Source: Actinopolymorpha alba DSM 45243 (GTDB taxonomy: Bacteria; Actinomycetota; Actinomycetes; Propionibacteriales; Actinopolymorphaceae). From it: DNA of 64,000 nucleotides. The notes beneath the pieces are model-generated. The model was not told the origin of the DNA. It was given only the letters and a program-made list of their open reading frames with translations, and did not search any database. Below, in pieces: positions 1-64,000 of this stretch; within the stretch, counting starts at the first letter, position 1; each line of letters starts with the position of its first letter. A program made the position numbers and the translations under genes. Location of the stretch: positions 62,436 to 126,435 of the forward strand of contig NZ_KB892790.1 in NCBI RefSeq assembly GCF_000373925.1, in the 5' to 3' direction.

Positions 1-96
1 ACCCTCGCGTCATACGCCACCACCCCAGCCCGCAACTCAGGCGAATACATCCGCGGCATGTTCGACACGAACCCATCCCTCCAGACAGTCAATTGA
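1..96 (+). CDS. C-terminal end of an unidentified gene cut by the window edge
   Basis: Frame 1 is open from the first base to a TGA at 94-96 and gives 31 residues ending in SLQTVN. Codon third positions are mostly G/C, as in the real genes here. The fragment contains GEYIRGMFDTNPS and nothing I can assign to a family. It could also be a chance open frame, because only 31 codons are visible. The next feature is on the other strand, so this would be the last gene of a rightward unit. Confidence 0.4.
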   Translation, partial: TLASYATTPARNSGEYIRGMFDTNPSLQTVN

Positions 97-220
97 CCCT
101 ACTTGGGTCCGTGTCCAGGACGCGCGGGGCACCTCAGCCGTTGCCCTGCGCCGTGTCGTGCGTCGGCCGATGCATTGTGCGGTAGTTGGGTGGGCATCGG
201 CGACGGTGGGGCATGCATGC

Positions 221-688
221 TCAGTTGTCAGCGGAGGCGCTTTCCGGGTCTTCGATGTACGCCAGGCTGCCTGTGCTGATCACGCGCTTGGCGTCGGCAT
301 AGGTGATCGTCAGCCGGGGCACCCTGCGCGCGATCCGCGCAACGGCAGCGCGGTGCCATGATGCCGGGAACGGGATCGTGGGGTGCGACGACCATCGTCT
401 GGCCCAGCGAGCGAGGTGAAAGTCGGCGTCGTCGTGGAAGGTGACAATGTTCGGCTCTGGCACGCGGCTAAGTTGCTGGACGTATTCCGCGATGAATGCA
501 GCGGTCCGCTGCGTCAGGTCCTCGATTGCTATTCGCACGCTGCCTGGGATTGGGGCGTGCCCACGCTCCCATGCCCGCACGGTGCGCCGGTTCACGCAGA
601 GGTATGCGGCGAGCCAGTCCTCGGTCAGGCCGAGAGGCTCTCGGAGAACTCGAAGCCCCACAGGAGTCATGTGCCTATTACCAGGCAT
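221..688 (-). CDS. Helix-turn-helix protein, YdiL/Aca2-like N-terminus
   Basis: The product is 155 residues from the ATG at 688, or 149 from the ATG at 670 (MTPVGLRVLRE); neither has a clear ribosome site. The N-terminal half reads as a helix-turn-helix: LRVLREPLGLTEDWLAAYL, then RRTVRAWERGHAPIP. This resembles the YdiL/DUF1870 and Aca2-type DNA-binding fold. The C-terminal half is rich in Arg and aromatic residues and has no motif I know. It is probably a transcriptional regulator. A 13-bp perfect palindrome lies only 4 bases upstream of the longer start, as expected for an autoregulated gene. The target is unknown. Confidence 0.65.
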   Translation of the reverse strand: MPGNRHMTPVGLRVLREPLGLTEDWLAAYLCVNRRTVRAWERGHAPIPGSVRIAIEDLTQRTAAFIAEYVQQLSRVPEPNIVTFHDDADFHLARWARRWSSHPTIPFPASWHRAAVARIARRVPRLTITYADAKRVISTGSLAYIEDPESASADN

Positions 689-692
689 TGGT

Positions 693-705
693 GCTGAGTC
701 TCAGC
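693..705. promoter_or_regulatory. Perfect 13-bp palindrome, candidate operator of the HTH gene
   Basis: GCTGAGTCTCAGC has 6-bp arms around one central base and lies directly upstream of the leftward HTH gene that starts at 688. HTH regulators of this type commonly repress their own promoter through such a site. The role is inferred from position and symmetry only. Confidence 0.35.
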
Positions 706-1091
706 ATCGCCCGCCGTCTGCTTCTTGAACACGGTGTCTCCTCCGCCGAGAAGGGTCAGAACGTTCGACGCCAACGAACAGTGGACCGATTCGTACGTGC
801 ATGGCACCCCAAGGGGCGGCCGCGATCACGGTGATGCGGGCAGCCCGGCCTTGCGTCAAATCGCCTTACCTCATGACCATCACGCGATATCGCTAAACGG
901 GGCGTGAGCCGTCAGGTCTGGCTGGGCTCTCCCATCCACGTTCACAACGTGGGCGAGGTCTGCTCCGGGCGCAGACCGTCGATCGCGCGGTCTCTAGGCG
1001 GTGTTTCTTGGATCATGGAACGGGGTCGCCTCCTGGGTCGGGTGTGGGTCGGTCAGTTTCCGACGCACGGGGATAGGGGGAGGTGAATGAT
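706..1091. other. Gene-free spacer
   Basis: About 390 bases lie between the HTH gene and the acyltransferase. Short open frames exist on the plus strand, but none has a family resemblance or a ribosome site. I see no repeat or hairpin with a T-run. The right end must hold the promoter and a purine-rich ribosome site (GGGGGAGG, 1076-1083) for the acyltransferase. Confidence 0.5.
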
Positions 1092-2210
1092 GTGGAGATG
1101 CAAACGGGGGAACGTGGCCGAATTGCTGCGCTCGATGGGTTGCGCGGTCTGTGCGCGCTCATTGTGGTCATTACTCATACGGCGCTACTCAACCCGCAAC
1201 TGGCGGCCGGCTACCTGCCCAACCCTCCGGCCAGCCATGGGTGGGCCTGGTGGATGATCCACACACCGCTGCACCTGTTCTGGACCGGCGGCGATGCGGT
1301 CCACGTGTTCTTCGTGCTGTCTGGGTTCGTGCTCACCCTGCCGTTCGTCAGCGCCACTCCGTCATGGCGCGCCTACTACCCACGTCGGCTGGTGCGGCTC
1401 TACGTACCGGTGTGGGGGGCACTGGTGTTTGCGCTGCTCGTCATGGCAATGATTCCTCGCGTCCATCAGACGGAGTCGCGGTGGGTGAACGTCCAGGCCG
1501 TACACCCCACCTGGGCCAGCATGCTCAAAGACGCCACCTTGACGAGGCCCACCGCCCTGGACTCGCCGCTGTGGTCCCTTAAATGGGAGGTGGTGTTCTC
1601 GCTGCTGCTCCCCGCCTACCTAGCGGTAGCCAAGGGCCTGAGACGGGTCGGCTTGTTCGGCCTGGTGGTGCCGGCCGTTCTGGTCCTGGCGGGCACAGTG
1701 ACTGGTTCGGCGGCCCTGCTGTACCTACCGATGTTCGCGGTCGGGGTACTGATGGCCACCAACCTGCACTCCCTGCGCGCAATGGCCGCCAGGCTCGACA
1801 GGTGGTGGCCACTGGTCGCAGTGGCCGGCGGTGGAATTCTGGTGGGCCGCTGGTGGCTCCCGTTGGGCGTTGCCGACGTCCTGATGTCCGTGGTTAGCGC
1901 CGGTGTCGTGGTGCTCTTGTTCCTCGCCTGGGCACCCGCGCGGACGGTCGGGGAGCACCGGGTGTCTCAATGGGTCGGGCGCCGGTCGTTCAGCCTCTAC
2001 CTCATACACGTGCCGATTGTGTTGGCGGCGGTGCGGTTGCCCGGCTGGGGTCCGGCAGTCGCCTTCCCGGCGTCCCTGCTGGTGGCTGCTGTGTTCTACC
2101 GGTTGGTCGAAAGACCGGCACTGCGGTTCGCCAACCATCTCGGGCGCCGCATCGGCGCGAACCGGCTCACCGCGCCCGCTGCGGTGCCCGAGACCGTAAG
2201 CCGGCGATAA
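1092..2210 (+). CDS. Acyltransferase 3 family membrane protein (OafA/YrhL-like)
   Basis: This integral membrane protein of about 372 residues belongs to the family that transfers acyl groups, often acetyl, from acyl-CoA or a membrane donor to sugars and other surface polymers. The N-terminus RIAALDGLRGLCALIVVITH is the typical acyltransferase-3 opening with its conserved arginine and membrane histidine. VFFVLSGFVLTLPF and SFSLYLIHVPIV are further family signatures. I count about ten hydrophobic segments. GTG 1092 is chosen because GGGGGAGG sits 8 bases upstream; the in-frame GTG at 1083 touches that site and the ATG at 1098 is slightly far. It stands alone, so the acylated substrate cannot be inferred. 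It may modify cell-wall polysaccharide or a glycoside. Confidence 0.85.
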   Translation: MEMQTGERGRIAALDGLRGLCALIVVITHTALLNPQLAAGYLPNPPASHGWAWWMIHTPLHLFWTGGDAVHVFFVLSGFVLTLPFVSATPSWRAYYPRRLVRLYVPVWGALVFALLVMAMIPRVHQTESRWVNVQAVHPTWASMLKDATLTRPTALDSPLWSLKWEVVFSLLLPAYLAVAKGLRRVGLFGLVVPAVLVLAGTVTGSAALLYLPMFAVGVLMATNLHSLRAMAARLDRWWPLVAVAGGGILVGRWWLPLGVADVLMSVVSAGVVVLLFLAWAPARTVGEHRVSQWVGRRSFSLYLIHVPIVLAAVRLPGWGPAVAFPASLLVAAVFYRLVERPALRFANHLGRRIGANRLTAPAAVPETVSRR

Positions 2211-2269
2211 TGCCGCGAAACTCTTGGCTCCCTTTACTACGCAAGCCGCGAGGACGAGTTGGACCTATG

Positions 2270-2938
2270 TCAATGGTTCATGAGGCGGCTGGTGAAGCCG
2301 GCGGCGCACAGCCGGTTGTACGCATCGAGTACCTCGTCCGGCATGTCCTGGCTGATGGCAAGGCCGCGCTTGGGAAGCTCGAAGATGCGTTGTGTGTCGC
2401 CCACGATGCGGTCGACGACCCGCTTGGTGTCACCGATGGCGTTGAGGTAGTCAGCCAGCGGAAGTTCCTGGGAGGCGCATTGGACGTTGACGGTGGGCCA
2501 GAGCTTCCGGAACATCGCCCACGATCGACGAAGCTGGTATGGCCGCGAGATCAGGGTGACTAGGTCAACAGACAACCCGTGTGCTTCGAGGAGCTTCCGC
2601 GAGTACTCGATGTTCTGCGCCGTGTCGACGGCCTGGGGCTCAACGATGATCGCCTCGGCGGGGACACCAAGGGTGATGGCATGCTCGCGGTATTGGATGG
2701 CCTCCCCGCGTGGGAACCGGTCGATGGTTGTCGGGCTGTTGGCTCCGGTGAAGACGATCAGCGGGAAGATCCCCCGGTGGTAGAGGTCCGCCGCGCAGGT
2801 GGCGACTCCGAGGTCATGGCTTCCGAGGCCGATGGCGACCGACGAGGGGCGCGGGTCCTCGCGTACTTGGTGATAGTCCCAAAGGGTCTGCAGGTCGGCG
2901 TAGAGATCGTCAGTCAGGACAGGCGTCGCGGTCGTCAT
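2270..2938 (-). CDS. YdcF/DUF218-family protein
   Basis: The product has 222 residues. ATG 2938 is preceded by AGAGGAGCC at good spacing, so the longer upstream reading starting at 3025 is unlikely. The fold is the DUF218 (SanA/YdcF) Rossmann-like domain: GLGSHDLGVATCAADLY near the start, IVFTGAN, a middle GEAIQYREHAITLGVPAEAI segment and VTLISRPYQLRRS. Members of this family bind nucleotides or S-adenosylmethionine or act in envelope integrity, and their chemistry is mostly undefined. There is no signal peptide or membrane segment here, so this one is cytoplasmic. The gene is convergent with the acyltransferase and downstream of a GntR remnant. Confidence 0.75.
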   Translation of the reverse strand: MTTATPVLTDDLYADLQTLWDYHQVREDPRPSSVAIGLGSHDLGVATCAADLYHRGIFPLIVFTGANSPTTIDRFPRGEAIQYREHAITLGVPAEAIIVEPQAVDTAQNIEYSRKLLEAHGLSVDLVTLISRPYQLRRSWAMFRKLWPTVNVQCASQELPLADYLNAIGDTKRVVDRIVGDTQRIFELPKRGLAISQDMPDEVLDAYNRLCAAGFTSRLMNH

Positions 2939-2975
2939 GATGGCTCCTCTACCCGGGTTGCGGACCGCGTGCATG

Positions 2976-3146
2976 CTAGTCGGGAATCTTGAACGTGTAC
3001 GACCAGGCGAAGCGGCTCGCCGCATTCACCTCGCGCGCGAACTCGACGACCCGCCCCTCTGCGGTCCGGGTCCATCTACGCAGGACCATCACGGGCTCGC
3101 CGGCGGGAAGCTCAAGGACGTCTATCTCGTCGGATCCTCCTGGACT
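2976..3146 (-). pseudogene. Remnant of a GntR-family regulator (UTRA domain end)
   Basis: The leftward frame ends with ELPAGEPVMVLRRWTRT, then EGRVVEFAREVNAASRF and a short WSYTF tail. This is the usual C-terminal end of the UTRA ligand-binding domain of HutC-type GntR regulators. No N-terminal winged helix precedes it in any nearby frame, so about 180 residues are missing. It lies just upstream of the YdcF-like gene. I infer a decayed regulator left behind by rearrangement in this accessory region. Confidence 0.55.
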
Positions 3147-3377
3147 CAGATGTGCAGCTTGGCACGATCTGCGCCTTCCCTGCCATTCGATGCCCCCCGG
3201 CGCACTCTCCCTCCCCATGCGCGCGCCTTATACAGCGTCAGGAAATGCGATGTTGGCGTGTTGTGGACAAAGAGCGTGTGGTGGCAACTCTTCACAGGGT
3301 GGCCGGCGAAGTCGCTCAACTCGTCGCCGAACGTGACGGCGTAGCCGACGGCGCCGCACCTCATCGGGGAGGTTTCG

Positions 3378-3723
3378 GTGGGGATCACCTACAGCGATGC
3401 CGAGGCCCGCGTGTGCCGGCGTCTGGAGGCGAACCTGGCCATCAGCGAGCAGTGGGCCCAGAAGGTTCGTGACCGACTGGCCGACGAATTGGACAGGCAC
3501 GTAGAGCTGTCCTACGACACGATGCGCGGCTGGGGCGTCCACGCCCGCAACCCTCAGCTCCCCTTCGACACGGGGGTCACCGCCTATTGCACGGTCACCG
3601 ACGACGGGCGACGCCCGCTGGAGTTTCATCCGCTCGTTTGTCTGGAGCGTTCCGGGGCGGGACCTGGACGGCGTGATCGCCTACATGCGGCGCAACTTGC
3701 TTCCCGACCCGAAGGTCTTCTGA
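3378..3723 (+). CDS. Unknown small protein, apparent +1 frameshift near 3606
   Basis: GTG 3378 follows GGGGAGG at a good distance. The frame gives a charged, helix-rich protein (ARVCRRLEANLAISEQWAQK, then DELDRHVELSYDTM) through AYCTVTDDG. After about 3606 the coding signal moves to the next frame, which continues ARWSFIRSFVWSVPGRDLDG and stops at TGA 3721-3723. That stop overlaps the ATG of the next gene as TGATG, the arrangement of coupled genes. Dropping one G from the GGG at 3606-3608 joins the frames into about 115 residues. The family is unknown. The break is either a base-call error or a real mutation. Confidence 0.55.
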
Positions 3724-3986
3724 TGGCTGCCGCCATCCCGTTGCAGGTGACCCACGCTGACATCTCTGTCGCGGTGCTTTCGCGTGAGTACGGCACGACC
3801 CGCGTACGCGAGTTGGCCGAGGAACTCGAACGCACCCAACGCCCCAACCGGGCACGCCTGACGATCCGTTGGAGGCGGATCGTCCCCGTCCCCGCCCTGC
3901 GCGACGCCTGGTGCGTCTCCTGTGGCCGGCCGTGGATGTGCCCACACGCCCGCATGGCCGAGCTGGTGCTGAACCCACTCGCCTGA
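3723..3986 (+). CDS. Small protein with a C-terminal Cys/His cluster
   Basis: The product is 87 residues from ATG 3723, whose first base is the last base of the preceding gene's stop (TGATG), so translation is probably coupled. The N-terminal half is helical (DISVAVLSREYGTTRVREL). The C-terminal part has CVSCGRPWMCPHARM, a C-x2-C-x5-C-x-H pattern that could hold one zinc ion. No known family is recognised. Small zinc-binding proteins of this size are common in actinomycete mobile elements and plasmids, which fits the accessory character of this region. Confidence 0.55.
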   Translation: MAAAIPLQVTHADISVAVLSREYGTTRVRELAEELERTQRPNRARLTIRWRRIVPVPALRDAWCVSCGRPWMCPHARMAELVLNPLA

Positions 3987-4181
3987 CACGGGCCCCACGA
4001 ATGGATCGCCGCCCGCCTTCTCCCGCCGAGTCCCCTGTCAGGCTCGGGGCGTCCCGGGGGACGAGGCCGCCCCGCGCCTACAACACGAAGCCGCCCAGAC
4101 CCACCAAGGCGCCGGATCTGGGCTCAGCAACAACACACAGCCCGGATTGCGGCCGGGCCACACAGGAAGGACAGATCCAAA

Positions 4182-4247
4182 ATGTGCGAAAGCACCCCGG
4201 TAACGGAAGCTCCTCGTACCTCGTCGGGGTCGAGCAGGTCGAGGTAG
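4182..4247 (+). CDS. Possible 21-residue peptide
   Basis: ATG 4182 follows AGGAAGGA with 10 bases between, an unusually good ribosome site for such a short frame. The peptide begins MCESTPVTEAPRTSS and ends in an Arg/Ser tail, with TAG at 4245-4247. It has no hydrophobic segment and no recognisable leader motif. It could be a leader, a short regulatory peptide, or chance. There are no modification enzymes nearby to support a peptide-natural-product reading. Confidence 0.2.
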   Translation: MCESTPVTEAPRTSSGSSRSR

Positions 4248-4328
4248 CCGGCCGCTCGCTCTCAGCCGGCCATGGCGCTCTCGGTCAACCGGAGGCCAGC
4301 CGTGGCTGACCCATGTCACCCAGCTGAC

Positions 4329-4358
4329 GCGCCCCGGCCCCTGCACGGGTCGGGGCGC
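4329..4358. terminator. GC-rich hairpin
   Basis: An 8-bp perfect stem (GCGCCCCG / CGGGGCGC) encloses a 14-nt loop. It lacks a T-run, as many actinomycete terminators do. It lies downstream of the two rightward small genes and the possible 21-residue peptide, in a stretch without a convincing gene. Confidence 0.4.
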
Positions 4359-4398
4359 CTTAGCTTAGTGTCCGTGCACTGTAGCCAGATGCGTATGC

Positions 4399-4593
4399 AT
4401 GTCAGAACCGCGGCCATGGGTGGCGAACTGGGGCGCTACGAAGGGGACGGACGGTGATCGGCCGGACCTCGCGCGGCTGGCCGCAGCGGCGCATGACCTC
4501 ATGCTCGTCTGGGATCGGACTGGGAGCCAGCTCATAAGGCATGGTTCTGAGGCGTTGCGACGCTGGCATTGGTCCATGCAACCCGCGTCTTAG
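4399..4593 (+). CDS. Possible 64-residue hypothetical protein
   Basis: The frame from ATG 4399 has acceptable codon use and could form two helices (DLARLAAAAHDLMLVWDRT). It has no clear ribosome site and no family match I know. Its end overlaps the stop of the leftward STAS gene by four bases. Apart from this weak candidate, the possible peptide at 4182 and the hairpin, 3987-4590 holds nothing I can support. Confidence 0.25.
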   Translation: MSEPRPWVANWGATKGTDGDRPDLARLAAAAHDLMLVWDRTGSQLIRHGSEALRRWHWSMQPAS

Positions 4594-4991
4594 CCGCTGT
4601 GTGTGTTGTCAGGATCGCTCGTTGGGGGGACGGTGGGCTCCAGATTTGGGGCGCTGCCTAGCGTGGCGAGGGCGGTTTCGATGTCGGGGTAGACGGTGAT
4701 GGCCTCGCAGGGGTTGCCCTTCGGCATTGGCTCGGCGATGAGGCGGGGGCCGCAGAGTGTCAGGGGCCGATTGTGTAAGGCGAGGCGTGTGGCGGCGTCG
4801 AGGACAGCGGTTTCGCCCTCTGCGCTCCAGCCGTGTAGGTCGGTGAGGTCGAGGATGATGGGGCCGGTTCCGCGGGCGAGCGCCCAGCCGATTGCTCCAG
4901 CGAACTTGTCGATAGCACGCTCGCCGAGGTAGCCGGTGAGGCGGAGGACGGCGACGCCGCACCGAGCTTCGTGTTGCCATTCGAGGGTCAC
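4590..4991 (-). CDS. STAS-domain protein, anti-sigma-factor-antagonist type
   Basis: GTG 4991 gives about 133 residues and is preferred over GTG 4997 because AAGGAG lies 8 bases upstream and the start overlaps the previous stop as GTGA. The protein follows a STAS fold: CGVAVLRLTGYLGERAIDKF, then GPIILDLTDLHGWSAEGETA, then a helix and NRPLTLCGP. In antagonists the serine or threonine after the central strand is the phosphorylation site; here W-S-A-E-G occupies that place. No partner kinase or sigma factor is adjacent, so the partner is unknown. The C-terminus is a disordered Pro/Thr tail. It is coupled to the zinc-ribbon gene. Confidence 0.75.
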   Translation of the reverse strand: MTLEWQHEARCGVAVLRLTGYLGERAIDKFAGAIGWALARGTGPIILDLTDLHGWSAEGETAVLDAATRLALHNRPLTLCGPRLIAEPMPKGNPCEAITVYPDIETALATLGSAPNLEPTVPPTSDPDNTHSG

Positions 4992-5227
4992 GGGCACCGC
5001 TCCTTGCCGGTGTCGTTGTCCTGGTCTGTTGGTGGACGTGAGGGTCCGGCTGCCTGATTCGCGGGAAGTAGGCGGAAGGTCCCGCCTCCGTTGAACTGAA
5101 GGAGACGGGGGTGGCCGCAGCGGGGACAGCCGATGGCCGTGGCGTGGGCGGCTGGGCTGAACACTGCTCGGCAGGCGAGGCAGAGAAGTCGTACGGCGTT
5201 CGCGCCGAGGATCGGCGTCACTCGCAT
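4988..5227 (-). CDS. Small zinc-ribbon protein
   Basis: ATG 5227 follows AAGGGGG, so a longer reading from 5269 is unlikely; the product is 79 residues. It has two CXXC knuckles, CLACRAVFSP and CPRCGHPRLL, spaced as in a single zinc ribbon, followed by a disordered Asn/Asp/Pro tail. Such ribbons bind nucleic acid or protein and the role here is unknown. Its stop overlaps the STAS start by four bases (GTGA), so the two form one operon. It is divergent from the ArsR/redox operon, with overlapping palindromes between them. Confidence 0.65.
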   Translation of the reverse strand: MRVTPILGANAVRLLCLACRAVFSPAAHATAIGCPRCGHPRLLQFNGGGTFRLLPANQAAGPSRPPTDQDNDTGKERCP

Positions 5228-5248
5228 CTCTACCCCCTTAAGACCTAG

Positions 5249-5267
5249 CGCATATGCGAAGGTTCGC
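5249..5267. promoter_or_regulatory. Two overlapping palindromes in a divergent promoter, candidate ArsR site
   Basis: CGCATATGCG (5249-5258) overlaps GCGAAGGTTCGC (5256-5267). Both are perfect dyads in the spacer between the leftward zinc-ribbon gene and the rightward ArsR operon. ArsR/SmtB regulators bind such AT-centred dyads near their own promoters. No binding is proven, and the site is about 75 bases from the micro-ORF start. Confidence 0.4.
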
Positions 5268-5342
5268 AATTGCTATAGTACGCTTGACTGGCCGGCGCGC
5301 TTCGAGGGCCGTGCGGTGAACTGCTGTCGTGGAGGGTGTGCG

Positions 5343-5459
5343 GTGCGGATTGAGCTGTTCGTCCTCCTCACCGTCGCGTCCGCGGGCGGCGTGCGTTCAG
5401 GGGGCGAGGGTGCTTTGGTGCGCGCGGCAGGGGAGCGTCTGCGGGGGTGGTTGCGGTGA
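5343..5459 (+). CDS. 38-residue micro-protein coupled to the ArsR gene
   Basis: GTG 5343 follows GGAGGG with good spacing. The product has a short hydrophobic start (RIELFVLLTVASAG) and a basic helical end (RAAGERLRGWLR). Its TGA at 5457-5459 overlaps the ArsR GTG at 5456 as GTGA, the same coupling used by other gene pairs here. No family is recognised. It may be a real small membrane-associated peptide or only a leader that couples translation into arsR. Confidence 0.4.
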   Translation: MRIELFVLLTVASAGGVRSGGEGALVRAAGERLRGWLR

Positions 5460-5788
5460 CCGCGCCGCTGTATCAGTTGAAGGCTGAGTTCTTCAAGACG
5501 TTGGGGCATCCGGCCCGGATTCGGGTGTTGGAGCTGCTCAGTGAGCGTGAGCACTCGGTGGCGGAGATGCTGCCGGAGGTCGGTATCGAGCCGCCGAATC
5601 TGTCGCAGCAGTTGGCGGTGTTACGGCGGGCCAATCTGGTGGTGTCCCGCAAGGAAGGGTCGACGGCCTACTACCGGTTGACCAGTCCGCAGGTGGCTGA
5701 GCTGTTGGCGGTCGCGCGGGCGATCTTGACGGGCGTTCTGTCGGGTCAGATGGAGCTGCTGGAAGACCTGCGGGCAGCCGAGGCATAG
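5456..5788 (+). CDS. ArsR/SmtB-family repressor (Rv0081-like)
   Basis: The product is 110 residues from GTG 5456 (MTAPLYQLKAEFFKTLGHPA). The winged helix is complete: ARIRVLELLSEREHSVAEML, then NLSQQLAVLRRANLV as recognition helix, then SRKEGSTAYYRL as wing. The classic SmtB/ArsR metal cysteines are absent, so the signal is probably not As or Cd sensed through the alpha-3 site. Sequence style and position match M. tuberculosis Rv0081, a hub regulator of the hypoxic response that precedes a hydrogenase-like operon. By analogy it should control the six genes downstream and itself. GTG 5447 is an alternative start; the GTGA overlap favours 5456. Confidence 0.88.
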   Translation: MTAPLYQLKAEFFKTLGHPARIRVLELLSEREHSVAEMLPEVGIEPPNLSQQLAVLRRANLVVSRKEGSTAYYRLTSPQVAELLAVARAILTGVLSGQMELLEDLRAAEA

Positions 5789-5871
5789 GTCTCGACGAAC
5801 CGCTCCGTGTTGTGGGTGTGCTGGCACATCGGCGTGCCGACGGAACGTTGGGGTTGGCACTAGGGAGAGTC

Positions 5872-6366
5872 GTGGGCGTTGCCAGGGGTTTGCTGCGCCG
5901 GATCCGGGCGACAGGGCGGATTGCCGAGCCGGCGCCGGCCGCGGCGCCGGAAGGTCTGCCCGAGGGTGTGGGCGATCTGGCGGGCTCGGTGCAGGTTCGG
6001 CATGTCGATGCCGGGTCGTGCAATGGGTGCGAGATCGAGATCGGGCAGGCGTTCGGTCCGGTGTATGACGCCGAGCGGTATGGCGCGCGGCTGGTGGCCT
6101 CGCCCCGTCATGCTGATGCGCTGCTGGTGACTGGGCCGGTGACCCGCAACATGGCGGAGCCGTTGCGCCGTACCTATGAAGCGGTTCCGGGTCCGAAGCG
6201 GGTGGTCGCGGTCGGTGACTGTGCGCGGAACTGTGGTGTGTTCGCGGGTGCGTACGGCGTGGTGGGCGCGGTCGGCGATGTCGTACCCGTTGACGTCGAG
6301 GTGCCAGGCTGTCCGCCGCCACCGGACGCGATCGTCGCGGCGCTGCGGGGGTTGACCGGTCGATGA
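5872..6366 (+). CDS. Small (NuoB/HycG-like) Fe-S subunit of the hydrogenase-like complex
   Basis: This subunit would carry the N2-type [4Fe-4S] cluster that passes electrons between the large subunit and the membrane arm. From GTG 5872 (AGGGAG upstream) it has 164 residues; GTG 5812 would add 20. Cluster cysteines are visible: C50 and C53 in GSCNGCEIEIG, C117 in VGDCARNC and C147 in VPGCPPPP, the NuoB pattern. Length and position match Rv0082. The N-terminus is basic and not a Tat signal, so it is a cytoplasmic-face subunit. Its stop overlaps hyfB as ATGA. All cluster ligands are kept, in contrast to the large subunit, which has lost its metal ligands. Confidence 0.88.
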   Translation: MGVARGLLRRIRATGRIAEPAPAAAPEGLPEGVGDLAGSVQVRHVDAGSCNGCEIEIGQAFGPVYDAERYGARLVASPRHADALLVTGPVTRNMAEPLRRTYEAVPGPKRVVAVGDCARNCGVFAGAYGVVGAVGDVVPVDVEVPGCPPPPDAIVAALRGLTGR

Positions 6367-8420
6367 ACCTCGCAGGTGTGGGGTTGGCGGCTTCGCTTGG
6401 CATAGCTGGGCTGGGCGCGCTGACGGCCGTGGTATTGGGCGAGCGTGCCCGGGTAGTGATCGCCGGCGCTTGTACGGCGGTCAGCGGGATCGCCGCGGTC
6501 ATCGCCGGTATCGCGGCGCTGGCAGGGCAGTCATTCGCGGTGGAACTGCCGGATCTGCTCCCGTTGTTTGGCGTACGGCTCGTGCTCGATCCGCTGGGCG
6601 GGCTGTTCGTCGCGGTCACCGGTGGCGTCGCGGTCGCCGCGGCTATCTATGGGATCGGCTATTCCCGGCACGGGTTGTCCGGGCGCGGGGTGCAGGCGCT
6701 GCTGCCGTTGTTTGTCGCGGCCATGGTGCTGGTGCCGGTCGCGGCGAGTGTCGGCACGTTCCTGCTGTGTTGGGAATTGATGGCATTGGCCTCGCTCTTG
6801 CTCGTGGTGGCAGAGCACCGCCGGCGGGCGGCGGTGGCCGACGCTGGCCTGTGGTAGGCGGTGATGACCCATTTCGGCGTGGTGGCGATCGTGATCGGGC
6901 TGATGCTGTTCATCGCCCACGCCTCGAGCGACACGTTCGCGTCTTTACGGCAGGCTGGCGCAGAGCTTTCACCCGCGGTCAGGAGCACCATTTTTCTCGC
7001 GGTTCTGGTGGGGTTCGCGTCGAAAGCAGGAGCGGTTCCGTTGCATGCGTGGCTACCGCGGGCTCATCCCGAGGCGCCGAGCCAGGTGTCGGCGTTGATG
7101 TCGGCGGCGATGGTCAATCTCGGCGTCTATGGCATCGTCCGGGTCGGATTCGACCTGCTGGGTGGTGGGCCGCGGTGGTGGTGGCTACTCGTTCTCGTCG
7201 TCGGCGCGGTATCGGCGGTGTATGGCATCTTGCAGGCGGCGATGACTTCCGATCTGAAGCGGCTGCTGGGTTATTCCACGACTGAGAACCTGGGGCTGGT
7301 TCTCATCGGAGTCGGTGCCGCCGGTGTGTTCGCCTCCGCTGGCGCCCACGTCCTAGCTGGACTCGCGCTCACCGCCGCTCTGCTGCATGTGATCAACCAC
7401 GCCGCATTCAAGACGTTGCTCTTCCTGTCTGCCGGATCGGTCCTGCACGCAACTGGACTTCGTGACCTGGATGGATTGGGTGGGCTGCGGGCTCGGATGC
7501 CAGTCACCACCGGGTTATTCGCGGTGGGAGCACTCGCGGCGTCCGCATTGCCATTGGGTAATGCGTTTGTCAGCGAGTGGCTGCTGTTGCAGAGCTTGGT
7601 TCATGGGCTGCCGGTGTCGGGGGTGGCGACCGCCATCACCATGCCGGCGGCGGTGGCGGTGGTAGCGCTGACGGCCGGACTTGCGGTGGCGACCTTCGTG
7701 AAGGCATTCGGTATCGGCTTCCTGGCACGGCCGCGTAGTAGCGCCGCCGAGCGGGCGACGGAAAGTCCGGTCAGCATGCGTGTCGGGATGGGTCTCGCTG
7801 CCCTGGCCTGTGTGGCGCTGGCCGTTGTGCCCGCGATGGTGATGCCGGGGCTGGCCCGGGCCGCCGGCGCGGCCGACTCGATGCTGGGGGAGCCGGCGGT
7901 CCGGGGTGCGGTGACGCTGCGGCTGGCTGGGTTCGCAGGTTCGTTGTCGCCGCTGCTTGTGACGGCGGCGCTGCTCGTAGGTGTGGCCGCGGTCGTGGCC
8001 GGGCTGCGGCTGGCCACGGTACGCCGCACCCGGCACGGACGCCTGACACACCGCGCACGCCCAACTCGTCGAGACGCACGGCTGTGGGACTGCGGCGCTG
8101 GTCCGCTGACCGCCCGGATGGAGTACACCGCGACGTCCTTCGCTGAACCCCTGCAGCGGGTCTTCGACGATGTACTCGAACCCGAACAGGATGTTGACGT
8201 CACCCACCTGCAGGAGTCCCGCTACCTCGTGGACAGCATCGAGTATCGGCGCCGGGTGCCCGATCGGATCGAACGCCGGCTCTACCAGCCGCTGCTCGCG
8301 TTCGCGCGGGCGTGGGGTCAGGCCGGTCGGCAGCTTGCGACTGGCAGCGTGCACCGCTACCTCGGCTACGGCTTCTACGCTGTTGCCGGGCTTCTCGTCG
8401 TGTTGGCGGTGACGCGGTGA
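6363..8420 (+). pseudogene. hyfB: hyfB-type antiporter-like membrane subunit interrupted by an amber codon
   Basis: One frame of 686 codons runs from ATG 6363 (ATGA overlap with the previous gene) to TGA 8418-8420, broken only by TAG at 6855-6857, codon 165. Both sides are plainly one protein: about 14 membrane segments, a Mrp/NuoL-like motif PLHAWLPRAHPEAPSQVSAL after the stop, and a long C-terminal lateral region ending in a last helix. At the stop the reading is LW-stop-AVMTHFG; homologues usually have Trp-Tyr there, so one base change (TAC or TAT to TAG) explains it. An internal GTG at 6861 could restart translation but would lose the first five or so helices. Either the subunit is not made, or this is a sequencing error. 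Confidence 0.85.
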
Positions 8421-9367
8421 CCGGCGTGACAGGGGCGTTGGGCGCCGTCCTGCAGGTCGCCGTCATTGCCGTCGGCTCGCCGTATCTGGTTGGTGCGATG
8501 CGGCAGGTACGAGCCCGCCTGGAAGGGCGGGCCGGCCCAGACGTTGCCCAGCCGTGGCGGGATCTGCGCAAGCTGCTACGCAAGGAATCCTTGACACCGC
8601 ACGGGACCAGCGAGGTGTTCCGGCTCACTCCGGCGGTCCTTGTCGCCAGCACTGTGTTGGTGGCCGCAGTGGCGCCGTTTCTTACCACCGCGTCGCCGCT
8701 GGATCCCGTTGCGGATCTGTTCGCCGTGGTGGCGTTACTAACCTTGGGTACGGTCGCGCTGGCGCTGGCCGGTATCGATACGGGTACCGCGTTCGGTGGG
8801 ATGGGCGCCAGCCGGGAGATGACCATCACCGCGCTGGTGGAGCCCACTCTGCTGGTCGCCATCTTCGCGCTGTCGGTACCGGTCGGCTCCACCAACCTGG
8901 GCGCGATCGTCAACTCGACCTTGCACGATCCGGCCCGGGTGGTGTCCCCGGTCAGTTTGCTCGCGGCCGTCGCGCTCGCTGTCGCGATCATCGCCGAGAC
9001 CGGCCGGCTGCCGGTGGACAACCCGTCCACGCATCTGGAGTTGACGATGGTGCATGAGGCGATGGTGCTGGAGTACGCCGGGCCCGACCTCGCGCTGGTC
9101 GAGTGGGCCTCGGCGATGCGGTTGACGGTGTTCCTCGGGCTGCTCGCGAACCTGTTCGCCCCGTGGGGAATCGCCACCGGATCAGGCCTGGCCGGGCTGG
9201 TCCTGGCGGTCATCGTCTTCGCCGTCAAGGTGGGGTTGCTTGGCCTCCTACTCGCGGTCGGCGAAGTGTTCCTGGCCAAGCTGCGCCTGTTCCGGGTACC
9301 CGAGCTGTTGGCCGGGTCGTTCCTGCTTGCCCTGCTTGCCGTTGCCGCGTCCTTCTTCCTCGCCTAG
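8417..9367 (+). CDS. hyfC: hyfC/hycD-type membrane subunit (NuoH-like)
   Basis: GTG 8417 overlaps the hyfB stop as GTGA and gives 316 residues with about eight membrane helices. This is the NuoH/HycD homologue that links the Fe-S arm to the proton- or sodium-pumping antiporter arm. The conserved loop ETGRLPVDNPSTHLELTM, with its acidic residues, is the family hallmark near the quinone-like cavity in complex I. The order and coupling match Rv0084. A longer upstream reading from 8312 is not used because it would run inside hyfB. Confidence 0.9.
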   Translation: MTGVTGALGAVLQVAVIAVGSPYLVGAMRQVRARLEGRAGPDVAQPWRDLRKLLRKESLTPHGTSEVFRLTPAVLVASTVLVAAVAPFLTTASPLDPVADLFAVVALLTLGTVALALAGIDTGTAFGGMGASREMTITALVEPTLLVAIFALSVPVGSTNLGAIVNSTLHDPARVVSPVSLLAAVALAVAIIAETGRLPVDNPSTHLELTMVHEAMVLEYAGPDLALVEWASAMRLTVFLGLLANLFAPWGIATGSGLAGLVLAVIVFAVKVGLLGLLLAVGEVFLAKLRLFRVPELLAGSFLLALLAVAASFFLA

Positions 9368-9391
9368 GCACCAACGTTCGGTGGAAAGCTG

Positions 9392-10054
9392 ATGACCCAG
9401 ACCACGTTCTCACAACTCCTCTACCTGGCTTGCGGGGCGTTCCTGCTCGCGGCCGTGCTGGTGCTATGGCGCCGGGAACTGGCGGCGATCGTCCGCCTGT
9501 TCGCCCTACAGGGCGTCGCGCTGACCGGCATCGTCGCTGTTCTCGCCGCCCATGAACGCTCGCTGGAGCTGGGGCTGGTCGCCGCGGGTATCGCGGGGCT
9601 GCGTGCGGTGCTGCTGCCGTACCTGGTCCGGCGAGCACTCGACCGCGCCGGGCCCGGCCGGGAGACCAAGCCGCTGGTCAACGTGGCCGCGTCCCTGCTG
9701 GCCGCGGCGGTCCTCACCTTGGTGGCATACGCCGTGTCCCAGCCGCTCATCGCGCTCGCTCCCTCCCCGGCCACCCGCGCGGTGCCGGTCGGCCTTGCGG
9801 TGGTGCTGATTGGGTTCTTCGTTCTGGTCACCCGACGACGAGCGCTGTCCCAGGTGGTCGGGTTCTTGCTGATCGACAACGGCATCACCGCCATCGCCTT
9901 CCTCACCACCGCGGGCGTTCCACTCATCGTCGAACTCGGCGTCTCCCTCGACGTGCTGTTCGCCGCGCTTGTCCTGCAGGTGCTCACCACCCGGATGCGG
10001 GCGACGTTCGGCCATACCGACCTGGATGAGCTGAGGGAGCTACGCGACGCATGA
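9392..10054 (+). CDS. hyfE: hyfE/hycP-type membrane subunit (NuoK-like)
   Basis: The product has 220 residues and about six to seven hydrophobic helices. It starts at ATG 9392, 24 bases after hyfC. HyfE proteins contain a NuoK-like core: LLYLACGAFLLAAVLVLW at the start and VVGFLLIDNGITAIAFL in the middle. The acidic residue in LLIDNG lies in a membrane helix, as expected for an ion path. It matches Rv0085 in order and length. It is part of the membrane arm that, in related complexes, couples electron transfer to ion movement. Confidence 0.88.
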   Translation: MTQTTFSQLLYLACGAFLLAAVLVLWRRELAAIVRLFALQGVALTGIVAVLAAHERSLELGLVAAGIAGLRAVLLPYLVRRALDRAGPGRETKPLVNVAASLLAAAVLTLVAYAVSQPLIALAPSPATRAVPVGLAVVLIGFFVLVTRRRALSQVVGFLLIDNGITAIAFLTTAGVPLIVELGVSLDVLFAALVLQVLTTRMRATFGHTDLDELRELRDA

Positions 10055-10130
10055 GCGAGCCAAGCGAGCGAACCATTCAGTACAGCGAGTGGCGTGCCCC
10101 ATGGGCGCCCGGAGCGGAGCGAGGACGCGG

Positions 10131-11651
10131 ATGAGCTTCACCCTGCTGATGCTTGCTCCGGTGCTGATCCCGGCCCTGGGTGCGGTGACGTGCGCCGTGT
10201 TCGGCTGGCGCCGCGCAACCGCGTGGATTGGCGTTGCCTGCGCTGCGGCGGTCCTGGCCGCCGGAGTCGTGCTCGCGGCCGAAACCACGCTCACCGGGCC
10301 GCGTACGAGTCTTGGCGGACAGCTGCGGGTGGACGCGCTGAGCGCGTTCATGCTGATCGTGATCGGGGCGATCTCGGTGCTCGCCACAGCGGCCAGCCCG
10401 GCCTGGCTGCGCACCGAGATCACTGCGGGCCGGGCCAACCACCGGAGCGCCCGGTGGCACAGCCTGCTGGTCCAGGCGTTCGTGGCGGCCATGGCGCTGG
10501 CGGTGCTCGCCGCGAACCTCGGCACCGTGTGGGTCGCGGTCGAGGCCACCACGATCATCACCGCGTTCCTGGTCGGGCAGCGGCGCACACGCGCAGCGGT
10601 CGAGGCGGGGTGGAAGTACGTCGTGATCTGCTCGGTCGGCATCGCGCTCGCCTTCCTCGGTGCGGTACTCCTCAACTACGCCTCGGCCCATGCCGGAGCC
10701 GCTGGCGCAGGGTTGGCGGGGAACCGCCTGGACTGGGCGGCACTCGCCGCCGGAGCGCACAGCCTCGACCCGGGAGTCACCCGCATCGCGGTGGCGCTGC
10801 TGATCATCGGATTCGGCACCAAAGCGGGCCTCGCTCCCCTGCATGCCTGGCTCCCCGACGCGCACGGGCAGGCACCGGCACCCGTTTCCGCGCTGATGTC
10901 TGGGGTGTTGTTGTCGGTCGCGTTCTACGCGATCCTTCGGGTGAAGGTGATCGCGGACGCCGCTCTCGGGGTGGCCTTCACCCGAACCCTGTTGGCCGTG
11001 ATCGCCCTTGCCACATTGGCGATCGCCGCGTCACTGCTACTCGCCCAACGCGACTACAAGCGGATGCTGGCCTACTCCAGCATCGAGCACATGGGGTTGC
11101 TCGCGCTCGGTGCGGCGGCGGGAAGCCGGCTTGCGCTGGCCGCCGTACTCCTGCACGTTCTCGGACACGGGCTGGGCAAAGCCGTCCTCTTCCTCAGCTC
11201 CGGACGCATCCTGCAGGTGACCGGCACGAGCCAGATCGGCAAGGTACGCGGCCTTGCGACCCGTCAACCGCTCCTTGCCGGCTGCTTCGGGCTCGGCGTA
11301 CTCGCCCTGATTGGTCTGCCGCCGTTCAGCCTGTTCGCGAGCGGCTTCGGTATCGCCCGGGCCGGCTTCGCCGAGGGTCTTGGCTGGGTGACGGCCGCTT
11401 CGTTCGTGTTCGTCCTGGTGATCGCAGCGGCCGTGCTCACCCACACAGGTCGAATGCTGCTCGGCCCCCCACCCCCATCCGACGCGCCGGCCACGGACCC
11501 CGCCGACCGCGGCGCCGTCAACCTGGCCCTGCCAGCCTCCGGCGCCGTTCCCCTGCTCGTCGGCCTGACCGCCTGCGCCGCCCTCGGTATCACGTTGGGA
11601 CCGCTGCAACAGCTCCTTCACTCCGCGGCCACCCTTGTGGGGACACCATGA
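10131..11651 (+). CDS. hyfF: hyfF/hycQ-type antiporter-like membrane subunit
   Basis: ATG 10131 follows GAGGA and gives 506 residues; a GTG reading from 10089 lacks support. About 13-14 membrane helices are present. The motif PLHAWLPDAHGQAPAPVSAL is the conserved NuoM/N/Mrp signature with a buried lysine and histidines in the neighbouring helices (GTKAGLAPLH). It is the second antiporter-like subunit of the complex besides HyfB and matches Rv0086. Its last bases overlap hyfG as ATGA. If HyfB is truly broken, this remains the only intact pump-like subunit. Confidence 0.9.
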   Translation: MSFTLLMLAPVLIPALGAVTCAVFGWRRATAWIGVACAAAVLAAGVVLAAETTLTGPRTSLGGQLRVDALSAFMLIVIGAISVLATAASPAWLRTEITAGRANHRSARWHSLLVQAFVAAMALAVLAANLGTVWVAVEATTIITAFLVGQRRTRAAVEAGWKYVVICSVGIALAFLGAVLLNYASAHAGAAGAGLAGNRLDWAALAAGAHSLDPGVTRIAVALLIIGFGTKAGLAPLHAWLPDAHGQAPAPVSALMSGVLLSVAFYAILRVKVIADAALGVAFTRTLLAVIALATLAIAASLLLAQRDYKRMLAYSSIEHMGLLALGAAAGSRLALAAVLLHVLGHGLGKAVLFLSSGRILQVTGTSQIGKVRGLATRQPLLAGCFGLGVLALIGLPPFSLFASGFGIARAGFAEGLGWVTAASFVFVLVIAAAVLTHTGRMLLGPPPPSDAPATDPADRGAVNLALPASGAVPLLVGLTACAALGITLGPLQQLLHSAATLVGTP

Positions 11652-13270
11652 CCGACACCGTGAACGACGCCATACCTGACAACGTCTCTGGCAACGGCCA
11701 CCACGACGCCACGGCGAGCGCCGGCACGGTTACGCAGCCGCACGGGCAACCTGTTGGCCATCGCCGTACCGCTCTCACCATCACGCCCGCGCAGCTGCCC
11801 GACCTGGCCGCCGGCCTGCTCAGCGAAGGGTTCCGGGTGGCGCTGGTGGCTGGCCATGATGATGGCGAGAGCCTCCGGGCGGTGTACCTGTTCGTCGCGG
11901 CCCAGCCGGACCGCCGGGTGGAGCTGCACCTGCCGCTGGAGGCGGGCAAGCCGCACGTACCCAGCCTGGCCGCCATGTCGTTCCCCGCTGGCCGTTTCGA
12001 ACGGGAGATGTACGACCTGTTCGGGATCGTCCCCGATGACCACCCCCTGCCGGCTCGCCTGGTGCGGCACTTCCACTGGCCGCGCGGCTGGCACCCGATG
12101 CGCCGCGACGCCGGTGATCCGCCTGGGTTCGGTGACATCGAAGGCCCCTATCCGTTTCGGACCGTCGAGGGGCACGGCGTCTATGAGATACCCGTCGGTC
12201 CTGTCCACGCCGGGCTTATCGAGCCTGGCCATTTCCGCTTCTCCGTCGTTGGCGAGACGATCCTCAACCTCAAGGCCCGCCTGTGGTTTGTCCACAAGGG
12301 CGTGGAGAAGCTCTTCCACGGACGCACACCCGAGGAGGGCATTGAACTCGCCGAACGGATCAGCGGCGACACCGCGGTGGGCCACACCCTGGCCTTCTGC
12401 CTGGCCGTCGAGGACGCACTCGGCCTAGACGTGCCACCGGCCGCTTGCGCGACGCGAGCGATCCTGCTCGAACTCGAACGCATCTACAACCACATCACCG
12501 ACATCGGTGCCCTCTGCAACGACGTCGGCCACGGCATCCTCAACGCCCACGCCCAACACATCCGCGAACAGCTGCTGCGCATCAACGCGCACCTGACCGG
12601 GCACCGGCTGCTCCGAGGCGCGATCCGACCCGGCACCGCAAACCTTCGCCAAGCGCCCGACCTAAACCAGCTGGCAGCCATCGCCACCGACATCGACGAC
12701 ATCGCAGGCCTGGCGCTTGGCCACACCGTCGTACGGGAGAGATTCACCGGCACCGCGATCCTCAACAACCAGCAAGCAGCCGACCTCGGAACCCTCGGCT
12801 ACGTCGCCCGCGCCAGCGGAATCGACATCGACGCCCGACGTGATCACCCGTTCCACCGTCTCGGGCCGAGCTTCGCCGTGCGAACCCACACCGACGGCGA
12901 TGTCCTCGCCCGATTCCTCGTCCGCGCCGAGGAAATCAAAACCAGCGTCGCAATGATCGCCGAACTTCTCGATGACAACCTCACCTTGACACCGGCGTCG
13001 GAGCCGAGCAAGCACACGGGCCACCTCGAGGTACGCGCTGGAACTGCGGCGCAACCACGATCCGGTGTCGGCATCGCCGAAGGCTGGCGCGGCACCATCA
13101 CCCACCGAGTCGAACTCGACACCCACGGCGTCCTCACCCGAGTCAAAGTCGTCGACCCGTCATTCTTCAACTGGCCAGCACTACCCGTCGCCCTCGCCGA
13201 CACGATCGTCCCCGACTTCCCCCTCACCAACAAAAGCTTCAACCTCTCCTACGCCGGCAACGACCTCTAG
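11648..13270 (+). CDS. hyfG: Hydrogenase-like large subunit without Ni-binding cysteines (hyfG/hycE type)
   Basis: ATG 11648 overlaps hyfF as ATGA and gives 540 residues. It is a NuoC+NuoD fusion as in HycE: a NuoC-like part (EREMYDLFGI at 118-127, then DDHPLPARLVRHFHWP) and a NuoD/[NiFe] large-subunit-like part. A true [NiFe] hydrogenase has R-x-C-x2-C and D-P-C-x2-C. Here the first site is ERISGDTAVGH (236-246) and the second is DPSFFNWPAL (503-512), so all four nickel ligands are missing. It therefore cannot bind the NiFe centre and is best called energy-converting hydrogenase-related. It matches Rv0087 in position. The substrate of the complex is unknown. Confidence 0.88.
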   Translation: MTDTVNDAIPDNVSGNGHHDATASAGTVTQPHGQPVGHRRTALTITPAQLPDLAAGLLSEGFRVALVAGHDDGESLRAVYLFVAAQPDRRVELHLPLEAGKPHVPSLAAMSFPAGRFEREMYDLFGIVPDDHPLPARLVRHFHWPRGWHPMRRDAGDPPGFGDIEGPYPFRTVEGHGVYEIPVGPVHAGLIEPGHFRFSVVGETILNLKARLWFVHKGVEKLFHGRTPEEGIELAERISGDTAVGHTLAFCLAVEDALGLDVPPAACATRAILLELERIYNHITDIGALCNDVGHGILNAHAQHIREQLLRINAHLTGHRLLRGAIRPGTANLRQAPDLNQLAAIATDIDDIAGLALGHTVVRERFTGTAILNNQQAADLGTLGYVARASGIDIDARRDHPFHRLGPSFAVRTHTDGDVLARFLVRAEEIKTSVAMIAELLDDNLTLTPASEPSKHTGHLEVRAGTAAQPRSGVGIAEGWRGTITHRVELDTHGVLTRVKVVDPSFFNWPALPVALADTIVPDFPLTNKSFNLSYAGNDL

Positions 13271-13791
13271 GCCGCTTCCACGACAGTTTCAGGTGGTGGG
13301 GAGAACCGGCGGCCCGCAAGGTCGGGGGCCTTGCGCGCACTCGCGTTCTGCTTCGTCGTGCAACGGCGTTTTCTGCGCCGTCTGGCCACCAGATTCTGTT
13401 CGGCCATCAACACGGCCACGGTGTTCTTGCTCACCGCCCACCCCATCTCCACCAGGTCGGCCTCCACCAGGTCGGCATGGATACCTGGGGAACCCGCGCA
13501 GCCCTTCCGCTGGTGGAACCGCCCCCTGACCAGCGCAGCCAGTACCCTGCGCCTGGCCCTACGCGGCGAGGTGTCCTCACCTACCCACTTGTAGAACCAG
13601 GATGTGGAAACCCCCAACGCCCGGCAGGCCACCGCATGGGGTATCCCGTGCTCGCTCCTCTGAGCGGCGATGAACCTGGCCACGCTTACTGGCCCATCGC
13701 TTCTTTCACCCAGAGGGCCACGGCTCCGGCGCGAGCTTCGAGTTCCTACGCCCGCACGATCTACGGCTCCCAGAACAGCAGGCGTCAGCAC
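13267..13791 (-). mobile_element. Truncated IS3-family orfB (transposase) remnant
   Basis: The leftward frame holds the start of an IS3-type OrfB: from GTG 13683, ARFIAAQRSEHGIPHAVACR, then LGVSTSWFYKW (HTH_21 part), and GWAVSKNTVAVLMAEQNLVA before the DDE core. The frame stops at 13267, right after the hyfG stop, and the whole DDE catalytic domain is missing. The remnant is inactive. It sits exactly at the 3' end of the redox operon, so an insertion and later deletion probably set this boundary. No terminal inverted repeats could be identified. Confidence 0.7.
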
Positions 13792-13869
13792 AGGCCTCGC
13801 CAGCCGTCCGGGCGGCGGCCTCCCTGGAACTCACAGGCGGCGACTTGCCGCTTCGCGTGTGGGAACGTG

Positions 13870-14241
13870 TCAGGTGCCGCGCAGGATCACGGTGTCGGCC
13901 GGGTACTGCTCGGTGGTGCCGTCGGTGCGGGTGACGACGACCTGGGGCAGGCCTTCGCCGAGCCTTACGGTCGCTTCGTCGCCGCGCCGGAGCCGGACCG
14001 GCCGCGGTTCACCACGATCCCGGACAACCCAGCCCAGCCCACGCACCGGCTCGACCAGACCTTCACCCCTGAGCACGCCGAGCGCGGCGCGTACGGCCGT
14101 GCGCGCCAGGTCGTAGTGCTGGCCCAGCGCGGCTTCGCTGGGCAGCTGGTCTCCGGCCTCGAACTCGCCAGCGGCGATCCTGTCGCGGAGCAGGTCGGCC
14201 AGCTGGCGGAACAGTGCCCGGTCGGCGTGCGGGTCGATCAT
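13870..14241 (-). CDS. GntR-family regulator, KorSA-like
   Basis: The product has 123 residues: a GntR winged helix (LFRQLADLLRDRIAAGEF, then QLPSEAALGQHYDLARTAVR, then GLVEPVRGLGWVV) and a short C-terminal part without an FCD or UTRA domain. Such small GntR proteins (KorSA of pSAM2 type) repress the transfer and excision genes of actinomycete integrative elements. It is divergent from three overlapping micro-genes, with an imperfect palindrome in between that is a likely operator. This placement, near an integrase beside a tRNA, supports a role in an integrated element. Confidence 0.8.
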   Translation of the reverse strand: MIDPHADRALFRQLADLLRDRIAAGEFEAGDQLPSEAALGQHYDLARTAVRAALGVLRGEGLVEPVRGLGWVVRDRGEPRPVRLRRGDEATVRLGEGLPQVVVTRTDGTTEQYPADTVILRGT

Positions 14242-14300
14242 CGTTCCGTGACGCTATGTCCGCCTCACAGCCTGGGTGGTTGTCCCCACAACCCCCTAGG

Positions 14301-14319
14301 CCTACAGTTCAACCGTAGG
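14301..14319. promoter_or_regulatory. 19-bp imperfect palindrome, candidate GntR operator
   Basis: CCTACAGTTCAACCGTAGG reads as CCTAC-x-GTT-x-AAC-x-GTAGG, symmetric at all but the three x positions. It is 60 bases upstream of the GntR gene (start 14241) and 55 bases upstream of the first micro-gene (start 14374). GntR regulators bind such dyads in divergent promoters. Binding is inferred. Confidence 0.45.
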
Positions 14320-14373
14320 TTCGGCGGCCGGAGGTGGCCGCCGGACCCCACCTGAAGGTAAAAGGGGGACGGG

Positions 14374-14502
14374 GTGGACCAGCCGGGGCAGACGGAGCAG
14401 TTGGCGCAGGTCGCCCGCGAGGCAATCCAGGCAGTCCGTGACGGACAGACCGCCGTTGCCGTCGCCATCCTCGAACGCGCGGCCGGCATCGGCGAACGAT
14501 GA
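14374..14502 (+). CDS. 42-residue micro-protein, first of a coupled trio
   Basis: GTG 14374 lies shortly after AAAGGGGG. The peptide is one amphipathic helix (QLAQVAREAIQAVRDGQTAV) and ends GIGER. Its TGA overlaps the next ATG as ATGA. No family is recognised. Codon use and the tight overlap on both sides support a real gene. Similar micro-genes follow KorSA-type regulators in actinomycete integrative elements, which is the basis for a mobile-element assignment. Confidence 0.5.
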   Translation: MDQPGQTEQLAQVAREAIQAVRDGQTAVAVAILERAAGIGER

Positions 14503-14702
14503 CCGAGGAACCGATCAGCGAGGCTGACCAGAAGACCCTCCGCCGGGTACTCGCCCGGCCGTGCGGCTTCTGTGGTGCAACGGTCGACGAATGGTGTCAG
14601 ACCGCGGCCGGCACGCTGCTCGACCACCTGGACGCTCAGCACCTCACGCGACGGTTGGGCCGCGCCAAATCGACTCCCTTGATCAGCGGGACGACGCAGT
14701 GA
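14499..14702 (+). CDS. 67-residue protein with a CXXC finger, second of the trio
   Basis: ATG 14499 overlaps the previous stop. The peptide has CGFCGATVDEWCQTAAG followed by LLDHLDAQH, a C-x2-C-x7-C with a later H-x5-H, consistent with one zinc-binding finger. Such fingers occur in small DNA-binding proteins of actinomycete elements. Its TGA (14700-14702) overlaps the GTG of the third gene as GTGA. Confidence 0.55.
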   Translation: MTEEPISEADQKTLRRVLARPCGFCGATVDEWCQTAAGTLLDHLDAQHLTRRLGRAKSTPLISGTTQ

Positions 14703-14776
14703 CCCGCGACACGGCGTGGGCCCCGGTCGCCCTGGTCGTGCTCATCGTCGGCACGACTATCGCCGGCCGGCCGTAG
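14699..14776 (+). CDS. 25-residue single-helix membrane peptide, third of the trio
   Basis: GTG 14699 overlaps the previous stop as GTGA. The peptide is one hydrophobic segment (PVALVVLIVGTTIAG) with charged residues at the start and an Arg-Pro end. Size and layout fit a tiny membrane peptide; it could be a holin-like or regulatory peptide, or a chance frame. The coupling is the main support. Confidence 0.4.
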   Translation: MTRDTAWAPVALVVLIVGTTIAGRP

Positions 14777-14894
14777 AACGGCCCCTCACGTCGACCTTCG
14801 CGCAACCCCGTGATCGAACTTCTCCGTTTCATGGCCAGGCCAGCAGGCGTGAGACCAGTCGTCCGGGGCTGGACGGCCCTCTCGGTGCGCCTGA

Positions 14895-15239
14895 TCACGC
14901 GGCCGATCGCTTGCGCGCGGGCGGCTTCGACGTAACCTTCTTCGTTCCGGCTGGGCCTTGAATCGTCACGTCCAGTCGCCCACCAACCGCCCGGACATAA
15001 CGCTGGAGGGTGCTGAACTGCGGATCGGTCGCTCCACTTTCCAACTCCGACACCGCCGACTGAGTGCTCCCCATCGCTCGAGCAACCTCAGCCTGACTCC
15101 TGCGGCTCTCCTTGCGGAGACGCACGCAACGGGCGAGGAGATCCGCACGAGCCTGCGCATCCTCATAGGCCGCGGCGAACGCGGGATCATTCCGCTGCTC
15201 GTCGAGGAAAAGGTCCAGATCATCCCGGCGCGAGCCCAC
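14895..15239 (-). CDS. Xre-family antitoxin of a HigB/HigA-type pair
   Basis: The product is about 114 residues. GTG 15239 has AGAGGA 9 bases upstream; GTG 15248 would touch that site. The N-terminus is acidic (RRDDLDLFLDEQRNDP), typical of a toxin-wrapping segment. Next comes a Cro/C1 helix-turn-helix (RRSQAEVARAMGSTQSAVSEL), then QFSTLQRYVRAVGG. The tail is Lys/Arg rich. It should neutralise the upstream toxin and repress the operon. A perfect palindrome in the spacer before it is the likely operator. The order toxin first, antitoxin second is the HigBA order. Confidence 0.82.
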   Translation of the reverse strand: MGSRRDDLDLFLDEQRNDPAFAAAYEDAQARADLLARCVRLRKESRRSQAEVARAMGSTQSAVSELESGATDPQFSTLQRYVRAVGGRLDVTIQGPAGTKKVTSKPPARKRSAA

Positions 15240-15310
15240 GTCTGGCACTCCTCTATGTCCGATTTGCCCAACACGCCCGACTGGAGGCTACCTGAGGTCC
15301 GGAACCATGA

Positions 15311-15328
15311 TATCGGTTGTAACCGATA
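15311..15328. promoter_or_regulatory. 18-bp palindrome between toxin and antitoxin, candidate operator
   Basis: TATCGGTTGTAACCGATA has 8-bp perfect arms around a two-base centre. It lies in the roughly 100-base gap after the toxin stop and before the antitoxin start. In HigBA-type loci the antitoxin binds such dyads. Its place inside the operon suggests an internal antitoxin promoter, which would let antitoxin exceed toxin. Confidence 0.5.
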
Positions 15329-15340
15329 ACCGCAGCATGC

Positions 15341-15691
15341 TCAGACGCGGCGGCCACGCCAATCACGGAGCCGACGCTCAGCGAGCCTTCTGGCCGGCGG
15401 CGGCAGCTTTCTGTCCTTCTTCTGGAACACATGCAGGCCGAGCAGGATGTGATCGCGGGCGCCTTCCCTGGCGTAGAGCATCCGGTAGGTGCAGCCATCC
15501 AGGAAGACCCGCACGGCGAGCAGGTCACCGTCGAGGTGTTCTTGCTCGTACGGGAAATGCTCGCGACGCGCGACACGCTTCATCGCTTCGGCCACGGCAG
15601 CTCGCGCCTGTACGCCCAGCGACTCAAGCTCCTCGCGGACGACATCTCTGCCGTTAGTTGTGCGGTAGAAGCGCCAACGGACCGCGCTCAC
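15341..15691 (-). CDS. RelE/HigB-like (phage Gp49-like) toxin
   Basis: The product has 116 residues, starting at GTG 15691, which overlaps the integrase stop as GTGA. The fold signs are those of the Gp49/DUF891 RelE superfamily: VRWRFYRTTNGRDVVREELE, a middle helix pair and YRMLYAREGARDHILLGLHVF followed by KK and RK basic residues. Proteins of this group cut mRNA on the ribosome. The basic C-terminal residues needed for RNA binding are present. Coupling to the integrase gene is unusual and ties its expression to the element. Confidence 0.82.
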   Translation of the reverse strand: MSAVRWRFYRTTNGRDVVREELESLGVQARAAVAEAMKRVARREHFPYEQEHLDGDLLAVRVFLDGCTYRMLYAREGARDHILLGLHVFQKKDRKLPPPARRLAERRLRDWRGRRV

Positions 15692-17013
15692 GTGACGGTT
15701 CCCCGAGGCCAGCCAGCCTCCTCCTCCGAATCAGCCGCAGCCGAGCCTGTCCCTGGTGATCTCGCCTGCCGTGCCGGCATCACCCTGCGAGCGAGGATGT
15801 CGGCGGCGAGCTTGTCTGATTCGGCGACCCAGGCGGTGTAGACGCGGAGCGTAGTCGTTCCTCCTCCGCCGTGACCGAGGCGTCCAGCTACCGTGCGGAC
15901 GTCCACGCCGGCGGTGATGAGTTCAGTCGCGGAGTAGTGCCGCAAGGCATGCAGATGGGTATCGATGCCGAGCCGATCAACCATCGCTTTGTAGCGGTGG
16001 CTCACCCCGTCGGGATCGCACGGACGGGCGTGATCGGGCTGGTAGGAGAACACGAACGCATCATCTCGTGGACCCTCGTCGAGAACCCGTACCTGCTCTT
16101 CGTAGCGGTCGCGGTGTACGCGTAGGAGTTGACAGGTGTCGTCGTCGAGCGCGATCCGACGAATCTGGTGGGTCTTGGTGTCCTTCTCGATGCCGTCAAC
16201 GTAGTTGCGGCGGATCTCAAGCATGCCGGTGTCAAGGTGGACGTCGTGCCACCGAAGGGCGACGATCTCGCCACGCCGGGCGCCGGTAATCATGGTCAGC
16301 CAGACCAGCGTGCCCCAGGCCTGGTCCTGCCCCATGGCGGCCTCGACCAGTTGCGCTGCCTGTTTCGGTGTCGGCGGTTTCGGCGCGGGCTTCGGCTGCC
16401 TGGGCTTCTTGGTGACCTCGGCGGGGTTGTTCTGAATCCATCCCCACCTCACCGCAGTCGACAATGCTCCGCTGATGATGACGTGCGTCTCTCGAATCGT
16501 CGACGCGGCATACGGCCGACACACATGCGCCTTGCACGTACGCCTTGTCGACTTGTCGTCGGCATGGCAGTCGTGCGGTTTGCTCGTTCGATGCTCGACG
16601 TTCGGCTTTCCATCACAACGTGCCCTACACCGGCGAAGCTCGGCATAGAACTCCTCCAGCACCCGAGGGGTGATCTTCGCAACCGGCACGTGCCCAAGGG
16701 CCGGCTTGATCCTGGTCTCCGCCGCGCGGCGGTACCCGGCGAGGGTGCTGGGGTCGGCCTCGTGCACCTTCAGCCAGGCATCGAGGACGTACGCGAGAGT
16801 CGCCTTGGTGGCGGCCTGGCGTTGTTGATCGACCTGGGCGAGAAGGCGGGTCCGGATCTTCTCGGCCTTGCGCTCGTCGCGGGTGGACTCGGTGAGGTAG
16901 CTGTCCTTGCCGGTCAGAGGGTCGACGCCGGCGTAAACCCGGACCTGGAATGAGTTTCCCCGCTTGCGCACGGACGCGCGAGTCCGGGGCGTTCGTCCGG
17001 CTTTGCCTGGCAT
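15688..17013 (-). CDS. Tyrosine site-specific recombinase (integrase) beside tRNA-Thr
   Basis: The product has 441 residues. It has an N-terminal arm-binding part (RASVRKRGNSFQVRVYAG), a SAM-like core-binding domain (about 70-205) and a catalytic domain with R246 (GARRGE), H355 and R358 (HALRH), H381 (GRLGHGG) and Y392 (LRVYTAW). The active site is complete. Between about 129 and 165 there is a Cys/His-rich insert (CRARC, HDCHADD, CKAHVC), which could bind zinc. It lies just downstream of tRNA-Thr on the same strand, so the tRNA 3' end is the likely attachment site. It is coupled to a toxin and is probably functional for integration and excision. Confidence 0.9.
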   Translation of the reverse strand: MPGKAGRTPRTRASVRKRGNSFQVRVYAGVDPLTGKDSYLTESTRDERKAEKIRTRLLAQVDQQRQAATKATLAYVLDAWLKVHEADPSTLAGYRRAAETRIKPALGHVPVAKITPRVLEEFYAELRRCRARCDGKPNVEHRTSKPHDCHADDKSTRRTCKAHVCRPYAASTIRETHVIISGALSTAVRWGWIQNNPAEVTKKPRQPKPAPKPPTPKQAAQLVEAAMGQDQAWGTLVWLTMITGARRGEIVALRWHDVHLDTGMLEIRRNYVDGIEKDTKTHQIRRIALDDDTCQLLRVHRDRYEEQVRVLDEGPRDDAFVFSYQPDHARPCDPDGVSHRYKAMVDRLGIDTHLHALRHYSATELITAGVDVRTVAGRLGHGGGGTTTLRVYTAWVAESDKLAADILARRVMPARQARSPGTGSAAADSEEEAGWPRGTVT

Positions 17014-17069
17014 GAGGAAAGTGTACTCGTGGACAGAGCCATGGACAGTACTCGGACGTGGGGAGGAAG

Positions 17070-17102
17070 AAGGCCAGGTCGAATGCCGTCTGACCTGGCC
17101 TT
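17070..17102. terminator. Bidirectional hairpin between tRNA-Thr and the integrase gene
   Basis: An 11-bp perfect stem (AAGGCCAGGTC / GACCTGGCCTT) with an 11-nt loop. On the plus strand a short T-run follows. On the minus strand it lies 8 bases after the tRNA 3' end, so it probably ends the tRNA transcript. It also marks the junction between the tRNA and the integrated DNA. Confidence 0.6.
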
Positions 17103-17109
17103 TTATCTG

Positions 17110-17182
17110 AGCCAGCGAGGGGACTTGAACCCCTAACCGCCCGATTACAAGTCGGGTGCGCTACCAATTGCGCCACGCTGGC
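17110..17182 (-). tRNA. tRNA-Thr (anticodon TGT)
   Basis: On the minus strand the 73 bases fold as a cloverleaf. The acceptor stem is GCCAGCG / CGCTGGC with discriminator T, the D arm contains TTGGTAGC, the anticodon loop is CTTGTAA with anticodon TGT, and the T arm carries GGTTCAAGTCC. No CCA is encoded. The integrase gene follows at its 3' side, so this tRNA is the probable attB. A second copy of its 3' end was not found in the window. Confidence 0.95.
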
Positions 17183-17302
17183 GGGACGGGGGTCAGCCTA
17201 GCCGCGCTCCCGTCCCGTCCAGCGCCCGGCCCGCGCGTGTGCGGCGACGGTCCAGGCCCCGGCTACACCACAGAAACCGGCCGGCACTGCGACCCGGCCC
17301 AA

Positions 17303-18229
17303 TCAGGAGCCAGGCGCCTTCGTCGTACCCCAGTCCACGGTCGCCCGGGGGGTCGGCATGATCTCCTGCCCTGTCACGAACTGCGTGAAATAGCCGAAGT
17401 CATACGCCGGAGCCGGCTTGGCCGTCAGGTAGCTCACCGGGACGCCAGCGACCGTTGTCGTCGCGCCGAAGTCCAGGACGAAGCGCGCGGTCGAGGCCCG
17501 CTCCATCGGCGGGGTGTCGCTCGGCGGGATGATCTCGTCCTTGCCGAACCCGTACGTCCGCGCGTGCGGGCCGGTCACCTTCTCGATGGTCTGGACGAGG
17601 GTGATCCCGGCAACGTGGACGAAGACCGCGGGATAGCCGTGCGCCCACCCGTTGAGCGCGTACACCTCGGCCGGCTCGGGTTGTGGTTCGCCGGCTGGCA
17701 CCCAGGGGACGTACAAGCCCGAGCCGATCTGCGATCCCGCTGGACACGCCGACGGCCCGCGCTCCTTGAGCGCCTCGAGCGAGCAAGTGGGGAACGCCCA
17801 CGCGTTGATGCCGATCTTCTTGTCGAAGGTGATCACGAATCTGCGGACCGGCGCGGGCTTCTCGCCCGTGAGGGTACGACTCGACCGGTCGAAGCGCACC
17901 CTGACTCCGGTCGCCGTCCCCGCCACCCGCTCCATCGTGACGTCAACCGTGTCTGTCGTCACCGGGCCGGGTACGTCGGGCTCGTACGGCCGCTGCGGCC
18001 CGTGCGGCGTCGGGTCGGAAATCTGTCCCGAGGAACCCACGCCAGGCACACCGGCCGCACCAACTGCGCCGGCCGCGCCAGGCACACCGGCCGCGCCGAC
18101 AGCACCCGCCGGAGCGGCCGGACCAATCGCGACCGGCCCGGTGACGACGCCCGTCACCGCGACCGCCGCCCCGGCCAGCCGCCACCCCCGTCGTGCCCGA
18201 GCCATCCGCATCAGGGTTGTGCTTGTCAT
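17303..18229 (-). CDS. Secreted protein with a Gly/Ala/Pro repeat linker
   Basis: The product has 308 residues. It begins with a basic stretch and a hydrophobic core (WRLAGAAVAVTGVVTGPVA), so a Sec signal peptide is likely. About residues 42-66 are a repeat of GAAGVPG/GAAGAVG units, probably a flexible linker. The mature part has two cysteines in FPTCSLEALKERGPSACP, followed by AGSQIGSGLYVPW, a pattern I recognise from actinomycete secreted hypothetical proteins of unknown function. AAAGGA precedes the ATG at 18229. It is divergent from the LysR gene. Confidence 0.7.
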   Translation of the reverse strand: MTSTTLMRMARARRGWRLAGAAVAVTGVVTGPVAIGPAAPAGAVGAAGVPGAAGAVGAAGVPGVGSSGQISDPTPHGPQRPYEPDVPGPVTTDTVDVTMERVAGTATGVRVRFDRSSRTLTGEKPAPVRRFVITFDKKIGINAWAFPTCSLEALKERGPSACPAGSQIGSGLYVPWVPAGEPQPEPAEVYALNGWAHGYPAVFVHVAGITLVQTIEKVTGPHARTYGFGKDEIIPPSDTPPMERASTARFVLDFGATTTVAGVPVSYLTAKPAPAYDFGYFTQFVTGQEIMPTPRATVDWGTTKAPGS

Positions 18230-18391
18230 GTGGAACGTCCTTTCACCGTTGAGATCTCACGCGGTGCGCCAGCCGGACGAGAGCAGCCAGCCCACGCCCG
18301 GTAGCGCCCACCTGCCATCCCACGTGGACGTTCACGAATCGTCCAAGACCGATTCCTGATCGCACGATCAAGCCCGTTTATCATTGCCCAG

Positions 18392-19272
18392 ATGGAGCTT
18401 CGAACCCTTCGCTACTTTGTCGCGGTCGCCGAGGAGCTCCATTTCGGACGGGCCGCCGAACGCCTGCGACTTTCCCAGCCGGCGCTCAGCTACGCCATCA
18501 AGGCGATGGAACGCGAACTCGGCGTGACGTTGCTCCACCGCGACTCCCGCAAGGTGTCCTTGACAGCCGCCGGAATCGCTGTCCTGGAACGCGCCAGGGA
18601 AACGCTCGCCACCGCCGAGTCCGTGCATTCGATCGCCGAACTCCACCGCACCGGCGGCACCGGCGAGCTCGCGATCGGCTTCATGGGCAACGAACTCGCC
18701 CTCCCGCCGTCGACAGCCTGCTGCGCGCCTTCCGCGCCGACAATCCCGGCGTCTCACTCCGCTACCAACGCTTCGACTATCACCAACAACCCGGCTACCT
18801 CGTCGAGCAGCGCGCCGACCTCGGCGTCCTCTGCCTGCCCGTGCCCGAGGATGCCGGTCTCACGATCGTGCCGCTGATGACGGAGCCGCGTCAGGTCGTA
18901 CTGGCCGCTGACCATCCGCTGGCCGGCAAGGAGACCTTGACGTTCGACGACCTGCGGGACCTTCCCACGCTCGAGCATCGGCCCGACGTCGCCCAGGTCT
19001 GGACCGACTTCTGGCGGGTCAGCCCGCGGCCGGACGGCCGCACCCCACTCGGCGGACCGGTCGCCAACAGCATGGAGGCGATGCTCGCCGAGGTCGCGAC
19101 CGGCAGATGCGTGTCCTTCGTCGCGGCGCACCTGCCGCACACCTACCCCCGACCAGACATCGTTGCCAGGGAGGTCGAAGGTCTCACACCAAGGACGCTC
19201 GGGCTCGGTTGGCTGGCGAGCAACACCAATCCCGCGCTCAAAGATCTCGTGGCGCTGGCTGAACGCCGGTAG
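18392..19272 (+). pseudogene. LysR-family regulator split by a frameshift near 18705
   Basis: ATG 18392 starts a normal LysR winged helix (MELRTLRYFVAVAEELHFGR, then QPALSYAIKAMERELGVTLL). After GNELALP at about 18705 the coding signal moves to another frame: VDSLLRAFRADNPGVSLRY continues the effector domain to TAG 19270-19272. Adding one C to the run at 18701-18708 restores a protein of about 293 residues, the usual LysR length. As read, the product is cut in the effector domain. Error or real mutation cannot be told apart here. A divergent secreted-protein gene is the natural target. Confidence 0.8.
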
Positions 19273-19304
19273 ACGAAACGCCGGGTAGACGAACGCCGGT
19301 AGAT
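19261..19304. repeat. Three short tandem repeats at a gene end
   Basis: Units GAACGCCGGTAGAC, GAAACGCCGGGTAGAC and GAACGCCGGTAGATC follow one another. The first contains the LysR stop, and the last abuts the end of the convergent LacI gene. The repeats may come from slippage in the spacer between two convergent genes. Confidence 0.6.
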
Positions 19305-20443
19305 CAGCGAACCCCGTGCGGTGTTCGCGCCGGCCCCGACGACCCGCGTACGACGAGTTCCGGCCGGAAGAGGTACTCCGCGTGCGGCGCCCCATGTCCG
19401 TTGATCTCGTCCACCAGCGCCCGGACCGCCGCCAGCCCCATCCCGTGGACCGGCTGCCGCACCGTCGTCAGCGGCGGATCGGTGAACGCGATCAACGGCG
19501 AGTCGTCGTACCCCACCACAGAAACGTCCCGAGGCACCTCCAGGCCTCGCTGCCGGCCGGCGCGGATCGCCCCGAGCGCCATCAGGTCGGACCCGCAGAC
19601 GATCCCGGTGACCCCGGCGTCCAGCAACCGCACCGCCGCCGCGTGCCCACCCTCGACAGAGAAGAGCGACTGCTCCACCACGCCCGTGATCTCGCTGTAC
19701 GCCGGGTTGGTCAGGCACGCCTGGAACGCCCCGAGCTTGCGCTGCACCGGGACGAAGCGGTCAGGTCCGGACGCGAAGCCGATCCGTCGGTGCCCGAGGT
19801 TCACCAGGTGCTGGACGGCCAGCTCGACCGCCACCACATCGTCGGTGGAGACGAACGGCGCGTCCACCGACTCGGCGTACCCGTTCACGAAGACGACCGG
19901 AAGCCCACGACCTGTCAACTTCTGGTAGCGCGCGGTGTCAGTCGACAGGTCCGCGTGCAGGCCGGAGACGAAGATGATGCCGGAAACGCCCCGGTCCAGC
20001 AGCATCTCGACGTACTCGTCCTCACCCACACCGCCCGGCGTCTGCGTACACAGGACCGGCGTGTAGCCGTGCTGCCCGCACGCGGTCTCGATCACCTGGG
20101 CGAACGCGGGAAAGATCGGGTTGTCGAGTTCGGGTACGACCAGACCCACCAGGCCAGCGCTGCGCGGCCGGAGCCGGGCGGGGCGCTCGTAACCGAGGAC
20201 GTCCAACGCGGTGAGCACGGCCTGCGTGGTCGCCGGACTGACTCCCGGCCGGCCGTTGAGGACGCGCGACACGGTCGCCTCGCTGACCCCGGCCTGCTTG
20301 GCGATGTCAAGGAGCCGCGCGCGCTTCGCCGGGCCGGCCGACCCGCCCGCCGCTCCTCCAGACGATGCGGACACACCGGACGACGCGGACACACCGCCGG
20401 GCGACGTGCCGGGTCCCATGCCGGGCCTCATGCCGGGCTGCAT
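19304..20443 (-). CDS. LacI-family transcriptional regulator
   Basis: The product has 379 residues. The DNA-binding domain RLLDIAKQAGVSEATVSRVL begins only at about residue 43; before it is a low-complexity tail of GMRPG and SSGVSA repeats. The start at 20443 is supported by GGGAGG about 10 bases upstream, so the tail may be translated. The periplasmic-binding-like domain is complete (GLVGLVVPELDNPIFPAFAQ, GIVCGSDLMALGAIRAGR, SVVGYDDSPL). It sits opposite msmK, so it probably regulates sugar uptake. A 17-bp palindrome in the shared spacer is a candidate operator. The ligand is unknown. Confidence 0.88.
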   Translation of the reverse strand: MQPGMRPGMGPGTSPGGVSASSGVSASSGGAAGGSAGPAKRARLLDIAKQAGVSEATVSRVLNGRPGVSPATTQAVLTALDVLGYERPARLRPRSAGLVGLVVPELDNPIFPAFAQVIETACGQHGYTPVLCTQTPGGVGEDEYVEMLLDRGVSGIIFVSGLHADLSTDTARYQKLTGRGLPVVFVNGYAESVDAPFVSTDDVVAVELAVQHLVNLGHRRIGFASGPDRFVPVQRKLGAFQACLTNPAYSEITGVVEQSLFSVEGGHAAAVRLLDAGVTGIVCGSDLMALGAIRAGRQRGLEVPRDVSVVGYDDSPLIAFTDPPLTTVRQPVHGMGLAAVRALVDEINGHGAPHAEYLFRPELVVRGSSGPARTPHGVR

Positions 20444-20547
20444 CCCCTCGGCACCTCCCTCGATGTCCGCTCCGCCTGCGGGCGTACCAACCTCCGGACC
20501 ATCGACGAGGCGCAGCGGCTGTGCTGAACCCGACGGGTCTTGCTGAA

Positions 20548-20564
20548 ATCCTTCGCAAGGATTG
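20548..20564. promoter_or_regulatory. 17-bp palindrome in the lacI-msmK spacer, candidate operator
   Basis: AATCCTTCGCAAGGATT has 7-bp perfect arms around three central bases. It lies about 100 bases upstream of the LacI gene and about 250 bases upstream of msmK. LacI-family sites are 16-20-bp dyads of this kind. The rest of the 370-base spacer has no gene or other clear signal. Confidence 0.4.
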
Positions 20565-20812
20565 TGCCCCAGTTGCCGTCCGCGAGGGCGCGCTTACCCG
20601 ACCCAGACGCTCCGGTCGCTCAGCGCAGCCGCCCGCGTACGCTCGGCGCACCGGTGTCCGGCCAGTTCCGGGCTCGTCCACCACTTGACTGATGACATCC
20701 AGGTAAACGTCGTGCCACCATGACCCTGCCCGTGGCACGTCGAGAGGCGCGCCAGCAACCCTTTGCTCGGATCGTCCGGCACGTTCCTGCCGGTGAAGGG
20801 ATGGATAACTCC

Positions 20813-21904
<1,092 letters not shown>

Positions 21905-22004
21905 GAACGATCACGGGCATGGCCTGTGTGGTTCCGACCCCACGCGGGCTTCGCCCACCCGGGCCCCCACCCCGAGCGGTTGGGGAGCCACGCTCCAAGA
22001 CACT

Positions 22005-22046
22005 GGGGGTTCGCCGGTCTCACGGCCGGCGAACCCCCGCGTTTTG
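22005..22046 (+). terminator. Rho-independent terminator after msmK
   Basis: A 13-bp perfect stem (GGGGGTTCGCCGG / CCGGCGAACCCCC) with an 8-nt loop is followed by GCGTTTT. It is about 100 bases after the msmK stop and before the DUF4032 gene. This is the clearest intrinsic terminator in the window. Confidence 0.85.
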
Positions 22047-22078
22047 TCCTCACCTGACATACCGGATTTACTGAACTC

Positions 22079-23320
22079 ATGCCTCGGTTCGTCTCGGTTG
22101 CCGCCGACCCTGGCCTACTCGCCCTGCCGTGGCACACCCCACTGGCCGAGTGGCCCCAAGAGCATCTCGTCGCGCTCCCCCGAGGAATCTCCCGGCACGT
22201 CGTACGTTTCATCCGGCTCGGCGGGCACGTCTACGCCCTGAAGGAATCCGCCGAGCGGTATGTCGTTCGCGAGAACCGCCTCCTGCGCGACCTCGAACGC
22301 CTCGACGTGCCCGCGGTCGAGGCCGTCGGCATCGTCCTCGACCGCACCACCGCGCAGGGCGAGCCGATCGACCCGATCCTGCTCACCCGGCACCTGTCGT
22401 TCTCGCTGCCGTACCGCGCGGTGTTCTCCCGTACGCTGCGCCCCGACACGGTCGTACGCCTGGTCGACGCGCTCGCCGCCCTGCTGGTCCGCCTCCACCT
22501 CGCCGGTTTCTTCTGGGGCGACTGCTCGCTGTCCAACACGTTGTTCCGCCGGGACGCCGGCGCCTTCGCGGCGTACCTCGTCGACGCCGAGACCGGTGAC
22601 CTGCACGATGAGCTGTCACCTGGCCAGCGTTCGTACGACCTGGATTTGGCGCACACGAACATCTTCGGCGAGCTGCTCGACCTGCAGGCCGGCGGATTCC
22701 TGGCCGAGGAGGCCGAGTTGCTCGAGCTCGCCGATACGGTGGTCGACCGCTACCAGAAGCTGTGGGCCGAGCTGACCGAGCCGGAGGAGTTCGACACCGG
22801 CGAGATGTACCGCCTCGAACAGCGCATCAACCGCCTGAACGACCTCGGCTTCGACGTCGCCGAGCTTGACATCCACACCGACTTCGACGGGCGGCACATT
22901 CGCATCCAGCCGAAGGTCGTGGACGCGGGCCACCACTCGCGCCGCCTGCTGCGCCTCACCGGGCTGGACGTCGAAGAAAACCAGGCCCGTCGGCTGCTCA
23001 ACGACCTCGACGCGTTCCGGGCCGCGACCGAGCAGCAGAACGAGGACGAGGAGATCGTCGCACACCAGTGGCTCACTGACGTGTTCGAGCCCGTCGTGCG
23101 AGCCGTGCCGGCCGACCTGCGCGGCAAGCTCGAACCCGCCGAGATGTTCCACGAGGTCCTCGAACACCGGTGGTACCTCTCGGAGAACGCCGGCCGCGAG
23201 GTGCCGCTGGTCGAGGCGGCCCGGTCATACGTCGACGACGTGCTGCGGACCAGGCCCGACGAGCGGGAGCGCCTGCCATCGGCGGAGGACCTCTCCGCGC
23301 TGTCCGAACTCGAGCCCTGA
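22079..23320 (+). CDS. DUF4032 protein with a kinase-like N-terminal part
   Basis: The product has 413 residues, starting at ATG 22079. The N-terminal half resembles a lipopolysaccharide-kinase/RIO-like fold: VYALKESAERYVVRENRLLR, where a lysine and a glutamate take the ATP-binding positions, then FFWGDCSLSNTLF as catalytic loop and LVDAETGDL as metal loop. The C-terminal DUF4032 part is acidic and helical. Substrate and function are not known for this actinobacterial family. It has its own transcription unit after the msmK terminator. Confidence 0.8.
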   Translation: MPRFVSVAADPGLLALPWHTPLAEWPQEHLVALPRGISRHVVRFIRLGGHVYALKESAERYVVRENRLLRDLERLDVPAVEAVGIVLDRTTAQGEPIDPILLTRHLSFSLPYRAVFSRTLRPDTVVRLVDALAALLVRLHLAGFFWGDCSLSNTLFRRDAGAFAAYLVDAETGDLHDELSPGQRSYDLDLAHTNIFGELLDLQAGGFLAEEAELLELADTVVDRYQKLWAELTEPEEFDTGEMYRLEQRINRLNDLGFDVAELDIHTDFDGRHIRIQPKVVDAGHHSRRLLRLTGLDVEENQARRLLNDLDAFRAATEQQNEDEEIVAHQWLTDVFEPVVRAVPADLRGKLEPAEMFHEVLEHRWYLSENAGREVPLVEAARSYVDDVLRTRPDERERLPSAEDLSALSELEP

Positions 23321-23339
23321 TCCGCGACCGAAACCCGCG

Positions 23340-24029
23340 TCAGCTCGACGATGGTGGCTGCGGTGGCAGGGCGCCGCCGCCCATGGTCCACCAGCTCGTC
23401 TGTCTCCGTGCACCGCGCCAGCTCAGGCTGATGTGGATGTGGTCCTTGTGCGGATTGGAGGTGCCTGTGTACGGCTGCCAGCCCAGCCACGGCCGGTAGG
23501 CGCGCCACATCCTGGCGTTCCAGATGACGTACATGACGCCGAGCCGGCGTGCCATCGCATTCCCGTTTCCGTGCCTGTCGGGGCGCAGTAGCCAGTAGAG
23601 GAAGTCGTTCGCGTTCTTGCGGCTGGTGTAAGACGTCGCGTCGAAGGCGATATCGAGGGCGCGCCCTTCCTTGTGCTCGGTCACCCGAGCCGTACAGGAC
23701 GTGACGATTCCCCACCAGCGGTTGCCGTACGTCTTGATGATGAGGTTCTTGATATCCACCACGCCTGGCTTCGCGGTGGGACTACAGGTGGTGCCGCCGA
23801 CGTAGAGCGCGTGCGCGTCAATGGACGCAGGGAACGACGGTGTGCGAGGCATTTTTCGCAACCATGCCGCCGTGGATGTCGTACGCTCCGTTGACGCGTG
23901 TGCCGCTGATCCCGCGAATGCGGTTGGAAGTGCCAGCCCCAGCGCGGGGGCGAGTATGGCGGGCACCAGGAAGTCGCGCCGGGATATTTGTCTTCGTGGT
24001 CTGTCGCCCTTATCTGGAAGGAGTTCCAT
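23340..24029 (-). CDS. Tat-exported M15-like peptidase-domain protein
   Basis: The product has 229 residues. The N-terminus has a twin-arginine signal (ISRRDFLVP) with a hydrophobic core and an AHA-type cleavage site. The mature part ends in a VanY/M15-like fold seen in actinomycete cell-wall proteins: VTEHKEGRALDIAF supplies His and Asp, and NPHKDHIHISLSW gives the second metal His pair. It probably cuts or binds peptidoglycan cross-links outside the cell. It is convergent with the DUF4032 gene. The last residues are Pro/Ser rich. Confidence 0.78.
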   Translation of the reverse strand: MELLPDKGDRPRRQISRRDFLVPAILAPALGLALPTAFAGSAAHASTERTTSTAAWLRKMPRTPSFPASIDAHALYVGGTTCSPTAKPGVVDIKNLIIKTYGNRWWGIVTSCTARVTEHKEGRALDIAFDATSYTSRKNANDFLYWLLRPDRHGNGNAMARRLGVMYVIWNARMWRAYRPWLGWQPYTGTSNPHKDHIHISLSWRGARRQTSWWTMGGGALPPQPPSSS

Positions 24030-24216
24030 TCCGACAGCCTGACCCGCCTACGGCGGTCGCCCGCAGATACCGGAAGACCTGCGGTTGGAGGTAAACGACC
24101 TAGCCGCGGAGGTCCTTCGCGGAGATTGTGAAGACTTCCGGGTGCTCTAACCCCCCAAAGTTTTCACGGTCTTAGGGGAGATAACGCAGAGTCGTCGCCA
24201 ACGAGAAACCGGGCTT

Positions 24217-24346
24217 CTGTCTCACATTGTTTACACCCTTTGGTGAACCTCACGCGGCAATTCCCCACCTCACTGGGCGAATTTGCCTTGCCCGGTGAGA
24301 ACTTACCCCGCCTCGCACCTCAGAAGGTGTACACAATGTGAGACAG
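24217..24346. repeat. Inverted repeat pair, 21-bp arms 88 bases apart
   Basis: Left arm 24217-24237 (CTGTCTCACATTGTTTACACC) and right arm 24326-24346 are reverse complements at 20 of 21 positions. Between them is a second, imperfect dyad (CTCACTGGGC with GCCCGGTGAG). The nested symmetry could mark a small non-autonomous transposon, a structured RNA, or a pair of operators. No gene is inside. Confidence 0.7.
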
Positions 24347-24586
24347 CACCCGCCTTGCCTCACATCGCGGCCAGACCTGAAGGTGTCGCAGCGCGAAACC
24401 TTCAGTAGCTGCCCAGTTCCCGCGCAGAAGTGGGCGTCGCGACGGGTTCTGGATAGGCCTCATTGAGACCTATTCAAACCCTCACACCGACAGGTCGCGG
24501 CATCGTGAGGACAGCGAGCCAACTTGGCGGAGGCGTCTCGGCCTCTATGCCGAAACTCCTCCGCCAACTCATCGCAACCTCGGTGA

Positions 24587-24665
24587 GCGATTTCTGTAAG
24601 TTGATCATGGTCCGGTTCCGCTCAGATCCAACAACCCTGTCCGGCTCCAGAGGTTTTGAGTAAGC
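24587..24665. repeat. Dispersed repeat, second copy at 53891
   Basis: This stretch and 53891-53976 share GCGATTTCTG then AAGTTGATCATGGTCCGG with one or two changes, and go on to match in a GATCCA-CAACC-CTCCGG-GCCAGAG pattern. Both copies are intergenic and near gene ends. The copy here lacks the inverted partner arm present at 53847. Confidence 0.7.
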
Positions 24666-24758
24666 CACATTGTGTACAGCGAAAGCATCCAGATTCTGGA
24701 CGGCAGGGCTCATCGCGGAGGAGGTTTTGGAGGAGCCTCAATCCTGCGCGGAGATCGC

Positions 24759-25940
24759 TCAGCGTTCGCCCGGTGGCGAGCCGGCGAGGGCACGCCCGAT
24801 GACGAGGCGCTGGATCTGGTTGGTGCCTTCGAAAATCTGCAGGACCTTCGCCTCCCGCATGTAGCGCTCGACCGGGAAGTCGCGGGTGTAGCCGTAGCCG
24901 CCAAGGACCTGCACGGCGTCGGTCGTCACCTTCATCGCGGCGTCGGTGGCGACCAGCTTCGCGATCGCCGCCTCGGTGGTGAAGGGCAGACCTCTGTCGC
25001 GCCGGCGGGCCGCGTCGAGGTACGTCGACCGGGCCGTCTGGACGGCGGCGGCCATGTCGGCCAGCAGGAAGGACAACCCCTGGAAGTCGATGATCGACTG
25101 CCCGAACTGCGTCCGCTCCTTCGCGTACGTCACCGCGGCGTCAAGGGCGGCTTGCGCCAGGCCGACCGCGCACGCGGCGATGCCGAGCCGGCCGGAATCC
25201 AGTGCCGACAGGGCGATGCGGAGCCCGGCTCCCTCCGCACCGATCCGCCGCTCGGCGGGGACGCGGACGCCATCCCAGTGCACCTGCGTCGTCGTGGACG
25301 CGGTGAGCCCCATCTTGTGCTCGGGCAGGCCGAACGACAGGCCCGGCGTCGTGGCGTCGACGAGGAAGCAGCTGATCCCGTGGGTCCGGTCGGGTGAGCT
25401 ACGCGCGAACAGCGTGTAGAAATCGGCTTCACCGCCGTGGGTCGTCCACGCCTTCGTGCCGTCGATGACGTACGCCGGACCCTGCAACTCCTCGGCAGTG
25501 TCGCTGAGCATCGCCCGGGTCGTCATCGCCGCGACGTCCGAACCCGCCTGGGGCTCGGACAGGCAGTAGGCACCGAGCAGGTCACCCGCGAGGAGGTGAG
25601 CGAACCAGCGGTCCCGCTGGGCATCCGTGCCGTACACCGCCAGCGGGTAGCAGGCGAGCGACTGGACGGAGACGCCGACGGCCACGCTGAGCCATGCCGA
25701 GGCGAGTTCCTCCAACATCTGCAGGTAGACCTCGTACGGCTGGGCGCCCCCGCCGTACTCCTCCGGATAGGGCAGCGACAGCAGCCCCGACCGGCCGAGC
25801 AACCGGAACGTCTCGCGCGGAAACTGGGCGGCTTCCTCAACCTGCGCAGCTTTCGGAGCGAGTTCGTCCGCCGCGATCTCGCGGACCAGCGCGAGCAGGT
25901 CGTAGGCCTCCGCGCTCGGAAGTAGACGTTCGACTGTCAT
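24759..25940 (-). CDS. Acyl-CoA dehydrogenase
   Basis: The product has 393 residues. This FAD enzyme oxidises acyl-CoA to 2-enoyl-CoA in fatty- or branched-chain acid breakdown. Family signatures are present: AYCLSEPQAGSDVAAM (flavin binding), KAWTTHGGEADFYTLFAR, RTQFGQSIIDFQGLSFLLAD and GGYGYTRDFPVERYMREAK. The catalytic glutamate is in LQIFEGTNQIQ. Chain-length preference cannot be read. It stands in a leftward group with rlmB and cysS but with a gap of about 130 bases, so it may have its own promoter. Confidence 0.92.
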   Translation of the reverse strand: MTVERLLPSAEAYDLLALVREIAADELAPKAAQVEEAAQFPRETFRLLGRSGLLSLPYPEEYGGGAQPYEVYLQMLEELASAWLSVAVGVSVQSLACYPLAVYGTDAQRDRWFAHLLAGDLLGAYCLSEPQAGSDVAAMTTRAMLSDTAEELQGPAYVIDGTKAWTTHGGEADFYTLFARSSPDRTHGISCFLVDATTPGLSFGLPEHKMGLTASTTTQVHWDGVRVPAERRIGAEGAGLRIALSALDSGRLGIAACAVGLAQAALDAAVTYAKERTQFGQSIIDFQGLSFLLADMAAAVQTARSTYLDAARRRDRGLPFTTEAAIAKLVATDAAMKVTTDAVQVLGGYGYTRDFPVERYMREAKVLQIFEGTNQIQRLVIGRALAGSPPGER

Positions 25941-26072
25941 CGGAGCCCTCCCGCGGCGAGGTCAAGCAGCCCGAGCCAGCTCGAGACCGGTCGAGACCGG
26001 CTCCTGGCATGCGTACCGTGCGTACCGCACGTACTCTGCCACGCGGGACACCCCGCTCGCGGGAATCGGCTC

Positions 26073-27044
26073 TCAGCCGGCGGATCGGCGGCTGGCGATC
26101 TCGTACAACGCGATGCCCGCGGCCACCCCCGCGTTGAGGGACTCGGTGCCTGACCGCATCGGGATCCGGACCAGCTGGTCACAGGTCTCGCGTACCAGCC
26201 GCGAGAGCCCCTTGCCCTCGGACCCGATCACCAGGACGACCGGCCCGGCCAGCTCGTCAGACTTCGTCAGGTCAACGGCGCCCTCGACGTCCAGCCCGAC
26301 CACGGCCAGGCCCTCCTGCTGGTACGCCCGCAGGGTGCGGGTGAGGTTGACCGCCCGGGCCACCGGCACCCGCAGCGCCGCGCCGGCCGAGGCCTTCCAC
26401 GCCGCCGCGGACATGGCCGCCGACCGGCGTTCGGGCACCACCACGCCGTGCGACCCGAACGCCGCCGCCGAACGGACGACCGCTCCGAGGTTGCGCGGGT
26501 CGGTCACGCCGTCGAGCGCCACCAGCAGCGGCGACTCACCACTGTCGAAGGCCTCCCGCAGCACGTCGTCGGGGTGGGCGTAGGAGTACGCCGGCACCTG
26601 CGCGGCGACGCCCTGGTGCACGGCCCCGCTGGTCAGCCGGTCGAGTTCGGTGCGGGTCACCTCCAGCAGCGGGACGCCAAGATCGACCGCGAGCCGCAGC
26701 ACCTCGCGTACCCGGTCGTCGCGGTCGACGCGGTCGGCGACATGCACCGCCTTCACGGGTACGCCGGCCCGCAGCGCCTCCACGACCGGGTTACGCCCGA
26801 CGATCCACTCCGCGCGGTCGCTGCCACTCCGGCCGGGCGCGGACGACCGCCGCGCCTCCGAGGCCGCGGCAGCGCGCTTCTCGGCCTGGACCCGCTTGTA
26901 CGCCTTGTGATTCGGGCGGTTCTCGGCCTTCGGGGTTGGCCCCTTGCCTTCCAGTCCGCGCCTGACCCGCCCGCCCGAACCAGCGGTCGGGTTGCCGGAC
27001 GGGCGCTGCCGAATCGCGCCACGGCGCTTGCTGTTACCGGCCAC
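26073..27044 (-). CDS. rlmB: 23S rRNA (guanosine-2'-O-)-methyltransferase, RlmB type
   Basis: GTG 27044 (MAGNSKRRGAIRQ) is chosen because GGAGG lies 5 bases upstream; the product has 323 residues. It belongs to the SpoU/TrmH family, which methylates ribose 2'-OH of 23S rRNA with S-adenosylmethionine. Visible: a basic N-terminal tail, an L30e-like RNA-binding part (VGRNPVVEALRAG) and the knotted catalytic part: DPRNLGAVVRSAAAFG (motif 1), VLVIGSEGKGLSRLV (motif 2) and SLNAGVAAGIALYE (motif 3). The order after cysS is the usual actinobacterial one and the two probably share a transcript. Confidence 0.9.
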   Translation of the reverse strand: MAGNSKRRGAIRQRPSGNPTAGSGGRVRRGLEGKGPTPKAENRPNHKAYKRVQAEKRAAAASEARRSSAPGRSGSDRAEWIVGRNPVVEALRAGVPVKAVHVADRVDRDDRVREVLRLAVDLGVPLLEVTRTELDRLTSGAVHQGVAAQVPAYSYAHPDDVLREAFDSGESPLLVALDGVTDPRNLGAVVRSAAAFGSHGVVVPERRSAAMSAAAWKASAGAALRVPVARAVNLTRTLRAYQQEGLAVVGLDVEGAVDLTKSDELAGPVVLVIGSEGKGLSRLVRETCDQLVRIPMRSGTESLNAGVAAGIALYEIASRRSAG

Positions 27045-27102
27045 AGCGGCCTCCACCTACGTCGTTTCCTGCTTGTCTTGTTGTCGAGTCGTCGAGCTGG
27101 CG

Positions 27103-28542
27103 TCAGGCGCCGCCGGCGCCAGCACCGTCCGCGACGGACCACCGGGCACCGTGCGGGGTGTCGGTGACCTCAACGCCGGCCGCCCGCAGCTGCTCACGGA
27201 CGGCGTCAGCCGCCGCCCAGTCCTTGCGTGCCCGCGCCTCCTCGCGCTGGACGAGCAGCGCGCGGACGAGGGAGTCGGTGGCCCGGCGCAGCGCGTCATC
27301 CTCGCCACCGCTGCGCCGCCAGCGTGGATCCATCGGATCCAGGCCCAGCACGCTCAGCATGGAGCGCACCTCGACCAGCTTCGCCTGCACCGTTGCCTTG
27401 TCGTCGGCGGCCAGCGCGGTGTTGCCCTCGCGTACCGCCGCGTAGACGACGGCGAGGGCCTGGGGAACCCCGAGGTCGTCGTTCATAGCCGCGGTGAACG
27501 CCTCGGGAAGAGCCGGCCGCTCACCCAACGGGGCCGCACCGAGCGAGTCACCAACGAACTCGACGGCGTGCTCGACGAAGCTCTCCAGCCGGCGGTAGCC
27601 CGCGGCCGCCTCCTGCAGCGCCTCCTCGGAGTACTCGATCATCGAGCGGTAGTGCGGCGCCACGAGGTAGAACCGGAGCTCGACCGGCCGGACCCCACGG
27701 CGTACCACCTCGGTGACGAGCAGGGAGTTGCCGAGCGACTTGCTCATCTTCTCGCCCGCCAGGGTGACCCAGGCGTTGTGCAGCCAGTACCGCGCGAACG
27801 GGTCGCCGGCGGCCTGCGACTGGGCGCGTTCGTTCTCGTGGTGCGGGAAGACGAGATCGATCCCGCCGCCATGGATGTCGAACGCCGCACCGAGGTACTT
27901 CGTCGACATCGCCGAGCACTCGATGTGCCAGCCGGGCCGGCCCGGACCCCACGGCGAGTCCCAGCTCGGCTCGCCCGGCTTGGCGCCCTTCCACAACGCG
28001 AAGTCGCGGGGGTCCCGCTTGGCGGCGGCGTTCTCGGTGTCACCCGCCGGCTGGACCTCATCGACCCGTTGACCCGACAGCGCGCCGTAGTCGGCGAAGG
28101 ACCGGACGTCGAACAACACGTCACCGCCACTGGCGTAGGCATGGCCCGCATCGACCAACCGCTGGATCAGCGCGAGGATCTCCGGGATATGGCCGGTCGC
28201 CCGCGGCTCGAGGGTGACGGGCAGGCAGCCGAGCAGGTCATAGGCCTCGGAGAACGCCCGCTCGTTGCGGTAGGTGAGCTCCCACCACGGGGCCTGCTCG
28301 GCCGCCGACTTCGCCAGAACCTTGTCGTCGATGTCAGTGACATTGCGGACGTAGACGACCTCGCTGCCGTTGTGGACCAGCCAGCGCCGGAGCAGGTCGA
28401 AGTTGACGGCGTATCTGACGTGTCCGACATGCGGCGGGCTCTGCACGGTGGCGCCACAGACGTACATCGTGACCTTGCCGGGCTCAAGCGGCTCGAAGTC
28501 ACGGATCGCACGCGCGCGCGTGTCGTACAGGCGCAGGGTCAT
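27103..28542 (-). CDS. cysS: Cysteinyl-tRNA synthetase
   Basis: ATG 28542 ([16 protein letters not shown]) gives 479 residues, the normal length; a start at 28581 would add 13 residues that homologues lack. It charges tRNA-Cys. Visible: C29 in YVCGATVQS as the first zinc ligand, the HIGH-type HVGH at 38-41, WHIECSAM with the second cysteine, HHENERAQS, and KMSKSLGN near residue 270. It heads a transcript with rlmB. It should be essential unless another copy exists. Confidence 0.95.
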
Positions 28543-28661
28543 TGACTCAGAGTACCGACTCTGGCCACCGGGCCGCTCCACGCGGGACCGGCCCGGTGAC
28601 CTTGAGTTGTGCCTCCCCCTGATCTTCGTACGGCGATGGCGTCAGCCAGCGGTCCCGGGCG

Positions 28662-31600
28662 TCAGCGGGCCAGCTGGTACGCCCGGATCACCGTCTGGTC
28701 CACCTCACTTCCGTCCGTACCACGCAGGCTGGCACGAAGCGACACGAACCGGCCGCGCTCTGGTGCGGGCGGGACGATCGCCTCGTAACCGTCCTTGGCC
28801 GGGCGTACCTTCAGGGGCTTCCACGTCGCCCCGTCGTCGAACGACGCCGCCACCTCGAGGGACGCCACCCCGGTGACCGGCTGGTCAGCCGCCAGCAGCC
28901 GCACCCCCAGCGGGAACGGCTCGTCCGCCGGCGCCTGGCCGAGCAGGTCGACGGGACCGCTCATCCAGAGGCTGGGGATCGGTAGGTTGCCGCGCTCGTT
29001 GGGCCCGGCGGTGATCTTCCAGCGCGCTTCGACCTTGGTCGCGAGGGCGGACCAGGGGACGTCCCGGGTCGCTTGCGTGGTGATTTCGTACGTCGCGCGT
29101 TCGGCCGGGATCGCGAAGATCCCGCCGTCCACGCTGTCGTTCGTGCCCACCAGTTCGCCGTTCTTGTGCAGCGTCGTCTGGGCGGTGATGCCCTCGTCGG
29201 TCGCCGGGTAGAACGTGTTGGGAACCCGACCCGGCGAGAACAACGCGAGGGTCATCCAGAGCCGGTCATACGCGAAGATCGGGCGGGCGACCGGGCCAAG
29301 CGGTGCGGTGTTCCAATCCCTCGCCTGGGTCGTGCCGGGGCGGTATGTCGACCCGGCCTGGCCGTAGTAGTCCAGCTCGTAACCCTGCTCGGTAGCGAGC
29401 TCGTTGTCCCACCGCAGACCGTTGCCAGCGGAGTAGAGGTCGATCCGCCTGCTGGGCAGGCGTACGTCGTACCGCTGGCCCCAGGAGGTGTCGGCTCCCG
29501 CCGGCCACGGGAAGCTCGTCATGGTGCCCACGCGTTTCGTCCGCTCACCCTGGTTGTGCAGGCTGGTCCGGAACCTTGCGAGCTGGCTGTCGCGCACCCG
29601 GATCGCCGGATCCGGGATCTGCCCGTCCCTGGTGAGGAACAGGTTGTAGCCGCGCGGCAAGGCGTCCTCGCCGGCAGCGGGCGACTCGGGTTCGGCGAGT
29701 GCGGTCTGGAAGACGAAGTGGTACGGATAGGCCGTCACCGGTTTCGTCGGTGTCGCGTAGAGGCCGAACGTGTCGATGTCGGTGCCGATGCCCTGTTGGA
29801 ACGATCCGTTGTTGACGTAGGCCCGCCGGAGCCCGGGAGTCGCGGTGGCGCTGTCGACGATCGCCTTGATCGGCTTGCCGTTCCGGGCGTCGAGCGTGAC
29901 CGTCGTGTCGCGGTCGAGGACGACTTCGGGCCGCGCCGCGAGGGTGAGGCTCCCCAGATCGCCTTCGCCGGACCAGATCGGGCTGGTCAGGTCGTACGTT
30001 CCCTTCGGCAGCCGGAACGTGACGGGCTCGCCGGTCAGGTCGTAGGTCCGCACGGACCTCTTCGCGGGTTCGACGAGGTTGACGGGTCCCGGGGCGGGGT
30101 TGCCGTCCCGGTCGAGTACGGCGAGGGTGAGGTCGTACGACTCGACCTCCTTGTCGAAGCCGACCGGCGTACGCGCGACGACCTCGCTGGCCCGGCTGGC
30201 GGTGACCCATCCGCTGTACCTGCCGTCGGGGCCTGCGACCCGGCTGTCGGCGGTGACGCTGACCTTCGCCGATCCACCTGCCGGAACGACAACCGTCTCG
30301 GCCGAGAGGCTGAACATCCCGCTCGGTGCGGCCGTGCCATCCGGGCCGGTGGCGCTGATCGCGAGGTCGAGAGTGATGGCCGTGTCGCTGCTGTTGTGGT
30401 AGCTGAACGCCTTGGTCACCGGCTGGTCGTCGGTGTGCGGCCAGCGGGCGACCCCCATGCTCAGGCTGGCGGGCGTGGTCGTGACGCTGCCCTTGATGGC
30501 GGCCGCGATGTCGAGCCGACCCGCGCCCTGCTGGAAGACGCTCAGGTCACCCTTGGGTGCCGCGCTGGCCATCAGGGCCGCCTTGATCTGCTCGCCATTC
30601 CAGTCCGGGTGCTGCTCGGCGAGGATGGCGGCGGCGCCGGCGACGTGGGGCGCGGCCATGGAGGTGCCTGACATCCGGGCGTACTGATCACCCACCGGCT
30701 CGCCGAGCCAGGTGCCCTCCGCCTTCGCCGCCACGATCGACTGACCGGGCGCCGTGAGGTCTGGCTTGACGGCACCGTCGCCGACCCGCGGGCCGGTGTT
30801 GGAGAAGTCGCTCAGCGCGTCCTGCTTGGTGACGCTGCCCACCGCGAGCGCGCGGTCGGCGGCGGCCGGTGTCGAGACCCGGTCATCGTCGGCACAGAAC
30901 GGGTTGTTCGGATGGTTGCCGGCCGCCACCACGAACACCGCACCCGACTGCTCCGAAAGCGTGTTGAGCGCCGTGGACAGCGGGTCGGTTCCGTCGGTGG
31001 CGCAACCGCCGAGACTCATGTTGACGACCCGGGCACCGGACCCGGCCGCCCACTCCATGCCGGCGATGATCCAGGACTCGAGCCCGTATCCGCCATCGTC
31101 GAGCACCTTGCCGACCAGCAGGCCCGCATCGGGTGCCACACCCTTGTACTGCCCGCCGGACGCCGCGCCGTTCCCCGTGACGATGGACGCGACATGCGTA
31201 CCGTGGCCGAAGCCATCCTGGGTGCTTCCCCCTTCGGTGAAGTCCTGCGCCTCGACCACGGCGTCCGCGAGGTCCGGGTGGTTGGCGTCGATGCCCGAGT
31301 CGAGGACGGCAACCTTCACACCGTCGCCCGTGAACCCCGCTCGCCACGCCGCGGGCGCACCCACCTGCGGAACGCTCTCGTCCAAGGACGCCCGAGCGGG
31401 ACCGTCCAGCCAGACCTTGCCGATCCCGGGCTGCAGCGTGGTCGCGGTGGCCGTCGTGTCGGTGAGTTCCTTCCAGAGCTTGGCCGCCCGCGTTTTCGGC
31501 GTACGCATGGCGGCGGCGCCCGCGCTCGGGAGCCCGCGAACCATCCGGGCACCGGCGTCGGACAGGTCCTGCCGCGCGGCGCTGCGGGCACCCGCGCTTC

Positions 31601-32069
31601 CGGCGTACTTCACGATCAGCGGAAGCTCCGGCCGGCTTCGGTCGTCATAGCCGTACTCGATCAGCGCCGTCACGTCGAAGAGCCGCTCGTCCAGTCGATC
31701 GGCCGCGATGAGCGGCAACGCGTCCCCGGGGATGACCGTGAGCCGGCCGTCCTGGTGCCGCTGCTCGACGAAACTCGTGCCCTTCCGGCCCGCGGCCGGA
31801 TGCACCACGACGGTCTGTTGCCCTGCTGACCGTGTCGTGACGTCCACGCGGTCACCGGTGACCAGCGTGACCGTCTTGGTTGTCCCGCGCGGGTTGGGCG
31901 TTCCCTCCGCCGCTCCACCTGGGCCCACGCCTCGCTTGCCAGCATCGTTGCCGCTGGCTTGGCCAGGTGGTTCGGCCGCCGCACCGGCGGCCATGGTGGC
32001 GGTGGTGGCCGTCGCGACCACCACCGCCATCAAGCCCCGGACCCACCTACCACGTCGTGCCTGCACCAC
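28662..32069 (-). CDS. Secreted subtilisin-like serine protease (S8)
   Basis: The product has 1135 residues. It has a signal peptide (LMAVVVATATTATMAAGA), a propeptide-like N-terminal region and a subtilase domain with D257 (VLDSGIDANHP), H289 (GHGTHVAS), the oxyanion N385 (AAGN) and S470 (GTSMAAPHV). The catalytic set is complete. The remaining 650 residues are beta-rich repeats, probably accessory binding domains. No LPXTG or membrane anchor is seen at the end. It is a large extracellular protease, likely for nutrient use. It stands alone on the minus strand. Confidence 0.92.
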   Translation of the reverse strand: MVQARRGRWVRGLMAVVVATATTATMAAGAAAEPPGQASGNDAGKRGVGPGGAAEGTPNPRGTTKTVTLVTGDRVDVTTRSAGQQTVVVHPAAGRKGTSFVEQRHQDGRLTVIPGDALPLIAADRLDERLFDVTALIEYGYDDRSRPELPLIVKYAGSAGARSAARQDLSDAGARMVRGLPSAGAAAMRTPKTRAAKLWKELTDTTATATTLQPGIGKVWLDGPARASLDESVPQVGAPAAWRAGFTGDGVKVAVLDSGIDANHPDLADAVVEAQDFTEGGSTQDGFGHGTHVASIVTGNGAASGGQYKGVAPDAGLLVGKVLDDGGYGLESWIIAGMEWAAGSGARVVNMSLGGCATDGTDPLSTALNTLSEQSGAVFVVAAGNHPNNPFCADDDRVSTPAAADRALAVGSVTKQDALSDFSNTGPRVGDGAVKPDLTAPGQSIVAAKAEGTWLGEPVGDQYARMSGTSMAAPHVAGAAAILAEQHPDWNGEQIKAALMASAAPKGDLSVFQQGAGRLDIAAAIKGSVTTTPASLSMGVARWPHTDDQPVTKAFSYHNSSDTAITLDLAISATGPDGTAAPSGMFSLSAETVVVPAGGSAKVSVTADSRVAGPDGRYSGWVTASRASEVVARTPVGFDKEVESYDLTLAVLDRDGNPAPGPVNLVEPAKRSVRTYDLTGEPVTFRLPKGTYDLTSPIWSGEGDLGSLTLAARPEVVLDRDTTVTLDARNGKPIKAIVDSATATPGLRRAYVNNGSFQQGIGTDIDTFGLYATPTKPVTAYPYHFVFQTALAEPESPAAGEDALPRGYNLFLTRDGQIPDPAIRVRDSQLARFRTSLHNQGERTKRVGTMTSFPWPAGADTSWGQRYDVRLPSRRIDLYSAGNGLRWDNELATEQGYELDYYGQAGSTYRPGTTQARDWNTAPLGPVARPIFAYDRLWMTLALFSPGRVPNTFYPATDEGITAQTTLHKNGELVGTNDSVDGGIFAIPAERATYEITTQATRDVPWSALATKVEARWKITAGPNERGNLPIPSLWMSGPVDLLGQAPADEPFPLGVRLLAADQPVTGVASLEVAASFDDGATWKPLKVRPAKDGYEAIVPPAPERGRFVSLRASLRGTDGSEVDQTVIRAYQLAR

Positions 32070-32173
32070 GTTCCTCCCTCGAAAGGTGTCGTCTCACTAC
32101 TGAAGACGGCGTACCCGCGAAGGAGGATGAGTGGCACGGCCAGATTTTGTGGCCAATCAGGGCGGCGCCTCGG

Positions 32174-34012
32174 TCAGCCGCGCTCCGCGAAGTTCTCCAG
32201 CACCTTGCGAAGCGTCTCGCTCGACTTGCCGAGTTCCTCACCGCTCATCGTTTCGTGGAAGTCGAACGTCGTTCCGTTGTGGAGCGCCAACGCGGCCTTC
32301 ACCGGCACCGCTCGATGCAGCGTGGCCGAGGCGATCTCCTCGTACGGGATCCACACGTTCCCCGGCTCGGTGGCAAGCTGTGCGACGGGCCGACCACCGA
32401 TCAGTTCTGTCAACCGCTGCTTGCCTTTGTCAGCTGACTTCGGGCACGGCGTGAAGACGAACCCCTCATCGGTGATGACCAGATCCATGCTCTGCTTACC
32501 GACCTTGAGGTTGGCCATCGCGCCCACCACGTTGGCGGTGGCGGCATCCGCGCGAGCCTGCTGCGGAGCGGCCCGCGACGGGTCGATACCGACCTGCGGA
32601 AGCCAGTTTCGTACCCGCGCCGCGCCGTCCGGACCCGACGCGAGCATGTCGAGAACCGGTTGCGGATCGAACTCCTCGCCGTCGGCAAACCGCAGCACCG
32701 CCGGACGATCCCATCGGTGCTCGACCTGCACCACGCCGCTCCTGACCGCAGCGACGACCAGCGCCGAACCCAGACCACCCTCAGGCGCACCGGCCCTGGA
32801 CAGCTGGTCAGTCAGCTCGCCGAGCCGCCCGGCTTCACCGGCCGCGAGGATCGTCGCGAACGACTCGGGCACACGTCCGGTCACCCGCGAGAGGGCACGG
32901 AACATCGCGTCCACGCTGCGCTGCTCGCTGGCGAGGATTCCGTTCGCCGTGTACGCCGGCCAGTCGAGAAGCTGTCGGTCCCCGAAGTCGAGCACCGACC
33001 GCTCGAGCTCAGCCAGCAGGCGGTCCATGCCGGCGACGAGCGCCCAGGCCGGGCGCGGGTCGGTGACCGCGCCGCTGTCCGGTGCGGTGTGCAGCGCCGC
33101 GATCCGGTCCGCCGTGGAGGGGTGGCTGTCCCACCGGGAGGTGGATTCGTTGAGGTCCTGCCCACGTAGGTTCGCGAGTTCGGCGTGCCGGGCCTGGAGC
33201 AACCGGGGGAACCCGGCGAAGACCTCGCGCGGTGCGATCCCGTAGTCGAGCGCCCAGGACACGTAGTTCTCGAGGTAGAAATTCCAGGCCGCAACAAGGA
33301 CGGGGAGCTCTCGCAGCGCCGTCTGCATGGCGACCCGTCCGGCTACGGCGGCCGCCGCCTGGTCGGCCTCCAGCTCCTGGCGCCGGCTCACCGTACTCTC
33401 GACCAGGAAGTACAGCCGGGCGTACAACTCGAAGATCTTTCGTACGAGCGTGCGGAGGATGCCGCCGCTGTTGAGCTGCTCGATCGTGCGCCCGATGGTG
33501 ATCCGGCCGCGATAGTTGATCTCACCGAGCCGGGTGTGCGCGTGCGAGTAGTGCCCAAGCTCGTGGCCGAGGACCGCCCTCAGCTGGTCGGCGTTCAACG
33601 TGAGCAGCAGCGGCAGGCCGATCAGCAGGTAGCGCCGGCCACCGCGCAGGCCGAGCATCGACGCGTCCTCGGTCACCGCGGCGTTGACCTCCGGCACCAG
33701 CCAGATCTCATCCGGTGGGCGGGTCACCACCCGTGCGGCGAGGTCCCGGACCATCGCCCAGAGCTGAGGCTGGTCGTGCTCGAGCAGTTGCACTCCGTGC
33801 GGGGTGAAGCGCGGCCGTTTGAGCGCCTTGGCCAGGCCGACCAGGATGGCTACCGCGGCTGCCACCAAGGCGATGACGATCTGAAGTCCGCCGTTCGCGT
33901 TCGTGACGATCAGATAACCCGCGAGACCCAGTGCGCCGACGACCGCCAGCGCGAGGACATAGAAACCCGCCAACATCGATACGGCTATCGCCGCCCGCCA
34001 CCCAGTCGCCAT
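32174..34012 (-). CDS. M48-family membrane zinc protease
   Basis: The product has 612 residues. Two or three N-terminal membrane helices (7-60) precede the M48 domain with H150-E151-x2-H154 (GHELGHYSH) and a later EADQAAA motif supplying the third zinc ligand. This is an HtpX/Ste24-like protease fold, here with a long C-terminal extension of unknown function (about 350-612). Such proteins handle membrane-protein quality control. It is divergent from the DinB gene; the start at 34012 has a weak ribosome site. Confidence 0.85.
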   Translation of the reverse strand: MATGWRAAIAVSMLAGFYVLALAVVGALGLAGYLIVTNANGGLQIVIALVAAAVAILVGLAKALKRPRFTPHGVQLLEHDQPQLWAMVRDLAARVVTRPPDEIWLVPEVNAAVTEDASMLGLRGGRRYLLIGLPLLLTLNADQLRAVLGHELGHYSHAHTRLGEINYRGRITIGRTIEQLNSGGILRTLVRKIFELYARLYFLVESTVSRRQELEADQAAAAVAGRVAMQTALRELPVLVAAWNFYLENYVSWALDYGIAPREVFAGFPRLLQARHAELANLRGQDLNESTSRWDSHPSTADRIAALHTAPDSGAVTDPRPAWALVAGMDRLLAELERSVLDFGDRQLLDWPAYTANGILASEQRSVDAMFRALSRVTGRVPESFATILAAGEAGRLGELTDQLSRAGAPEGGLGSALVVAAVRSGVVQVEHRWDRPAVLRFADGEEFDPQPVLDMLASGPDGAARVRNWLPQVGIDPSRAAPQQARADAATANVVGAMANLKVGKQSMDLVITDEGFVFTPCPKSADKGKQRLTELIGGRPVAQLATEPGNVWIPYEEIASATLHRAVPVKAALALHNGTTFDFHETMSGEELGKSSETLRKVLENFAERG

Positions 34013-34179
34013 CTCCCGCCCCTTTCCACGCGTGCCAGCGACGGAGGCTAGCGGGTCTGATGAAGAGTCCGGCCAGGCAACAACCGTGGAACGACACCCC
34101 GCCTACTCCGCGCGGCCCTCCGATTACTGGGTGCGGGTGGACCGATAACGGGTGGCCGATCCGGCCGGTTGCCGCGAGT

Positions 34180-34782
34180 ATGGCCGGCGTGACCGAAGCC
34201 GAGCAGGTCCCCGCGGCCGCGACCGAGTCCGTGCCCGACCGTTGGACCAAGGGCACCGTGTACGACGACATGTGGGTGGACCCGGCCGATGACCCCCGGG
34301 AGAGCGACGAAGCCGTCCCGGACGGGGAGCTGCCGACACTGCTGGACTATCTGCGCAACTACCGGCTGACATTGCGGATGAAGTGCGACGGGCTGGACGC
34401 CGAACAACTCGCGCGCCGTTCGGTGCCGCCGTCGACGATGTCCCTGCTCGGCCTGGTCCGGCACCTCGCCGGGGTGGAGCACTATTGGGGCACCGTGGTG
34501 GTCGGCGGCCAGGACGGGCCGCGGCCGTTCACCGGCGATGACGACTTCGACGGCGCTGTGGGTGACGAGACTGTGGTCGCCGAGGCGTTCGCGCTGTGGG
34601 ACCAGGAGATGGCCGCGACCGACGCCGCCGTCGCCGCGCACCCGGACGTGGGCGAGCGGCTGGCGTCCGGTGACGGGATCGCCGTCCGCGAGGTCCTGGT
34701 GCACCTGATCGAGGAGTACGCCCGGCACTGCGGCCACGCCGACCTGATCCGCGAGCGGATCGACGGCCGGGTCGGCCAGTAG
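34180..34782 (+). CDS. DinB/DUF664-family protein
   Basis: The product has 200 residues from ATG 34180 (MAGVTEAEQ); earlier in-frame starts run into the M48 gene. The four-helix DinB fold is indicated by LLDYLRNYRLTLRMKCDGLD, MSLLGLVRHLAGVEHYWG and REVLVHLIEEYARHCGHADL. H residues in RHLAGVEHYW and EYARHCGH are the usual metal ligands of DinB proteins. Some members are mycothiol-dependent transferases, but no specific substrate can be read. The window also contains mshA, so mycothiol is present in this organism. Confidence 0.82.
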   Translation: MAGVTEAEQVPAAATESVPDRWTKGTVYDDMWVDPADDPRESDEAVPDGELPTLLDYLRNYRLTLRMKCDGLDAEQLARRSVPPSTMSLLGLVRHLAGVEHYWGTVVVGGQDGPRPFTGDDDFDGAVGDETVVAEAFALWDQEMAATDAAVAAHPDVGERLASGDGIAVREVLVHLIEEYARHCGHADLIRERIDGRVGQ

Positions 34783-34791
34783 CAGCCCACC

Positions 34792-34963
34792 AGCCTGGCG
34801 CGAATGGCCCGGTGACAACCCAACCCGCTTCCACACCGAGCAGCTGATCCGCGACGCCGGGCTGGGCTGCACCTTCCTGTGGGAGAACTTCTATGCCGAC
34901 CTCCCGGACCCGCACAATCGTCGAGGCCAACTGAACACCACTTCTGGTGGAGAACGTCGGTAA
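34792..34963 (+). pseudogene. C-terminal fragment of an NmrA/SDR-type oxidoreductase
   Basis: One frame after the DinB stop reads FHTEQLIRDAGLGCTFLWEN, then FYADLPDP, and ends in TAA 34961-34963. This matches the late part of NAD(P)-binding NmrA-like proteins (TE-x2-IR-x-SGL-x2-TFLR-x-N-FY). Nothing of the nucleotide-binding start remains. A small relic is the most likely reading. Confidence 0.4.
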
Positions 34964-35382
34964 GCCGTCCGTAGGCGGGCCGGTCTTCTCACGCTGAGAT
35001 CAGATCTCGCCAGCAGCCATGATCGCTGCACGCGCCAAACAGCACCGGGTAAGCCGGTTCGGCGTCAGTCAGCGCACAAAACCAGTGCGCCTCCCTCCTC
35101 CGCCTTGCCCACGCGGCGCCTCCTTGAGGGCCTGAGCACCAACGAGCTGCCCGGGCACGCCCGACAACTGAGGGCCCTGGCGCCCGCTGTGTGACCCGAA
35201 CCCCACCCGGCACTACGTCAGGCGCAGGAGCAGGTTCTCGGAGGCCACCACCCAAGACCAGCGCCTTCCGCAGTGCCGCGGTTGGGGGCGGGTCAGGAGC
35301 CTCTCCGAACGTAGCGAGGTCCGGCTGGCGGTGTGCCCGTGCACCTTCCGCGTCCCCGGCAGTGACAGCTACCATGCGACGC
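34964..35382. other. Gene-free spacer before the PadR gene
   Basis: About 420 bases. A leftward open frame covers much of it but has no family signs. I see no strong hairpin or repeat. The promoter of the PadR/HAAS pair should lie at the right end. Confidence 0.45.
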
Positions 35383-35733
35383 ATGGATCCCGGCGACGCA
35401 CGAAATGTGCTCACGCAGATGCGACGCGGCACGCTCGCCTACTGCGTGCTCGCCGTCCTACGCAGCGGTGAGAGGTACGGCTTCGAACTCGTCCGGCTCC
35501 TAAGCGCTGTCGACGGCATGGTGACGAGCGAAGGCACGATCTATCCGCTGCTCGCCCGCCTGCGCCGTCAGGGCCTCGTTGAGACCACCTGGCGGGAGTC
35601 GCCAGCCGGTCCGCCTCGCCGCTACTACCGCCTCACCCGTCTCGGCCGGCGCGCACTCGCCGACTTCACCGAAGAGTGGACGAGGTTCCGCGACGGAGTC
35701 GATTCCTTCCTTGCCGGCCAAACGGAGAGCTGA
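35383..35733 (+). CDS. PadR-family regulator
   Basis: The product is about 116 residues from ATG 35383 (MDPGDARNVLTQMRRG); ATG 35374 would add three. The winged helix is LAYCVLAVLRSGERYGFELV, then GTIYPLLARLRRQGLVETTW and RYYRLTRLGRRALADF. It is followed after 2 bases by a HAAS-domain membrane gene, a very common pair in which the regulator controls the membrane protein's own operon. The signal is unknown. Confidence 0.88.
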   Translation: MDPGDARNVLTQMRRGTLAYCVLAVLRSGERYGFELVRLLSAVDGMVTSEGTIYPLLARLRRQGLVETTWRESPAGPPRRYYRLTRLGRRALADFTEEWTRFRDGVDSFLAGQTES

Positions 35734-35735
35734 GC

Positions 35736-36437
35736 ATGAATTCCACCGGGACAGCCTTCGACGACTACCTCCGCCGGCTCGAAGCCGCGGCCCAGTCACT
35801 TCCGCCGGGACCCCGCGCCGAGCTTCTGGCACAGGTCCGCGAGCATCTCGACGCGCTGCGAGGAGAGCTCGACGACCAGGACGAGGCGGCGGTCCGCCAG
35901 GCCCTCGACCGGCTAGGCGACCCCGACGACATCGTCCGCGAAGCCATGGAGGCCGACGGATCCCCGCGTTTCGGAAGCGGGTCCGAGGCCCCTGGCGCTA
36001 CGGAAGCCCCGCGCTCCACGCCGGCCCGCTCACGCGCACCTGCGTTCGAGATGATCGCCGTCATCCTCCTCCTGGTCGGAGGGTTCGCCCTGGGCGTTGG
36101 CTGGATCGTCGGCCTGGTCATGACGTGGTCGTCGGCACGCTGGACCATCCGCGAGAAGCTCCTCGGCACCCTCGTCTGGCCCGGCGGCCTAATGAGCGTT
36201 TTCCTGCTCGACACCCTGACCGTGGGCTACGAGTCCTGTTCGGGCACCGTGGTCACGGACAGCGGAGCTATGGACGAGAGTGCTTCTGCGCCTGGGGACC
36301 AGATGGACTGCGTGACGTCGGGCTTCGTCCTCCCGTTGTGGGCGGGCATACCGGTGGGGATCCTGCTCGTGCTCGCCCCCTTTGCCACGGCCGCCTACCT
36401 GATCCACCGAGCCGCGCGTACTCGCACCACCAGCTGA
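35736..36437 (+). CDS. Membrane protein with an N-terminal HAAS domain
   Basis: The product has 233 residues from ATG 35736, two bases after the PadR stop, so the two are co-transcribed. The N-terminus FDDYLRRLEAAAQSLP, AQVREHLDALRGELDD and LDRLGDPDDIVREAM form the HAAS helices. Three to four membrane segments follow (AVILLLVGGFALGVGWIVGL and others). The protein probably serves as a membrane sensor or partner of PadR. Two cysteines in the outer loop (YESCSGT, QMDCVTSG) may form a disulfide. Confidence 0.8.
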   Translation: MNSTGTAFDDYLRRLEAAAQSLPPGPRAELLAQVREHLDALRGELDDQDEAAVRQALDRLGDPDDIVREAMEADGSPRFGSGSEAPGATEAPRSTPARSRAPAFEMIAVILLLVGGFALGVGWIVGLVMTWSSARWTIREKLLGTLVWPGGLMSVFLLDTLTVGYESCSGTVVTDSGAMDESASAPGDQMDCVTSGFVLPLWAGIPVGILLVLAPFATAAYLIHRAARTRTTS

Positions 36438-36496
36438 TGAGCCAGATGCGAGACGAGGCGACGTCACGCGCCAGTTCCCCTTGGTTGGGGACCCAA

Positions 36497-36581
36497 ATGA
36501 TCACGTATACGTGGTCATTACCTGCTTCGCATGGTGTCGGTGCCATGCAAGGCATGCATTGACCACGTATACGTGATCATT
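36497..36581. repeat. Inverted repeat of two GATCACGTATACGTGATC-type palindromes
   Basis: Two near-identical palindromes (36497-36519 and 36560-36581) are placed as inverted copies 40 bases apart. Each has the core CACGTATACGTG flanked by AATGATCA or a close variant. It lies after the HAAS gene (+) and before the end of the DUF2207 gene (-), that is, between convergent genes. A related palindrome is at 44299. It could work as a bidirectional terminator or be a mobile palindromic unit. Confidence 0.75.
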
Positions 36582-36680
36582 CAGGTCAGCGCAGAAAGGT
36601 CTCCACTCCTTGGCGTCCCAGCCGCCGAAACCAACCCGTCGAGGTCAGCGGGTTGTACGCAACGGGCGAAGGAGCGGCGT

Positions 36681-38411
36681 TCAGATCCGTAGCCGCCTGG
36701 ACGCGGAGATCGCACCGGACAGCGTGGTGACGAACGCGTCCACCGAATCGGCCAGGTCAACGCGGTGCCAGTTCTCCGGCGCGTGATACCAACCAAGCCC
36801 GGCATCGGGTTCGCCCGGCCGTCCCGACGCGGCCGATATCTCCGCCCAGCGGTCCTCCAGCCCGAACACCACGGCGTACGGCAGGAACCGCGCGACGAGT
36901 TCGGCCCGCGAGGATTCCGGCAGTTCGGAGCCGTCGGCACGCGCGAGGTACGCCCGGAAGTCATGCAGCCGGGACAGCAGCGCACTTCCCCGCGCCGTCC
37001 GCGCAGGCGCCACGTCGCCTCCCCACACCAGCACCCCGCCGGCGAGGACGAGGCCCAAGCCAACCAGACCCAGGTCGGTGAACGCCGCGAGGACGACCGT
37101 AATGACGAGTCCCGCGAGCGCGAGGACGCCGCCCGCTGTTGTCCACCGGGTGCGCACCGCGTCAGGACGCTGGCGGAACCATCCACGCGCGTGCACGTCG
37201 GCGTACAACTGCTCCTGCACCCGCCGCAACCCGTTGGTGAACGTACCCGCCAGCCCAGAGACGAGCACCGAGTCACGCCCCTCGAAGAGCAGATCGAGGA
37301 GGACGCGTTCGTACGGCAGCAACTCCTGCTCGCCAGCGTCGGTGCGGCGAAGCCGCCAGTCCGGCCGGCGATGCGGCGACGTCCGGCCGACCTCCTCGAT
37401 CACGAGGACACCGCGGACCGCGAGATCGAGCACCGTCGCCACGATGTCGATGACATCGGCGGTCTCGTCCACGATGGTCCCGAGCTGCCCGGGCCGGACG
37501 CGATCCGGTGGCACGAACTCCAGCCGGCCATCCACATCGACCAACGGGTGGTACGGCTCGCCGCCAGGTGACCTCGTGTCGCGGCCGCGCGTCCACCACA
37601 AGGCGACCACCGCGGCCGCGGCCAGCGCGAGCAGGCCGAGCGCGGTCCCAACCGCCACCGGTGTGAGGGCGAACGCCCGCGCGAGCGACCAGCGCCGGGC
37701 GAGCACCTGGTCAGCGTGCACGCCAGCGTTCACCGGCAGCCCGACGATGATCCTCATCCGCTCACCCGGAGCGAGATCTTCCTGGACGAACTCCGGATGA
37801 GGCAGCGCGGTCGCTGCCGTGCAGGGCATGCTCGAGCCATCCCCGCCTGCCAGGCAGGCCGCCCACGCGACCCTCGGCACGGACACGGTGGCGTGCACCG
37901 ACTCGACCTCTGCCTCCATGCCCTGCACCAGGGGCCAGCTGAGCTCGAGCCCTTCGGGTGTACGCCGGACCGCCCCGCTGATCGCGTACTCCAGCCGCAC
38001 CGTGTGCCGCCCGGTCTGCGCCCTGGTGAACGCGAGCGCGACCCTGGCAACACCGTCCTCGTCTGACCGCTCCGCGCGGACCGGCCGGCCATCCAGCGAC
38101 GCCTTCAGACCGGTGACCGTGAAGACCTGGTCGTGTGCCTCGTCGTAGCGAGCCCGGGTCTGGAGGGTACGCCGGACCGCGCCGGCCGGCTCAGCCCCGA
38201 AGTCGTATCGATGGGTCTCGACCACGTGCAGCGAGCCATCGGCGGCGAGGCGCACCTTGGCATCGAGCTCCATCAGCCGCGCGGAAACCGCCGCCGCGGC
38301 CGGAACCGGGCGGAGCGCCACCGCCAGCGTGGCGACCACCACCGCGAGGAGTACCACCAGAAGGGCGGACCCGCGGGCCACGGCGATCAAGGAGAGCCGT
38401 CCGCGAACCAT
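36681..38411 (-). CDS. DUF2207 membrane protein
   Basis: The product is about 576 residues from ATG 38411; GTG 38417 is possible. It has a hydrophobic start acting as signal or anchor, then a large external DUF2207 domain (VRLAADGSLHVVETHRYDF, then GLELSWPLVQGMEAEVES). A membrane helix follows at about 250 (LGLLALAAAAVVALWW), and a cytoplasmic part and two more helices come later. This family is common in Gram-positive bacteria and has no known function. It is divergent from the YpfJ-like protease and shares a short promoter region with it. Confidence 0.82.
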   Translation of the reverse strand: MVRGRLSLIAVARGSALLVVLLAVVVATLAVALRPVPAAAAVSARLMELDAKVRLAADGSLHVVETHRYDFGAEPAGAVRRTLQTRARYDEAHDQVFTVTGLKASLDGRPVRAERSDEDGVARVALAFTRAQTGRHTVRLEYAISGAVRRTPEGLELSWPLVQGMEAEVESVHATVSVPRVAWAACLAGGDGSSMPCTAATALPHPEFVQEDLAPGERMRIIVGLPVNAGVHADQVLARRWSLARAFALTPVAVGTALGLLALAAAAVVALWWTRGRDTRSPGGEPYHPLVDVDGRLEFVPPDRVRPGQLGTIVDETADVIDIVATVLDLAVRGVLVIEEVGRTSPHRRPDWRLRRTDAGEQELLPYERVLLDLLFEGRDSVLVSGLAGTFTNGLRRVQEQLYADVHARGWFRQRPDAVRTRWTTAGGVLALAGLVITVVLAAFTDLGLVGLGLVLAGGVLVWGGDVAPARTARGSALLSRLHDFRAYLARADGSELPESSRAELVARFLPYAVVFGLEDRWAEISAASGRPGEPDAGLGWYHAPENWHRVDLADSVDAFVTTLSGAISASRRLRI

Positions 38412-38452
38412 GTCCACACAGTAGTGTCAGCCGCGGACCCGAAGGAGGCAGC

Positions 38453-39484
38453 GTGTCGTACGACTACGGCGGATGGCCTTCCGGGTCCTACCACGCCCGC
38501 ATGCGCCGCCGCCGACAACGACGCGGTCCGGGGCTCTTCGCTCGACTGGTTCGCGTCGTCGTCTTCCTGTCCCTGTTGGGGTTCGTCGCCTCGATCCTGC
38601 AGAACCAATTCGCCGGTACTTTGCCCGGGAGCGGTACGCCGGGCGGCACGTTCCCCGGAATTCCTGACAGCTCACGGGTTCCTGGCGACTCTCAAGAAAC
38701 CACCGACCCCGAGGCGTCCGGCGGGCTTGACGATCGGGTGGGCACGTCATCTCACGCCCGCTCGGCGGTCACCGTCCTGCAGCGCAATCGCTTCTACGCG
38801 GTCGGCGGGCTTTCCCAGGTGGACTGCCCGGCGCCCTCCCTGGCCAGCGCGACCACCCGCGCCCAGCGCACGTACGACGAACGCGTCTTCGGCTGCCTCG
38901 TCCGCGCCTGGTCCGATCTCCTCGGCAAGGCGGGGTTGACGACCACCAGTCCGAAGCTGTTCGTCTTCGACTCGCCCGGCAGCAGCCCGTGTGGTTCGTT
39001 CCGCCCGCGCGAGGGCACCACGCTGGCGTTCTACTGCCCGGTGAACGCGACGATGTACGCCGACGTACGCCAGATGGCCCGCAGCTTCCCCAGCGAGCAC
39101 CACATCGCCTACGCGTTGGTGATCGCCCACGAGTACGGCCACCATCTCCAGAACGTCGCGGGAATCCTCAACGCCGAAAGCGCTCTCGCCTACACGCAAC
39201 CCGAGCTTGACATGGAGCTGTCCCGGCGTACGGAGGTCCAGGCGTCCTGTTTCGCCGGCATGTTCGTCCGGTCGATCGAGGCGAGCTATCCGCTTACCGG
39301 CACGCAGCGGCGGGCGTTCGCCTACTACGCCACCCGTGCGTTCGGCGACTCCGAGAGCGCTCCGCCAACGGAACGAAGCCACGGATCCCCACCCACGCAG
39401 GGCCGCTGGATCTTCCGTGGGTTCGACGCGAACGACGCGGCCCGCTGCAACAGCTACCAGGCCCCGGCCTCCGACGTCCAGTGA
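38453..39484 (+). CDS. YpfJ-like neutral zinc metallopeptidase
   Basis: GTG 38453 follows GAAGGAGG at ideal spacing and gives 343 residues. A basic start (RMRRRRQRRG), one membrane helix (FARLVRVVVFLSLLGF), a Gly/Pro linker and a protease domain follow. H226-E227-x2-H230 lies in IAHEYGHHLQ; the third ligand is probably the Glu in MELSRRTEVQASCF. The active part faces outside. A metallopeptidase role is assigned from the family; the substrate is unknown. Confidence 0.88.
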   Translation: MSYDYGGWPSGSYHARMRRRRQRRGPGLFARLVRVVVFLSLLGFVASILQNQFAGTLPGSGTPGGTFPGIPDSSRVPGDSQETTDPEASGGLDDRVGTSSHARSAVTVLQRNRFYAVGGLSQVDCPAPSLASATTRAQRTYDERVFGCLVRAWSDLLGKAGLTTTSPKLFVFDSPGSSPCGSFRPREGTTLAFYCPVNATMYADVRQMARSFPSEHHIAYALVIAHEYGHHLQNVAGILNAESALAYTQPELDMELSRRTEVQASCFAGMFVRSIEASYPLTGTQRRAFAYYATRAFGDSESAPPTERSHGSPPTQGRWIFRGFDANDAARCNSYQAPASDVQ

Positions 39485-39536
39485 GCCACGATCGACCGGG
39501 GCATTCTCCGCGACCCCTCAGAGGTCCCGCGACCTC

Positions 39537-41150
39537 TTAGTCCGGCAACTCGATGGACAGCGCGTGGCGGAAGAGGTTACGCGGATCCCACCGCGCCTTG
39601 ATCCGCTGCAACCTCGGGTAGTTCTCCTTGTAGTACAACGCATGCCACGGCACGCCTGAGGTGTTCCAGGCCGGATCCGCGAGGTCGACGTCGGGATAGT
39701 TGACGTACGAGCCGTCGTTGACGGAGTTCGGCACCGGGACACCACCGGTGTCGGCGTACACCTCGCGGTACACCGACCGGACCCAGGCGAGATTCTCGGC
39801 GTCCTCGCCGGGGTTGTCCCACGAGGCGGTGTAGACGACCTTCATGATGGAGTCCCGCTGCGCGGTCGCGGTGGCGGATGGCGTGACGGTGTTGACCTGT
39901 CCGCCGTACGGCACGAGCAGCGCCAGAGAGTTCGGGTTGCGGTAGTCGGGGTTGGTCAGGTGCTTGTGCAGCGTCGTGATCTGCCCATCCGAGTAACCCT
40001 TCCGGAGGTAGGCAGCCTTCAGCTTCGCCCGGTTGGGCGTGGCGGTCTCCTGGATCGACCGGGCCCGGGTCGAGGCGAGGAATGGCCCTTCGACCGGCTC
40101 ACCGACATACGGCGTGGGCTCGACTCCCTCGACGACGGCCGCATGGAACGCCGCGAGCCGAGCCTTCGCGTCCGGGATCCCCGCGTCGATCTGGGTGGAC
40201 AGCAGGAATCCGTCATTGGCGCTGGTGGGAATCAGGAACGGGCTGTAGAGACTGGCGTACGGCGAATCCGGTGCGGAGTGTTTTTCGTACCAGCCAAAGA
40301 AGTTCGAGAGGGTACGCGCGAACCCCGCCTTCGTGACCGTTTTCCAGTCCCAGACGACATAGCTACTCAGCAACGCGGCGGGCGGCTTCGGCAGCGCCCG
40401 GCTGGGATCCGTGCCAGACACACCAGAGCTCCGCATGAAATAGCGGGTGACGACGCCGAAGTTACCTCCGCCACCGCCGGTGTGCGCCCACCATAGATCG
40501 CGATTCGGATCGGATGGCTCCCTGGTGGCGACGACAGGGCGGGCCCGACCCGCACGGTCCACCACGACAACCTCGACGGCATACAGGTGATCGACGACGG
40601 AGCCGAAGAGCCGGGACAGCGGACCATATCCGCCCCCGGAGAAATGCCCGCCGACGCCCACCGACAGGCACCCGCCACCGGGAACGGTCACCCCCCAGCC
40701 GTAGTAGAGCGCCTTGTAGACCTGATCCAACGTCGCGCCAGCGCCGATCGCGAACGCCCGCCGCCGCGCGTCATAGGTGACCTCAGACAACTGTGAAAGG
40801 TCCAGGATCACCTTGACCTTCGGGTCGTCCACGAAGTTCTCGAAACAATGACCGCCGCCGCGTACGGCGATCCGTTTTCCGGACCTGACAGCGTCTTCGA
40901 CGGCCCGCACCACCTGCTCGGTGGAGTCGACCACCGTGACGTAGTCGGGCGTGCCGACGAACCGGCGGTTGTTGCCGCGCAGCACCAGGTCGGCATATCG
41001 CGGATCGTCCGGCACGACGCGCGCGCCTTCGCGTGCAGGCGTGGTGGCCGCGTGCGCTGGAGCGGCCGGGGCCAGCCCAACACCCCCGGCCAGGCCGAAT
41101 GCCGCTCCACCGGCGGCGCCGAGAAGTCCGCGACGGGTGACCTCAGACAT
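39537..41150 (-). CDS. Exported FAD-dependent oxidoreductase with a bicovalent flavin (BBE type)
   Basis: ATG 41150 is chosen because GGGGGAG lies 9 bases upstream; the product has 537 residues. A Tat-type signal (TRRGLLGAAGG) ends near PAHA. The FAD_binding_4 domain has H101 in RGGGHCFEN and C161 in PGGGCLSVG, exactly 60 residues apart, as in oxidases that bind FAD through both a histidine and a cysteine (berberine-bridge and gluco-oligosaccharide oxidase group). A BBE domain closes the protein (YYKENYPRLQRIKARWDPRN). It likely oxidises a sugar or an alkaloid-like compound outside the cell and makes H2O2. Confidence 0.9.
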   Translation of the reverse strand: MSEVTRRGLLGAAGGAAFGLAGGVGLAPAAPAHAATTPAREGARVVPDDPRYADLVLRGNNRRFVGTPDYVTVVDSTEQVVRAVEDAVRSGKRIAVRGGGHCFENFVDDPKVKVILDLSQLSEVTYDARRRAFAIGAGATLDQVYKALYYGWGVTVPGGGCLSVGVGGHFSGGGYGPLSRLFGSVVDHLYAVEVVVVDRAGRARPVVATREPSDPNRDLWWAHTGGGGGNFGVVTRYFMRSSGVSGTDPSRALPKPPAALLSSYVVWDWKTVTKAGFARTLSNFFGWYEKHSAPDSPYASLYSPFLIPTSANDGFLLSTQIDAGIPDAKARLAAFHAAVVEGVEPTPYVGEPVEGPFLASTRARSIQETATPNRAKLKAAYLRKGYSDGQITTLHKHLTNPDYRNPNSLALLVPYGGQVNTVTPSATATAQRDSIMKVVYTASWDNPGEDAENLAWVRSVYREVYADTGGVPVPNSVNDGSYVNYPDVDLADPAWNTSGVPWHALYYKENYPRLQRIKARWDPRNLFRHALSIELPD

Positions 41151-41279
41151 GAACAGCAACTCCCCCAGGATGCGTGGATACACGTTCAGACCGTCTTGGA
41201 CGCTAATGAGCGAACAGGACTGAGGACATCCACCAAACGGAGGACTGACGTCCGCCGATCACCTGATTCGCGGCGCCGC

Positions 41280-41786
41280 CTACGCGCCGGTGTCGAGGCG
41301 TACGACCAGCGCGGTGGCGAACGCCGCCAACCCTTCGCCCCGGCCGGTGAAGCCCAGCCCGTCGGTGGTCTTCGCCGCGACCGAGACAGGCGCTCCGCAG
41401 GCCGCGCTGAGGACCTGCTCGGCTTCCTCGCGACGCGGCCCGATCCGTGGACGAACGCCCACGATCTGCACCGCGACGTTCCCGATCCGCCACCCGGCCT
41501 CGGTGACCCGGCGGGCCATCTCTGTGAGCAACGCCACACCGGAGGCACCCGCCCACGCGGGGTCCGACGTACCGATCTGCGCTCCAAGGTCTCCGAGCCC
41601 GGCCGCCGACAGGAGGGCGTCGCAACAGGCGTGTGCGGCCACGTCACCGTCGGAGTGTCCGGACAGGCCCACGTCCTGATCGGGCCAGAGCAGACCAGCC
41701 ACCCACATCTCGCGCCCCGACGCGAAGGGGTGGACGTCGACGCCCGTGCCGACCCTCGGCAGCGGCATGGGATCAGCGAGCGCCAT
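41280..41786 (-). CDS. ispF: 2-C-methyl-D-erythritol 2,4-cyclodiphosphate synthase
   Basis: ATG 41786 gives 168 residues and overlaps ispD by 14 bases; ATG 41768 would avoid the overlap and also fits. It makes the cyclic diphosphate in the non-mevalonate isoprenoid pathway. Visible: the zinc ligands in GVDVHPF and [17 protein letters not shown], the dimer-loop stretch [12 protein letters not shown], and [16 protein letters not shown] near the end. It is the second gene after ispD in the usual actinobacterial order carD-ispD-ispF. Confidence 0.92.
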
Positions 41787-42486
41787 CGGCCCGTTGCTTC
41801 GCGAGCAGAGCCTCGGCAACCACCAGGTCAAGTGGCCGGGTCACCTTGAACGCCTCCTCGGCGCCCGGGATCGCCACCACGCAGCCGCCCAGCTTCTCGA
41901 CCAGGCCGGCGTCGTCGGTGATGGTGGCGAGTTCCTGCTCACCTGCCTCAGCCGCCCAGGCGTGGGCCTTGGCGAGCAGGAAACGCCGGAAGCCCTGTGG
42001 CGTCTGGACGGCCCGCAGCTGCTGGCGGTCGAGCGTACGGACGACGGTGCCGCCCGCGACCTCCTTCACCGTGTCGGCGAGGGGTACGACGGGTACGCAT
42101 GCATCCGCGCGCTCGCGTACCGCTGCCGCGACCGCATCCACGAGTTCCGGTGGTGCGAGCGGCCGCGCGGCATCGTGCACCAGAACGACGTCCACCTCGG
42201 CCGGCAACGCGGCGAGAGCACGGGCCACAGACTCGCGACGGTCTTCGCCGCCCGGGAGTACCCGCACCTCCGCACCCCACTCGAAGTCGGCAAGCAGGCG
42301 TTCGACCGCGAGGACGTCGTCGGACGGTGCCGCGACGACGATCAGGTCGACCGCCCGGGCCCGGGCGAGCGCACGAACGGCATGCACCAGCAACGGCGCG
42401 CCGCCGATGGTGCGAAGGGCTTTGGGAGTGCCAGGACCAAGGCGTTCACCACGCCCGGCGGCAGGAACGATCGCAGCGGTTCTCAT
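41773..42486 (-). CDS. ispD: 2-C-methyl-D-erythritol 4-phosphate cytidylyltransferase
   Basis: ATG 42486 ([17 protein letters not shown]) gives 237 residues; the upstream extension lacks a family match. It attaches CMP to methylerythritol phosphate. Visible: the CTP-binding loop [10 protein letters not shown] with the family lysine in [27 protein letters not shown] and [14 protein letters not shown]. It overlaps ispF and is co-transcribed. It follows carD after about 120 bases. Confidence 0.92.
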
Positions 42487-42607
42487 CAACTTCAGTCGGG
42501 CAGGGCTCAGAGCCAGAGGGCAGGCAGAAGGACGACACATCCAACGTCAATGGTGCCGCCGAGAATCCTTGGCCCCGGTCGGAACCGGAGCCAAGGATTG
42601 TGCGGCA

Positions 42608-43093
42608 TCAGGAGGCGAGCACCTCGTCAAGAAGCGTCTCGGCCTTGTCCTCGTTGGTGTTTTCGGCAAGTGCGAGCTCGGAGACGAGAATCTGGCGAGC
42701 CTTCGCCAGCATCCGCTTCTCACCCGCGGACAACCCGCGGTCGCGCTCACGGCGCCAGAGGTCGCGAACGACCTCCGCAACTTTGATCACGTCACCCGAA
42801 GCAAGCTTCTCGAGGTTGGCCTTGTAGCGCCGCGACCAGTTGGTGGGCTCCTCCGTATGCGGTGCGCGAAGAACTTCGAAGACCTTCTCGAGACCATCCT
42901 GACCAACCACGTCGCGGACGCCGACCAGGTCGACGTTGTCCGCCGGGACCCGGACAATGAGATCGCTTTGTGCAACGATGCGAAGGACGAGGTAGGTCTT
43001 GTCCTCGCCCTTGATCTTGCGAGTCTCGATGTCATCGATGACGGCAGCCCCATGATGGGGGTACACCACTGTCTCGCCGACCTTGAAAGTCAT
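42608..43093 (-). CDS. carD: CarD-family RNA polymerase-binding regulator
   Basis: The product has 161 residues and starts at ATG 43093 ([19 protein letters not shown]). CarD binds the RNA polymerase beta subunit through its N-terminal Tudor-like domain and stabilises open promoter complexes with its basic C-terminal helices ([39 protein letters not shown]). Both parts are intact. It precedes ispD/ispF, a conserved actinobacterial order. The long spacer upstream should contain its promoter. Confidence 0.95.
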
Positions 43094-43609
43094 ATGTCAG
43101 GTACCCCTTCCTTGGTGACAAGGGTAACACGGGGCGATCGTGACGCCCTCGGCGTTTCCGCAGGTCAGGGCCCCGATGAGGGCTTGACAAGCCGTCAGTC
43201 GTCGTGCTCGCGCGGGCCATGGCGCTGGTTGCGGGCGACTCAGTGCCGTTTGTCACAGGGACGAAATGGCTGGTGACCACCGCCAGTGTCGACCGGTCAC
43301 GACCGGCCGGCGCCGACCCCCGGAATCCCACCGCGGGACCCGAGGACGCAGCGTGAACGGCCCGACGGCATCAAGAGGCCAGTCGACTTCGTACCAGACG
43401 TACTCAGAACGGACCTACGAGCGGTTCCGTCACCAGCCAGACACCATCCATCGCCGCCCTCACCACGAACGCCACCGCCACCGCTAGCACGCCACCGGGC
43501 CACCGACGTGGAGGTCGCGCCGGTGGCGGGTCACCTTCGCGCCGGTCGCGCGGGTGGGCCCGATACGCTGTCGTCCGCGCTGAGTGTGCTCGACCGAGGA
43601 AGGAACGCC
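43094..43609. other. Spacer between divergent carD and the lipoprotein gene
   Basis: About 515 bases. Open frames on both strands are arginine- and serine-rich and have no family resemblance. I find no repeat or strong hairpin. Both promoters must lie here. Confidence 0.5.
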
Positions 43610-44185
43610 GTGCTGTCATCGAAGGTCAAGCGCGGGCTCGTGGCGGGCCTGGTCGCCATCAGCCTTCCCGCCCTCGCCGCCTGTGCCGCCAGCTACGGCG
43701 CCGAGACCCAGCAGCCCTACACACCCTCCGACGGGGTGTGGGCCAACTCCGACGGTCTCGAGCTGCGCAACATCCTCGCGGTCTCGCCGAAGGATGGCTC
43801 CGCCACCTTGATCGGCACGATCCTCAACGGCGGGTCACGCGACGACCGGCTGGTCAACGTCACCTTCCGCGGCGGGCGGGCGGCGTTCGGGACGTCCCCG
43901 ATCACGCTGCCGGCTCGCGAGCCGCGGGTGCTCGGTGTCGACTCCAGCCTCGGCCGGGCCGTACCCGTCGCGCTCGAGGGGAGCCCGCTCAAGAGCGGCC
44001 TGGTCGTTCCACTGACGTTCGAGTTCGAACGCGCCGGCAGCGTCACGCTGGACGTCCTCGTGGTCCCGGATCAGGGACCGTACGCCACGGTGCCCGCGCC
44101 CGGCGCCACACTGAGGCCGACGGTCAGCGCGCCTCCGGTCCCGGCCACGCCGTCTCCCAAGGCTGAGGACCACGGCGGCCACTGA
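43610..44185 (+). CDS. Secreted lipoprotein of unknown function
   Basis: GTG 43610 follows AGGAAGGA. The product has 191 residues. The signal ends in a lipobox LPALAAC, so the mature protein is a lipid-anchored surface protein. The mature part is an immunoglobulin-like beta fold (LELRNILAVSPKDGSATLIG, LTFEFERAGSVTLDVLVVP) with a Pro-rich end. It resembles small actinobacterial lipoproteins near senX3/regX3 without a known role. A palindromic repeat separates it from the convergent regX3. Confidence 0.78.
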   Translation: MLSSKVKRGLVAGLVAISLPALAACAASYGAETQQPYTPSDGVWANSDGLELRNILAVSPKDGSATLIGTILNGGSRDDRLVNVTFRGGRAAFGTSPITLPAREPRVLGVDSSLGRAVPVALEGSPLKSGLVVPLTFEFERAGSVTLDVLVVPDQGPYATVPAPGATLRPTVSAPPVPATPSPKAEDHGGH

Positions 44186-44233
44186 ACGACGGTCACGGAA
44201 CGACGGTCAGCCCTCGCTGACAGCGTTCCGCTC

Positions 44234-44326
44234 GGGAACGATCACGTTTGCTTGGCAAATCCCCACGATGCAAGCTCAATTCACGACGCATCGTGGGGAA
44301 TGATCACGTAAACGTGATCATTCCCC
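44234..44326. repeat. Compound palindrome between convergent genes
   Basis: A perfect dyad (GGGGAATGATCACGTA with its mirror, 44295-44326) adjoins an 11-bp stem-loop (CCCCACGATGC 44261-44271 with GCATCGTGGGG 44288-44298), and a further GATCACGTTTG half-copy is at 44240. It lies between the lipoprotein (+) and regX3 (-) ends. Shape and core match the element at 36497, so these are probably the same family and may stop transcription from both sides. Confidence 0.75.
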
Positions 44327-44352
44327 ACCGCCCGCAAGCGTCGCCCTCGTGA

Positions 44353-45033
44353 TCAGGCTTCGAACTTGTAGCCGAGACCGCGGACCGTCACCAGGTGCCG
44401 CGGGTTGGACGGGTCGGGTTCGATCTTCGCCCGCAGTCGCTTGACATGGACGTCCAGCGTCTTGGTGTCACCCACGTAGTCGGCGCCCCACACGCGGTCG
44501 ATGAGCTGCCCCCGGGTGAGCACCCGCCCGGTGTTGCGGAGGAACATCTCCAGCAGCTCGAACTCCTTCAGCGGCAGCCGGGTGTCGGACCCACCGACCG
44601 TGACCACGTGCCGCTCGACGTCCATCCGAACCGGCCCGCCTTCGAGGACCGCCTGGACGACCTCGCTCACCTCGGTGCCCCGCCGTAGGACGGCCCGGAT
44701 GCGCGCCACGAGCTCGCGCGGGCTGAACGGCTTCGTGACGTAGTCGTCGGCGCCGAGTTCGAGACCCACCACCTTGTCGACTTCGGTGTCCTTCGCGGTC
44801 ACCATGATGACCGGAACGTTGGAGCGGCGCCGCAGCTCACGGCACACCTCCGTCCCGGGAATGCCGGGCAGCATCAGGTCGAGGAGGACGATGTCGGCGC
44901 CACCGCGATCGAACTCCTCCAAAGCGACGTTGCCGTTCGCGGCCAGTGCGACCTCGAACCCTTCTTTCCGAAGCATGTACGAGAGCGCATCGCTGTAGCT
45001 CTCCTCGTCCTCGACGACGAGAACACGAGTCAC
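44353..45033 (-). CDS. regX3: Response regulator RegX3
   Basis: The product has 226 residues: a receiver domain with acidic pocket E8/D9 and phospho-acceptor D52 (DIVLLDLMLPG), then an OmpR-type winged helix (LPLKEFELLEMFLRN, RTRVWGADY-like region, TKTLDVHVKRLRAKIE). Position directly after senX3 with an ATGA overlap identifies it as the phosphate-starvation regulator RegX3. Together with SenX3 it should act on PHO boxes; one is found between senX3 and phoU. Confidence 0.95.
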   Translation of the reverse strand: MTRVLVVEDEESYSDALSYMLRKEGFEVALAANGNVALEEFDRGGADIVLLDLMLPGIPGTEVCRELRRRSNVPVIMVTAKDTEVDKVVGLELGADDYVTKPFSPRELVARIRAVLRRGTEVSEVVQAVLEGGPVRMDVERHVVTVGGSDTRLPLKEFELLEMFLRNTGRVLTRGQLIDRVWGADYVGDTKTLDVHVKRLRAKIEPDPSNPRHLVTVRGLGYKFEA

Positions 45034-46349
45034 CGGGTTGCCTCCTTCTGGCGACGTACGACGCTCGAACTGGCCAGCACCGACGGACGCTTTTGTCCTG
45101 AGGCGCTGTGGCCGGCCGCGCCGTCCTGCGGTGCGGGCTCTGGCCCCGCCGGTTGTGCGTACTCCTGGCCAGGACGTGGTAGGGAGTCGAGGACCGACTC
45201 ACCGCGAAGCGGAAGCCGGATAGTGAAGGTCGAACCTTCGCCCTCGACACTCCAGACCGCGACCGCGCCCCCGTGACTGGCGGCCACATGCTTGACGATG
45301 GAGAGACCGAGCCCGGTGCCGCCGGTTTCGCGACTGCGGGCCTGGTCGACGCGGTAGAAGCGTTCGAAGACCCGCTCCAGCTCGCGTTCGGGGATGCCGA
45401 CACCCTGGTCGCTGACGGCAAGCTCGACGAACGAAGTCGCGCCGTCAGCGTCGTCACCGACCGGATCGCTCCGGCGTACGTCCACCACGACGCGGGTGTG
45501 TTCGGGGCTGTAGCTCACGGCGTTCTCGACCAGGTTTCCGACCGCGATCACCAACTGCTGCTCGCTGCCGTGGACCACGAGATCCCGCTCGCCCGCGCGG
45601 ACGAGCGGGATGCTCTTGGACTGTGCGTCGACCCGGCAGCGGTCGAGGGCGGCGTCGACCACCGCGTCGAGTGAGACGGGGGACGCCTCCTCCACCGGGT
45701 CGTCTGCCTGGACGCGGGACAGCTCGATGATCTGCTGGACCAGGCGGGTCAGCCGGTCACTCTCGATCTGCATCCGGCCGGCGAATCTCTGGACGGCTTC
45801 GGGATCATCGGCGGCGTGCTGCACGGCCTCCGCCAGCAGGATCAGCGCACCGATCGGAGTCTTGAGCTCGTGGCTGACGTTGGCCACGAAGTCGCGGCGG
45901 ATCGCGTCGATACGGCGTTCCTTGGTGCGGTCCTCGACCAGAACGAGGATGAGCTGGCTCCCCACCGGCGCGACCCGTGCGGACACCGACACCACGTCAT
46001 GTCCGAATCGCCCGCGCTGGATCTCCAGGTCGCACTGCCGGATCTCACCGTCGCGCCGCACCTGGCGGACAAGATCGAGAACTTCGGAGACAACGATCCG
46101 GGAGCCGCGTACGATGCCCAACGACCAGGCGGGCGCGCTGGCCTGGCGTACGTCATCATGCGGACCGACAACGACCGCGGCAGAACGAAGCACTGCCAGG
46201 ACCTTGGCGACATCGGGGGGAACGGCTGGCTCCGGAAGCTCCGGACCCCGAGCCAGGTCCCGCTCGCTGTACCGGAACGCGAAGGCAGCCACTCCGCCGA
46301 TGGCAAGGCCCACCAGGCCACCCAGGGTGGCGGCGAGTGTCGCGTCCAC
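45030..46349 (-). CDS. senX3: Sensor histidine kinase SenX3
   Basis: The product has 439 residues from GTG 46349. It has one membrane helix (TLGGLVGLAIGGVAAFAF), a PAS-like region, the H-box (SHELKTPIG), the N-box (NLVENAVSYSP), the G1-box (DQGVGIPERE) and the G2-box (GTGLGLSIVKH). A disordered tail follows. SenX3 senses phosphate limitation through PhoU and the Pst transporter, and phosphorylates RegX3. The gene order senX3-regX3 and the divergent phoU agree with this role. Confidence 0.93.
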   Translation of the reverse strand: MDATLAATLGGLVGLAIGGVAAFAFRYSERDLARGPELPEPAVPPDVAKVLAVLRSAAVVVGPHDDVRQASAPAWSLGIVRGSRIVVSEVLDLVRQVRRDGEIRQCDLEIQRGRFGHDVVSVSARVAPVGSQLILVLVEDRTKERRIDAIRRDFVANVSHELKTPIGALILLAEAVQHAADDPEAVQRFAGRMQIESDRLTRLVQQIIELSRVQADDPVEEASPVSLDAVVDAALDRCRVDAQSKSIPLVRAGERDLVVHGSEQQLVIAVGNLVENAVSYSPEHTRVVVDVRRSDPVGDDADGATSFVELAVSDQGVGIPERELERVFERFYRVDQARSRETGGTGLGLSIVKHVAASHGGAVAVWSVEGEGSTFTIRLPLRGESVLDSLPRPGQEYAQPAGPEPAPQDGAAGHSASGQKRPSVLASSSVVRRQKEATR

Positions 46350-46422
46350 GTCCTCGATGGTAAGCCGCGTTTCGGGCCAGTGCTCCCATCCGGTCGGCCA
46401 TACGGCGATCCTGACGTCCAGA

Positions 46423-46444
46423 GTTCACCGTGTGTTCAGCGCTG
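46423..46444 (+). promoter_or_regulatory. PHO box (RegX3/PhoP-type direct repeat)
   Basis: Two 11-bp direct repeats, GTTCACCGTGT and GTTCAGCGCTG, follow one another; the first seven bases match the actinobacterial PHO-box unit GTTCACC. It lies 41 bases upstream of phoU and 74 bases upstream of senX3, so RegX3 probably regulates both and itself. Confidence 0.7.
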
Positions 46445-46484
46445 GCCTTCGCCCGGCCGCCCAGTATCGCCTACGGTGTTCGCT

Positions 46485-47138
46485 ATGCGAGACGCATTCC
46501 ACGAGCAGCTCGAACACCTGAACGACCGGCTGGTCGAGATGGCCAACCTGGTGGAGGTCGCGGTGCGGGAGGGCACGGCCGCGCTCCTCGATGCCGACGC
46601 CAGGCGGGCCGAGCGGGTGATCGCGGCCGACGCCCAGATCGACCGGTTGCAGACGCTCGTGGAAGAACGCACCTTCGAGCAGCTCGCCCTACAACAACCG
46701 GTGGCGAGCGATCTGCGTGCATTGGTCGCGGCTCTGCGGATGGTCGCCGACCTCGAGCGCATGGGCGACCTCGCCGAGCACATCGCGAAGATCGCCCGGA
46801 TGCGCTACCCCGAGTGCGCGATCCCGGACGAGCTCCGCGAGACCATCGCCCAGATGGGAACGGTCGCCGAGAACATGGTCCAGAAGGTCGCCAAGACCGT
46901 GGAGTCCTCCGACGTCAACCGCGCCGTCGACCTGGTGCAGGAGGACGACGAGATGGACCGGCTGCGGCGCTCCCTCTTCCACACCCTGCTCGACACGGAC
47001 TGGTCGCACGGCGTGGAGGCGGCAATCGACATCGCCCTGCTGGGCCGCTACTACGAACGCATCGCCGACCACGCCGTCTCCATGGCGCGCCGGGTCATCT
47101 ACCTCGTGACGGGTGACGTGCCCACGCACACCCGCTGA
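46485..47138 (+). CDS. phoU: Phosphate-signalling protein PhoU
   Basis: The product has 217 residues from ATG 46485 (MRDAFHEQLEHLNDRL). It forms two three-helix bundles with the PhoU metal motifs: RALVAALRMVADLERMGDLAEHI in the first half and ALLGRYYERIADHAVSMARR in the second (E-x3-D pattern). PhoU binds the phosphate transporter and the sensor kinase and keeps SenX3 inactive when phosphate is plentiful. It is divergent from senX3. Confidence 0.95.
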   Translation: MRDAFHEQLEHLNDRLVEMANLVEVAVREGTAALLDADARRAERVIAADAQIDRLQTLVEERTFEQLALQQPVASDLRALVAALRMVADLERMGDLAEHIAKIARMRYPECAIPDELRETIAQMGTVAENMVQKVAKTVESSDVNRAVDLVQEDDEMDRLRRSLFHTLLDTDWSHGVEAAIDIALLGRYYERIADHAVSMARRVIYLVTGDVPTHTR

Positions 47139-47245
47139 GCCCAGCGCCAGACAGCTAGCTGTGTCCTGACAACTCGGCTTTTCCGTGGAACGACGGAGAG
47201 GCGCCCCCGTGGAGCGCCTCTCCGTCAACCAACCCTTGCCGGGGC

Positions 47246-50200
47246 CTAGGACACCCTTGACAGGCGCGCCGCCTGGAACTCCTCCGCGCCCTGGTCCGCG
47301 ACGACCTGGCCGTCATGCACCGTCACGATCCGGTCGACCCAGCGCAGTGTCTGCGGCCGGTGCGCGATGACGATGGTCGTACGCCCGCTCGCCGCCTTCC
47401 GCATCGCCTGCTCGACCCGGCGTTCACTCTTGAGGTCAAGGTGCGAGGTGGCCTCGTCGAGGACGAGCACCCGCGGGTCGAGCACCAGAGCCCTGGCCAG
47501 GCAGAGCAACTGCCGCTGGCCCGCGGACAACGAGCGACCGCGTTCCTGGACCTCGTGCAGGTAGCCGCCGTCGAGCTGCGTGATGAAGTCGTGCGCGCCG
47601 ACAGCTCGGGCCGCCGCCTCCACCAGCTCATCCGACGCATCCGGCATGCCGTAGGCGATGTTGTCGCGGACGGTCCGCGAGAACATGAAGGGCTCCTGCG
47701 GCACGTAGCCGATGGCCTGGCGGTATTCCGACGGGTCGAACCTCGTCACCGGCGTACCGTCAACCTCGACCTGCCCGCCGGTCGCGTCGTAGAACCGCGT
47801 GATGACCTTGGCGATCGTCGACTTCCCGGCGCCGGTCTGGCCCACGAACGCGACGCGTTCGCCCGCGTCGATTCGCAGATCGGCCTCGCGCAAGGCGGGC
47901 TTGCGGGTGCCGTTGTACTGCAGGGTGACACCGTGGAGTTCGATGTTGCCGCGCAACTTACCTACCTGGGCAGGGACATCGGGCGTCGGGACGCTGACCT
48001 CCTCGGCCAGAAGCGCTGCGATCCGGGTGACACCGGTCTTCGCCCGCTGGTAGACGTCGAACACCGTCGCCATCTGCTGGATCGGCGCGAACGCCAACGC
48101 CAGGTAGAGCAGGAACGGCACCAGCTCGGCCACCCGCAGCTGCCCCGCGTCGATGAGCTGCCACCCGACCACCAGCGTGGTGGCCACCGTGAGGCCGGCG
48201 AGGAACTCGATGAACGCGACATAGATCGCGGTCGCGCGGTTGCTCGTCCGGCGGGCGACGTACTGCCGATCGGCGAGGCCACGGAAGTGCGCCAGGTTGG
48301 CGGCCTCCCGCCGGAACGCCTGTGTCACCGGCAGCACCGCGAGCGTCTCGTGCAGGTAGGTGTTGAGCGCCGAGTTGAGCTCGCGGGCCTGTTCGTACGC
48401 CGGCCCGACGACCCGGCGGTACCAGATCGTCGCGATCGTCGCCGGCGGGATCACCGCGAGGACGACGAGGGCCAGCGTCGGATTGAGGACGAGCAGGACC
48501 ACCGTCATGCCCGTGAACGTGACGATGGCGACCAACGCGTTCGTCAACCCGGCCTGGATCAACTCGGCCACCGCGTTGACGTCGGAGGTGAGCCGGGTCA
48601 TGATCCGGCCCGCGTGGGTCCGGTCGTAGTAGTCCATCCCGAGCCGCTGCAGATGGGCGAAAAGCCTTACCCGCAAGGCGTACAGGATGCGTTCGGTGGT
48701 GCGGGACGTGACGAAGTGCGTCGCCCAGACATCACCCCAGTCGATCAGTGCCACCACCCCGAACGCCGCGCAGGTGAGCAGCAGCAGGGACATCGACCGG
48801 TCACCGAGGGCCCCGTCGAGGCCCTTCTGGACGAGGAGCGGCCCGGCCAGGACGGCGAGCGCGTCCACCAGGAGCAGCACCAGACCCAGGATGATGGGCC
48901 ACCGCTGCGGGCGGACCATCTGCCACAGACGGAACCGCTCGTTCCGTGTCGACTCATGCGTGTCGTCCACGCCCACCTCGTCCGTTGCCGGCGGCAGTTC
49001 GGCGAGCGCGTGCAACAACTCCGGCGAGACGGGGTCACCGACCCGCGCACGGACGGGGTCGACCGGAGCGTCCGACGGCTGCCAGGCTTCGGGAGTGACC
49101 GTCGCCGCAAGGTCGGGTTGACGGTCGCCTGGCAGGTCCTCCGCATGGTCGGGCAGCTCTGACATCAGGTCCTGATAGAGCCTGGACCGGTCGAGGAGTT
49201 CCTCGTGCGTGCCCTGGTCGACGACTCGGCCGCCCTCGACCAGAATCACCCGGTCGGCGAGCTGGACGGTCGACTCGCGGTAGGCCACCACGATCACCGT
49301 ACGACCGTCAACAATCTCTTGCATCGCGTCGAGAATCCGGCGTTCGACATGGACGTCGACCGCGGACGTCGCGTCGTCGAGCACCAGGACGTCGGCGTCG
49401 GCCAGCAGGGCACGAGCAAGCGCGATCCGCTGCCGTTGGCCGCCCGACAGGCTGAGCCCCTCCTGGCCAACCTCCGTCTCGTAGCCCTCAGGCAGGCCGA
49501 CGATGAAATCGTGGATGGCGGCGATCTTCGCCACCTTCTCCACCTCGGCATCGGTCGCGTCCGAGCGGCCATAGGCGATGTTGTCCCGGATCGACCCCGA
49601 CAGCAGCATCGCCTCGTCGAACACGACGCTGACCCGGCGGCGCAGGTCGGCGAGCGGCAGGTCGCGGATGTCGACGCCGTCGAGCCGGACGCGGCCGTCC
49701 GTCACGTCCCGCAGGCGGGACACCAACTGCAGCGCCGTCGACTTCCCCGAGCCGGTCGGCCCGACGATGGCGACGGTCTCACCGGGGAGAACGTCGAGAC
49801 TGAAGCCGTTGAGGGCCCGCGGGCCTTCGGGGTACTTGAACGACACGTCCTCGAAGGACACGAACGCACCGCGTTCGACGTCGCCGCATTCAGCGCGGGG
49901 AAGCCGGCCGCGGTCACGCGGGTCGGCATCGCGACGCTGAACGCCCGGCGCCGGCTGCTCCGCGGCCAACCGCGCCGCGTCATCCTTGACGTACGGCTCG
50001 ACCGCGAACACCTCGGCGACCCGCTCCGTACCCGAGCGGGCCCGTGGCAGCAAGGTGAGCACCATCGCCAGCAGCCGGGCCGAACCGTTGAGGTCGGCAA
50101 GGTAGGCAAGGAAGGCGAAGAACGTTCCCACCGTGAGGTGACCGTTGAGGGCGAGCCAGCCACCCAGCATGAGCACCAGGACCTGACCGACCAGCGGCGA

Positions 50201-51196
50201 CGCCTGGAGGGTGGCGAGCAGGGGCGCGCGTTCGCGGATCGCCCGGACCCGCGAGCGGAACATCTGCGTCAACGACTCGATGAACCGCGTGAGCTCGGCT
50301 TGTTCCTGGCCGAAACCCTTCACGACCCGAACGCCGGTCATCGCCTCCTCGGCGACTGTCGTCATGTCGGCCTCGCGCTGCTGGCCGTCCCAGGAAGCGG
50401 CGTACACGCGCATGTGCATCCGCCGGGCGATCACGACCAGCGCGACGAGAATCCCGCACAACACCAAGGCCAGCAGGGGTGACAGCAGCGCCATGATGAC
50501 CAGCGCCAGCACCACCTGAAGGACGGTGCCGAGCACAGGCGGCAGCAGACCCACCGCCTGCTGGATGAGGACGAGATCGGAGTTGACCCGGGCAACCAAC
50601 TGGCCGCTCTGCATGCGTTCGTGCGCGGCCGCGTCAAGGCGCTGTAGATGGGCGTAAAGGTCGTCGCGGATGTCGTTCTGGACGTGGATGCTCAGCCGGC
50701 CGCCGGCCTCACGCCACAGACCGCTGGTGACGGCCCGGAGGAGGACGATCGCGACGAGCGCCGCCACCCAGGGCAGGACCGGCTGGGTGTGGGCGATGAT
50801 CGCGTCATCGACCACCACCTTCTGCAGCAACGGTGCGCTGACCAGCGCCGCGGTCCACACGGCGGCCGCGACGAGCGACAGAACGAGCGCCTGTCTGTGC
50901 CGCCCGAGGTACGGCGAGAGCCAGCGCAACCAGCCCTTGACAGGAGGGTTCGAGTCCGGCGTCGCTTCACCAGCAGGCGGGTCTTCCTGCGTTCGTTTGC
51001 TGTTGTTGGTCGAGAGGCGAGTGGTACGAGGTGATGGGATGGTGGAATTCGAGCGGGCATGGGTATGAGCCCGTGACGGGAACACGGTAGGACTTTCCCA
51101 CCGACGGTGGTGATGAAGGTGTGTCGGGAAGAACCCACGCACGGATGCCCCCACCGACGGCGAGGTTGGTCCGAAGCCGAGCCCACGGCGAGACAA
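47246..51196 (-). CDS. Fused two-half ABC exporter with one degenerate nucleotide site
   Basis: The product is up to 1316 residues in the order TMD-NBD-TMD-NBD, with six helices per membrane domain (about 100-380 and 765-1050). NBD1 has Walker A 479-487 and LSGGQ 583-587, but the catalytic Glu is D608, the H-loop His is Y639 and the Q-loop glutamine position is D527. NBD2 is canonical at Q1167, E1248 and H1279, with LSAGQ at 1223-1227. The pairing therefore gives one degenerate and one full ATP site, as in heterodimeric drug and lipid exporters, here fused. Residues 1-85 are low complexity and the true start may be GTG 51085. The substrate is unknown. Confidence 0.9.
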   Translation of the reverse strand: MSRRGLGFGPTSPSVGASVRGFFPTHLHHHRRWESPTVFPSRAHTHARSNSTIPSPRTTRLSTNNSKRTQEDPPAGEATPDSNPPVKGWLRWLSPYLGRHRQALVLSLVAAAVWTAALVSAPLLQKVVVDDAIIAHTQPVLPWVAALVAIVLLRAVTSGLWREAGGRLSIHVQNDIRDDLYAHLQRLDAAAHERMQSGQLVARVNSDLVLIQQAVGLLPPVLGTVLQVVLALVIMALLSPLLALVLCGILVALVVIARRMHMRVYAASWDGQQREADMTTVAEEAMTGVRVVKGFGQEQAELTRFIESLTQMFRSRVRAIRERAPLLATLQASPLVGQVLVLMLGGWLALNGHLTVGTFFAFLAYLADLNGSARLLAMVLTLLPRARSGTERVAEVFAVEPYVKDDAARLAAEQPAPGVQRRDADPRDRGRLPRAECGDVERGAFVSFEDVSFKYPEGPRALNGFSLDVLPGETVAIVGPTGSGKSTALQLVSRLRDVTDGRVRLDGVDIRDLPLADLRRRVSVVFDEAMLLSGSIRDNIAYGRSDATDAEVEKVAKIAAIHDFIVGLPEGYETEVGQEGLSLSGGQRQRIALARALLADADVLVLDDATSAVDVHVERRILDAMQEIVDGRTVIVVAYRESTVQLADRVILVEGGRVVDQGTHEELLDRSRLYQDLMSELPDHAEDLPGDRQPDLAATVTPEAWQPSDAPVDPVRARVGDPVSPELLHALAELPPATDEVGVDDTHESTRNERFRLWQMVRPQRWPIILGLVLLLVDALAVLAGPLLVQKGLDGALGDRSMSLLLLTCAAFGVVALIDWGDVWATHFVTSRTTERILYALRVRLFAHLQRLGMDYYDRTHAGRIMTRLTSDVNAVAELIQAGLTNALVAIVTFTGMTVVLLVLNPTLALVVLAVIPPATIATIWYRRVVGPAYEQARELNSALNTYLHETLAVLPVTQAFRREAANLAHFRGLADRQYVARRTSNRATAIYVAFIEFLAGLTVATTLVVGWQLIDAGQLRVAELVPFLLYLALAFAPIQQMATVFDVYQRAKTGVTRIAALLAEEVSVPTPDVPAQVGKLRGNIELHGVTLQYNGTRKPALREADLRIDAGERVAFVGQTGAGKSTIAKVITRFYDATGGQVEVDGTPVTRFDPSEYRQAIGYVPQEPFMFSRTVRDNIAYGMPDASDELVEAAARAVGAHDFITQLDGGYLHEVQERGRSLSAGQRQLLCLARALVLDPRVLVLDEATSHLDLKSERRVEQAMRKAASGRTTIVIAHRPQTLRWVDRIVTVHDGQVVADQGAEEFQAARLSRVS

Positions 51197-52233
51197 GGCG
51201 CCACCGCATCAAGCGAGCCACCCGCCGAAATCCGTTCACCCGCGAAGAGGCCGTGTGTTCCCACTCCCCGACGTCAACGCGCCCTGGCACTAACCATAAC
51301 CAGGCAAGGAACGGTTGACATGTGGCGACAACGCAGTCGCGACGGGGTTGGTTGCCCTGCTGTCGTGGGCTCGTGGCCTGACCACGAGAACGGATTGACC
51401 GATGAAGCTCGCCCGTATCCGGCGGTTCCCTATCCCGCACTGGGCTCTAGGCACCCGTGCAGGGAATTCCTGTCACAGAAGGGACGGGAAGAAGTACGCG
51501 GGAACGCGCGGGTAGTGTCGGACGACGGGTCGGTTGGCGAGATCTTTACGGAGCGTCCGATGTGACGCTTGCATGGCGCGCACGCACCTCGACTGCAGCT
51601 GTGGGCGGGCAAGAAGAGCTGGACTACATCGTCCCTTGGTGTACGAGGCTAGCCCCGCCCGACGTGGTCCGCGACCGCTTTCCACATCTTGGACGGTGGT
51701 GGTTCCGGCCCACACGGACGCGAAATCACCTGGCCTGCCTCGCACACTCAAACGTCTGACGCCTTGCGCCGGTTGCGTACCGATCCCAAGTTTTTCGATC
51801 CGGCGCTACCACCAGCCGTCCGGGTGAATCTCCCGCCACCTGGCCTCCGATGAACTGGTCGTCGCGTCCCTCGAACCTGCCGACGAACGCCGCACCCGCG
51901 CCAGGGAAGCGATTTCCCTGCAACGGAGTTTGAGGTTCCCCCCGGGGTGGCGAGCACAACCTCCCCGGTCGCGGTGCGGCGAGGCCGGAAGCTTCCGCAC
52001 CGGACACAGTTGTCGGGTCCGCCGCACCTGATCGCGCGGGTCCTGGACAGTTACTGCATGTTGATCTTGAATTGGTCGCCAGTCGCCCGGTTCGTGAGAC
52101 AACTGGCCGCCGCGGGGGCAGGCCCAGAGCAGTGGAGCTTTTCCGTTGCTCCGCATGGGGAAATGCTCCACTGTCTTGCCCGCTTGGTCACATAGCGCCG
52201 AGATCTCTTCCTCGTGGTGGCCCGCGCATCCGT

Positions 52234-52307
52234 GAAGTTGATCAACGGTGCCGACTTCGGGCGTTCACGGCTGCGGGTGTCCGGTTCGGCCGCCGTTGAT
52301 CAACTTC
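52234..52307. repeat. Inverted repeat with TTGATCAA core
   Basis: GAAGTTGATCAACGG (52234-52248) and its exact reverse complement (52293-52307) are separated by 44 bases. Each arm contains the short palindrome TTGATCAA. It lies in the gene-free stretch downstream of gpmA. The AAGTTGATCA part also occurs in the repeats at 24587 and 53847. Confidence 0.7.
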
Positions 52308-52390
52308 GCTCGACCGGATCCAGCGGAACCCCGCCCAAGGCGAGGGGTATTGAAGAAGCCTCCAGGGTCACCCCTCGACCGCCGGTCTTT

Positions 52391-52435
52391 GGACAGGAAA
52401 TGGGACGCCCCTTAGAGGTAGGACGTCCCATGTCC
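52391..52435 (-). terminator. Hairpin downstream of gpmA
   Basis: TGGGACG (52401-52407) pairs with CGTCCCA (52424-52430), and GGACA/TGTCC extend the stem past a bulge. It is about 90 bases after the end of the leftward gpmA. No T-run follows, so it is only a candidate terminator. Confidence 0.4.
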
Positions 52436-52521
52436 TCTCTCGCCAAGCTAGGAGTGGCCCGGGGCACCGTCAAGGAAACGGGTGACCGGCAGCGGACTGC
52501 GCCTCAGTAGCGGACCGTGGC

Positions 52522-53280
52522 TCAGCGGCGGCCTTGGTTCTTGACCGCCTCGATCGCGGCCGCGGCGGCCTCTGGGTCGAGGTACTCCCCGCCGACCTTG
52601 ACCGGACGCAGCTGCTCGTCCAGCTCGTAGAGCAGCGGGATCCCCGTTGGGATGTTGAGACCGATGACCGCCTCGTCGCTCATGTCGTCGAGGTGCTTGA
52701 CCAGCGCCCGCAGCGAGTTGCCGTGCGCGGCGATCAACACCGTCTGGCCGCGCCGCAGGTCGGGGACGATCGCGTCGTACCAGTACGGCAGCATCCGCGC
52801 CACGACGTCGGCCAGGCACTCCGTGCGCGGCCGCAGCTCCGGCGGCAGGTCGGCGTAGCGCGGGTCGCCCGCCTGCGAGAACTCCGAGTCGTCCTCGATC
52901 GGCGGCGGCGGCGCGTCATAGGAACGCCGCCAGGTCATGAACTGGTCCTCGCCGAACTGCTCCAGCGTCTGCTTCTTGTCCTTGCCCTGCAGGGCGCCGT
53001 AGTGGCGCTCGTTGAGCCGCCAGCTCCGGCGTACGGGCAGCCAGTGCCGGTCACAGGTGTCGAGCGCGATCTCGGCGGTGCGGATCGCCCGGCGCAGCAC
53101 GGAGGTGTGCAGGACATCGGGCAGGATGCCACGCTCACGGAGCAGCTCGCCACCGCGGCGCGCCTCGGCCTCGCCGGTCGCGGACAGGCCCACATCGACC
53201 CAGCCGGTGAAGAGATTCTTGGCGTTCCACTCGCTCTCGCCGTGACGGAGGAGGATCAGACGGTATGGGGCGGCACTCAT
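52522..53280 (-). CDS. gpmA: 2,3-bisphosphoglycerate-dependent phosphoglycerate mutase
   Basis: ATG 53280 ([19 protein letters not shown]) gives 252 residues. It interconverts 3- and 2-phosphoglycerate in glycolysis. Visible: phospho-histidine H13 in [36 protein letters not shown], and the second catalytic His in [16 protein letters not shown]. The length is normal. The larger neighbourhood mshA-ybjN-gpm and senX3-regX3 is typical of actinobacteria, though an ABC gene and a thioesterase gene interrupt it here. Confidence 0.95.
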
Positions 53281-53341
53281 GGGCTCGACTCTACCGAGCG
53301 CCGCGTGGACACCCCGCCACCGGAAGGCTTGACTGGGCGGC

Positions 53342-53851
53342 GTGACCGAACGCTCGCACGAACCCTCGCTCGACCCATCGCTTCCGGCGGACCCCGAGGC
53401 GCTGCTGGCGCTCGGCCGCGAACTCCTCGTCGCCCAGCCGTTCAGCGTGCTTGTCGGCGCGAGCCTGGATGCGTTCAAACCGGGGTACGCCGAACTCTCG
53501 CTGCCGCTGACGCCCCAGCTGCTCCAGCAGTTCGGGCAGGCGCACGGCGGTGTCCTGAGCTACCTTGCCGACAACGCGATGACGTTCGCCGGCGGCTCCG
53601 TCCTGGGACCGTCGGTGGTGACGGCGGGATACACGATCAACTACCTGCGTCCCGCCTTCGGCCCGCGCCTGGTCGCCACCGCCTATGTGGTGAACGCCGG
53701 ACAGCGGCTCGCGGTCACCCGCTGCGAGATCCTTTCGCTCGGCGAAGAGCGGGAGGTCGAATGCGCTGTCGCCCAGGGCACGATCGCCACCCTCAACGGC
53801 CGGCCGGAGCGGGGTTCAGCATCAGTTCGCGATCCTCGAGCTGGTTCATGA
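53342..53851 (+). CDS. PaaI-family thioesterase
   Basis: The product has 169 residues from GTG 53342. The hot-dog fold is shown by [20 protein letters not shown], then [20 protein letters not shown], where the aspartate in ADNAMT is the usual catalytic acidic residue, and [19 protein letters not shown]. It should hydrolyse acyl-CoA esters. The end of the gene lies inside a 26-bp inverted repeat, so the last residues and the hairpin overlap. Confidence 0.85.
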
Positions 53852-53914
53852 TCAACTTGCAGAAATCGCCCAGACTTTGCGCGAAACGTGGGCGATTTCT
53901 GCAAGTTGATCATG
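53847..53914. repeat. Perfect 26-bp inverted repeat across the thioesterase stop
   Basis: Arms 53847-53872 and 53889-53914 are exact reverse complements with a 16-base loop. The core CATGATCAACTTGCAGAAAT is the same unit as at 24587-24665. The left arm includes the thioesterase stop codon. Long stems right at a gene end suggest an RNA hairpin that ends or protects the transcript. Confidence 0.85.
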
Positions 53915-53976
53915 GTCCGGTTCCCCGCTCAACCAGATCCAGCAACCTCTCCGGCGCCAGAGATCTTGAATAGGCC
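53891..53976. repeat. Dispersed repeat, second copy of the 24587 element
   Basis: After the hairpin arm this stretch goes on to match 24587-24665: the TTGATCATGGTCCGGTTCC part is identical, followed by the same spaced pattern of GATCCA, CAACC, CTCCGG and CCAGAG. The rest of the spacer to 54229 has one weak open frame (from ATG 54005) that I do not call a gene. Confidence 0.7.
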
Positions 53977-54229
53977 CACCATCCGCAGCGGCAAGGTGTA
54001 CGCCATGTGGGGCATCGACGGCCTGACGCGCCAATTCCTCACCATGCAAGGCGAATCGGGCGCGCTTCGTGGGGAGATGCCGCGGGAGGTCGCACCCGTC
54101 TCGGATGGCGTACACCCGATCGTTCCGGATACTGAGAAGCCGGAGGGCAACCCCGAGTTGCCATAGGAATGTCGGCTAAGAGACCGAGAAACCTCTGGCA
54201 ACTCGGCATGACGGAGACGAGGCGGGGAC

Positions 54230-54715
54230 CTATTCGGGGATGAGCCGGCGGAACGCTTCGAGGTTCGCCGTCGACTCTCCCCGCGAGGTACGCCACGCCC
54301 ACTCCCGGCGGATCGCCGAGGCGAAGCCGAGTTCGAGGATCGGGTTGAACGCCGAGTCCGCCGCCTCGAGGACGGTGCCCAGCACCCGGTCGATCTCCTC
54401 GGGTGTCACCGCTTTCAACGCGAGCTTGCCAGCCAGGTGGATGTCGCCCAGGTGGTCGACGCAGAATGCCACGCCGTACAGCTTGAGGTTGCGTTCCAGT
54501 AGGTACCGATAGACCGACTCGTGGTTCTCGTCGGGGCGGCGTACGACGAACGCGTGCACCGTGACGGCCTGCCGGCCCACGTCGAGCACGCAGGTGGTCC
54601 GGAGCTTGCGCTCGCCCGGGAGGGTGACCACGAAGGAGGCGGGGCGGGGTTCGTCCCAGTCCAGCCCGAGATCGTTGAGGACGCCGCGGATCGTCGCGGC
54701 AGGGTCAGCCGTCAC
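54230..54715 (-). CDS. YbjN-domain protein
   Basis: The product has 161 residues. It has a YbjN/type III-chaperone-like fold: AATIRGVLNDLGLDWDEPRP, SFVVTLPGERKLRTTCVLDV, and a C-terminal helix pair (LVLGTVLEAADSAFNP-like region). Its role is unknown. Actinobacteria commonly keep it between mshA and gpm, as here. It follows mshA on the same strand after about 40 bases and is probably in its operon. Confidence 0.85.
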   Translation of the reverse strand: MTADPAATIRGVLNDLGLDWDEPRPASFVVTLPGERKLRTTCVLDVGRQAVTVHAFVVRRPDENHESVYRYLLERNLKLYGVAFCVDHLGDIHLAGKLALKAVTPEEIDRVLGTVLEAADSAFNPILELGFASAIRREWAWRTSRGESTANLEAFRRLIPE

Positions 54716-54754
54716 CCGGTCACCGTAACCAAAGCGGACACGAAAGGAAGTGCG

Positions 54755-56053
54755 TCAGCGACCCACCAGGCTCACCGACTGCTCGGGTGGCGCGAGCGCG
54801 GCGGCGTACACGTCGAGCGTCCGTGCCGCGGTCACCGGCCACCCGAAGCCCTGGGCGTGTGCGATCCCACCCTTGCCGAGGCGCGCGAGCCGATCCGGGT
54901 CGCCCACCAGGTCACCGAGGACGAAAGCCCAGTCGCGGGGATCGTGGCCGTCGACCAGCACCCCGGACTCCCCGTCACGGACGGCCGTTAGCAGCCCGCC
55001 GGTGGCGGCCGCCACGACCGGCGTCCCGCAGGCCTGGGCCTCCAGCGCGACCAACCCGAAGGATTCGTTGTACGACGGGACCGCCACCAGGGTCGCCGCG
55101 TGGTACCACCGGGCCAGCTCGTCCTGCGGCACGGGCGGGACGAACCTCACAACCTCCGCGATGCCGAGCCTCCGGGCCAGCCCGCCCAGCCCAGCCAGCG
55201 CGTCCGGCGCCGTCGTACCCGACCCGCTGGGTCCGCCCACGATCGCGACGACCAGCCGGTCCCGCAGCTCCGGCCGGGCAGCCACCAGGTGGGCGGCCGC
55301 ACGGACCAGCACGTCGGGCGCCTTCAACGGCTGGATCCGCCCGACGAACGCCAGGACGATCGCGTCATCCGCGAGGCCCAGCCGGCGCCGGGCGGCACGC
55401 GGGTCGCCCGGACGGAAGACGTCGAGGTCGACGCCCGGGTTCACGGTCACCACGTCGTCGGGCTCGGCGGCGTAGAGGTCGACCAGCTGCCGCGCCTCCT
55501 CGTCGGTGTTGGCCACCAGCCAGTCGGCCGCCTCCACCACCTGTTCCTCACCGATGACGCGCGCCCTCGGCTCCGGCAGGTCACCCTTGGCGAGCAAGGC
55601 GTTCTTGACCTTCGCCATCGTGTGCATCGAGTGGACCAGCGGCACACCCCAGCGTTCCTTCGCCAGCGCACCGACCTGGCCGGACAACCAGTAATGCGAG
55701 TGAATCAGGTCGTACCACCCGACATCGTGGCCAGCCTCCGCACGCAGCACACCGCGGGCGAACGCGCACAACTGGGCGGGCAACTCGTCCTTCGACAGAC
55801 CTTCGAACGGACCGGCGACGACATGGCGTACTCGAACGCCGGGGGCCGCCTCGACAACAGGGGGCAGATCGCTCGACGTGGCCCGGGTGAAGACCTCCAC
55901 CTCGATTCCCAATGCGGCGAGCCGGCGGGCGAGTTCGACGATGTAGACGTTCATGCCGCCGGCATCGCCGGAGCCGGGCTGGTCCAGCGGCGAGGTGTGG
56001 ACGCTCAGCATCGCCACCCGCTGGGGACGCCGACCTCGGGATACGGGAAACAC
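54755..56053 (-). CDS. mshA: D-inositol-3-phosphate glycosyltransferase (mycothiol synthesis)
   Basis: GTG 56053 ([17 protein letters not shown]) is chosen because AGGAGG lies 7 bases upstream; the product has 432 residues. MshA joins UDP-GlcNAc to inositol 3-phosphate, the first step of mycothiol synthesis. The GT-B fold is visible: [20 protein letters not shown] at the start, [29 protein letters not shown] and the nucleotide-sugar site [19 protein letters not shown]. Its presence marks the organism as a mycothiol producer. Confidence 0.95.
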
Positions 56054-56137
56054 CCGACGCACCTCCTGGAAACCGAAGCCGTCACGCCGTTGCACGCCGT
56101 TGCACGCCGCAGATGACAACCTCGGAATGTCGCCCGG

Positions 56138-56636
56138 TCATTCCCCGCTGTCCGACATCACCCTCCGGAACGCGTCGAAGACTTCCTGCGAGAAAAGGAC
56201 AAACCTGGCCGCAACGATCTGGCTCGGCGTCCGCAGAACCGTGTCGACGGCGATCCGGGCCGCATCGTCGAGCGGCCACCCGAAGATGCCCGCCGAGACA
56301 GCCGGGAACGCCAGCGAGGTGGCGCCGAGTTCGTCAGCGACCGCGAGGGCGTTGCGGTAGCAGGCGGCCAGCAGGTCGGGGTCGCGTTGGCCGCCGTTCC
56401 AGTTGGGGCCGACCACGTGGATGACCCAGCGGGCCGGCAGCTCGCCCGCCACCGTCCAGCCGGCCGCACCCACGCTGAGGCCGTCGGGGTAGCGGCGTAC
56501 GCAGTCGCGCAGGCCCGCCGGCCTGATGAATGGCGCCGTCGACGCCGGCGCCGCCGCGCATCCTCGCGTTCGCGGCGTTCACGATCGCGTCGACCCGCTG
56601 TGTGGTGATGTCGCCGCGGACGAGCGAGATGTCCAT
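56138..56636 (-). pseudogene. Macrodomain (ADP-ribose-binding) protein split by a frameshift
   Basis: ATG 56636 starts [20 protein letters not shown], the ADP-ribose-binding macrodomain opening, with [21 protein letters not shown]. At about 56514 the frame changes and coding continues as [18 protein letters not shown] to the end, with VIHVVGPNW and FPAVSAGIFGWP. Removing one G from the GGG (CCC on the plus strand at 56514-56516) gives AGGLRDC and one protein of about 165 residues. The enzyme family removes ADP-ribose or O-acetyl-ADP-ribose. As read it is broken; a base-call error is likely. Confidence 0.75.
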
Positions 56637-56678
56637 TCCGGCCCTCCGTACGCTTCCCGTCAATCGGGTGCGAACCAA

Positions 56679-57146
56679 TCATGGTTCGGGGGTACGAAGG
56701 GAACTCCGGCCGACCCCGTTCAGCAGCGACAGAACCGCCAGCCCGACCACCAGGTTGATCACGCCGGTGACGACCTGGCTTGCCTGCGACGCCGACCGTA
56801 GGAAGGGCGCGACCGCGGCGGCGACGGTGGCAAGCACGACGATCCAGGAAAAGAACTGGAACGGCCGGGGCGTCGCCAGCAACAGCACGTGCAGTAGGCC
56901 GGTCGCCGCGAGTGCCGCGACCGCCGCGATCACGGCGTAGGCGAAGGTGCTGGAATCTCCGAGGTCGCTCGCCGTCCGCGGCGCGAGCACCGGGACGTTC
57001 AGGAACGCCCGGGAGACGAACACCCCGACCACTACCACCAGGGCCGCGACCAGGGCGGTGGCCAAGCCTCCCGACCACAGTCGCGCCGCGTCCACCTGAG
57101 GCGTCGCCGACTGCGTACGGGTGTCGTGGCGAATCGGATCACTCAT
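56679..57146 (-). CDS. DUF6069-like membrane protein
   Basis: The product is 155 residues from ATG 57146 (MSDPIRHDTRTQ); ATG 57167 would add seven. Four hydrophobic helices are seen (LATALVAALVVVVGVFVSRA, AYAVIAAVAALAATGLLHV, FFSWIVVLATVAAAVAPF, VVTGVINLVVGLAVLSLL). The pattern and a PFQFF-x-W loop match small DUF6069 proteins. The function is unknown. Confidence 0.65.
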   Translation of the reverse strand: MSDPIRHDTRTQSATPQVDAARLWSGGLATALVAALVVVVGVFVSRAFLNVPVLAPRTASDLGDSSTFAYAVIAAVAALAATGLLHVLLLATPRPFQFFSWIVVLATVAAAVAPFLRSASQASQVVTGVINLVVGLAVLSLLNGVGRSSLRTPEP

Positions 57147-57272
57147 GGCTTGCGCCGGGCCGTTCACGGCTCGTCCCTGAAGGCTTCATTCATTATCGAG
57201 CGGTCGCCCGCATGATCGGTACCCTCCGTGACGCCCGAGCCGGGACGTATTCACCGCAAGCTCCAGCCGCTG

Positions 57273-57974
57273 TCAACCTCGCCTTGCTCCTTGTCGGCGG
57301 GCCCGCCAACCGCCGACCACCGCGGCGACGATGGAGACGAGGTACAGCTGCCCGACGAGCGCCTCGAGTACAGCCAGCATGCGCGCCAGGTTGGTGCCCG
57401 GGATGATGTCGCCGTAGCCAACCGTCGCCATGGTGATCACGCTGAAGTAGAGGCAGTCGCCCGCGGTGGGCGGTTGGGCCGTACCCAGCAGGTACCCAGA
57501 CACCAGCGCGCCACCGATCTGGTGCAACGACGCGAAGAACAACGCCAGCAGCAGGTAGATACACAAGACCCCAAGCACGGTGGCGAAGTCGACCCGCGCG
57601 ACCCCCACCAGGAAGCGCACGATCAGCGCGGCCATCGCCGACACCAGCAGGATGGTCGCGCTGGCGGTGAGGATCGACAGGACGGTGGGACCAGCGAAGA
57701 CCGTGGCCAACGCGGTGGCGACGATGGCCGCCGCGACGAGACCCACGACGACGAGCGCGGGACCGCGGCTGGTACGCCTGATCCCCAGCGACACGGCGAG
57801 GATCAACCCGAGCAGGAGGATCCGGGCCAGCGAACCCAGGACAACCCCGCCGATCCCGATGATCAGCGCGTACGTGACCAGCAGGCCGATCAGCAGTCCG
57901 AGGAAGATCCGCACCCGAACTCGTACGTCCGCGGGTATGTCCCTGGGCTTCGGCCTACCGCTGGCCTCCGCCAT
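57273..57974 (-). CDS. Two-pore-type potassium channel family protein
   Basis: ATG 57974 (MAEASGRPKPRDIPADV) gives 233 residues. There are about six hydrophobic helices; the pore loop has DCLYFSVITMATVGYGDIIP, with the K+ selectivity filter TVGYGD complete. No RCK or cyclic-nucleotide domain follows; the end is a short basic tail. It should allow K+ passage and set the membrane potential. It stands between a DUF6069 gene and a hydrolase without clear operon links. Confidence 0.88.
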   Translation of the reverse strand: MAEASGRPKPRDIPADVRVRVRIFLGLLIGLLVTYALIIGIGGVVLGSLARILLLGLILAVSLGIRRTSRGPALVVVGLVAAAIVATALATVFAGPTVLSILTASATILLVSAMAALIVRFLVGVARVDFATVLGVLCIYLLLALFFASLHQIGGALVSGYLLGTAQPPTAGDCLYFSVITMATVGYGDIIPGTNLARMLAVLEALVGQLYLVSIVAAVVGGWRARRQGARRG

Positions 57975-58092
57975 GAACCGCTGCCCCTCCGTACGAACCG
58001 GGCCGTACCGGTTGCCGCATCTGCTACCCGGTCGGCGGGGACGCCGAACCTCCACGGGGTACGCCGAACCTCCGCGGCGAGGGCGGCAACCT

Positions 58093-58908
58093 TTATGCGT
58101 TGAGAAAGGCGGCGAGCTGGTCGCGGAGGGCGTGCCGGTGCGCCCACAGGAGGCCGCCGGGTGGGAACACCGCGAGGGTGGCGTTCGGCAGGAGAGCGGC
58201 AAGCTCGCGGGCGATACCGGCCGGATGGACGTCGTCGTCCTCCTGCCCGATGACGAGCACCGGCACTTCGACGTGGGCAAGCGGGCGGCGGTCACTGACG
58301 GGCGGTTGGTCGGCGAACGCGCGCAGGACGGGCGCGATCGGCAGATCCACCAGGTCACGCGCCCGCCGGTCCGCCCAGGCCAGGACGTCGGGGTTCGTCC
58401 GTGCCAGCCGAGGCTGCAGCCCAAGGAGCTCCGCCGCCAGCGCCGCCAGGTCGCGCCTCTCGACCAGGTCGGCCGCAGCCAGGTACCGGCGTACGACGTG
58501 GTCGGGGCGCGGTGCGTCCAGGCTGGCCGGGAGAACGATCACGACCCGGTCGAACCGCTGCGGATTGTGCGTAAGTAGGCGAAGGAGGGCACCCGCCCCC
58601 AGGGACACGCCAACGCCACGGGTCGCCCCGGTGCCGTCGGCGACCTGCCGGAGTTCGGCCGCGAGATCGTCGTACGTCCAGGCGTCCGTACGGTCGGAGG
58701 TCCGATCCGCAGCCGACCCTCCGGGCGACCGGCTGATGGGCGAGGAGCCGTGGCCGCGAAAGTGGAAGAAGGCGCGAGTGCCCCGCACTCCGCTCCCGAA
58801 CGGCCTGGTCTCGGCGATCGATCCGGCCAGCCCGTGGGCGAACACGGTGGTGGGCTCGCCGGAGCCGGTCAGGAGGAGATCGAAACCGCGGTCAGGCGGT
58901 CGCGCCAT
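58093..58908 (-). CDS. Alpha/beta-hydrolase
   Basis: The product has 271 residues. The fold is an alpha/beta hydrolase: TTVFAHGLAGSIAETRPF for the oxyanion loop, GVGVSLGAGALLRLL with the nucleophile serine in GVSLGAG, and an Asp/His pair probably in VIGQEDDDVHPAG and LLWAHRHAL. The substrate is unknown. It starts at ATG 58908, close to the DUF2516 gene upstream on the same strand, so both may share a transcript. Confidence 0.82.
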   Translation of the reverse strand: MARPPDRGFDLLLTGSGEPTTVFAHGLAGSIAETRPFGSGVRGTRAFFHFRGHGSSPISRSPGGSAADRTSDRTDAWTYDDLAAELRQVADGTGATRGVGVSLGAGALLRLLTHNPQRFDRVVIVLPASLDAPRPDHVVRRYLAAADLVERRDLAALAAELLGLQPRLARTNPDVLAWADRRARDLVDLPIAPVLRAFADQPPVSDRRPLAHVEVPVLVIGQEDDDVHPAGIARELAALLPNATLAVFPPGGLLWAHRHALRDQLAAFLNA

Positions 58909-58935
58909 TGCAAGCTTGGGTCATTGCTGGACCAA

Positions 58936-59274
58936 TCACCACGGACCGTAGGGCCCGTCCGCACGGCCCTGGCCGCCACCACGACCGCCAACCTCCCGCA
59001 CCGCCGGGCGCACGCCCACGACGTAGACCGCGGCCGCGATGGTGCCCGCGATGTTGAGAAAGTTCAGCGGTGAGGAGAACGTCGGGATCAGATGGATCAG
59101 CATGGCAAGTCCGACCAGGAGGAGCCAAAGAGGCTTGGTCTGCTTGTCGGCCGCTGGGAACGCGTCCTTTGGACGCATGACGGCATCACCCAACGCGAAA
59201 GCCTTGAGCACCAACAGAGCCAGCCAGATCGCTAGCGTGAGATAGAAGATCACCGGAGACGCGGACGCGAACAC
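58936..59274 (-). CDS. DUF2516 membrane protein
   Basis: GTG 59274 gives 112 residues; a longer reading from 59331 adds a stretch that is not membrane-like. Three hydrophobic helices (PVIFYLTLAIWLALLVLKAF, PLWLLLVGLAMLIHLIP, LNFLNIAGTIAAAVYVVG) and a GRGGGQGRADGPYGPW tail match the actinobacterial DUF2516 family of unknown function. Confidence 0.78.
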   Translation of the reverse strand: MFASASPVIFYLTLAIWLALLVLKAFALGDAVMRPKDAFPAADKQTKPLWLLLVGLAMLIHLIPTFSSPLNFLNIAGTIAAAVYVVGVRPAVREVGGRGGGQGRADGPYGPW

Positions 59275-59470
59275 ACCCCGAGAGTAGCGGGGATTTCGGC
59301 ACCGTGCCGCCAACGGTCCGTCGCGGGCCATCTGGGATCACGGCCCGCGATCACCGCGGTATGACGGCAGTGGGTGTCCTTTCCACACTTTTGCGAGGCG
59401 GAAAGGACACCCTGTCTGCTGTCTGACGCGGCGTGGCCGGGCGCCCGGCGACCCCGGCGGTGCGGCGCAT

Positions 59471-60004
59471 TCAGATGCTGGACGAGGGCGACTGCGCCGG
59501 CATGGAGCTCGACTTCTTGGCGGTGCTGCGAGTGGACTTGCGGGCACGCGTCGTCGGCGAGGTGGCCTTCTTGGTCGTGGCGCGCTTGCGAGTCGTGGAC
59601 TTCGCCCGCGACGTCGACGGGCGCTGGATCTGCCGGCCGTTCTGCTTGCTACGCATACGGACCACCGCGCGCTCGCCGCGCTGGGCGAGGACGTCGTAGG
59701 TGTCGCCAGCCTGGATCAGCGCGGCCTGGAAAGCGGCCTGAGCCCGGTCGGAAATGCCCTTGGCCTGATCCATGATGTCGGTCGACGCGGTGCGCAGTGC
59801 GGTCGCGAGGGCGTCAGCACCTTCCTCGAGACGCCCCTGAACCCGATCGGAGACCTTGGCGGGGTCGGTGGCTTCGAGCTCTGAGAATTTCTGCGATGCG
59901 ATCTTTGACAGAGCACGGATCTTTTCGACGGCCAGGTCGCCAGCGCCGGCGATCGCGTAGAGCGGTGTGGCTTCGCTAGAAGGCTTGCGGGTGGTACGGG
60001 GCAT
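59471..60004 (-). CDS. HbhA-like protein with Lys/Arg-rich tail
   Basis: The product has 177 residues. The N-terminal part TPLYAIAGAGDLAVEKIRAL and a coiled helix (DRVQGRLEEGADALATAL, QAAFQAALIQAGDTY) match heparin-binding haemagglutinin of mycobacteria, and the C-terminal 55 residues are basic Lys/Arg/Thr/Ser repeats (KSTTRKRATTKKATS). In mycobacteria such a tail binds sulfated glycans or DNA. The gene starts two bases after an HTH gene, the same pairing known there (Rv0474-Rv0475). A histone-like DNA-binding role is an alternative reading. Confidence 0.75.
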   Translation of the reverse strand: MPRTTRKPSSEATPLYAIAGAGDLAVEKIRALSKIASQKFSELEATDPAKVSDRVQGRLEEGADALATALRTASTDIMDQAKGISDRAQAAFQAALIQAGDTYDVLAQRGERAVVRMRSKQNGRQIQRPSTSRAKSTTRKRATTKKATSPTTRARKSTRSTAKKSSSMPAQSPSSSI

Positions 60005-60006
60005 GG

Positions 60007-60435
60007 TTAGTCCTCCTGACGGGCGCGTCGTGCGGCCCGGTTCCGGGTCGTGCTCTCGCGTAGCGGCTCACTGATCTCTTCCTCGTGAGCCTCCCGACGA
60101 AACGAGGAATAGATATCGAGCAGTACCCGCTTTTGGCGTACTGACAGAGCAGGGTCGGCGCGGATTGCCATCTCCACCGAGCGGTCCTCCTGCCCTTCCT
60201 CTTCGGACGGATCGAGTAGTCCGGCCCGAACGTAAAGCACCTCCGCCGAAACCCGCAGTGCCTTGGCGAGTTGTTGAAGCACCTCGGCGGATGGTTTGCG
60301 GACGCCTCGCTCGATCTGACTGAGATACGGATTGGAGACGCCAGCAAGATCGGCGAGCTGCCGGAGGGAGAGCTCGGCATTTCGCCGCTGCTCCCGTAGG
60401 TAGTCGCCGAGAGTGCTTATTGACCGAACCTTCAT
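60007..60435 (-). CDS. Xre-family regulator paired with the HbhA-like gene
   Basis: ATG 60435 (MKVRSISTLGDYLREQRR) gives 142 residues. The helix-turn-helix is SLRQLADLAGVSNPYLSQIE, followed by RKPSAEVLQQLAKALRVSAE. A later acidic/basic helix follows. It matches the regulator that stands before hbhA in mycobacteria, and the two genes are separated by only two bases, so it probably regulates this operon. Confidence 0.85.
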   Translation of the reverse strand: MKVRSISTLGDYLREQRRNAELSLRQLADLAGVSNPYLSQIERGVRKPSAEVLQQLAKALRVSAEVLYVRAGLLDPSEEEGQEDRSVEMAIRADPALSVRQKRVLLDIYSSFRREAHEEEISEPLRESTTRNRAARRARQED

Positions 60436-60582
60436 GGACCTTATTGTGCTTGCAAAAGTTAGCACATGCAAGCTGGCAGCAAGTGGCGTTCCGGGAATGT
60501 TGGACTGCTCCCGCGCCGACGCACGAAGTTTCGGCTCGACCGCAGTGTGGTTCCGGCCCCGCGCGGGCTTACCCCCACCCCG

Positions 60583-61611
60583 TCAGATGCCGACGCTGCG
60601 GATCTCGCCCACGACGGTGCCACCACCACGGATGTCAGTGGTGAGCTGTGTCTCGATGACGGAACTCGTCACACCCAGTCGACGAAGCGCCGCGGCCATC
60701 ACGACAGGGCGGGCCCGCTGGCCACCGTCGTCGATTTTCAAAGCCGCTGTGCGACCGTCGGGCAGGGCCGCCGCGTAACACGCCTCGGCCCCGCTCTTAC
60801 AGAACAACCCCGGCACCGAGCCGATCAGCATCGCCTCGTCACGAGTGGAGCCACTGGTCCAGGTCGGGTTGGTCCGGATCGCCGTCACGACCCGCGCCTC
60901 GGGTGAGCCCTCGGGAGCGAGCGCCATCGCCCGGAAGGACCTGGCCAGACCAGTGAGGCTCAGCGCGAAGAGCGGGGCGCCGCAGCCGTCCACACCGGTG
61001 TGCGCGACCTTCTCGCCGGCAAGCTCCTCGACCGTCTCCCGGATCCTCACCTGCAGCGGATGCGCGGGATCGAGGTAGGTCTCGACCGGCCAACCCGCGC
61101 TCACACAGGTCGCGAGCATGCCGGAGTGCTTGCCCGAGCAGTTCATGGCGATCCGGGACGGCCGCTCGCCGGCCTGGATCAGGGCACGCTTCGCGCGTTC
61201 GTCGATCGGCCAACTCCGCGGGCACATCAGAGCCGACTCGTCCAGGCCGGCGCCCGCGAGGATCCGGCGTACCCCCTCGAGGTGGAACTCCTCGCCGGAG
61301 TGGCTGGCGGAGGTGAGGGCGAGCAGCTCGCCGTCGAGACCGAGCCCGGAGCGCACCATGCCGGCGGCCTGCATCGGTTTGTTCGCCGACCGCGGATAGA
61401 ACGGCGCTGTCACGTCTCCGAGCGCGAACGCCACCGAACCGTCGGCGTTGAGTAGGACGACCGAGCCGCGGTGCCGGCACTCGACGAAACCGGACCGCAC
61501 CACCTCGGCAATGACCGGAAGGTCGGACGCCGCACCCGACTCAGGTGACGCGGTCACCTTTGGTGACACGGTCGTCTCGGGTGACGGGGGTGACGCGGGT
61601 GACTCAGCCAT
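60583..61611 (-). CDS. Asparaginase (bacterial L-asparaginase II-type family)
   Basis: ATG 61611 gives 342 residues; TTG 61629 or GTG 61620 are other starts. The first 35 residues are Ser/Pro/Thr rich, coded by degenerate GGTGAC repeats, so the true start could be further in. The enzyme domain reads VVRSGFVECRHRGSVVLLN, PFYPRSANKPMQAAGMVRSG, TSASHSGEEFHLEGVRRIL and NCSGKHSGMLATCVSAGW, with a late DGCGAPLFALSLTGLARSF. It should release aspartate and ammonia from asparagine. It follows the BKACE gene after about 20 bases in one transcript. Confidence 0.85.
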   Translation of the reverse strand: MAESPASPPSPETTVSPKVTASPESGAASDLPVIAEVVRSGFVECRHRGSVVLLNADGSVAFALGDVTAPFYPRSANKPMQAAGMVRSGLGLDGELLALTSASHSGEEFHLEGVRRILAGAGLDESALMCPRSWPIDERAKRALIQAGERPSRIAMNCSGKHSGMLATCVSAGWPVETYLDPAHPLQVRIRETVEELAGEKVAHTGVDGCGAPLFALSLTGLARSFRAMALAPEGSPEARVVTAIRTNPTWTSGSTRDEAMLIGSVPGLFCKSGAEACYAAALPDGRTAALKIDDGGQRARPVVMAAALRRLGVTSSVIETQLTTDIRGGGTVVGEIRSVGI

Positions 61612-61631
61612 CTCAGACACGGTCAGCAAGA

Positions 61632-62456
61632 CTATCTGGGTTTGATGTTGAGGAGTTCCCGTCCGTCATCCGGCGACATCACCGGCCGCTGCGCCAACTC
61701 CGCGAGCCGAGCCGCCCGCTCGACCAGCTCGACGTTGTGCCGGACCGGACGTCCGCGGCTCAGGGTCAGCGTGTCCTCCATCCCCACGCGAAGGTGGCCG
61801 CCACAGCTGAGTGCCGCCATCGCCACCGGCAGTGTCGTACGCCCGATGCCCGTCGCCGACCAGGAGGTCACGGCGCCCGGCAACGCCTGGACCGCCGCCA
61901 CGAGGGTCGCGGTGGTGCCCGGCATGCCGCCAGGAACCCCCATCACCAGGTCGCAGTGAACCCGCCCGCCGTACGGCAGGCCGTACGTGTCGAGCAGCCG
62001 GTGCAGCGCGGCCACGTGCCCGAGGTCGAACAGCTCGAACTCCGGCACGATGTGGAGTTCCTGCGTCAACTCGTAGAGCTCCACCACGAACGGCCAGGGG
62101 TTCGCGAACACCTCGTCCCCGAAGTTGACCGTGCCCATGGTGAGCGAGCACGAGTCAGGCTCGGCGTCGAGCACCCGCAGTCGATCCTCGAACGAATCCG
62201 TCACCGCGCCGCCCGTCGACAGCTGCACGATCAGGTTCGTCTCTGCCCGCAGCGCCGCGACTGTCGCTCGTAGCCGGCCGAGGTCGAGGGTTGGCCGGTG
62301 TTCGTGGTCGCGGACATGGACGTGGATCATCGCCGCGCCGGCCGCCTCGCATCGGCGGGCCGTCTCGAGAAGTTCCGACAGGGTTGTCGGCAATGTCGGG
62401 CAGGCATCCTTGGTGGTCTCCGCACCCGTCGGTGCCACCGTGATCAGGGTCGCCAT
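61632..62456 (-). CDS. BKACE family (beta-keto acid cleavage enzyme, DUF849)
   Basis: ATG 62456 ([18 protein letters not shown]) gives 274 residues. BKACE enzymes use zinc and acetyl-CoA to cleave beta-keto acids. Visible: the metal ligands in [13 protein letters not shown] and the late [17 protein letters not shown], plus [14 protein letters not shown]. The true substrate cannot be inferred. It sits in a transcript with the asparaginase gene and is divergent from dtd. Confidence 0.88.
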
Positions 62457-62491
62457 GTCTCGCATCCTCGCAGAGCCGGGAGAATGGCCGC

Positions 62492-62917
62492 ATGCGTTCG
62501 GTCGTCCAGCGAGTCTCCCAAGCTAGCGTGACCGTCGACGGCGAGATCGTCGGCGCGATCGACAAGCCCGGTCTCCTCGTCCTGGTGGGCGCGACCCACT
62601 CCGACACCCCGGCCCGGGCCGAGAAGCTCGCCGCCAAGATCTGGGGCCTGCGGATCCTCGCCGACGAGCGGTCGTGTGCGGATGTGGGGGCGCCGTTGCT
62701 CGTGGTCAGCCAGTTCACGTTGTACGCCGACACCCGCAAGGGCCGCCGGCCATCCTGGTCGGAGGCCGCTCCGGGTGAGGTGGCCGAACCCCTGGTCGAG
62801 CATTTCTGCGCCACGCTCCGCCAGCTCGGCGCCACCGTCGAGACGGGAAAGTTCGGTGCCCACATGGAGGTCGCGCTCGTCAACGACGGGCCGGTCACCC
62901 TGATCCTGGAGGCGTGA
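62492..62917 (+). CDS. dtd: D-aminoacyl-tRNA deacylase
   Basis: The product has 141 residues from ATG 62492 ([20 protein letters not shown]). It removes D-amino acids from tRNA. Conserved motifs: [17 protein letters not shown] and [11 protein letters not shown], the latter with the cross-subunit Gly-Pro element. The length is standard. Its stop overlaps the next gene's GTG as GTGA. Confidence 0.95.
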
Positions 62918-64000
62918 GCGCGCCCATGACCCCTGCCACGCCCGCCGCCGCACCAAGCTGGGCACCGTCGCCACGGGAGTACGACGACCTCGCGCTGGCC
63001 CTCGACGGCATCCTCCCCGAGGTCACGGTCACCGCACCTGCCGAGTTCACCGCGTCGACGGTCGAGGCGGTCGAGCTAATCGAGGCGGTCGACCTCACCG
63101 ATCCCGAGGGCACGCCGGTGGCCAGGCTCACCGTCACCCACCGCCGCGAGAGCGAGCCGGGTCGCTGGGACCTCACCGGACCCGTCACCGCGCTGCGCCC
63201 GCGCGAGGACGGCGTCTTCCGCCACCTCCACCTGACGCCCGCCGAGGTCAGGGCACAGCTCGACGGTGTGAAGGTCGCCGCCGTTCCCCTCGACGCCCCG
63301 CTCGACGCCGCGGCGCTGGACCGGCTCGCCGAGGCGACCGCGGGGTACGCCGCCACCGTGTTGTTGCCGTTGGTGGGGGTCGGCTCGCCCCGGCTGGTCT
63401 CGGCGCACGCCCTGGTCCGCGCCACGACGGCGGCCGCCCAGCTGCTGCCCGGTGACCCGCTCGTCGTACCCGTCTCGCTGGCCCGCCGCGGCCGGCCCGA
63501 GGACGACGCGCTACTGCGTACCCAGGTCGCCGCGGCCTACGGCGACCCGATCGAGGTGGCCCACGCGGGCGCCGAGCCGAGCTCCGGGACAGCCGCGTAC
63601 CCCGAGCTGATCGCGGCGATCGTCCGCGCCGAGCACCCGGCACCGCATGCCCGCGGCCTGGTGGTGTTCTTCACCGGCCTGTCCGGATCGGGCAAGTCGA
63701 CCCTCGCCCGCCGGCTGCGTGACCTGCTCCTCGAACGCGGCGACCGTACCCTCACGCTGCTCGACGGTGACGTCGTACGCCGGATGCTGTCGGCCGGGCT
63801 CGGCTTCTCCAAGCCCGACCGGGAGGCCAACATCCGCCGGATCGGCTTCGTCGCCGCCGAGGTGGCTCGGCACGGCGGGCTCGCGATCTGCGCACCCATC
63901 GCGCCGTACGCCGCGACCCGGGCCGAGGTCCGCCGGATGGTGGAGGAGGCCGGCGGGGCGTTCGTCCTCATCCACGTCGCGACCCCGCTCGCAGAGTGTG
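62914..64000 (+). CDS. APS kinase with an N-terminal sulfurylase-like domain, cut by the window end
   Basis: GTG 62914 overlaps dtd as GTGA; ATG 62926 is another start. The frame is open to the window end, about 362 codons. The C-terminal half is an adenylylsulfate kinase: P-loop [19 protein letters not shown] and [20 protein letters not shown]. This makes PAPS, the sulfate donor. The N-terminal 240 residues, with [20 protein letters not shown] and [20 protein letters not shown], look like a shortened ATP-sulfurylase fold without its HxGH motif. Only the end of the kinase is missing here. Confidence 0.82.

Follow-up and report, generated by a model that had tools for sequence, protein, structure and literature searches.

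A hydrogenase-related (Ehr) operon in Actinopolymorpha alba whose large subunit lacks the nickel ligands

The 64,000-nucleotide stretch of Actinopolymorpha alba DSM 45243 DNA analysed here (the window) contains, at positions 5456–13270 of the forward strand, seven genes in the order arsR, small subunit, hyfB, hyfC, hyfE, hyfF and large subunit. Judged by its sequence, the operon encodes a complex of the energy-converting hydrogenase-related (Ehr) type, a relative of hydrogenase and of respiratory complex I. We consider it reasonably probable (about 0.6) that the products form a six-subunit complex of the Rv0082–Rv0087 type with an ArsR regulator, which would act as a redox-driven ion pump on a new, non-hydrogen substrate and would neither make nor use H2. 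The features are as follows.

5456–5788, + strand: ArsR/SmtB-type regulator in the Rv0081-type position, GTG start, no cysteine (Pfam HTH_5; NCBIfam HTH_metalloreg)
5872–6366, + strand: EhrS small subunit, HycG/NuoB-like (Pfam Oxidored_q6); alternative start at 5812
6363–8420, + strand: hyfB, antiporter-like subunit, interrupted (6363–6857, 164 aa and TAG; 6861–8420, 519 aa); best NCBIfam match of both halves, hydrogenase 4 subunit B
6855–6857, + strand: in-frame TAG at hyfB codon 165; GTG/ATG restart codons at 6861 and 6864
8417–9367, + strand: hyfC, NuoH-like membrane anchor (Pfam NADHdh); conserved E134, E142, E194, D201, E208, E214, E219 and E229
9392–10054, + strand: hyfE, hydrogenase-4 membrane subunit E (NCBIfam hydrogenase 4 membrane subunit)
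10101–11651, + strand: hyfF, antiporter-like subunit, start at 10101 or 10131 (Pfam Proton_antipo_M; NCBIfam hydrogenase 4 subunit F)
11648–13270, + strand: EhrL large subunit, 540 aa, NuoC-like and NuoD/HycE-like (Pfam, phmmer, fold comparison); no Ni cysteines, no C-terminal tail
12353–12385, + strand: first ligand region, ERISGDTAVGH, residues 236–246 (alignments)
13154–13183, + strand: DPSFFNWPAL, residues 503–512, a conserved second-sphere region and not the second CxxC site (phmmer and cysteine-keeping relatives)
13241–13267, + strand: true second ligand region, NLSYAGNDL, residues 532–540, at the extreme C-terminus (HycE counterpart DPCYSCTDR)

The gene content, order and coordinates given in the first-pass annotation agreed with the open reading frames and with the Pfam and NCBIfam domain matches. 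The gene order was common to most of the 80 loci compared, and recurs across the Actinomycetota. The operon is not a product of chance, because at least 266 relatives exist in genome contigs and pN/pS values of 0.12–0.29, calculated against the congener A. pittospori, indicate purifying selection. Ehr complexes are a published family of Group 4 hydrogenase relatives with antiporter-like subunits, without the CxxC ligands and with no known function (PMC6349859, PMC4378227, PMC7894505, PMC10284858, PMC10432482). Antiporter-like and NuoH-like membrane subunits were recognised by Pfam and NCBIfam in the window complex, with an in-frame stop in hyfB though, and the Ni-Fe-binding CxxC pairs were lacking in the alignment to orthologs. 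The complex is a further member of this already published family, likened to it by the features described in those papers, and its regulator and neighbours may differ. The first-pass annotation did not recognise the family.

The large subunit shows the loss of the [NiFe] site most clearly. In the alignment the four nickel cysteine positions were occupied by S239, T242, S534 and G537, with C68 and C71 of MbhL corresponding to S239 and T242, and H75 of MbhL to H246. The earlier claim that all four [NiFe] cysteines are absent held for the window and its orthologs, CxxC being found in none of the 81 large subunits (the window and 80 orthologs). Of the two motifs that had been named as ligand regions, ERISGDTAVGH is the first one. 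DPSFFNWPAL had been wrongly taken for the second: phmmer aligned it with ATYANWPTL of HycE, and aligned the C-terminal NLSYA with DPCYS. In the same register, the cysteine-keeping relatives have NKSFELCYACCDR where the window type has NKSFNLSYAGNDL. Correcting the misplaced motif leaves the conclusion that there are no cysteines unaffected. The replacing residues, SGDT and NKSFNLSYAGNDL, were nearly invariant among 81 orthologs, and S239/G240/D241, N532, Y535, G537, N538 and D539 were identical in all 81. The sequences thus show the [NiFe] ligands exchanged for polar residues that hardly vary, namely S239-G240-D241-T242, H246 and N532-L-S-Y-A-G-N-D-L. With the nickel-binding residues lost, hydrogen production by the known route is impossible. 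The C-terminal tail of 33–44 aa found in HycE-like proteins is also missing. Predicted models of the large subunit, built with 32 or 76 orthologs, had a pLDDT below 50 over residues 161–216 and 508–540, which is exactly the cavity, so the pocket is not seen in them and only the overall fold is usable. No second complete large subunit, which would have spoken against the first-pass reading, exists in the genome, the sole other relative of the large subunit being a complex I-type NuoD homologue.

The proximal Fe-S site and the proton path retain their residues. As reported before, the small subunit retains C50, C53, C117 and C147 (codons at 6019, 6028, 6220 and 6310), all four conserved among orthologs. 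A fifth conserved cysteine, C121 (codon at 6232), which the first-pass list did not include, was present in 72 of 74 sequences. The subunit aligned without gaps to MbhJ and HycG, and the spacing of its CNGC motif is MbhJ-like; by its sequence, the subunit retains a hydrogenase-like, four-cysteine proximal cluster site. The charged proton-path residues of HyfC, HyfB and HyfF were invariant among orthologs.

The partners of a hydrogenase were looked for in the window, the genome and the other loci. Neither a ferredoxin-like subunit nor a formate dehydrogenase was present among the open reading frames of the operon, as previously stated, and the window held no Fer4 motif; a C..C..C...C scan gave no match in the window and five scattered ones among the 80 loci, none conserved near the operon. 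The suggested search for hyp maturation genes did not find HypD or HypC in the genome (assembly 95.9% complete), nor were they found in A. pittospori. HypD was absent from 13 of 28 Ehr-carrying genomes in one set and from 11 of 33 in another. Ehr-carrying genomes being mixed in this respect, the presence of Hyp proteins elsewhere is uninformative, and their absence shows that they are not required.

From the absence of nickel ligands, Hyp proteins and tail, and from the intact proton path and proximal Fe-S site, we infer an ion-translocating redox complex rather than a formate hydrogenlyase. This proposal of the first-pass annotation fits the sequence best, although the stop in hyfB clouds it for this copy. 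In the model that we propose, a soluble donor would dock on that face of the small subunit which a ferredoxin-like subunit covers in complex I and in formate hydrogenlyase, and its electrons would pass to the single [4Fe-4S] cluster of the small subunit. No electron-donor partner was conserved beside the operon among the 80 loci. A small organic or quinone-like substrate might then react inside the former metal cavity, and the resulting conformational and charge changes would be transmitted via HyfC to HyfF and HyfB, which would move protons (or Na+); the complex would neither produce nor consume H2. The nearly invariant pocket recurs in hundreds of soil actinobacteria and also on plasmids of proteobacteria, which suggests that the energy-converting reaction is widespread.

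The function of the window copy is in doubt owing to the TAG at 6855–6857, which the first-pass annotation had missed. Among 78 orthologs, 76 have tyrosine at this codon, which reads TAC in A. pittospori; hyfB is split either by a recent nonsense codon or by a sequencing error. The copy may be inactive or, should translation resume at 6861 or 6864, may work with HyfB in two pieces. It is a serious possibility, though not the one we favour, that the stop abolishes the complex and that the rest is a decaying remnant beside an IS element. The replacement of so conserved a tyrosine, the IS-like fragment at 13270–13791 and the occurrence of the operon in only two of the six sampled genomes of the genus are in line with decay. 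Against it, the rest of the seven genes showed no further stop or frameshift, pN/pS was similar in the 3′ and 5′ parts of hyfB (0.29 and 0.28, respectively), and the restart codons lie 4–7 bases past the stop.

Respiratory complex I (NuoB/CD/H/L/M) shares with the window complex its fold, its proton-path residues and the loss of the four nickel cysteines. The complex might accordingly be imagined as a short complex I, in which menaquinone is reduced or oxidised in the old metal cavity; this is unlikely. The large subunit is close to NuoD/Nqo4 in fold and sequence, and all four cysteines are lost as in complex I (PMC7684303), but the quinone-headgroup residues of Nqo4 are not matched: Tyr87 aligned with the invariant Gly240, and His38 with I191 or E192, the latter being Gly in 20 of 81 orthologs. 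Moreover, the proximal-cluster motif is CxxC, whereas in complex I the two cysteines are adjacent, NuoE/F/G/I are lacking, and the operon holds no gene for an NADH-oxidising module (open reading frames, Pfam).

The relatives with a partly lost metal site suggest another scheme, which we regard as unlikely and put forward as speculation: the family would have shed its metal chemistry stepwise with the ion pump intact. A sister clade retains the cysteine pairs, yet HypD and HypC were absent from seven of its eight genomes; under stepwise loss, its cysteines would bind something other than a NiFe(CN)2CO centre. The window clade would represent the stage of the invariant polar pocket. In two genomes (loci L147 and L153), only one of the four Fe-S cysteines is left in the complexes, and nearly all proton-path residues are retained. 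This counts against our main model, in that some members may be driven by something other than redox chemistry; the stepwise scheme would have these two driven by substrate binding or conversion, without metal redox. The tree covered genomes, plasmids and named actinobacterial loci, and it carried a long-branch warning, so that the precise positions at which the SGTDS and AATTA clades branch are uncertain. Such intermediate clades bear on the loss of the metal site in complex I and on the need of these pumps for a metal.

The sulfane sulfur reductase MBS of P. furiosus (6u8y) is likewise derived from a hydrogenase and has lost its nickel ligands; like the window complex, it has no equivalents of Nqo4 H38/Y87 and MbhL E21 (PMC7684303). 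Reduction of sulfane sulfur or polysulfide at the proximal [4Fe-4S] cluster would also suit C121, close to the cluster motif, and the likeness of the ArsR protein to the BigR family, which scored below that family's cut-off (NCBIfam). We nevertheless hold it very improbable. MBS needs a loop three residues shorter, freeing one iron, whereas the window loop is hydrogenase-like, aligned to MbhJ without gaps and keeps C50 and C53 within a four-cysteine ligation; MBS in turn retains two cysteines (C85, C385) and the ferredoxin-type MbsN. The ArsR protein has no cysteine with which to sense sulfur species.

In M. tuberculosis, Rv0081–Rv0087 has a formate hydrogenlyase-like annotation, is regulated by DosR and Rv0081 and is linked to hypoxia. 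The first-pass annotation equated the two operons, and the published gene list does give the same order, ArsR and then six subunits (PMC6901956), a comparison made at the level of the gene list; in the window, hyfB is interrupted. Two mycobacterial members of our set (L056 and L087) have the gene order, SGDT and NLSYAGNDL in common with the window. Such operons, that of M. tuberculosis included, are frequently called formate hydrogenlyase, though key residues exclude nickel. E. coli formate hydrogenlyase (HycE/HycG, 7z0s) and hydrogenase-4 have the same membrane subunits, and when the large subunit was compared with the PDB, HycE ranked first both by phmmer (E 8e-50) and by fold. A formate hydrogenlyase or other H2-evolving enzyme, for which the homology to HycE, HycG and Hyf and the annotation of Rv0082–Rv0087 (PMC6901956) would speak, is already contradicted and has next to no probability, the nickel ligands, HypC/HypD, the maturation-protease tail, the formate dehydrogenase and the ferredoxin subunit all being absent.

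An integrative element at tRNA-Thr carrying the operon as cargo was considered and rejected, as no attachment repeat occurred in the contig up to the end of the window. The arsR gene was present at 64 of the 80 loci, with 57–90% identity at most loci having it upstream of the operon. The genes found instead of a donor partner beside the operon at the 80 loci encode regulators and stress proteins, joined in Pseudonocardiaceae by PEPCK and a protein derived from malic enzyme.

The operon lies on the forward strand:
window 5456-13270, forward strand: ArsR regulator, small subunit, HyfB, HyfC, HyfE, HyfF and large subunit

It was also present in the congener Actinopolymorpha pittospori. The large subunit is a fusion of NuoC-like and NuoD/HycE-like parts, and its ligand register was read from phmmer alignments against E. 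coli HycE and P. furiosus MbhL. MbhL C68 and C71 corresponded to S239 and T242, MbhL His75 to the retained histidine H246, and the second cysteine pair to the extreme C-terminus (HycE SLDPCYS versus SFNLSYA). The stretch DPSFFNWPAL, taken for the second ligand site in the first-pass annotation, pairs instead with HycE ATYANWPTL. Cysteine-keeping relatives agreed with the C-terminal register (LINKSFELCYACCDR versus LTNKSFNLSYAGNDL). Residues S239, G240, D241, G245, H246, N528-N532, Y535, G537, N538 and D539 were unvarying in 81 large subunits, and S534 differed in one. The replaced site is maintained rather than decayed. The proton-donating glutamate E21 of the P. furiosus complex MBH has as its equivalent E192, Glu in 61 sequences but Gly in 20, and the quinone-binding Tyr87 of Nqo4 in complex I aligns with the invariant Gly240 (roles of E21 in MBH and of H38 and Y87 in Nqo4 from PMC11228991 and PMC7684303). 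Predicted large-subunit structures matched HycE first and complex I next, and were unreliable precisely over the cavity, so that the prediction proposed earlier gave the fold and not the cavity contents.

The large subunit stops directly after the C-terminal motif and has no tail that a maturation protease could remove; the HycE-like proteins aligned with it were 33-44 residues longer. HypD and HypC were absent from the A. alba genome (assembly of 7.98 Mb, 95.9% complete), in line with the lack of maturation genes first noted at the operon, and also from A. pittospori. Of 28 genomes in the order that carry Ehr, 13 had no HypD, though one of the 13 (G040) had a HypC match; among 33 named Ehr carriers, 11 had no HypD.

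The small-subunit cluster loop aligned ungapped to MbhJ and HycG. As first described, C50, C53, C117 and C147 are retained and no ferredoxin-type subunit accompanies the small subunit; C121 is an extra, family-specific cysteine in 72 of 74 sequences. The proton-path residues of HyfB (E138, K221, K299, K350) and HyfF (E138, K231, K310, K350), and the charged ones of HyfC from E134 to E229, were conserved in at least 97% of orthologs. Judged from sequence, the complex would most likely couple redox chemistry on a non-hydrogen substrate to ion translocation. It is a further member of the already known, unexplained family named Ehr, which has no settled function (PMC6349859, PMC4378227, PMC10284858, PMC10432482). 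Geobacter contained more of every Ehr subunit with formate than under conditions that included hydrogen (PMC7894505), and the M. tuberculosis rv0082-rv0087 operon is reported to be controlled by the hypoxia-linked Rv0081 (PMC6901956).

The single-copy hyfB gene of A. alba reads CTG TGG TAG GCG GTG ATG at window 6849-6866. The stop position is TAC in A. pittospori and Tyr in 76 of 78 orthologs. Against A. pittospori, pN/pS was 0.28 and 0.29 for the two hyfB parts, 0.25 for hyfF and 0.27 for the large subunit; the values thus being alike on both sides of the stop and in these two genes, the TAG is recent, tolerated or an error. HyfB is likely a broken or split subunit, and translation could possibly restart at GTG 6861 or ATG 6864. 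Stop and possible restart fall inside twelve bases (TAG GCG GTG ATG, window 6855-6866), where a cytoplasmic loop meets a membrane helix in a topology judged by eye.

The relatives hold more surprising material than the window itself. Two small subunits lack three of the four Fe-S cysteines:
L147:3946-4443 (G711:C24): EhrS without three of four Fe-S cysteines
L153:4780-5256 (G668:C6): EhrS without three of four Fe-S cysteines

Both, 71% identical, carry C50 to T, C117 to D and C147 to D (motifs STNAC, GDDA and PGDPP) within an intact six-subunit set keeping nearly all proton-path residues, except HyfF D308, which is Asn. The sole other small-subunit-like gene found in G668 was a weaker match, probably NuoB. 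C147 was also lost in the SGTDS clade (L145, L154, L155).

In a maximum-likelihood tree rooted on HycE-like proteins, a clade with cysteine pairs (CGAC and CYAC) and no C-terminal tail branched next to all cysteine-less clades. The cysteine-less sequences formed one group with moderate support (87/80), the program warning of long branches meeting. The motif was read in eight genomes of the sister clade (L115-118, L120, L121, L124, L127). HypD and HypC were absent in seven, including that of L115, with three cysteines only (CGAD and CYAC), and G749, with an additional hydrogenase-family match; the eighth, G541, had both together with another strong [NiFe] hydrogenase match. If confirmed, these cysteines would serve something other than the usual [NiFe] centre. 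Regions of 8-20 kb from this clade (L137-L143) carried the six subunits, mostly with ArsR, one being cut by a contig end.

One scan returned at least 266 relatives, and the large subunit occurred in 29 of 397 sampled genomes of the order. Gene order matched the A. alba operon in most of 80 retained loci, as far as contigs reach. Proteobacteria have six-subunit homologues that share about 40% identity and show the motifs SGDT/S or AGDT and NKS(F/V)N; these were on replicons of Cupriavidus, Paraburkholderia, Variovorax, Rhizobium, Azospirillum and Methylocalor. A Rhodococcus plasmid bears a closer homologue. No annotated maturation genes lay beside any of these.

Around the operon, a phage-type integrase adjoins tRNA-Thr (window 15691-17182) and is separated from the operon by a Gp49/HTH pair (window 14898-15691) and an IS-like fragment (window 13270-13791); a search of the contig as far as the end of the window found no attachment repeat. 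Upstream lies a STAS-domain gene (window 4590-4997, reverse strand); seven further loci, most of them from Streptomyces, have a similar STAS-like gene 5' of the operon, often accompanied by a sulfate-permease-family transporter. Three genes often followed the large subunit in Pseudonocardiaceae (e.g., L028, L031, L045, L048, L055), each in 15-18 of 80 loci: a protein of 70-110 aa without Pfam match, a malic-enzyme-derived protein and a GTP-dependent PEP carboxykinase. Kutzneria sp. 744 had a second, partial hyfF-large subunit pair in tandem (L027:1909-11012) and a further operon copy (L064) on the same contig.

Follow-up and report, generated by a model that had tools for sequence, protein, structure and literature searches.

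The inverted repeat at positions 24218-24345 of the window (the whole 64,000-nucleotide stretch of Actinopolymorpha alba DNA analysed here) is probably one copy of a lineage-specific, non-coding palindromic repeat that spread, much as a REPIN or a MITE does, as non-autonomous mobile DNA, a reading to which we give a probability of roughly two in three. We suggest that this repeat, here called type A, works like a REPIN or MITE, and we do not claim membership of either class for it. Its copy number, near-fixed length, absence at the relatives' locus and intergenic position were observed directly, as were the ends and cores that are common to it and other palindromic elements. A trans-acting enzyme would recognize the ends, in duplex form or folded as a single-stranded hairpin, before copying the element into new sites; halves of differing elements may rejoin at the palindrome centre, giving rise to hybrids and mosaics. 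The data can be explained without a host role for the type A repeat. Among the options raised by a first-pass annotation of this DNA, a miniature transposable element comes closest: it is favoured by dispersed copies, conserved inverted ends and absence at the relatives' locus, whereas a target-site duplication and a partner transposase were not found.

The inverted repeat and its surroundings

The annotated geometry was accurate. The 21-bp arms, with one mismatch and an 88-base spacing, lie at 24217-24237 (CTGTCTCACATTGTTTACACC) and, as the reverse complement, at 24326-24346 (CTGTCTCACATTGTGTACACC), and the second dyad within them is formed by CTCACTGGGC and GCCCGGTGAG at 24269-24278 and 24290-24299. 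The additional copy placed near 24667 is the 13-bp CACATTGTGTACA at 24666-24678 on the forward strand. The interior is indeed free of genes, the nearest being at 23340-24029 and an acyl-CoA dehydrogenase gene at 24759-25940, both on the reverse strand. The repeat itself exceeds the extent first described, with similarity to other copies running from 24203 to 24353 or 24438 (Table 1). The module at 24346-24438 also occurs without a type A element.

Table 1 Positions of repeat elements and their parts within the window
Feature	Position	Strand	Basis or remark
Type A palindromic repeat element, 128 bp	24218-24345	+	34 full-length two-arm copies; alignment A1
Left terminal motif TGTCTCACATTGTTTACACC	24218-24237	+	Pattern search of genome
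Right terminal motif TGTCTCACATTGTGTACACC (reverse complement)	24326-24345	-	Sequence and pattern search of genome
Central dyad, middle of palindrome	24269-24299		Sequence; folds; well conserved across copies in alignment
Left flank common to most copies, belonging to a larger composite repeat	24203-24217	+	Comparison of copies
Right flank module, common to a subset of copies	24346-24438	+	Matches reach 24438 in 10 fetched loci
Separate 52-bp hairpin module (GATTGTGAAGACTT...AAGTTTTCACGGTCTTA)	24123-24174	+	Lies left of type A in other copies, with variable spacing
Second repeat element, ends like GRCCTATTCAAA / TTTGARTARGCC, hairpin 24524-24567 inside	about 24463-24667	+	Copies elsewhere in genome without type A
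86-bp palindromic element with 24-bp self-palindromic ends	36496-36581		One of 26 distinct 86-bp elements
Type C element	53994-54117		Core resembles type A; terminal motif in opposite orientation

A scan of the window for 21-bp inverted arms that differ at no more than one base and are separated by 20-400 bases gave three places, 24217, 36495 and 53846. All three have further copies in the genome, and 60 windows simulated with a first-order Markov model gave no such arms. Folds of 24203-24360 were far more stable than those of shuffled sequences, both as DNA (z = -6.4) and as RNA (z = -7.5). The third place, 53846-53915, is a nearly perfect hairpin (ATGATCAACTTGCAGAAATCGCCC...) that adjoins the type C element and is a member of another repeat family.

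The small gene adjoining the element (23340-24029) had no Pfam match. Among the corresponding stretches of the five congeners, L162 lacked a homologue, L163 contained a match of 48 residues, and L161, L164 and L165 gave two matches each.

Copies within the genome

The genome search for other copies that the first-pass annotation had proposed, run with 24180-24380 as the query, returned 69 matches, many of which are the two strands of one place, as expected for a palindrome. These came to 44 distinct placements, of which four short partial ones were set aside before alignment. Among the 40 distinct places left in the 7.98-Mb genome, 34 carried full-length, two-arm copies, and these make up alignment A1 (two type B pairs, out of 36, were left out). 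Most were of identical length, with 28 of the 34 measuring exactly 128 bp end to end. The 20-bp end TGTCTCACATTGTNTACACC, allowing up to three mismatches, was found at 119 genome sites (61 + 58), and a reversed-pattern control at none; the loci were drawn from 100 of these 119 motif sites, so that a few may be missing. A single-copy chance repeat was ruled out by the genome search and the simulated windows.

Identity among the type A copies was 91-92% in the end motifs and 85% in the interior. Near-identical, recent copies were not found (best pair 97.8%, mean 85%), which we counted against a mobile reading. A larger mosaic of repeats surrounds most copies, leaving it uncertain what the moving unit is. 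No clean empty site was found inside the genome itself, only one deletion derivative (L106).

The assembly is a draft of 127 contigs (95.86% complete). Contigs at seven of the loci (L009, L019, L022, L029, L041, L044 and L102) start or stop no more than a few hundred bases from these repeats, which probably account for many of its contig breaks.

Occurrence in other genomes

Against the 69 matches in its own genome, the type A element had none in any of five congeners. The acyl-CoA dehydrogenase gene and a DUF4032 gene remain close neighbours in all five, and the gap between them is without the element; the exact insertion point is unreadable, since the gap sequences of the congeners are not alignable. 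Allowing two mismatches, the 20-bp end was present in only 3 of the 390 other genomes in a sample of 391 from the order, at one site each, versus 112 sites in its own genome. An exact search for this end (with one free base) in genome_contigs, from which the records of this genome are possibly absent, gave a single match, in an unrelated Oscillochloris MAG; no element surrounds that end and it was taken as chance. Collections of plasmids and phages yielded no match.

Related elements, hybrids and mosaics

The ends and cores of type A reappear in other combinations. In type B, the ends of type A flank a different core; type C has a core similar to that of type A with the terminal motif reversed in orientation. 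A further class has ends that are a 24-bp self-palindrome, AATGAYCACGTNNRCGTGRTCATT, present at about 200 genome sites (198 and 197 by strand), in the window also at 44299-44322, and absent in the five congeners. Inverted doublets of this palindrome were found in 28 rows of the fetched loci, or 26 distinct elements after two duplicate rows were dropped, and all were exactly 86 bp long when 74-99 bp was allowed. Their ends are 94-95% identical and their cores 66%, a comparison that favours the ends, which served as search bait. By a crude rule, six of the cores are like those of types A and C and 20 like that of type B.

Pairing is conserved in the ends of the 86-bp elements, with 94.0% of cells paired in the 24-bp palindrome. 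The ends covary, for example at columns 12/75 (A-U 12, U-A 10), although not every measure lies above the shuffles: the covariation score was 0.126 versus 0.101 in shuffled alignments (1 of 500 shuffles as high), whereas pairs with double changes numbered 7 versus 11.0. Over the first eight positions, the flanks of these elements were more complementary to one another than permuted flanks (105 versus 84.7, p = 0.0014), an excess seen at positions 1-3 and not at 4-12. We take this complementarity as a lead only towards insertion into palindromes.

Among the loci then analysed, a census of arms gave 34 elements with two type A arms, 13 with two type C arms (more when partial arms are included), two with two type B arms and five of the 86-bp type. 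It also revealed hybrids: in 11, a type B arm is joined to an arm of the 24-bp palindrome, and in one with complete arms, or three counting partial arms, a type A arm is joined to a type C arm. On the basis of these hybrids we propose an exchange of halves at the palindrome centre. Nested insertion followed by decay could be the source of part of the pattern.

A tentative reading, which we regard as possible at odds well short of even, is that these are modular mobile palindromes in which the half-element, an end plus half of a core, is the evolving unit. Halves would rejoin at the centre, which would account for the same ends being found on different cores and in hybrids; the elements would prefer palindromes at gene 3' ends, and the enzyme would be other than a RAYT.

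Two further repeats were seen alongside these. At L085-L094, L099 and L101 lie several copies of a repeat whose inverted ends resemble CTAGGGCGTGTCC...GGACACGCCCTAG; it has a single type B arm and a single 24-bp palindrome inside, and looks like a MITE of a different kind. In another genus of the family (L218-L237), a variant of the 24-bp palindrome occurs at 165 sites and is followed by an unrelated palindromic tail.

Search for a transposase and a target-site duplication

The first-pass annotation had also called for a search for target-site duplications, and this came out negative: direct repeats at the ends were no more frequent than chance predicts. For type A, comparison of five flanking bases, most of these flanks being repeats themselves, gave no matching base in 23 of 34 copies and one in 11, similar to mixed controls. 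No flank bases matched in 23 of the 28 rows of 86-bp elements.

A search of the genome with PF01797 gave nine hits. Seven of the eight fetched Y1 loci were typed (L082 was left out, as it has an internal stop), and all seven matched IS200/IS605 tnpA best, five of them over the curated cut-off; none reached the REP-associated (RAYT) cut-off. Two tested neighbours of the Y1 genes were TnpB. IS200/IS605 elements with tnpA beside a TnpB-type gene lie at L077, L078, L080 and L081, where TnpB was called with NCBIfam for L077 and L080 and by eye for L078 and L081. Type A ends, with up to five mismatches, were not found near the Y1 hits (nine, at eight loci), four rve hits or five DDE_Tnp_1 hits; lone matches with six mismatches lie at L078 and L171. 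We also considered a Y1 transposase as a partner through shared DNA beside L079, and rejected it, as that DNA is coding and not repeat; ORF 1990-3153 of this locus reads, by eye, as an ABC transporter ATPase.

These searches bear on a conventional MITE as the explanation: type A would then derive from an insertion sequence by deletion, and a DDE transposase, since lost or hidden in assembly gaps, would have cut at its 20-bp terminal inverted repeats. The size of the element fits this, as do its 20-bp inverted ends, 63 of 68 of which start with TGTC or CGTC. Several contigs terminate in repeats and the parent could therefore be missing from the assembly; since the draft often breaks in these repeats and the families searched were Y1, rve and DDE_Tnp_1, a parent element may have been overlooked. 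We nonetheless consider a conventional MITE unlikely. A target-site duplication was not found, the ends occur on different cores and reversed, and in 68 fetched loci and the window no second end framing a gene was recognized at a distance of 0.2-3 kb, where only neighbouring short elements were seen.

Position relative to genes, and RNA structure

The position of the repeats was assessed with a home-made, codon-based gene caller at score thresholds of 10, 15, 20 and 25, with gaps of at least 60 bp for comparison. No type A copy lay inside a gene at thresholds 15-25, and 1 of 34 did at threshold 10. At threshold 15, the 29 gaps with a type A element (five copies near contig ends fell outside this count) were 12 convergent, 15 tandem and 2 divergent, versus 34 convergent, 118 tandem and 70 divergent among 222 other gaps. 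The divergent class is thus rarer for type A (p = 0.004 at threshold 15, and 0.007, 0.026 and 0.007 at 10, 20 and 25, respectively). Threshold 25 missed the gene at 23340-24029, so the gap around 24218-24345 is truly tandem. For the 86-bp elements, divergent gaps were not depleted (6 of the 25 located outside genes), and 17 of the 19 having an adjacent gene 3' end sit within 62 bp of that end.

Such placement would also be expected of a host gene-end element, a hairpin that shields mRNA 3' ends or stops transcription and was multiplied for its usefulness: both the enrichment in convergent and depletion in divergent gaps and the closeness of the 86-bp relatives to gene 3' ends speak for it. We find it improbable all the same. 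No U-tract follows the type A hairpin, no congener has the element, and type A covariation is lower than in shuffles. REPs are also reported to have a similar position bias in the portion of PMC3733652 drawn on here. As to an intrinsic terminator or promoter at this locus, one terminator-like site in the region versus 0.9 expected is at chance level, and no promoter-like site was found near the element.

A structured RNA, another option initially put forward, found no support. The suggested covariance analysis showed no pairing covariation among type A copies: none of 29 predicted pairs in the 34-copy alignment had a double change, and a hand-made pairing gave compensatory changes in 2 of 47 pairs with a covariation of 0.066 versus 0.076 when shuffled. 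Rfam returned no family, only one sub-threshold chance match (E 0.12). Furthermore, the two arms of an element showed 1.97 differences, versus 1.76 between arms from different elements (36 pairs, two of them type B). Since covariation is lacking and an element's own arms are not more alike, the type A arms are kept as sequence, as would be expected for a recognition site, and nothing points to a conserved RNA structure.

A passive origin, in which hairpins were duplicated through replication template switching and recombination without a dedicated enzyme, would suit the half-element hybrids joined at palindrome centres and the mosaic formed by the modules. It seems very improbable, as the fixed lengths (86 bp in 28 of 28 rows and 128 bp in 28 of 34 copies) and the scatter to unrelated sites would be hard to obtain in this way. 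The proposal that a DNA-binding regulator uses the repeat as a paired operator can be set aside almost entirely: the conserved 20-bp motif does contain the palindrome GTGTACAC, but 34 copies of the element, motif sites across the whole genome, depletion in the divergent gaps where promoters are expected and no promoter-like site close by fit it badly.

Comparison with known repeat systems

As described in the part of Bertels and Rainey (2011, PMC3116915) used here, REPINs are inverted doublets of constant length whose ends are conserved and whose spacer varies but can pair, and they are tied to RAYTs. Type A resembles them in its inverted conserved ends, fixed spacing, less conserved but pairable spacer, extragenic position and many copies, as far as that part describes REPINs, and clusters of unrelated elements with one inserted in another are likewise common to both. 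On the same description, the 86-bp relatives are a close match to the REPIN layout. The REPIN end is a palindrome, as is the 24-bp end of these relatives, whereas the 20-bp end of type A holds only the 8-bp one named above. Judged against that partial account, the differences are that no REP-associated tyrosine transposase was found here, the seven typed Y1 genes being closest to IS200/IS605 tnpA, that type A lacks compensatory changes, and that the ends reappear on different cores and in hybrids.

The portion of Di Nocera et al. (2013, PMC3733652) consulted places REPs near gene 3' ends and between convergent or co-directional genes, some of them inside small palindromes, and describes CGTC REP families that have no dedicated transposase and whose tag varies to TGTC. 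Type A agrees with these GTAG- and CGTC-tagged REPs, so far as described there, in its position and in the tetranucleotides that begin most of its ends, but its tag is not immediately followed by a stem of 8-9 bp with a loop of 4-5 bases. MITEs, in the sections used of a review (PMC10969869), are similarly short, non-coding and dispersed with inverted ends; for type A, neither a target-site duplication nor, among the Y1, rve and DDE_Tnp_1 hits, a parent was found. REPs and REPINs have been described mainly outside actinobacteria in the sources as drawn on here, and the word Actinobacteria is absent from the main text, as available, of PMC3733652 and PMC6006769; nor are Actinobacteria among the phyla named in the consulted portion of PMC3733652. 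Our literature search found nothing on such repeats in actinobacteria in the library covered.

The BIMEs of enterobacteria are intergenic mosaic clusters of several palindromic modules. The mosaic layout seen here is alike, compared by description only, whereas the present elements are longer (86-128 bp), with ends of 20-24 bp.

The proposed exchange of half-elements is the unusual part. High-copy palindromes in an actinobacterium in which no REP-associated transposase was found make spread by another enzyme testable, and in the half-element hybrids, rearrangements at the centres of palindromes are naturally recorded.
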